A stretch of DNA of 20,627 nt, from positions 1 through 20,627 of IMG/VR virus record IMGVR_UViG_3300043409_000414. The stretch is one strand, 5' to 3'. A model generated the notes under the pieces. The model worked only from the letters and a program-made list of their open reading frames with translations, was not told the DNA's origin and ran no database searches. Positions 1 through 20,627 of the stretch are shown piece after piece. The translations under genes were made by a program, and so were the position numbers. How positions within the stretch are numbered: the first letter of the stretch is position 1; each line of letters begins with the position of its first letter. The DNA comes from a virus.

Positions 1-1
1 T

Positions 2-1684
2 AGATTAGCTATTCGAGTTTATGTAAATGCTTCGGGACGTACAATCACATTACACACTGAGGACAATCATTTAAGCGAAATTATTACAACCTTTTCTAAC
101 GGCTTAACGGCGTTAAACGGTTTAACAAAGCAAGTCCAATATTTTGCTACAGGAACAACAGGAACAGACTTTGCTATTTCAAGTTCGGTAGATACGCATA
201 CTTTTAATCTGCCGAGTGCAAGTGCTGCAAATCGTGGTGCATTAAGTTCAACTGATTGGAGTACATTCAATGGTAAACAAGCGGCATTAAACGGAACAGG
301 ATTTGTAAAAATAAGTGGTACTACAATAAGCTATGACAACAGCACGTATTTAACAACAGCAAGTGCAGCATCGACTTACGTTCCATATACAGGTGCAACA
401 TCAAATGTAGATTTAGGAAGTTATACGTTATCTGTTGGCTCTACATTGCCTTCTAAGATTGGGCAAAATACTATTGAGTCAAAAGGATTTACATTTCTTG
501 ATGCAGGAAGTGTATATACGGGTTTATTACAGGTAGGAACTACTTTAACTGCTGCGAGAACATGGTCACTCCCAAATGCTACAGGGACACTTGCTTTAAC
601 ATCTGCTTTATCTGATTACCTACCATTAGCAGGGGGTACTCTTACAGGTGCCCTAACAGGAACATCTGCAAGTTTTAGCGGAAACTTAGCAGTTGATACA
701 AATGTATTATATGTTGATACGACAAGCGATAGCGTTGGCGTTAATGCATCAACTTTTACGAGTACGGCGTTTTCCACAAATTTGTTAGTTAAAAATTCAA
801 ACTCATCTTTGCCAGCAGGCATTACAGTAAATGGGGGTGCGCAATCTTCATATTTATTTTTAAGTCACGATTTAACAGGCACGCTACCATTTCTTGAAAT
901 AGGGGAATACTATGGAAGTATGCAAATGCTGCATTATAACGGAACGCAAAGCAGTAGACCAATAGCTTATAATGGAACAACTAAAAAACTTTCATTTCAA
1001 ACAGATGGTACTGATAGAATAACTGTATTTTCTACAGGTAACGCTTTTATTGGTTCAAGCGCATCAGACGCAGGCTATAAACTTGATGTAAACGGTACAG
1101 GTAATTTTTCAGGCGCACTCACAGGAACATCTGCTACGTTTAGTGGAAATATTACATCGACATCAATAGCTAATATTACAGGTACGGATGGGGGCGGAAA
1201 ACAACTAAGATTTATCGGTGGTGTAACTACTTACAACGGACTAATTGCCGTTCAAGAAAACTATGCGAACACTCTTGAAATTACAGCAAGTTCAGCAGTA
1301 GGTACAACAACATTTAACCGAAACATTGCAAAGTTCAATCTTAGTGATTTAAGCACAACTTTAGCAGGCGCACTATCAGGAACATCTGCTACGTTTAGCA
1401 GTTCTGTTACAGCTACAGCTTTTTACACTTCATCAGATATAAACCTCAAAAACGTACTATCAAGAGCCAATACAGAAGATTTTAACACTATCAGCTATAA
1501 TTGGAAAGACAAAGAGAAGGATACTAAACTTCACTACGGTTACGCTGCACAAGAAGTTATGAAAGTACTACCCGATTTAGTTTCAAAAGGAGATGATGGT
1601 CATCTTTCAGTAAACTATACAGAAGCCTTAGTTTACAAGATAATGAAATTGGAACAACGTATTAAACAATTAGAATTAAGATAA
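2..1684 (+). CDS. Tail fibre protein with C-terminal S74 self-cleaving chaperone domain (5' end missing)
   Basis: Open from the first in-frame codon (base 2) to TAA, giving 560 visible residues; the true start lies outside the window. An internal TTG near 446 is not a start because the frame and the fibre-like sequence continue upstream. The body is Gly/Thr/Ser/Ala-rich with fibre motifs (ANRGALSSTDW, VPYTGATSNVDLG) and three copies of a GTSA(S/T)FS block. The last ~83 residues match the Peptidase_S74 intramolecular chaperone: SDINLK at visible residues 478-483 has the Ser-Asp-x-x-x-Lys spacing of the self-cleavage site, then GYAAQEV, NYTEALVYKIMKLEQRI and a Leu-rich C-terminal coiled coil. 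In this family the domain trimerises the fibre and then cuts itself off. Role inferred: host adsorption. The TAA overlaps the next ATG by 1 nt. Domain call strong; receptor unknown. Confidence 0.9.
   Translation, partial: RLAIRVYVNASGRTITLHTEDNHLSEIITTFSNGLTALNGLTKQVQYFATGTTGTDFAISSSVDTHTFNLPSASAANRGALSSTDWSTFNGKQAALNGTGFVKISGTTISYDNSTYLTTASAASTYVPYTGATSNVDLGSYTLSVGSTLPSKIGQNTIESKGFTFLDAGSVYTGLLQVGTTLTAARTWSLPNATGTLALTSALSDYLPLAGGTLTGALTGTSASFSGNLAVDTNVLYVDTTSDSVGVNASTFTSTAFSTNLLVKNSNSSLPAGITVNGGAQSSYLFLSHDLTGTLPFLEIGEYYGSMQMLHYNGTQSSRPIAYNGTTKKLSFQTDGTDRITVFSTGNAFIGSSASDAGYKLDVNGTGNFSGALTGTSATFSGNITSTSIANITGTDGGGKQLRFIGGVTTYNGLIAVQENYANTLEITASSAVGTTTFNRNIAKFNLSDLSTTLAGALSGTSATFSSSVTATAFYTSSDINLKNVLSRANTEDFNTISYNWKDKEKDTKLHYGYAAQEVMKVLPDLVSKGDDGHLSVNYTEALVYKIMKLEQRIKQLELR
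650..1400 (+). repeat. Three dispersed near-identical DNA segments inside the tail fibre gene
   Basis: The block encoding (G)AL(T/S)GTSA(T/S)FS occurs near 650-684, 1111-1149 and 1366-1400. Copies two and three share AGGCGCACT, then CAGGAACATCTGCTACGTTT. The first copy differs at a few bases. All are in the same reading frame, so they are protein repeats, but the base-level identity is high enough to serve as recombination sites between fibre modules (inference). Confidence 0.7.
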
Positions 1685-1911
1685 TGGCAGCAACTTGGAA
1701 TGGGACAGCAGCAAATGAACTACTTAGTGGAGCAGCTTTAAGAGATGGTGCTTCTGTTACAAGTGCTTATACAGTTGATGTAACTATACCAGCAGGAGAT
1801 GATGCTACAATGTGTGATTCACAATATATAGCAGACCATACTAATGCAGCAGGAATGGGAAGTACTGCTAATAATTGCCCTGACAAAAACACATTTTTTA
1901 GTCAATTTTAA
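1684..1911 (+). CDS. Small protein of unknown function downstream of the tail fibre
   Basis: This 75-residue gene starts at an ATG overlapping the fibre stop codon (TAATG), which suggests translational coupling. The protein is rich in Ala, Gly, Thr and Asp, has no membrane segment and no signal peptide, and contains two Cys (CDS and NCPD contexts) in its C-terminal half. I recognise no family. Its place directly after a fibre gene, and a composition like fibre or decoration proteins, suggest a minor virion or adsorption-related part, but that is inference from context only. Confidence 0.7.
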   Translation: MAATWNGTAANELLSGAALRDGASVTSAYTVDVTIPAGDDATMCDSQYIADHTNAAGMGSTANNCPDKNTFFSQF

Positions 1912-1915
1912 AATT

Positions 1916-2242
1916 ATGAAAAACATAACAGCCGTTTCTTTATGGGATAAAGGCACAATGAAAGAAGGAGCAGTTTTAAACACTTATGCTATTAATGTTC
2001 AACTTGATAAATCCGCAACCTTTTGGTGGGGGTTATTTAGCACAGTTGACGGCAATATTGGAGAGTTGCTATCACAAGGCAACCTGACAATGCCTATCGA
2101 GGTTTACAACGAATGGGAAACTGATGACTACGCTTGGGATTGGGTAGCAGCACAACTTAATTTAAATATTACAGGAGATTATGTTCAGCCTGTAGTTGAA
2201 GCACCAATAGTTGAGGAGCCAATAGACGAAGTTCAACCTTAA
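1916..2242 (+). CDS. Small acidic protein of unknown function, Pro/Glu-rich C-terminus
   Basis: The chosen start is the ATG at 1916 (MKNITAVSLW), 4 nt after the previous stop. The same frame is open to 1844, but that stretch overlaps the upstream gene in another frame and looks non-coding. The 108-residue product has an aromatic-rich middle (TFWWGLFS; EWETDDYAWDWVAAQL) and an acidic, Pro/Val/Glu-rich tail. No motif gives a function. It sits between fibre and lysis genes on the same strand, so it is probably transcribed late with them. A fibre-assembly or baseplate-associated role is possible but unsupported. Confidence 0.72.
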   Translation: MKNITAVSLWDKGTMKEGAVLNTYAINVQLDKSATFWWGLFSTVDGNIGELLSQGNLTMPIEVYNEWETDDYAWDWVAAQLNLNITGDYVQPVVEAPIVEEPIDEVQP

Positions 2243-2245
2243 ACA

Positions 2246-2320
2246 ATGAAAGCATTAGCCTTAATTCCTTTAGCGTTTATAGTTTACGCATTAATTATTT
2301 TTATTCATAAATACTTATAA
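2246..2320 (+). CDS. 24-residue single-span membrane micro-protein
   Basis: ATG at 2246, 3 nt after the previous stop, TAA at 2318-2320, and only 1 nt before the next ATG. The product (starting MKALALIPLAFIVYALIIF, ending IHKYL) is almost wholly one hydrophobic segment with a short basic end, as in tiny phage lysis-associated membrane peptides. The tight packing between two real genes supports it; its shortness and lack of a recognised family limit confidence. A role in timing or regulating lysis is inferred from position next to the holin-like gene. Confidence 0.5.
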   Translation: MKALALIPLAFIVYALIIFIHKYL

Positions 2321-2321
2321 T

Positions 2322-2525
2322 ATGTCACTACTGCATTACATTGATTCAACAATTAAAGAGCATCCATCTATGTCAGGAATCATATCGAGTATTGGCACAA
2401 CAACTTTTAGTATTATCGGCTTACTATCACAAGAGGAAACAGTAAGGCTTATCGGTTCAATAGGTGGGATTCTTGGGATAGCATTAACAGTGCTAAGTAT
2501 TTATTATAAGATAAAAAAAGGATGA
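2322..2525 (+). CDS. Putative holin: two-span membrane protein before the endolysin
   Basis: The 67-residue product has two hydrophobic segments (about residues 17-35 and 43-62) split by a short polar turn (SQEETVR), and a basic C-terminus (YYKIKKG). This is the layout of small two-span (class II-like) holins. The gene ends 4 nt before the endolysin start, the classic holin-endolysin order. Holins pool in the inner membrane and open holes that free the endolysin. No family was recognised from residues alone, so the call rests on topology plus position. Confidence 0.65.
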   Translation: MSLLHYIDSTIKEHPSMSGIISSIGTTTFSIIGLLSQEETVRLIGSIGGILGIALTVLSIYYKIKKG

Positions 2526-2529
2526 TAAG

Positions 2530-2997
2530 ATGAACCTATCAAAGAACTTTGCACTTGCAGAACTAATTGAAGCCGGGAGCGCAAGACGATTAGGATTAGA
2601 TGAGCAATTTAATCCGTCTGATGAAATAATTATTAATCTTACTAAGCTATGCTGCAACGTGCTACAACCGCTTAGAGAAGCCGTAGGGCATTCAATAATC
2701 ATAAACAGTGGTTACCGTAGTCCGAAGGTAAATAAAGCCGTAGGGGGCGCTAAAAATAGCGATCATTTGTACGGATATGCTGCCGATATATCATTATATC
2801 GCAACGGCAAAAATTGCAACCAGGAACTTTATGATACAATATTAAAACTTAAACTTCCTTTTCGGCAAATGATAGACGAGTTTGGAAGCGAAAGCGAACC
2901 AGCTTGGATACACATCAGTTATAACTATAAAGATTTAAAGCGTGAATGCTTAAGGGCCAGGAAGGTAAACGGCAAAACTAAATACACTCTGTTATGA
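2530..2997 (+). CDS. Endolysin: M15-family (M15_3-type) zinc peptidase
   Basis: A 155-residue single-domain protein with the Peptidase_M15 signature: SGYRSP near residues 60-65, VGGAKNSDH at 71-79, YGYAADIS at 81-88 and WIHISYN at 126-132. The expected zinc ligands are His79, Asp86 and His128, with an acidic residue before the last His (DEFGS, 116-120) as likely catalytic base. Family members cut D-Ala-containing peptide bonds in peptidoglycan. There is no signal peptide, so export would rely on a holin, and a holin-like gene lies just upstream. Length fits a single catalytic domain with no cell-wall-binding module, usual for phages of Gram-negative hosts. The stop overlaps the next gene by 4 nt (ATGA). 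Confidence 0.92.
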   Translation: MNLSKNFALAELIEAGSARRLGLDEQFNPSDEIIINLTKLCCNVLQPLREAVGHSIIINSGYRSPKVNKAVGGAKNSDHLYGYAADISLYRNGKNCNQELYDTILKLKLPFRQMIDEFGSESEPAWIHISYNYKDLKRECLRARKVNGKTKYTLL

Positions 2998-3257
2998 AAA
3001 AAAACGTACTTATTGATGACAAACAAACCTTACTTACCAAAACAAAGGTTCAATTTGGCGCACTTAATTCACCAACGCCAAACTGGGCGAAATGGATGTT
3101 TCGTAGCGTTGCTATCTTAACAACGGTATTAGCCTTTTACGTTGCCGGAACTCAGCTAATCGCAGAGCAATGGAAGGTCGAAGTAATGCTTGGGCTGAAG
3201 AGCATTGATATGCTTACTCTTGGCTTTTCTAAAATGTTCGGTATTGTTGAAAAGTGA
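2994..3257 (+). CDS. Small single-span membrane protein in the lysis block
   Basis: The 87-residue gene starts within the endolysin stop (ATGA overlap), so the two are translationally coupled. The basic N-terminal ~34 residues (MKKNVL...KWMFRS) precede one hydrophobic span at about 36-56 (VAILTTVLAFYVAGTQLIA), and the rest is amphipathic. No spanin lipobox is visible. It could be a second holin, an antiholin or an inner-membrane spanin-like part. Position supports a lysis role; no family identified. Confidence 0.72.
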   Translation: MKKNVLIDDKQTLLTKTKVQFGALNSPTPNWAKWMFRSVAILTTVLAFYVAGTQLIAEQWKVEVMLGLKSIDMLTLGFSKMFGIVEK

Positions 3258-3346
3258 AATTTCCTAAACCAATTTTACTGCTTTATATAGTCTACATAGC
3301 TTTTTGCTTTTTGGCTTATCTGATTATTTTATTGCAGTTGCAATAA
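3254..3346 (+). CDS. 30-residue hydrophobic micro-protein, GTG start
   Basis: The GTG at 3254 overlaps the previous stop (GTGA), repeating the ATGA coupling of the gene before it; the frame closes with TAA at 3344, 7 nt before the next ATG. The product begins KFPKPILLLYIVYI and is nearly all hydrophobic after a short basic N-terminus: one membrane span. The exact overlap and the tight fit between neighbours support it as real. Function unknown; a lysis accessory or spanin-like peptide would fit the position. Confidence 0.5.
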   Translation: MKFPKPILLLYIVYIAFCFLAYLIILLQLQ

Positions 3347-3353
3347 ATAAACT

Positions 3354-4337
3354 ATGACGAAAATTGAAATAGTTAGACCGTATCTTGAGAAATTTCCTGA
3401 TCACGGTGATTTGACATTGGCTAAACTGATTTACAATAAAAATCCATTAGCATTTATAAATGTAGAAAATTGCAGAGACGCAGTTAGAAGGATGAGAGGG
3501 CATAAAGGGGCAACGGCAAAAGACAAATCTTTTTTTAAGCCAATCACACACGACACCAATCCCTACAAACTCCCTGACAGCGAAGAAAAAATTAGAGAGC
3601 CGTTTATCCTTCCGAAGGCTTGTAATAACATATTATTAATTTCTGATCTACATATACCATATCACTCTATTGATGCTATTACGGCGGCTCTAAACTACGG
3701 TAAAAAGGAAGGAATTAATACCGTTGTTATTAATGGGGATTTAATAGACTTCTACGGTTGCTCTCGGTTTGAAAAAGATCCGAGAAAGCGATCTGTAAAA
3801 TTTGAGTTTGATAGTACAAAGGCTTTTTTAGTTGCCTTGCGTAAAACATTCCCAAATGCTCAAATCTACTGGTTAAAAGGGAATCACGATGTGAGGTACG
3901 AACATTACCTGATGGCTAAAGCTCCTGAGATATTTGATGACCCTTATTTTGCAATGGAGGAACGCCTAAGGCTAAACGAGGAGCAAATACACTTAATTGG
4001 TGACAAGACATTGGTAAAAGCAGGGAAGCTATTTATACATCATGGACACTTGTTTTTTAGGGGGTTTATCGCTCCTGTAAATTCTGCAAGGGGATTGTTT
4101 TTGAGAGCCAAACAAAGCATGATTTGCGGTCACGTGCATAAAATTAGTGAACATACCGAAACTAACCTTAACGGCGAGTTAATAACTTGTTGGAGTACAG
4201 GTTCGCTTTGCGAGTTGTCGCCCGATTATGCGCCATACGCTACAAATTACGCTCATGGGTTTGCGCACATTGAAACAGAAGATAATGGCAACTACAGCGT
4301 ACACAATTACCGAATATACAAAGGCAAGATATTATAA
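3354..4337 (+). CDS. Calcineurin-like metallophosphoesterase
   Basis: A 327-residue protein carrying the complete metallophosphoesterase motif set: SDLH (97-100), GDLID (128-132), GNHD (176-179), IHHGH (228-232) and GHVH (259-262), the ligands of a di-metal phosphoesterase site. The first ~90 residues form an extra N-terminal part with a helical basic stretch (ENCRDAVRRMRGHKG) that may bind nucleic acid or a partner (inference). Substrate cannot be told from motifs; relatives act on phosphodiesters in nucleic acids or nucleotides. It lies between the lysis block and the minus-strand operon. Unlike many phage copies it is not next to polymerase or ligase genes. Confidence 0.88.
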   Translation: MTKIEIVRPYLEKFPDHGDLTLAKLIYNKNPLAFINVENCRDAVRRMRGHKGATAKDKSFFKPITHDTNPYKLPDSEEKIREPFILPKACNNILLISDLHIPYHSIDAITAALNYGKKEGINTVVINGDLIDFYGCSRFEKDPRKRSVKFEFDSTKAFLVALRKTFPNAQIYWLKGNHDVRYEHYLMAKAPEIFDDPYFAMEERLRLNEEQIHLIGDKTLVKAGKLFIHHGHLFFRGFIAPVNSARGLFLRAKQSMICGHVHKISEHTETNLNGELITCWSTGSLCELSPDYAPYATNYAHGFAHIETEDNGNYSVHNYRIYKGKIL

Positions 4338-4490
4338 ATGAAAAATGATACGAAGATGCAGATAGAGCAGTTAATGAATGAGAAACTACGCAAGGAAGTC
4401 GAACTTGAGGAGATTAAAAAAAAACTTCGTCAATTAATACTAAACACAAAATCATTTCGCATTTCGCAAAATGAAAAGGTAAAGCAATAA
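4338..4490 (+). CDS. 50-residue charged coiled-coil protein
   Basis: ATG at 4338 immediately follows the phosphoesterase TAA (no gap), and the frame ends with TAA at 4488-4490. The product is very rich in Lys, Glu, Gln and Leu (QIEQLMNEKLRKEVELEEI region) and predicts as one long amphipathic helix or coiled coil with a basic tail. No family recognised. The zero spacing suggests co-translation with the phosphoesterase, so it might be a partner or regulator. It is the last plus-strand gene before the convergent minus-strand operon. Confidence 0.6.
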   Translation: MKNDTKMQIEQLMNEKLRKEVELEEIKKKLRQLILNTKSFRISQNEKVKQ

Positions 4491-4516
4491 CTTTACTTAT
4501 TACTAACAACGTAAAG
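4478..4516. terminator. Possible hairpin between convergent transcription units
   Basis: GTAAAG (4479-4484) can pair with CTTTAC (4491-4496) across a 6-nt loop. The same CTTTAC can instead pair with GTAAAG at 4511-4516. The site lies where the plus-strand block ends (4490) and just past the end of the minus-strand operon (4536). Stems are only 6 bp and AT-rich, with no long U tract, so a bidirectional terminator is only a suggestion. Confidence 0.3.
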
Positions 4517-4535
4517 CTATCGCTTACCTATCAAA

Positions 4536-4664
4536 TCACCACAGCCAAACAATTAGAAAGATAAGTGCGAAACCAATAATGGAACTAATAAGCAATCCTT
4601 TGGGGTCTATTTCAATTGGCTCAAAATGATCATAGTCGGGGTCTTGATCGTGGTGCGGTTTCAT
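4536..4664 (-). CDS. 42-residue minus-strand tail-anchored membrane micro-protein
   Basis: The minus-strand ATG (4664-4662) overlaps the TGA of the upstream 126-residue gene (ATGA), and the frame closes with TGA at 4538-4536. The N-terminal half is acidic and His-rich (MKPHHDQDPDYDHFEPIEID). The C-terminal half is one strong membrane span (GLLISSIIGFALIFLIVWLW) ending at the stop, a tail-anchored layout. The 4-nt coupling, the biased composition and its place in a gene chain make it convincing despite its size. Function unknown; an inner-membrane role such as lysis control or exclusion is possible. Confidence 0.62.
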   Translation of the reverse strand: MKPHHDQDPDYDHFEPIEIDPKGLLISSIIGFALIFLIVWLW

Positions 4665-5041
4665 AAGAATTTCTTATTTAACTCGTAAAACTCTTGTGTT
4701 TGGTCTATTGCTAAACTTTCGTTAATGCCTGTTGACTGTTGAAGCAATTCTGAGGCAATAATTGGAAGCCATGCTTTGCGGTTGTCGTGAATGTACTTTG
4801 CTTCTTTTTCAGCAATGATAGCAATGTTTTGTATTAGCATTAGCTTCTTTAGCACCGTTGCAAGTTGCTTGGACTTTTTATCTCGCCAGGCGTTGTCTTT
4901 GTCGCCTCCAATAACATCTACAATAAATAAGGCAGTTTTACTGTCAATAGCTTTTTTCAGCCATTGCGTTAACACTACGGCGTCACGAATTTTGTCGTGA
5001 TGGTTGCTGAATAGTTTTTTAATAAAGTTTAGGATTTTCAT
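4661..5041 (-). CDS. Minus-strand protein of unknown function (126 aa)
   Basis: The largest member of the minus-strand operon. The N-terminus is basic (MKILNFIKKLFSNHHDKIRD) and could be an amphipathic membrane-contacting helix. A middle segment (WLKKAIDSKTALFIVDVIGGDKDNAWRD) followed by a helical LATVLKKLMLIQNIAII is loosely reminiscent of small Bacteroidota phage proteins found near holins; that is from memory and weak. The C-terminal part is helical and mixed-charge. No catalytic motif is seen. It overlaps both neighbours by 4 nt (ATGA), so expression is tightly coupled. The plus-strand frame open across 4791-5000 is a shadow. Confidence 0.78.
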   Translation of the reverse strand: MKILNFIKKLFSNHHDKIRDAVVLTQWLKKAIDSKTALFIVDVIGGDKDNAWRDKKSKQLATVLKKLMLIQNIAIIAEKEAKYIHDNRKAWLPIIASELLQQSTGINESLAIDQTQEFYELNKKFL

Positions 5042-5181
5042 GCTGTTTTCTTTTTAGATTGTTTGTGAATGTATTGATACCATGTGTTAATTTTTAAAGG
5101 TTTTGGCTCTATTAAGGCTTGTCGGTACGATACCTTTTCGCCTGTAGGGAGAACGGAATGGGTGACTGATAGGTTTTTCAT
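5038..5181 (-). CDS. 47-residue minus-strand basic protein
   Basis: The minus-strand ATG at 5181-5179 lies 2 nt after the stop of the 58-residue gene upstream, and the TGA at 5040-5038 overlaps the next ATG (ATGA). The product starts MKNLSVTHSVLPTGEKVSYR and ends in a Lys-rich tail (HKQSKKKTA), with no hydrophobic span. It fills exactly the only gap in the minus-strand gene chain, the main reason to accept it. No family recognised. A basic 47-residue protein could bind nucleic acid or a host protein, but nothing in the sequence proves this. Confidence 0.6.
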   Translation of the reverse strand: MKNLSVTHSVLPTGEKVSYRQALIEPKPLKINTWYQYIHKQSKKKTA

Positions 5182-5183
5182 AA

Positions 5184-5360
5184 TTATAAACGGGTTATTG
5201 ATTTAATGTTGTCTAACTCAATTTCAAAGTACTCATCTCCAAAGTCTGCTATTATAGCATAACTTAGAAAGCATGCTTTAAAGCATTCAACAAACATACA
5301 CTCTTGCTCTAAGCCATGCTGTGTAATTGTTTGGGGTCGGTGGAAGGTTATTTTTATCAT
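5184..5360 (-). CDS. 58-residue minus-strand protein, first gene of the operon
   Basis: The start chosen is the ATG at 5360-5358 (MIKITFHRPQTITQHG). The frame continues to an ATG at 5399, but that would cover the divergent promoter region and adds a Tyr/Ile-rich leader that looks non-coding. The product is small and acidic at the C-terminus (DFGDEYFEIELDNIKSI), with two Cys in CMFVECFKAC-like context and a hydrophobic middle. No family recognised. A TAnnTTTG-type box on the minus strand (5371-5364, TACTTTTG) lies 3 nt before this start, so the message may be almost leaderless. Confidence 0.62.
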   Translation of the reverse strand: MIKITFHRPQTITQHGLEQECMFVECFKACFLSYAIIADFGDEYFEIELDNIKSITRL

Positions 5361-5418
5361 ATTCAAAAGTATAACTTTATTTTGATAAATGTATAACAAA
5401 TTTATTTATCTTTGCTTT
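5361..5418. promoter_or_regulatory. Divergent promoter/operator region
   Basis: This 58-bp gap separates the minus-strand operon from the plus-strand gene at 5419. Plus strand: TATCTTTG (5407-5414) matches the Bacteroidota TAnnTTTG box, with a TTG at 5382-5384, 22 nt upstream, within the looser range described for the flavobacterial -33 element. Minus strand: TACTTTTG (5371-5364) fits TAnnTTTG but lacks a well-spaced TTG. The heptamer GTATAAC occurs directly repeated at 5369-5375 and 5391-5397, 22 bp apart (about two helical turns), and AAAGTATAACTTT (5366-5378) has dyad symmetry. These are plausible operators for the product of the adjacent gene at 5419 (inference). Confidence 0.55.
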
Positions 5419-5595
5419 ATGAAAAAACAACAAAAACAAATGGGGCGCCCCGAAAAATACGGTGAAGCTACCAAAATTCTTGCTATTAGAGTTCCTGAAA
5501 GTAGGTATGCACATTATCGTAAAGTGTTCAAAAACGTGTTAGATTCTGGAGAAGGTATTAATGTAACAACAATATTACATTCAAGTAATACATAA
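5419..5595 (+). CDS. Small putative DNA-binding protein (GRP motif, RHH-like), possible regulator
   Basis: The start is the ATG at 5419 (MKKQQKQMGRPEKYGEATKI); the frame opens at 5389, but the promoter box at 5407-5414 makes the shorter form right. The basic N-terminus with GRPEKYG resembles an AT-hook/GRP element common at the head of small phage and plasmid DNA-binding proteins. ILAIRVPESRYAHYRKVFKNVL (about 20-41) looks like the strand-then-helix of a ribbon-helix-helix fold, though the C-terminal part is short. It lies next to the divergent region with repeated GTATAAC sites, suggesting a repressor of one or both promoters. Function is inferred, not proven by motif. Confidence 0.62.
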   Translation: MKKQQKQMGRPEKYGEATKILAIRVPESRYAHYRKVFKNVLDSGEGINVTTILHSSNT

Positions 5596-5610
5596 TATGA
5601 ATATTTGTAT

Positions 5611-5618
5611 TACATTTG
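5611..5618 (+). promoter_or_regulatory. Candidate -7 box (TACATTTG)
   Basis: TACATTTG fits TAnnTTTG and lies 33 nt before the ATG at 5652, in the 56-nt gap after the gene ending at 5595. No TTG is found at the usual distance upstream, so the promoter call is moderate to weak. It would give a leader of about 28 nt for the Cys-cluster gene. Confidence 0.35.
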
Positions 5619-5651
5619 TTCTGTCAATACAGACAAGCAAAACTTGCAAAT

Positions 5652-5900
5652 ATGAAAAACTTTAAAACTATTGATGGTGATATTGGTAACACAGTATCTC
5701 AAAGGGTATTTACTGGGAGATTAACCAAAGAGAGATTTAATAAAATAGATTCCTATTTAAGACGCAATACAATTCATTATGGAGAAAATCGATGCAGTCA
5801 CGAATGGGATTGCTGCGGGTGTTTAGTTTATAGTAGGTTTGAGATAGCATATAAAGCTAATCAGGTTATCATAATTAATACACAAGCATTTAATTATTAA
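5652..5900 (+). CDS. Small protein with Cys/His cluster, unknown function
   Basis: Start taken at ATG 5652 (MKNFKTIDGD). The in-frame TTG at 5616 overlaps the putative promoter box and is unlikely. The 82-residue product has a dense Cys/His patch, CSHEWDCCGC (48-57: Cys48, His50, Cys54, Cys55, Cys57), compatible with a small metal-binding site. The N-terminal half is helical and basic (RLTKERFNKIDSYLRR). Similar H-x-W-D-C-C-G-C patches occur in small uncharacterised bacterial and phage proteins, as far as I recall. Function unknown. It is followed by the structured non-coding stretch. Confidence 0.68.
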   Translation: MKNFKTIDGDIGNTVSQRVFTGRLTKERFNKIDSYLRRNTIHYGENRCSHEWDCCGCLVYSRFEIAYKANQVIIINTQAFNY

Positions 5901-6012
5901 AGCATTCCACAGTTCCGCAAGTTTGCGGGATTTGCCACCCCAACCCCAACGCTTTTCGAGGCTTGGGGATTTGGCAGTATAAAACAATGGTGTTTTATAA
6001 AACTTGCAACCG
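5901..6012 (+). ncRNA. Structured non-coding segment with three hairpins (possible leader RNA, small RNA or terminator)
   Basis: Three inverted repeats lie in a row. (a) TTCCGCA (5913-5919) pairs with TGCGGGA (5924-5930), 7 bp with one G-U and a 4-nt loop. (b) CCCCAA (5944-5949) pairs with TTGGGG (5963-5968), extended outward by TGCCA/TGGCA (5933-5937 with 5972-5976) across internal loops. (c) Perfect 9-nt arms TATAAAACA (5978-5986) and TGTTTTATA (5991-5999) flank a 4-nt loop. The middle part is clearly more GC-rich than its surroundings. No reading frame explains it. Hairpin (a) could end the upstream gene; hairpin (c) ends 13 nt before the ATG at 6013 and could affect its translation. No known RNA family recognised. 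Confidence 0.45.
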
Positions 6013-6279
6013 ATGACCTACGAAATTAAAAAAACACATGACTACTCACCTTCACACGACAGGGTGATTGAATCTGGCTTAACTTATAACGAAGCCGTTG
6101 AAGCCTTAGAAATTGAAGCAATATTAGTCCGCGCAAACGGTGGATCAGTAATACACCACAACCAGGACGAGTTGATATGGGAGGAAGCCGACGGTAGTGA
6201 AATATACACTTATACTATTTACGAACAAGAACAAGACTTTGAAGGCGAAGGACAAGATCCAGAATATTACGAAAACTAA
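6013..6279 (+). CDS. Small acidic protein of unknown function (88 aa)
   Basis: Start at ATG 6013 (MTYEIKKTHDYSPSHDRV). An in-frame TTG at 6004 adds three residues and lies closer to the hairpin; it is less likely. The product is strongly acidic, with a C-terminal tail rich in Glu, Asp, Gln, Gly and Tyr (EQEQDFEGEGQDPEYYEN). A middle helix (YNEAVEALEIEAILVRANGG) is followed by a strand-like GSVIHHNQDELIW. No family recognised. Highly acidic small early phage proteins are sometimes DNA mimics, but nothing here proves that. Its message carries the structured leader just upstream. Confidence 0.7.
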   Translation: MTYEIKKTHDYSPSHDRVIESGLTYNEAVEALEIEAILVRANGGSVIHHNQDELIWEEADGSEIYTYTIYEQEQDFEGEGQDPEYYEN

Positions 6280-6299
6280 AACTATAAAACCCTACAAAA

Positions 6300-6494
6300 A
6301 TGACAAAAGAGCAAAATTACATCCGCACTATTACCGACGAGATTAATCGTGATTTATCTACTATGCCAGAGGAGTATCAAAAAGGATTCCGTAGAGCAAT
6401 GCAGCACTCACTAAACTTATTTCAGATTTGGTTTCCTGAAGAAGAAGCTACCGAGATAGAAAACAGATGGGCAAAAAACACTTTTAAATCTTAA
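6300..6494 (+). CDS. Small helical protein of unknown function (64 aa)
   Basis: ATG at 6300 follows an A-rich leader 20 nt after the preceding stop. The product is helical with mixed charge (MTKEQNYIRTITDEINRDL) and an aromatic patch (NLFQIWFPEEEATEIENRW). No motif or family recognised. It ends 4 nt before the annealing protein gene, so it probably belongs to the same early operon and may be a recombination accessory, by position only. Confidence 0.7.
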   Translation: MTKEQNYIRTITDEINRDLSTMPEEYQKGFRRAMQHSLNLFQIWFPEEEATEIENRWAKNTFKS

Positions 6495-6498
6495 GGCG

Positions 6499-7011
6499 AT
6501 GTCAAAACCAAACCTACCAGCAATTATCAAAGAACTTGGAATCGCCGTAAAAGTTGATAACTTTAACTCCATCCTTAACCAAGCGCCGCCGAAGTCGTGG
6601 ATAAAGCTTAATAAAGGCATCGAGTACCAGCCAATTTCGAGAGTCAAAAACTCGCTGATGACTATCTTTCAAGACTATGACTGGGCGATTAAAGACGTGC
6701 GCATCGTAGCTAATTCGATACTTTGTTATGGAACGCTTACAGTTATTAACCCGATCACAGGCAGAGCCTCAAGTAAAGACGGTGTTGGCGCAGTGCCGGT
6801 CCAATTAAAATCAGGATCTAAAACAATGGACATCGAAAACATTATACACGATGCGATCCAAAAAAACGCGCCATCTGCCGAAAGCTTTGCTTTTAAAAAC
6901 GCAGCGGCAAAATTCGGTAAGTTGTTTAGCAACGGTAAATCAGAAGTAGAATTTGAGCCAGTGTTTAGCCGCGAAGTACCAATTAACGAAATTAAAGCTT
7001 CACAACAATGA
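6499..7011 (+). CDS. Rad52-like single-strand annealing protein (phage recombinase)
   Basis: The 170-residue product resembles phage Rad52/ERF-type annealing proteins. After an N-terminal helix it has YQPISRVKNSLMTIFQDYDW (43-62), a beta segment (VRIVANSILCYGTLTVINP), then KDGVGAVPV (93-101) and a late helix SFAFKNAAAKFGKLF (129-143). The DGVG turn and the A..FG..L helix recur in the Rad52 superfamily. Such proteins coat single strands and anneal complements. The partner exonuclease follows with a 4-nt ATGA overlap, and an SSB-like protein follows that, so the three-gene order backs the call. Exact subfamily (Rad52 or ERF) is uncertain. Confidence 0.75.
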   Translation: MSKPNLPAIIKELGIAVKVDNFNSILNQAPPKSWIKLNKGIEYQPISRVKNSLMTIFQDYDWAIKDVRIVANSILCYGTLTVINPITGRASSKDGVGAVPVQLKSGSKTMDIENIIHDAIQKNAPSAESFAFKNAAAKFGKLFSNGKSEVEFEPVFSREVPINEIKASQQ

Positions 7012-7664
7012 TAATTACAGGAATACAAAACGAAAACCAACGCAACGACGAATGGTTTAAATCTCGCATGGGCCGTTTCTCATGCAGTCAATTATATCGC
7101 CTAATGACTGAGCCGAAAAGCAAAGCAGACAAGGAAGCAGGTAATTTATCAGAAGGCGCTAACACTTATGTAATGGAGTGCATCGCCGAAAAGATTACAG
7201 GACTACCCGCTAAAGAGGACTTTACGTCTAAGTACACAGAGTGGGGAATAGAGAATGAGCCGATAGCTATTGGTATCTACGATGAACTGCAAAACGTAAA
7301 GACATTACAAGAAGGCTACATCCCTTATGGTGACAACTTCGGAGGATCGCCAGACGGCTTAATAGAAGCCGTAGGAGGCATTGAAATTAAGTGCCCTTAC
7401 ACTATCACCAATCATTTAAATCATATCCTTAGCGAGGACCTAAAGGGCGATTGCAAAGAATATTACTGGCAGATGATTGGATACCTATTAATTACAGGGC
7501 GCGAGTGGTGGGATTTTGTATCTTACCACCCTAATTATCCAGGCAAATATCAGTTCCACCGTAAAAGGCTTTTAAGAACCGACGTGCAAGAAGATATACA
7601 ACTTGCAGAAACAAAAATCACACAAGCAACAGAAAAATTAAATTTAATATTAAAATCAATCTAA
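7008..7664 (+). CDS. YqaJ/lambda-exonuclease-type viral recombination nuclease
   Basis: The 218-residue protein carries the PD-(D/E)XK motifs of the YqaJ family: RFSCSQLYRLMT near the N-terminus (23-34), WGIENEPIAI (79-88, Glu82/Glu84), GGSPDGLI (112-119, Asp116), GIEIKCP (124-130, Glu126-x-Lys128) and QMIGYLLITG (155-164). Lambda exonuclease relatives chew 5' strands from duplex ends and hand the 3' strand to an annealing protein, here the gene immediately upstream. Length is normal and all catalytic positions are present. Its stop overlaps the SSB-like gene by 1 nt (TAATG), so the cassette is translated as a unit. Confidence 0.9.
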   Translation: MIITGIQNENQRNDEWFKSRMGRFSCSQLYRLMTEPKSKADKEAGNLSEGANTYVMECIAEKITGLPAKEDFTSKYTEWGIENEPIAIGIYDELQNVKTLQEGYIPYGDNFGGSPDGLIEAVGGIEIKCPYTITNHLNHILSEDLKGDCKEYYWQMIGYLLITGREWWDFVSYHPNYPGKYQFHRKRLLRTDVQEDIQLAETKITQATEKLNLILKSI

Positions 7665-7954
7665 TGGCAAACAAACCAATGAAAGGAAGCATCTGCTTAA
7701 CAGACTTAGGCGATGCGTACAAAGCAAAACACTCAGCATTTAACGTATCAGAAAAGAACGGCAAAATATACGCTAACATCGCAGTATGGATGAATGATGA
7801 ACCGGACCAATATGGCAACGTATTATCCTTCCAGCTGCAAAGCAAAAAGGATGCAACCGACGCGAAAACGTACTTCGGCAACGCTAAAATATCTGATGGC
7901 GCAACGCCAGTAAAAGCTGAAGTAATTAAGGACGATGATAATATGCCGTTTTAG
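7664..7954 (+). CDS. Probable phage single-strand DNA-binding protein (SSB-like acidic tail)
   Basis: A 96-residue protein whose last residues, IKDDDNMPF, copy the acidic-then-Pro-Phe C-terminal tail of bacterial SSB (E. coli SSB ends in DDDIPF), the hook that recruits repair and replication proteins. The rest (GKIYANIAVWMNDEPDQYG, VLSFQLQSK) is strand-rich and could form one OB fold, but it is shorter than typical SSB and I cannot match the core to the family by eye. It directly follows the annealing protein and exonuclease genes, the usual place for a phage SSB. The call rests on tail plus context. Confidence 0.72.
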   Translation: MANKPMKGSICLTDLGDAYKAKHSAFNVSEKNGKIYANIAVWMNDEPDQYGNVLSFQLQSKKDATDAKTYFGNAKISDGATPVKAEVIKDDDNMPF

Positions 7955-7956
7955 TT

Positions 7957-8310
7957 ATGATAAGCACCTACGCAGCACCCGGAATACCGAACTTTGAGCG
8001 CATCGCTAAATCCGATCAAAAAGAAACAGAGTTTAAAAAAGCCTATCAAATTATATTTATAATTGCTAATCGCTACGGCGTAAAAGAAAAGGATTTAGTA
8101 AGCAAAAAGCGCGATAAAGAAATAATGAAAGCGCGACATATTGCTATAAATCTTATCCGGTCCGCAACTTTGCTTAGATTAGTTGATATTGGCAAGATTT
8201 TTAATCGAGATCATTCGACAGTTATTCACAGCCTTTTTGCCCTTAATAATTGGATAGACACAGATAAATCTTTTGCGCGTGAGTACAAAGCGACAAAGTT
8301 ATTAGTATGA
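7957..8310 (+). CDS. DnaA domain IV-like DNA-binding protein
   Basis: The 117-residue product matches the DNA-binding end of DnaA (Bac_DnaA_C): KARHIAINLIRSAT (58-71), LVDIGKIFNRDHSTVIHS (75-92) with the DHSTVIH signature (85-91), and a closing helix. The AAA+ ATPase part of DnaA is absent and there is no room for it, so this is a free-standing domain. In DnaA the DHSTV segment reads the DnaA box. Here it may bind the phage origin, divert host initiation, or regulate transcription. An iteron cluster lies ~4.5 kb downstream. Starts 2 nt after the previous stop; overlaps the next ATG by 4 nt. Confidence 0.85.
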   Translation: MISTYAAPGIPNFERIAKSDQKETEFKKAYQIIFIIANRYGVKEKDLVSKKRDKEIMKARHIAINLIRSATLLRLVDIGKIFNRDHSTVIHSLFALNNWIDTDKSFAREYKATKLLV

Positions 8311-8489
8311 AAAAGAAAATAGCTTTAGACGCCGAACATGGCTTCGTTGGTGTACAGAAAGCAAAGTCAAAGCCAAAGCCATACATCGAAGCCGAGTGGA
8401 TTAAGGAATACCGCAAAGAGCGTGACCGAGTAATTTGGAAACTGCACCCGGAATCAAGACAAGAAATAGAGGATAAATATAACTTATGA
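8307..8489 (+). CDS. Small basic protein of unknown function (60 aa)
   Basis: The gene sits between two ATGA overlaps: its ATG overlaps the DnaA-like stop, and its stop overlaps the methyltransferase ATG. The product is Lys-rich (QKAKSKPKPYIEAEWIKEY) with a helical, charged C-terminus (HPESRQEIEDKYNL). No domain recognised. Overlaps on both sides make it almost certainly translated. A link to DNA binding or methylation is possible from position and charge only. Confidence 0.75.
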   Translation: MKKKIALDAEHGFVGVQKAKSKPKPYIEAEWIKEYRKERDRVIWKLHPESRQEIEDKYNL

Positions 8490-9940
8490 ACGTATTATCA
8501 TTATTTGATGGAATGTCATGCGGTCAACAAGCATTAGAACGTTCTGGAATACAAGTAGATAATTACTTTGCTTCTGAAATTGACAAATATGCTATTAAAG
8601 TTACAATGGCTAATTACCCAAATACCATACAATTGGGAAGCGTTGTTAATGTTAATGCTTTAAATCTGCCTAAGATTGATTTATTAATAGGTGGCAGTCC
8701 TTGTCAGTCATTCAGCTTTGCAGGTAAACGTAAAGGAATGGCTACTAAATGCGAAACAGAGATTTTGACGTTAAATCACTATCTGGAACTAAAAGCAGAT
8801 GGTTATGAGTTTGAAGGACAGTCTTATTTATTTTGGGAGTTTATGAGGCTGTTAAATGAATGTAAACCTAAATACTTTTTATTAGAAAATGTGGAAATGG
8901 GTGAAAAATGGGAAAAGGTATTAAGCAAAGCAATCGGAGTAAATGGCATCCACATTAACTCGGCTTTGCTATCTGCTCAGAATAGAAAGCGTATTTATTG
9001 GACTAATATTGGTATGGAGTCGGCTGGATTATTCGGCTACCCGGTAAGCATCATTGATAAACCAAAGGATAAAAAAATATTACTTAAAGATGTATTGGAA
9101 AGTGACGTAGATAAGAAGTATTTTTTAAAAGAAACATCATTTATTTTTGATAGGATAAAAACAAATCATCAATTTACTCCTAATATTCCAAACAAAAATG
9201 AAAAATCAAATTGTCTAAAAATTGGCGGTAAGGGAGTTGATGATTTAGTAAAAATAGATAGGCAGGGCAATGTTAAAAATAATCAAGATAAAGCATCTTC
9301 ATTAAGCGTTGGAGGTCATGGTCATGGCAATCATTCAGATATGGATTTAATAGTACACAACATGATGCCTAGAAGTGGTGATCCTAAAAAAGGAGGCACA
9401 GGACATTTAAGCAGAACAGATGGCAAAACCTATTGCTTAGATACTGGAAATACTAATGCGGTAGAATTTGGGTGTATAAAATTTGGTAGGACATACGAGG
9501 CTAAAGAAATAAGAAAAGAAAGTATGAAAAATGGAAAGGATTATACACCATATCAATCTAAAGAAATTACAAATATTGATTACGAAAAAATGAACACATT
9601 AACAACTGTTGGAAGTAAAGACAATTTAATAATTTCTGGAACATTAAGAACACACAATGATGGTAAAGGATTTAGAGAAGTAATGAGCGGTAAAGGCGCA
9701 AAAATACCTGCAAGGTCAAGAGAAGATGGAAGCGGTCAAAATATAGTTTCTATATCAGGAAACATCCGCCGCCTAACTCCTTTAGAATGTGAACGCCTAC
9801 AAACAGTAAAAGATAACTACACAAACCATGTAAGCGATAGCCAGAGATATAAAATGCTTGGCAATGGATGGACAGTAGATGTAATTGCACATATATTTAA
9901 ATACATAGATTATGGAATCACAAGAAAGCTATCTACTTAG
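8486..9940 (+). CDS. DNA (cytosine-5) methyltransferase with long, module-like target recognition region
   Basis: A 484-residue protein with the C5 methyltransferase motifs in order: LSLFDGMSCG (4-13, motif I, SAM binding), GGSPCQSFSFAG (69-80, motif IV, nucleophile Cys73), LLENVE (132-137, motif VI), SAQNRKRIYW (163-172, motif VIII) and KMLGNGWTVDVIAHIF (456-471, motifs IX-X). Between ~210 and 425 is a long target-recognition region with recurring short units (NCLKIGG..DDLV; SSLSVGG..DMDLI; YCLDTGN; NTLTTVGSKDNLI). Tandem modules of this sort are known in multispecific phage enzymes. It would mark phage DNA against host restriction. No cognate restriction enzyme recognised; the gene downstream is a VRR-NUC nuclease, more likely for replication or repair. 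Confidence 0.93.
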   Translation: MNVLSLFDGMSCGQQALERSGIQVDNYFASEIDKYAIKVTMANYPNTIQLGSVVNVNALNLPKIDLLIGGSPCQSFSFAGKRKGMATKCETEILTLNHYLELKADGYEFEGQSYLFWEFMRLLNECKPKYFLLENVEMGEKWEKVLSKAIGVNGIHINSALLSAQNRKRIYWTNIGMESAGLFGYPVSIIDKPKDKKILLKDVLESDVDKKYFLKETSFIFDRIKTNHQFTPNIPNKNEKSNCLKIGGKGVDDLVKIDRQGNVKNNQDKASSLSVGGHGHGNHSDMDLIVHNMMPRSGDPKKGGTGHLSRTDGKTYCLDTGNTNAVEFGCIKFGRTYEAKEIRKESMKNGKDYTPYQSKEITNIDYEKMNTLTTVGSKDNLIISGTLRTHNDGKGFREVMSGKGAKIPARSREDGSGQNIVSISGNIRRLTPLECERLQTVKDNYTNHVSDSQRYKMLGNGWTVDVIAHIFKYIDYGITRKLST

Positions 9941-10343
9941 AGCAATGGGTCAATTTAAGAGCGCAAAAACGCCAAAGATTGTTAAACATGCAACTAAAGT
10001 GACCGAATGGCAAGAACAACTTGCGTTTTGCAAATGGCTTAAAAACACGCACCCGGATATTCTATTTCGCTCAGACATTCAATCTGCCGGGAAGCTATCA
10101 GGCGCAATGCAGAACATAAAGCAGATAATAGATCCTTATTCTGGATTTCCAGACATTACGATTTACAGTCTAAACTTAATGATTGAACTTAAGTCGATGA
10201 CAGCGGCGCTATCTGGTGAGCATTACCGCAACCAAGTAGCAATGCACGACAGACTTAAATCATTAGGATGGCGCGTTTATGTTTGCAGAGGTGCGGAAGA
10301 AGCAAAAGAAGTTTTTAAACAACATTACAATAAACTATATTAG
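9912..10343 (+). CDS. VRR-NUC domain nuclease
   Basis: The 143-residue product fits the VRR-NUC branch of PD-(D/E)XK nucleases: TEWQEQLAFCKWLK (31-44), SGFPDITIY (77-85, Asp81), LMIELKS (89-95, Glu92-x-Lys94), YRNQVAMHDRLKSLGW (105-120, Gln108) and VYVCRGAEEA. Phage members are small stand-alone domains tied to replication or recombination intermediates. The ATG at 9912 overlaps the methyltransferase end by 29 nt; an alternative ATG at 9945, after its stop, removes 11 residues and keeps the domain whole, so the start is uncertain. Confidence 0.88.
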   Translation: MESQESYLLRAMGQFKSAKTPKIVKHATKVTEWQEQLAFCKWLKNTHPDILFRSDIQSAGKLSGAMQNIKQIIDPYSGFPDITIYSLNLMIELKSMTAALSGEHYRNQVAMHDRLKSLGWRVYVCRGAEEAKEVFKQHYNKLY

Positions 10344-10347
10344 CTTT

Positions 10348-10506
10348 ATGAAAAAAGAGATAACAATCAATCCCGAAAAAACCTACACCAAAACCGAGTA
10401 CGCAAAGGCGTTCCAGATTAGTCGACCAACAATTGACAAACAGATTGAGAACAAAGACCTAAAGATTATAGAGGTCAATGGCGTTACTTTAATAGTTGGC
10501 AAATAA
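10348..10506 (+). CDS. Small helix-turn-helix DNA-binding protein
   Basis: Start at ATG 10348, 4 nt after the nuclease stop; the frame opens earlier only inside that gene. The 52-residue product is mostly one helix-turn-helix: YTKTEYAKAFQISRPTIDKQIENKDLKII (13-41) is the AlpA/MerR-like helix, turn, recognition-helix pattern, followed by a strand (VNGVTLIVGK) that may form the wing. It may regulate the early operon or the primase gene; a 17-bp palindrome between it and the primase start is a candidate site (inference). Confidence 0.75.
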   Translation: MKKEITINPEKTYTKTEYAKAFQISRPTIDKQIENKDLKIIEVNGVTLIVGK

Positions 10507-10520
10507 TTTCACCACCTAAC

Positions 10521-10537
10521 TTTTACAAATTGTAAAA
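10521..10537. promoter_or_regulatory. Palindrome upstream of the primase gene (operator candidate)
   Basis: TTTTACAA and TTGTAAAA are perfect 8-nt inverted arms around a single A. The site ends 1 nt before the primase ATG at 10539, so a bound protein would block translation or transcription start, or the RNA hairpin could mask the start codon. The adjacent HTH protein is a candidate ligand. Confidence 0.4.
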
Positions 10538-10538
10538 T

Positions 10539-12551
10539 ATGATTAAAGACCCTATTATTTCCTATTTTAATAACGTCGCGCACGTTAAGAACGGTATGAG
10601 CCTTACCTTTTCTGAATTCTTAGATAAAGTTAAGGAAGGCTATTGGCAGGACGCGGTCCTAAAGTATCGCAACGATATGACCGCCGCAAACAAAAAAGCC
10701 CTTCCATACGTAACGATTTCAGGATTGTTTAAAGAGCGCAATACCGAAAGTATTACGACTCACTCAGGTTATATTGCTATTGATATCGACGGTATAAAGA
10801 ACCTTAACGACGTGCGCGCTCAGCTTTGCTGCGATCCTAACTTTTACGCAGTATTTGTAAGCTGTGGCGGTGCTGGACTTTGCGCCATTGCTCAGATAGA
10901 ACCCAAGCTACATTTAGAAAGCTTTAACTATCTATCTAAATACCTATATGAGAAATATGGAATTATAGAAGTCGATGAGAAATGCAAGGATATTTCGCGC
11001 GCTCGCTTTGTATCTTATGACCCGGACCTATTTATAAACAAGGACGCAATACAGATAAAAGTAAAGCCATACCAAAAAAAGAAATACGAGCAGAAAAGCT
11101 ATGTTTTTGTTGAAAGTGAGTTTAGCAACATCGTCAAGTCAATAGTTGCCGAAGGTAAAGACGTTACCGAAGATTATGGCGATTGGATAAACATTGGCTT
11201 TGCCTTAGCCGGTAAGTTTGGCGAAGATGGGCGCGATTACTTCCACGCAATAAGCGCAATCAATCCAACATATAACCAGCTTAAATGTGATAAGAAATAC
11301 ACCCACTTACTTCAGACTAAGCGCGAGCCGACAATATCAATAGACTTGATATACAACCTTGCAAAAAAGCAAAATATAGAAGTAAAAGCAATAGACGAAA
11401 AAAACATCGTAAACCAAATTAAAGGTTTTATCAGCAAGAACTATAAAATGTCACGAAATGAGATAAGCCGTAACATTGAGATAAACAAAACGCCGATAAG
11501 TGATATAGACTTAAATTCAATATTTGTTAACTGCAAAACCTTTATTGACAAATCAACTAAGGACCTGGTCCGTAGCGTTATTTTCTCGGAGTTTACGCCG
11601 TCTTATAATCCTTTTCATGAGTTTCTTAAAGATCACCAACACCGTAAGCCAACCGGTAACATCGATAAGCTTATAAAGTCAATAACAACCGATACGCTTA
11701 ATCATGGCTTATTTATTACTAAATGGCTATGCTCGCTAATGGCTTCGATAAACGGCAAACATTCGCCACTTGTGTTAGTGCTAATTGGTGGACAAAACAC
11801 AGGTAAAACAGAATGGTTTAGGCGTTTGCTTCCCGATAAACTCAAAGCGTATTACGCCGAAGATAAACTTGATCAGGGCAAAGACTCTGATATACTAATG
11901 ACTAAGAAGCTTATAATAATGGATGACGAAATGGGCGGAAAGTCTAAAGCCGAAAGCAAAATGCTTAATCGTTTAACTTCATCGCAGACGTTTTCAATAC
12001 GTGAGCCTTATGGTATAGTTTCAGTCGACCTAAATAGATTAGCTATGCTTTGCGGAACGACTAACCTTGAAGGCGTACTAAACGATCCAACAGGCAACCG
12101 ACGGATATTACCTATTCGCGTGCTATCTATAGACTTTGAGTTGTACAACTCGATTAACAAGGATGACTTGTTTTACGAGATTTATCACCGTTATAACAAT
12201 GATCAGAACGGCTATTTGCTTACAGGTGACGAGATTAAAACTTTAAACTCATCTACGTCGGAGTTTGAAGCAGTATCGCCAGAACAAGACATGATACTAA
12301 AATACTTCCGCGTACCGGGCGACTTTGAGCCGTTCCGATACGTTACAACTACCGAGATAATGAGCGTAGTTAAAATGGGTTCACAGGTCACGCTATCGCT
12401 TGTAATGATAGGCCTACGAATGAAAAAGTTAGGCTTTAACAAGGTATCAACTCGAATAGACGGTACGCCGACTGGCGTTTGGGCTGTAGTTGACTTTCAA
12501 AACTTGACTACAAACTTGACTACAGAAAATAATGCGTCTACGCCATTTTAA
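10539..12551 (+). CDS. VirE/BT4734-type primase-helicase
   Basis: A 670-residue fusion. The N-terminal part matches the BT4734-like/primase-type domain: HSGYIAIDIDG (75-85, acidic pair Asp82/Asp84), VFVSCGGAGLCAIAQI (105-120) and KDISRARFVSYD (150-161). A central segment (~195-275) with DWINIGFALAG resembles a primase C-terminal linker domain. The C-terminal half is the virulence-associated E type P-loop ATPase: Walker A GGQNTGKT (417-424), Walker B LIIMDDE (458-464), then RLTSSQTFSIREPYG and NRRILPIRV. Such proteins prime and unwind DNA at phage origins. The last ~25 codons carry copies of the iteron motif, so the gene end is also part of the putative origin. The ATG follows a 17-bp palindrome. 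Confidence 0.88.
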   Translation: MIKDPIISYFNNVAHVKNGMSLTFSEFLDKVKEGYWQDAVLKYRNDMTAANKKALPYVTISGLFKERNTESITTHSGYIAIDIDGIKNLNDVRAQLCCDPNFYAVFVSCGGAGLCAIAQIEPKLHLESFNYLSKYLYEKYGIIEVDEKCKDISRARFVSYDPDLFINKDAIQIKVKPYQKKKYEQKSYVFVESEFSNIVKSIVAEGKDVTEDYGDWINIGFALAGKFGEDGRDYFHAISAINPTYNQLKCDKKYTHLLQTKREPTISIDLIYNLAKKQNIEVKAIDEKNIVNQIKGFISKNYKMSRNEISRNIEINKTPISDIDLNSIFVNCKTFIDKSTKDLVRSVIFSEFTPSYNPFHEFLKDHQHRKPTGNIDKLIKSITTDTLNHGLFITKWLCSLMASINGKHSPLVLVLIGGQNTGKTEWFRRLLPDKLKAYYAEDKLDQGKDSDILMTKKLIIMDDEMGGKSKAESKMLNRLTSSQTFSIREPYGIVSVDLNRLAMLCGTTNLEGVLNDPTGNRRILPIRVLSIDFELYNSINKDDLFYEIYHRYNNDQNGYLLTGDEIKTLNSSTSEFEAVSPEQDMILKYFRVPGDFEPFRYVTTTEIMSVVKMGSQVTLSLVMIGLRMKKLGFNKVSTRIDGTPTGVWAVVDFQNLTTNLTTENNASTPF

Positions 12552-12787
12552 AACGGCTTTTTGTAGCCAATTTTACTCTGTAGTCAAGTAGTTAACTACA
12601 TTACTATAATATATGAGATATAAATAAATATATTATATTATATTATTTGTAAGTGTTTGAGATTTTCAGAAAAAGTCAACTACGTGACTACAGAACAGCT
12701 AAACCACTAATAATTAAACAGTTATGGAAAAAAAAGTCAACTACAACTCAACTACAACTCAACTACAAACGGCAAAAGTCAACTACA
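12485..12787. other. Probable replication origin: iteron cluster around an AT-rich stretch
   Basis: Exact TCAACTACA occurs at 12737-12745, 12748-12756, 12759-12767 (11-bp period) and 12779-12787, and reversed (TGTAGTTGA) at 12485-12493. One-base or close variants are TTGACTACA at 12504-12512 and 12516-12524, its reverse TGTAGTCAA at 12579-12587, TTAACTACA at 12592-12600 inside the palindrome GTAGTTAACTAC (12588-12599), TCAACTACG at 12676-12684 and GTGACTACA at 12684-12692. They flank an almost pure A/T stretch (about 12600-12650), a natural unwinding element. Copies fall in the primase 3' end, the gap and the next gene's 5' end, and in different reading frames, so constraint is at DNA level. 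Adjacency to the primase-helicase supports an origin. Function is inferred. Confidence 0.7.
12555..12568 (+). terminator. Weak hairpin after the primase gene
   Basis: GGCT (12555-12558) and AGCC (12565-12568) can pair around a U-rich 6-nt loop, followed by AATTTTA, 4 nt after the primase stop. The stem is only 4 bp, so this is a weak candidate for ending the early transcript. Confidence 0.2.
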
Positions 12788-12942
12788 TTTGGCGTAAATT
12801 GGACGATTTACCTTGCGGAACGATAGTCGAAGTCAACGACAAATCAAATATTTGGGTGATAAAAGCCTACATTGACAAGTATCAAACCGTGGAATTTAAT
12901 CCAGATTATACCAAAATTAAAAAGCTAAATAATATTTTGTAA
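12724..12942 (+). CDS. Small protein of unknown function, N-terminus encoded by the iterons
   Basis: The only in-frame ATG is at 12724. The first ~22 residues (KKVNYNSTTTQLQTAKVNY) are the direct product of four iteron copies, so they may be constrained by DNA rather than protein function. The rest (WRKLDDLPCGTIVEVNDKSNIWVIKAYIDKYQTVEF) looks like a compact beta-rich domain with alternating hydrophobic residues, ending in a basic tail. No family recognised. Overlap of a gene start with iterons recalls autoregulated replication proteins that bind their own operator; that is inference. Confidence 0.6.
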   Translation: MEKKVNYNSTTTQLQTAKVNYIWRKLDDLPCGTIVEVNDKSNIWVIKAYIDKYQTVEFNPDYTKIKKLNNIL

Positions 12943-12971
12943 TTTTGAGAATACAAAGAAAATACAAAGAA
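12940..12971 (+). promoter_or_regulatory. Candidate late promoter and tandem repeat before the small terminase gene
   Basis: TAATTTTG (12940-12947) matches the TAnnTTTG box and overlaps the preceding stop codon. No TTG lies at the expected upstream distance. It is followed by two head-to-tail copies of AATACAAAGAA (12950-12960, 12961-12971) that run into the ATG at 12971. The repeats could be leader or activator elements for the packaging operon. Confidence 0.35.
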
Positions 12972-13318
12972 TGAATCCTAACCCAGATCAAAGCGGATTA
13001 ATAAAATATAAGCCTGGTCAATCTGGCAATCCAGCAGGCAAGCCATTAGGTGCAAAAAACCGCTCAACTATTGCGCGTAAATGGTTAGAACTATTAACTA
13101 AAGAATCTAACCCATTAACTGGCGCAACAGAAGAACTATCTCAAGAAGATATAATTACACTTGCGCAGATAAAGAAAGCTAAGGATGAGGCAGATACTGC
13201 AGCATACAAAGCATTGCAAGACTCCGCCTACGGTGCGCCTAAGCAGGAGATTGACACCGCGATTACTGGTAACATTGTCTTAAATGTTACAGACCAAGAT
13301 TTGAAGCTCGGTGAATAA
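12971..13318 (+). CDS. DUF5681-type protein, probable terminase small subunit
   Basis: The 115-residue product begins with the DUF5681 hallmark KPGQSGNPAGKPLGAKNRS (14-32), then helical segments (IARKWLELLTKESNPLTG; EEDIITLAQIKKAKDEADTAAYKALQDSAYG). DUF5681 proteins usually stand just before large terminase genes and are taken as small terminase subunits, which recognise phage DNA for packaging. Here the large terminase starts inside the last codons (8-nt overlap). The short acidic C-terminal tail (TDQDLKLGE) may contact the large subunit (inference). Confidence 0.82.
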   Translation: MNPNPDQSGLIKYKPGQSGNPAGKPLGAKNRSTIARKWLELLTKESNPLTGATEELSQEDIITLAQIKKAKDEADTAAYKALQDSAYGAPKQEIDTAITGNIVLNVTDQDLKLGE

Positions 13319-14570
13319 GACAATCATACAGCAAAGGGCGATAGACCTATTTACTTCAGGGGCAAGTCGCTTTTTATTGTATGGCGGATCAAGGTCTGGA
13401 AAATCGTTTATCATAATTTACTGCATGATTATCATTGCAAGTAAGTTTCCGGATAGCAGACACCTAATCTGCCGTTTCAAGTTTAACCACGTTAAAAACT
13501 CGATTTGGTTAGATACGCTAAAGAAAGTACTAAAGACGTGCTTTGCTGAATTGCCAGTCAAGTGGAATAACTCGGATTTTTTTATTACGTTGCCTAACGG
13601 CTCACAGATTTGGATTGGCGGACTTGATGACAAGGACCGATCAGAGAAAATACTTGGTATGGAGTTCTTGACAATCTTTGTAAATGAAGCGTCACAGATT
13701 AGCTATGAAGCGTTTACGACCTTGCTTACAAGGTTAGCGCAAAAAATAGACGGGGCAAAGAATCTGCTATTTGTGGATGAGAATCCACCGTCTAAAAAGC
13801 ATTGGACCTATCAAATGTTTATCGGCAAGCAGGAGCCGTCGGGCAATACGCCCTTGACCGATCCTAACAAGTATGCGTCAATTAAGATGAACCCGGAGGA
13901 TAACATCGACAATATATCCGAAGAATACTTGGCTTTGCTTGAGTCACTACCAGAGCGCAAGAAGCGACGCTTTCTTAAAGGTATGTTTGGCGATGACAAC
14001 GAGGGCGCTTTGTGGACCGAAGACATGATTGCGCGAGGTCGCGTACAGTCTTGTCCAGCATTAAAGCGGATTGTTGTAGCGATTGACCCGGCAGTGACAA
14101 GCAAGGATACATCCGACGAAACAGGTATAATTGTTTCAGGTGAAGGGCATGACGGACATCTATACGTTTTAGAGGATGCGACCGATACCTACACGCCGAC
14201 TGAGTGGGCGCAAAAAGGCGTAGAGTTGTTCTACAAATGGAAAGCGGACAGAATCATTGGTGAGGTTAACAACGGCGGCGACTTGATAGAAACGATTATA
14301 CGAACTATAGATAAAAGCGTACCTTACAGAGGTGTTCACGCTACACGCGATAAGCTTACACGCGCCGAGCCTGTAAGCGCACTGTATGAGCATAGCGACG
14401 TTCGCGAGAACATGGCGCACCACGTTGGCGAGTTTCCCGAATTAGAACTTGAAATGACATCATGGGAAGCGCAAAAAGGCGAGAAGTCACCGAATAGAAT
14501 CGATGCTTTGGTATGGTCTGCATACGAATTAAATTTGGTAGGCAGGGTAGAATATAATTTTGGATGGTAA
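13311..14570 (+). CDS. terL: Terminase large subunit (ATPase plus nuclease)
   Basis: Starts at GTG 13311, the only start that leaves the ATPase domain whole, overlapping the small subunit by 8 nt. The 419-residue protein has Walker A GGSRSGKS (25-32), a Walker B-like FLTIFVNEAS (119-128, catalytic Glu126) and the coupling region FVDENPP (154-160). The C-terminal RNase H-like nuclease shows VVAIDPAVT (255-263, Asp259), GEVNNGGDLI (317-326, Glu318) and NRIDALVWSAYEL (395-407, Asp398). It pumps DNA into the prohead through the portal and cuts the concatemer. Length is normal and all motifs are present. Confidence 0.95.
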   Translation: MNKTIIQQRAIDLFTSGASRFLLYGGSRSGKSFIIIYCMIIIASKFPDSRHLICRFKFNHVKNSIWLDTLKKVLKTCFAELPVKWNNSDFFITLPNGSQIWIGGLDDKDRSEKILGMEFLTIFVNEASQISYEAFTTLLTRLAQKIDGAKNLLFVDENPPSKKHWTYQMFIGKQEPSGNTPLTDPNKYASIKMNPEDNIDNISEEYLALLESLPERKKRRFLKGMFGDDNEGALWTEDMIARGRVQSCPALKRIVVAIDPAVTSKDTSDETGIIVSGEGHDGHLYVLEDATDTYTPTEWAQKGVELFYKWKADRIIGEVNNGGDLIETIIRTIDKSVPYRGVHATRDKLTRAEPVSALYEHSDVRENMAHHVGEFPELELEMTSWEAQKGEKSPNRIDALVWSAYELNLVGRVEYNFGW

Positions 14571-14578
14571 ATATTTAT

Positions 14579-14586
14579 TACTTTTG
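14579..14586 (+). promoter_or_regulatory. Weak TAnnTTTG match before the portal gene
   Basis: TACTTTTG lies 3 nt before the portal ATG at 14590, with a TTG 16 nt upstream (14560-14562), slightly short of the usual spacing. The same TACTTTTG-A-N-TATG arrangement occurs before the minus-strand gene at 5360. It may be chance in AT-rich DNA. Confidence 0.25.
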
Positions 14587-14589
14587 ATT

Positions 14590-16149
14590 ATGGGAATTCT
14601 CACACGATGGTTCAATCCTAACCTAAACGCTGAAATACAGCGTCAAACGGATATTAAGTTGGCAGAAATGATGCCGGGTCTACAGCAAAAGATCACAGCA
14701 AATTTATATAATCAAAACGTTTTCCAATGGCTAAATGCTGGGCAAATCATTGTCGACTACGAAAACAAATATAATTTCGTTGTTGATGGCTTCCAATCAA
14801 ACGCAGACGTTTATACCTGCATTGACTTAATCAGTAAAAAAGTAAGCGAATGCTCTTATACATTGTTTGAGATTAAGCAAGGCGTAACTAAAAAAGAAAT
14901 TAAAGCATACGAGAATTACCAGCAATCGGATTCAATGTCGGGCAAGTTAAAAGCAATGCAACTCAAAGAGCAGCTTTTTATGGAAGTTGAAAGCAACCCA
15001 ATATTAGACTTATTGGAGCAACCAAACCCAATGCAGAACTATGAAGATTGGATTACGGACTTAGCAGGCTTCTACCTTTGCACTGGCGACGGTTATATGT
15101 TTGGCAACGGCGTAAGTCCTGAAATGATTGACAAAGGAATATGGTCTGAATTGTATTGCCTGCCGTCGCATTATATGAAGATTGTAACAGGCGGATACTT
15201 GAAACCAATATTAGGTTATGAACTTATATCGGTGTTCTCAAGTGATGTTCCGTTCCCAGCAAATCAAGTAAATCACTTTAAGAGTTTCAACCCAGACTTT
15301 ACAATGACTGGCGCTTCGCTTTACGGTCAGTCACCGATTCGCGCAGTATTTAAGAACGTTATTAAAGAAAATCAAGGCGAAGATGAACTATTGAAGCAAA
15401 TACGCAACGGAGGCGTAATGGGCTTTATATCGCCTGACGGATCGGACGCTAAATTAACGAATGATCAATTAGGTTTATTAAAGTCTAAGATACAAGACGC
15501 TAAAGAAGGTACAGGATTAATGGACAGAATATTCCCGTCTACCGGTCCGCTTAAGTGGACACAGATAGGAATGCCTTCAACTGATCTGCAATTAATAGAA
15601 TCGTTAGCTATTGACACAAAAAAGATATTTAGCGCGTTCCACGTACCGATGATTTACTCAGGATCTGAAGAAGCAAGTAATATGTCTAACGTATCAAGCG
15701 CGCCAAAACAGTTTATCTATAATGCGGTATCGCCATTGCTGCGTAAGCTTAAAGCGTCGATCAACGAGTTTGTCTGCAAGCCTTACGCTAAGACATACGG
15801 CAAAAAGTATTACTTCGATTATGATATATCATCATATCCCGAAATGTCTGAAGATATGACTAAGCTTAGCGACTGGCTCGAAGCATCGTGGGAAATCACG
15901 CCAAACGAAAAGCGTGTGGCTAAAGGGTACGACCGTAGCGAAGACCCATTGTTGGATGAGTTCTACGCGCCGTCAAGCATAGTACCATTAAAGGACTTGT
16001 CAGTTGATTCGGCTTATGATTCTGCTTCTTTATTGCAAAACCAAAAGGATTTATTTATGCCGACAGCTAAAGAAAAGAGGGCATCTAAATTAAAAATCAC
16101 AAGAAACGAGGACAACGGTAAAATAGACTTTGTAAATATAGAATACTAA
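14590..16149 (+). CDS. Portal protein (HK97-type)
   Basis: Start set at ATG 14590 (MGILTRWFNPNLNAEIQRQ), 19 nt after the terminase stop; the longer frame from TTG 14560 overlaps terminase codons. The 519-residue product has typical phage portal features: an early NADVYTCIDLISKKVSECSY, NPILDLLEQPNPMQNYEDWI and GDGYMFGNG, a core QSPIRAVFKNVIKENQGEDE, and a late SAFHVPMIYSG plus QFIYNAVSPLLRKLKASINE. A dodecamer of such proteins forms the DNA channel at one capsid vertex. The position right after the large terminase is canonical. Confidence rests on pattern and order rather than a short motif. Confidence 0.88.
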   Translation: MGILTRWFNPNLNAEIQRQTDIKLAEMMPGLQQKITANLYNQNVFQWLNAGQIIVDYENKYNFVVDGFQSNADVYTCIDLISKKVSECSYTLFEIKQGVTKKEIKAYENYQQSDSMSGKLKAMQLKEQLFMEVESNPILDLLEQPNPMQNYEDWITDLAGFYLCTGDGYMFGNGVSPEMIDKGIWSELYCLPSHYMKIVTGGYLKPILGYELISVFSSDVPFPANQVNHFKSFNPDFTMTGASLYGQSPIRAVFKNVIKENQGEDELLKQIRNGGVMGFISPDGSDAKLTNDQLGLLKSKIQDAKEGTGLMDRIFPSTGPLKWTQIGMPSTDLQLIESLAIDTKKIFSAFHVPMIYSGSEEASNMSNVSSAPKQFIYNAVSPLLRKLKASINEFVCKPYAKTYGKKYYFDYDISSYPEMSEDMTKLSDWLEASWEITPNEKRVAKGYDRSEDPLLDEFYAPSSIVPLKDLSVDSAYDSASLLQNQKDLFMPTAKEKRASKLKITRNEDNGKIDFVNIEY

Positions 16150-16153
16150 AAAA

Positions 16154-16642
16154 ATGGAAAGCAACTTAAAAACACAAGATAGCGCTGCTATCAAAGCAGG
16201 CAAAGAATTTATGGAGGGCATTTACTTCAACGTAAATATGCACATTCAGTTATTCGATGAATCTAATGAATTAAAAGATGAGCGCTTTGTTCATAATGCT
16301 GTAACTACTGCAGGCAAAAACGCTATTGCGGACCAGATTTTAGCAGCGCCAACATTAGCCAAAATGGGATGGATGGCAATAGGTACGGGTTCACCTGCAG
16401 CAACTTTGTTAGGTGCTGAGGTTGCGCGTGTAGCGTTTGATTCCAAGTTACGAAGCGGCGCTGTGGTTACAAGTGTAGCAACGTTCCCAGCAGGAACCGG
16501 CACTGGCGCAATCACTGAAGCAGGTACGTTCGACGTTGTTACGGCAAACACCGTTAATATGTGGATGTACACAAGCTTTAGCGTAATTAACAAAAGCGCG
16601 TCAGATAGTATTGTTATTACCTGGACATTGACAATAGGCTAA
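16154..16642 (+). CDS. Putative virion protein (162 aa)
   Basis: The product starts charged (MESNLKTQDSAAIKAGKEF), then GIYFNVNMHIQLFDESNEL, and has a segment MGWMAIGTGSPAATLLGAEVAR (about 68-89) like those seen in small phage structural proteins, where an IGTG turn is followed by a polar beta-rich C-terminus. The second half is Thr/Ala/Val-rich beta sequence ending VITWTLTIG. This is a virion-like composition without an assigned family. It lies 4 nt after the portal stop and overlaps the next gene by 1 nt (TAATG). Confidence 0.65.
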   Translation: MESNLKTQDSAAIKAGKEFMEGIYFNVNMHIQLFDESNELKDERFVHNAVTTAGKNAIADQILAAPTLAKMGWMAIGTGSPAATLLGAEVARVAFDSKLRSGAVVTSVATFPAGTGTGAITEAGTFDVVTANTVNMWMYTSFSVINKSASDSIVITWTLTIG

Positions 16643-16953
16643 TGGCAACAACGGGAACGGCAATCCTTGACTTTGGTGATTTTGCGGCTAGTAATTCGAC
16701 GTATAGTCATCCGTTAACTGAAGCAACTGTAACTATCACAGGGCAAGGCTCTATTACTGCTAATTCTTTTGTTGAAGCGTGGATAAGGGCAGAGCCATCA
16801 GGGAGTGCCGACCACTCAATGGATGAACACTTTGTTGAGAACATTAGAGTAATAGCAGGTAACATAAGTGCGGGCGTAGGTTTTGAGATTAGAGGGGAAT
16901 GTTTATTAGGCGGAACTTATGGCGCATTTACAGTAAATTGGGTTTGGACTTAA
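16642..16953 (+). CDS. Small beta-rich virion-like protein (103 aa)
   Basis: The product (MATTGTAILDFGDFAASNSTY) is rich in Gly, Thr, Ala and Ser with alternating hydrophobic residues, suggesting a beta sandwich. Segments EATVTITGQGSITANSFVEAWI and GGTYGAFTVNWVW look like jelly-roll strands. No Cys-rich, membrane or catalytic motif. Its TAATG overlap with the previous gene shows coupling. Position between portal and protease suggests a head decoration or head-fibre part (inference). Confidence 0.65.
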   Translation: MATTGTAILDFGDFAASNSTYSHPLTEATVTITGQGSITANSFVEAWIRAEPSGSADHSMDEHFVENIRVIAGNISAGVGFEIRGECLLGGTYGAFTVNWVWT

Positions 16954-16965
16954 AATAAAAATATA

Positions 16966-17595
16966 ATGGCAATTAAAATAATTGGAACAACGAGCGGAGT
17001 TGAGGTAGACACCGACGCAAACAAAAACCTTTACGTTACTTCAGGATTACCTGCAGTTCCTGCAGCAGGAGGTTACTATATAGCAACAGGAGGACCGACA
17101 GGTATTGTAGCTGCAGCATTAGCAGCAAATAGTGACTTAGTATCACTAAGGTTTGCAACGGGTTCTACACGAAAAGCATACATTAGTAAGTTTGAGTTAA
17201 TAGTAACGATTGCAACAGTCGGAGCATCGGCAGGGGTTGGTGGCGTTTTAGGGTTAAGAAGATTTACAACTGCTACGCCTTCAGGAGGCACTGCAAGAAT
17301 CGCATCGGAGTTAGATGAAACATCTACGGGAACTGACATGACAGATATTAGAGATTCAGCAACTGCCTTAACAGTTACTTCCGTAGTATTCCCAAATACA
17401 GGTGAGCTGGCTTGGTTTAGACAATCGGTATCAACTGTCGGTAATGCCACTATCTATACATTTGAGCCTTTTGCAGCAGGAGGTTATCCTTTAGTATTAA
17501 ACGCAGGCGATGGCATAGCCTTAAGTACAAGAGTAGCAATGGCAGCGACACAAACATGGGTTTATAGTTGGAGATGCAATTGGGAAGAAGCATAA
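16966..17595 (+). CDS. Virion-like protein, beta-rich (209 aa)
   Basis: The protein starts MAIKIIGTTSGVEVDTDANK and is Ala/Gly/Thr-rich with strand-turn patterns throughout (YISKFELIVTIATVGASAGV; FEPFAAGGYPLVLNAGDGIALS). The C-terminus is aromatic (TWVYSWRCNWEEA). Such sequences are typical of phage structural proteins that bind the capsid surface or form short fibres, but I recognise no specific family. It shares its operon and composition with the genes on both sides, so they may work as one accessory structure. Confidence 0.65.
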   Translation: MAIKIIGTTSGVEVDTDANKNLYVTSGLPAVPAAGGYYIATGGPTGIVAAALAANSDLVSLRFATGSTRKAYISKFELIVTIATVGASAGVGGVLGLRRFTTATPSGGTARIASELDETSTGTDMTDIRDSATALTVTSVVFPNTGELAWFRQSVSTVGNATIYTFEPFAAGGYPLVLNAGDGIALSTRVAMAATQTWVYSWRCNWEEA

Positions 17596-17598
17596 AAA

Positions 17599-18576
17599 AT
17601 GAGTTTACTATTAGCGGTAGGTTCTGGAGGTCAAACATTTAACGTATCTGCATCCGACAGTATAACGGCTAATGACACTAATCTAAAAAATATTAATATT
17701 GCTAAGTCGGATAGCGTTACTGCTTCCGATTTAATTATTAAAAATATTACACTTGCAAAGTCCGATTTAGCAACTTTATCGGACTCAATAAACAAAGTAC
17801 TATCTATTGCTTTGGCTGATAGCGTAACAGTTAGCGACTCAGCAAATAAAACACAAAGCATAAGTTTGCAAGATGTTGCAAACGCTGTTGATGGTTTTAT
17901 AAATACCAATAATTTATCAAAGGCAGATACAGTAAATGTTAGCGACGTACTGCAAAAGAGTTTTAATATTAGCAAGGCTGATGTTTTAGCAATTGAGGAT
18001 GACTTTACAAATCAAATAGCACTATTAAAAGCTGACAACGCCACAACTGCAGATCAGGCGATTATTGGCGCTTCAATTGTTTATGATATATCAGCAAGCG
18101 ATAACGTAACAGTTACCGACAATGCAACAATATCAAGCGGCGAAATATATAACATCGAAGCTTCAGATAGTGTAACGTTAAGTGATTCGGCATCTGTTGA
18201 AAAAGTTAAAAAAGTATCTGGCGGTGGTGGCGGACCTCGCAGAAAAAGTCCGCTTGCCTATCAATTTGGTAATAGCAAAATACATCGGTTATCGTTTAAC
18301 GATTCCGTTATTTGTTCTGATGAATTACAAAGAAGTCTTGCGTTAAAAATATCGAGTAGCTTAAAGCTATACGATAGCGCGGCTGGCGATGCCGATTTAA
18401 TTGCAAATGACTTTGTTAAATTAGACGACGGTTTATTTATTATACCTAAACAAAAAATTGCAGATAAAGTAATTATTTTAGATAAATTTACAGTTAATCA
18501 CATAAAGCCGGATTTAAATTGGGAGGATGAAGATTTAATGGATTTAATAAATGCTTATATAATATCGACGAAATGA
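17599..18576 (+). CDS. 18-residue tandem-repeat protein in the head gene cluster
   Basis: A 325-residue protein. Residues 15-158 hold eight consecutive 18-residue repeats of the form (N/S)(I/L)xxx(S/A)DSVTxSDxxxK, with an Asp-x5-Asp pair in every unit (first Asp at 20, 38, 56, 74, 92, 110, 128, 146), then two units at 22-residue spacing (168, 190). A Gly-rich, basic linker (GGGGGPRRK, 208-216) leads to a C-terminal domain with one more unit (DSVICSD, 235-241) and an acidic end (WEDEDLMDLINAY). An exact 18-residue period suggests a beta-solenoid or fibrous stalk, with the paired Asp possibly binding metal; both are inferences. No family recognised. The stop overlaps the Mu F-like gene by 4 nt. 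Confidence 0.75.
   Translation: MSLLLAVGSGGQTFNVSASDSITANDTNLKNINIAKSDSVTASDLIIKNITLAKSDLATLSDSINKVLSIALADSVTVSDSANKTQSISLQDVANAVDGFINTNNLSKADTVNVSDVLQKSFNISKADVLAIEDDFTNQIALLKADNATTADQAIIGASIVYDISASDNVTVTDNATISSGEIYNIEASDSVTLSDSASVEKVKKVSGGGGGPRRKSPLAYQFGNSKIHRLSFNDSVICSDELQRSLALKISSSLKLYDSAAGDADLIANDFVKLDDGLFIIPKQKIADKVIILDKFTVNHIKPDLNWEDEDLMDLINAYIISTK
17641..18207 (+). repeat. Coding tandem repeats (54-bp period)
   Basis: This is the DNA coding for the 18-residue units and the two 22-residue units. The spelling is diverged between copies: GATAGCGTTAC-type stretches recur but synonymous changes are many, so the repeats are old rather than recently duplicated. Confidence 0.7.
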
Positions 18577-19415
18577 CTAAAAGCCAAATGAGATATCATA
18601 AAGCTTATTTACGGCTTCATCGTGAATACGAAACGTTTGCCTATCCAATCTTTAAGAAAGCGTTGGATAAGCAGATTGACGTTGCGCTCTCTTTAATTGA
18701 CGCTGAAAACTTAGATAACATTGATTTGTATATTAATTATCTTCCTGGCGAGCCTATTAAAAAAGCATTAGAGGAAGTTTATCCGCCGATTGGCTCAAGT
18801 GCTGCAAAGTTTAGCTTTAAGTATATTGAATCTACTGCAGCTAAAATGGAGAAAAAAGATTTGTCTTTGTTCTTTAATAAAGAATGGATTCAAAAGATGG
18901 TAGACTATTTGCTACTAAATGCGGCGGAAAAGATTAAAGGAATAACCGACACGACAATAAAAAGCATTCGCAAAGTAATTGCTGATTCTACGTTATTAAA
19001 TTTATCGCGTGTAGATCAGGCTAAGTACATCGAGCAAACATTAAACAATCCAGCTTTCAATCGTGATCGCTCTTTGCTTATTGCAAGGACCGAATCAACA
19101 ACTGCTGCAAACATAGGCATATCAGCAGGTGCTGAAAGTAGCGACTATTATGTGAATAAGATTTGGATAGCGACTAATGACAAGCGCACGCGGATGGATC
19201 ATCGTATTGCAGAAATGCAAGAGCCTATTCCGCCAGATTCGCCGTTTATTGTTGGTGGCAACGAAATGATGTATCCAGGCGATCCGAGCGCGCCTGCAGA
19301 TCAGGTTTGTAATTGCCGGTGCGTAATGGGAACTGTTATACTAAAGGATGAGGATGGGTTACCTATATTAAAACCGCGCAAGACTGCAGCTGAACGGCAA
19401 ATGTCGTATGCATAA
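18573..19415 (+). CDS. Mu gpF-like head morphogenesis protein
   Basis: The 280-residue protein has a mainly helical N-terminal part and a C-terminal Mu F-like domain (about 165-255): LLIARTESTTAANIG (168-182), KIWIATNDKRTRMDHRIAE (196-214), a PPDSPFIVGGNEMMYPGD loop (220-237) and a CNCRC cluster (246-250). This domain is widespread in minor head proteins encoded near the portal and is needed for head assembly or DNA injection. The ATGA overlap with the repeat protein and closeness to the protease fit. The Cys cluster could bind metal or form disulfides (inference). Confidence 0.88.
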   Translation: MTKSQMRYHKAYLRLHREYETFAYPIFKKALDKQIDVALSLIDAENLDNIDLYINYLPGEPIKKALEEVYPPIGSSAAKFSFKYIESTAAKMEKKDLSLFFNKEWIQKMVDYLLLNAAEKIKGITDTTIKSIRKVIADSTLLNLSRVDQAKYIEQTLNNPAFNRDRSLLIARTESTTAANIGISAGAESSDYYVNKIWIATNDKRTRMDHRIAEMQEPIPPDSPFIVGGNEMMYPGDPSAPADQVCNCRCVMGTVILKDEDGLPILKPRKTAAERQMSYA

Positions 19416-19418
19416 AAA

Positions 19419-19432
19419 AATATTATAATATT
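19419..19432. promoter_or_regulatory. AT palindrome before the prohead protease gene
   Basis: AATATTATAATATT is a perfect 14-bp palindrome in the 42-nt gap between the Mu F-like gene and the protease, followed by a T-rich run. It could be an operator, part of a promoter, or a weak hairpin plus U-tract terminator. It could also be chance in DNA this AT-rich. Confidence 0.25.
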
Positions 19433-19457
19433 ATTATTTTTATTTAATTTTACAACA

Positions 19458-20129
19458 ATGGAAGTTAAAGCGTTTTCAACTCACATCGAAATAAAGGATG
19501 CAGATTCTGTGCAAGGCATAGTGACTGGCTATCTCGCGAATTTTGGCTCTGAGGATTCTGATGGCGATATCATAGATCCTGGCGCGTTTACTAAGTCTAT
19601 TAATGAAAATGGACCGACTGGCAAGGGATTTATTAAATACTTGTTAGATCACAACACTAAGAATAGTGTTGGCGTATTTACAACATTAAAAGAAGATAAC
19701 GTCGGATTATATTACGAAGCAAAGATAGGCAGACATACCGCAGGGCGTGACTACCTTATGATGGTTGAAGATGGCATAATTAACCAGCATTCAATTGGCT
19801 TTAGTCGTATTAAACAAGAAGTTAAGGAAAAGGTTAAATACATAAAAGAGGTGCGCTTATTTGAAGGCTCTGGCTTACAGTTTTGGGCATCAAACGGCAA
19901 TACGCCTATAACAGGCATTAAAGAAATGAATGACATTGTCGATCGTTTAACTATCCTTAACAAAGCTTTGCGCGATGGCGCATATACCGACGATGGCTTT
20001 AAGGCTATCGAAACAGAAATAAACATTATAAATGAATCACTCAAAGCGATTAAAGCCGCAGACAGCACTTTGGAAGTTGATGAGCCGAATATATTAACAG
20101 GATTAATTAACGTATTATCACACAACTAA
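19458..20129 (+). CDS. HK97-family prohead protease
   Basis: The 223-residue product matches the Peptidase S78/HK97 prohead protease: GIVTGYLANFGSEDSDGDII (20-39), DPGAFTKSI (40-48), LLDHN (62-66, catalytic His65) and INQHSIGFS (108-116, catalytic Ser112). The residues after ~155 form a helical tail rich in Lys and Glu. The protease sits inside the prohead, trims the delta domain of the capsid protein and then itself, allowing capsid expansion. The major capsid gene follows 2 nt later. Length is normal. Confidence 0.94.
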   Translation: MEVKAFSTHIEIKDADSVQGIVTGYLANFGSEDSDGDIIDPGAFTKSINENGPTGKGFIKYLLDHNTKNSVGVFTTLKEDNVGLYYEAKIGRHTAGRDYLMMVEDGIINQHSIGFSRIKQEVKEKVKYIKEVRLFEGSGLQFWASNGNTPITGIKEMNDIVDRLTILNKALRDGAYTDDGFKAIETEINIINESLKAIKAADSTLEVDEPNILTGLINVLSHN

Positions 20130-20131
20130 AA

Positions 20132-20627
20132 ATGGACGAATTAGAATTAAAAGCTGCAAAGCTACTCGAAAATAGCAAAGAAGCTACAATCAAAGAAACT
20201 AAATCATTGATCGATGCTGAAGCTAAATCCCTAACTGAAAAGTTGGAAGCTGAAACAAAATCACGCGGCGAACTTGCAATCAAGTTTGAAGCTATTGAAT
20301 CAGAATTAAAAGAAGTTAAATCAGAATCACAACGCATCAAGGTAGCTGCTGAAAACAAATCAGTTACTTGGTCTGAAGGATTAAAAAGCGCGTTTGACGA
20401 TGCTTCGAATTTAACTAATCTTCAAGAGTTCAAAGACAAGAAGATCAAGCAATTCACAATGGAAGTTAAAGCTGTTGGCGATATGTCATTGTCTAACATC
20501 ACTGACTTGTCATCTGCAAACGTTCAAATGCTTCCGGGCATTGTGCCGTTCCCGTCACGCAAGTTGCACATTCGCCAATTGCTTCCAGTTGGTCAAATGT
20601 CAACATCTGATATCCACTTCTTGCAAG
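20132..20627 (+). CDS. Major capsid protein, HK97 type (3' end cut by window)
   Basis: 165 complete codons are visible from ATG 20132, with no stop before the window ends. Residues 1 to about 75 are a Lys/Glu/Ala-rich coiled coil (ENSKEATIKETKSLIDAEAK), the delta domain that acts as internal scaffold and is normally removed by the protease upstream. Then comes a linker, and from ~115 the capsid core begins (AVGDMSLSNITDLS; LPGIVPFPSRKLHIRQLLPV; MSTSDIHFLQ), which matches the N-arm of HK97-fold capsid proteins. The cleavage site would lie between about residues 75 and 120. Confidence 0.9.
   Translation, partial: MDELELKAAKLLENSKEATIKETKSLIDAEAKSLTEKLEAETKSRGELAIKFEAIESELKEVKSESQRIKVAAENKSVTWSEGLKSAFDDASNLTNLQEFKDKKIKQFTMEVKAVGDMSLSNITDLSSANVQMLPGIVPFPSRKLHIRQLLPVGQMSTSDIHFLQ

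Follow-up and report, generated by a model that had tools for sequence, protein, structure and literature searches.

The stretch of DNA analysed here (the window, 20,627 bases) is a complete IMG/VR record and represents a portion of the genome of a tailed phage, namely an uncultivated Bacteroidota phage. The genes for terminase, portal, head morphogenesis, primase-helicase, YqaJ exonuclease, DNA methyltransferase, endolysin and metallophosphoesterase are all located on the plus strand. A block of four open frames extends on the minus strand from 5360 to 4536, flanked by the phosphoesterase gene and p50 on one side and by early genes starting from 5419 on the other (Table 1). An earlier note had pointed to these four frames as the sole minus-strand block, which holds for convincing genes, as the remaining long minus-strand ORFs of the window are antisense to strong plus-strand genes. 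All four frames are present with the coordinates and lengths the note had assigned, as are the spacings, i.e. a gap of 2 nt between m58 and m47 and ATGA overlaps at 5038-5041 (m47/m126) and 4661-4664 (m126/m42). All four frames start with ATG, and three of the four starts carry an A at position -3, which is a favourable start context in Bacteroidota (PMC6847099).

Table 1. Features of the minus-strand block and its borders in the window.
Feature	Position	Strand	Basis
p50, small gene after the phosphoesterase gene	4338-4490	+	ORF
Hairpin between convergent p50 and m42	4477-4529		arms 4477-4496 and 4511-4529
m42, 42 aa, ATGA overlap with m126	4536-4664	-	hydropathy; no sequence relative
m126, 126 aa, basic, ATGA overlap with m47	4661-5041	-	one remote relative
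m47, 47 aa, diverged short member of the 'YPDGR...NKWI.YIH' family	5038-5181	-	profile match
m58, operon gene 1, 58 aa	5184-5360	-	ORF; no relative
Bacteroidota-type promoter motif TTTG-N22-TATCTTTG of the divergent plus-strand gene	5381-5414	+	pattern match
Candidate promoter of the minus-strand operon	5397-5430	-	-7 element TAAATTTG (5404-5397) by pattern match
Divergent gene p58, MGRPEKYG...	5440-5595 (start 5440 or 5419)	+	ORF

The precision of the spacing, which had been claimed to be hard to reach by chance, was assessed with 5000 dinucleotide-preserving shuffles of the region 4491-5418, in which ORFs of at least 40 aa starting from any ATG were chained when separated by gaps of -4 to +4. 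The observed chain comprises four genes. None of the shuffles exceeded a two-gene chain, which was reached in 38 of the 5000, and the maximum in the rest of the window's minus strand was one. Codon usage, as trained on the large genes of the phage, weakly favoured the annotated own-strand frame for all four genes; for m42, one frame on the opposite strand scored slightly above the annotated one. Scans of the four proteins against Pfam, NCBIfam and PADLOC returned nothing above threshold and no library family describes any of them, in line with the claim that no member belongs to a recognised family. The data support the view that the four frames form one operon of genes that most callers would miss, as the earlier note had held: the frames behave as one unit, and m47 is additionally backed by homology.

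This homology was detected with a profile of 20 homologues comprising long and short forms but not m47 itself. The profile retrieved m47 at E 2.1e-8 (28.7 bits), with an alignment over profile positions 1-49 that begins at Met1, while the next best ORF of the window scored 0.11. Therefore, m47 is a real gene with a correctly placed start. Smith-Waterman comparison of m47 with the 79-aa protein of relatives yielded a score of 67, as compared to a shuffle mean of 22, and none of 5000 shuffles scored as high. Members of the family have 45-95 aa and are present in more than 40 phage contigs. In IMG/VR, 30 contigs carry the long form, which is followed in 23 of them by a gene for a 30-43-aa single-helix membrane protein at a 4-nt overlap; the next gene encodes a 57-aa coiled-coil-like protein in two further contigs and a 151-aa protein in one, and is lacking in four. 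A search with the phosphoesterase also yielded phages in which the family is represented by short forms (45-48 aa), e.g. MKSICRTVYPDGRVNEYENGAIIKINSAPNTKEFNKWINYIHKNK. Elsewhere, the family is mostly encoded on the plus strand directly upstream of Rad52/ERF recombinase genes. This arrangement, which describes where the gene usually lies and is no trait of the protein itself, is not found in the window, since m47 resides on the minus strand and the recombinase gene p170 on the plus strand. Assignment of p170 as Rad52/ERF-like is our reading of its sequence, as the PHROGs match is to an unknown family only. The window is not the only case of a strand switch: in L064, the entire early region (6130-10875; ERF-like, SSB-like and m47 homologue) is in minus-strand orientation with respect to the phosphoesterase gene, unlike in the other relatives.

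None of the libraries searched describes the m47 family, which is one more family of unknown function. A profile search against the PDB found nothing, a Pfam scan of 17 members gave scattered sub-threshold matches only, and no significant match was obtained among annotated phages. The AlphaFold model (pLDDT 60, pTM 0.34) was too poor for a fold search. Nor did any of 394 other sampled genomes of the L058 phylum contain a member, which suggests that these phages seldom persist as prophages.

The remaining products of the block are less tractable. The last one had been described as an acidic, tail-anchored membrane protein, and indeed m42 has an N-terminus that is acidic and, towards its C-terminus, a single hydrophobic stretch with a mean Kyte-Doolittle value of 2.62 over residues 23-41. 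No sequence relative of m42 was found, including among 80 related loci. It was not among the matches of a profile of the small membrane partner of the m47 family, and its pairwise score fell within the range of shuffles. In its layout m42 resembles many of these partners, i.e. it has one C-terminal helix, an acidic start and coupling through ATGA, albeit to m126 and not directly to m47. The pair formed in relatives by the 'YPDGR' protein and a 30-43-aa membrane protein, which precedes Rad52/ERF and YqaJ on the plus strand, thus has one clear counterpart in the window, m47 being a member of the first family; the window genes differ from this pair in that they reside on the opposite strand and in that m126 sits between m47 and m42. 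Because m42 is without sequence match to the membrane proteins of relatives, a partnership of m47 and m42 is proposed from gene order and architecture only.

For m126, one relative was identified on the minus strand of contig L052 (2-382; pairwise BLASTP E 6e-6). The Smith-Waterman score was 65 and the maximum in 5000 shuffles 58. The relative is part of another set of minus-strand genes, again located upstream of the recombinase gene p170. Of note, L052 begins with ~100 bases that repeat the sequence around 1940-2010 in inverted orientation. This probably reflects an artefact of assembly, and for this reason only residues 1-80 of the relative were trusted. A match of m126 to phrog_2653, a family of unknown function, is weak (14.3 bits, E 9e-4 in the 20.6-kb record), runs past the start codon and was not returned by a PHROGs scan of m126. 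When phrog_2653 was searched in 24 related records, 42 genomes of one order and 395 genomes of the phylum, only L052 was found; as the control gave no match in the stricter runs, this outcome carries little weight. No relative of m126 was detected in 395 genomes of one bacterial phylum, and peptide patterns of m126 and m58 retrieved none from IMG/VR. The AlphaFold model of m126 is all-helical, of low confidence (pLDDT 45) and too poor for a fold search. No family match was obtained for m58, and no relative was found in IMG/VR or among the 80 related loci. The 48-aa and 73-aa early genes of relatives were considered as candidates and rejected, as sequence comparison showed them to be unrelated to m58.

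The block is bordered by putative transcription signals. The hairpin downstream of m42 has a predicted folding energy of -25.5 kcal/mol (z -6.0) on the minus strand, where it is followed by a T-rich stretch, and of -14.5 kcal/mol (z -4.9) on the plus strand. It is the probable terminator of the minus-strand operon. On the other side, the TATCTTTG and TAAATTTG elements of the two divergent promoter motifs fit the Bacteroidota -7 consensus TANNTTTG (PMC6847099). The -33 element of the minus-strand promoter is a weak TTG near 5430-5428, which was read from the sequence by eye. A second minus-strand motif, TACTTTTG at 5371-5364, is a less likely promoter, because transcripts would start inside the m58 start codon. 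The plus- and minus-strand motifs in the interval 5361-5418 would overlap, an arrangement that suggests that the operon may be switched either against or together with the early genes. No family above threshold and no relative was found for the divergent gene p58; judging from the style of its sequence and its position, we guess that it may encode a DNA-binding regulator. Further downstream, a structured element at 5903-6003 (read on the plus strand) precedes the plus-strand early operon and is conserved within otherwise diverged sequence. It recurs at L038 2110, L050 3833, L041 4035, L020 4090, L006 6565, L058 4525 and L053 100, and its hairpins show compensatory changes in 9 of 20 predicted pairs. 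It has no match in Rfam and is a candidate for a new phage leader RNA.

Relatives of the window were gathered through the phosphoesterase (73% protein identity). They have in common the phosphoesterase gene and p50 on the left side and, in contigs that extend far enough, the Rad52/ERF-like protein and YqaJ on the right, whereas the interval in between differs. Their plus-strand early operon just before the Rad52/ERF-like protein has the order 48 aa, 73 aa, 79 aa and 43 aa; that of the window itself lacks a member of the m47 family. Ten contigs (L002, L003, L004, L008, L017, L020, L041, L047, L050, L058) carry on the minus strand of the same slot a 50-aa ribbon-helix-helix-like gene, an assignment that is weak (Pfam RHH_3 at 0.087). 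In nine of the ten, this leader is followed by one to five more small genes, within 8 nt or at ATGA overlaps. The cargo varies among the ten contigs: a PAPS-reductase-like protein with a match to SspD (6e-26) in L008 (1085-1837, minus strand), RHS-repeat proteins in L058, and membrane proteins and unknowns elsewhere. Since ten relatives hold different minus-strand genes at this site, we regard it as a variable slot for accessory genes. The operon of the window occupies it with small coupled genes on the minus strand, between the phosphoesterase gene and p50 and the early operon. Apart from L002, the operons of these contigs resemble it in slot, strand, short genes and gaps of a few nucleotides or ATGA overlaps; they differ by their cargo and by the leader, for which a profile search gave no significant match in the window. 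As the window lacks this first gene, equivalence of the operons is positional only. In three phages with short forms of the m47 family (L068, L073, L078) no convincing minus-strand operon was found in the slot. L058, a phage contig that was assigned to a MAG carrying the label Chitinophaga pinensis, encodes two adjacent small proteins with RHS/YD repeats (3475-4259, minus strand), a similar one being present in L047; its phosphoesterase frame (1577-1876) retains about 50 conserved residues and then diverges.

Variable slots of small genes are well known in phages, and morons and exchangeable early host-takeover genes have been described in lambdoid and T4-like phages. Like these, the genes of the window operon are small, variable and non-structural and occupy a fixed slot next to conserved ones. 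In the strict sense a moron has its own promoter and terminator within an otherwise late region, while the promoter of the window operon is a prediction. We consider it about an even bet (probability roughly 0.5) that the block is a genuine accessory operon, probably expressed early, of host-interaction genes, into which m47 was relocated from the early region. Transcription would proceed leftward from a promoter near 5395 to the hairpin terminator, and the close and ATGA junctions would couple the translation of the four small proteins. The operon would fill the variable slot that separates the metallophosphoesterase gene and p50 from the early (recombination) operon of the plus strand. Judging from other exchangeable early genes of phages, its most likely role is host interaction, with small proteins that would alter the host or shield the infection. 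m47 would keep the activity of its counterparts on the plus strand, which are usually co-translated with a very small membrane protein, and the part of that partner would fall to m42. The frames, their coupling, the family of m47 and the differing cargo of relatives are established; promoter use, early timing, the pairing of m47 with m42 and the role towards the host are inferred. Counting against this reading, m58 has no relative, the minus-strand -33 element is poor, the leader gene is absent and m42 does not match the partner family. No literature specific to this operon was found.

Several other readings have to be weighed. The block may be an inverted piece of the early operon, comprising m47 and perhaps m42, which gained m126 and m58 and has no added function or is decaying. 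The plus-strand location ahead of the recombinase gene that nearly all contigs show for the family, its absence from the window's own plus-strand early operon and the strand switch in L064 are compatible with this idea. However, none of the four frames is broken and their coupling is tight, and as forms of 45-48 aa are normal in other phages, m47 is not a visibly truncated remnant; we regard this reading as rather unlikely. That the four frames are merely chance ORFs would agree with the lack of homologues for two of them and with the weak codon-usage signal, but is extremely improbable given a chain that no shuffle reproduced, and it was rejected for m47, whose homologues share the same start. 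A lysis-related operon with m42 as a holin- or pinholin-like protein is very improbable. m42 has the single hydrophobic helix and the endolysin gene (2530-2997) is only ~1.5 kb away, but the latter has plus-strand neighbours of its own, among them a 67-aa frame (2322-2525) that weakly matches holins, and relatives of m47 and of the small membrane partner adjoin recombination rather than lysis genes.

The earlier note had also proposed that small minus-strand operons of this kind often carry lysogeny, superinfection exclusion, defence or anti-defence functions. Variable accessory cargo is indeed carried by such operons in the slot of relatives, and exclusion, defence and anti-defence have the standing of guesses, but a role in lysogeny is unlikely, because no tyrosine integrase (PF00589) was found in 13 viral records, i.e. 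the window and 12 related records of 12-34 kb, which are fragments, and because the m47 family is missing from the 394 other bacterial genomes sampled. The same two findings weigh on superinfection exclusion or immunity, in which m42 would block DNA entry of related phages with the help of m126 and m47, expressed while the lytic genes are off. Divergent orientation with overlapping promoter motifs, a small membrane protein and exchangeable cargo would suit such a role, and superinfection exclusion of the T4 Imm type does employ a small membrane protein. Yet m42 has no sequence match to Imm, its role in exclusion being a proposal, none of the four proteins matches any known exclusion family and no repressor is recognisable, leaving this reading clearly unlikely. 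Small overlapping genes would also suit a toxin-antitoxin or defence cassette, and the SspD-like protein of L008 occupies the same slot; the four proteins themselves are without match above threshold in PADLOC, Pfam or NCBIfam, and we judge this possibility improbable. Finally, we put forward with considerable doubt that the m47 family and the tiny membrane proteins form an early complex at the membrane that assists phages of Bacteroidota in recombination or takeover, of which the window operon would be a strand-switched version with m126 as an extra subunit.

Taken together, the m47 family constitutes an unannotated microprotein family beside recombination genes in many related phage contigs, and very short overlapping frames of phages can be confirmed by homology even when the libraries hold no name for them. 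A fixed slot in which small accessory genes are swapped is a good hunting ground for host-takeover or counter-defence proteins.
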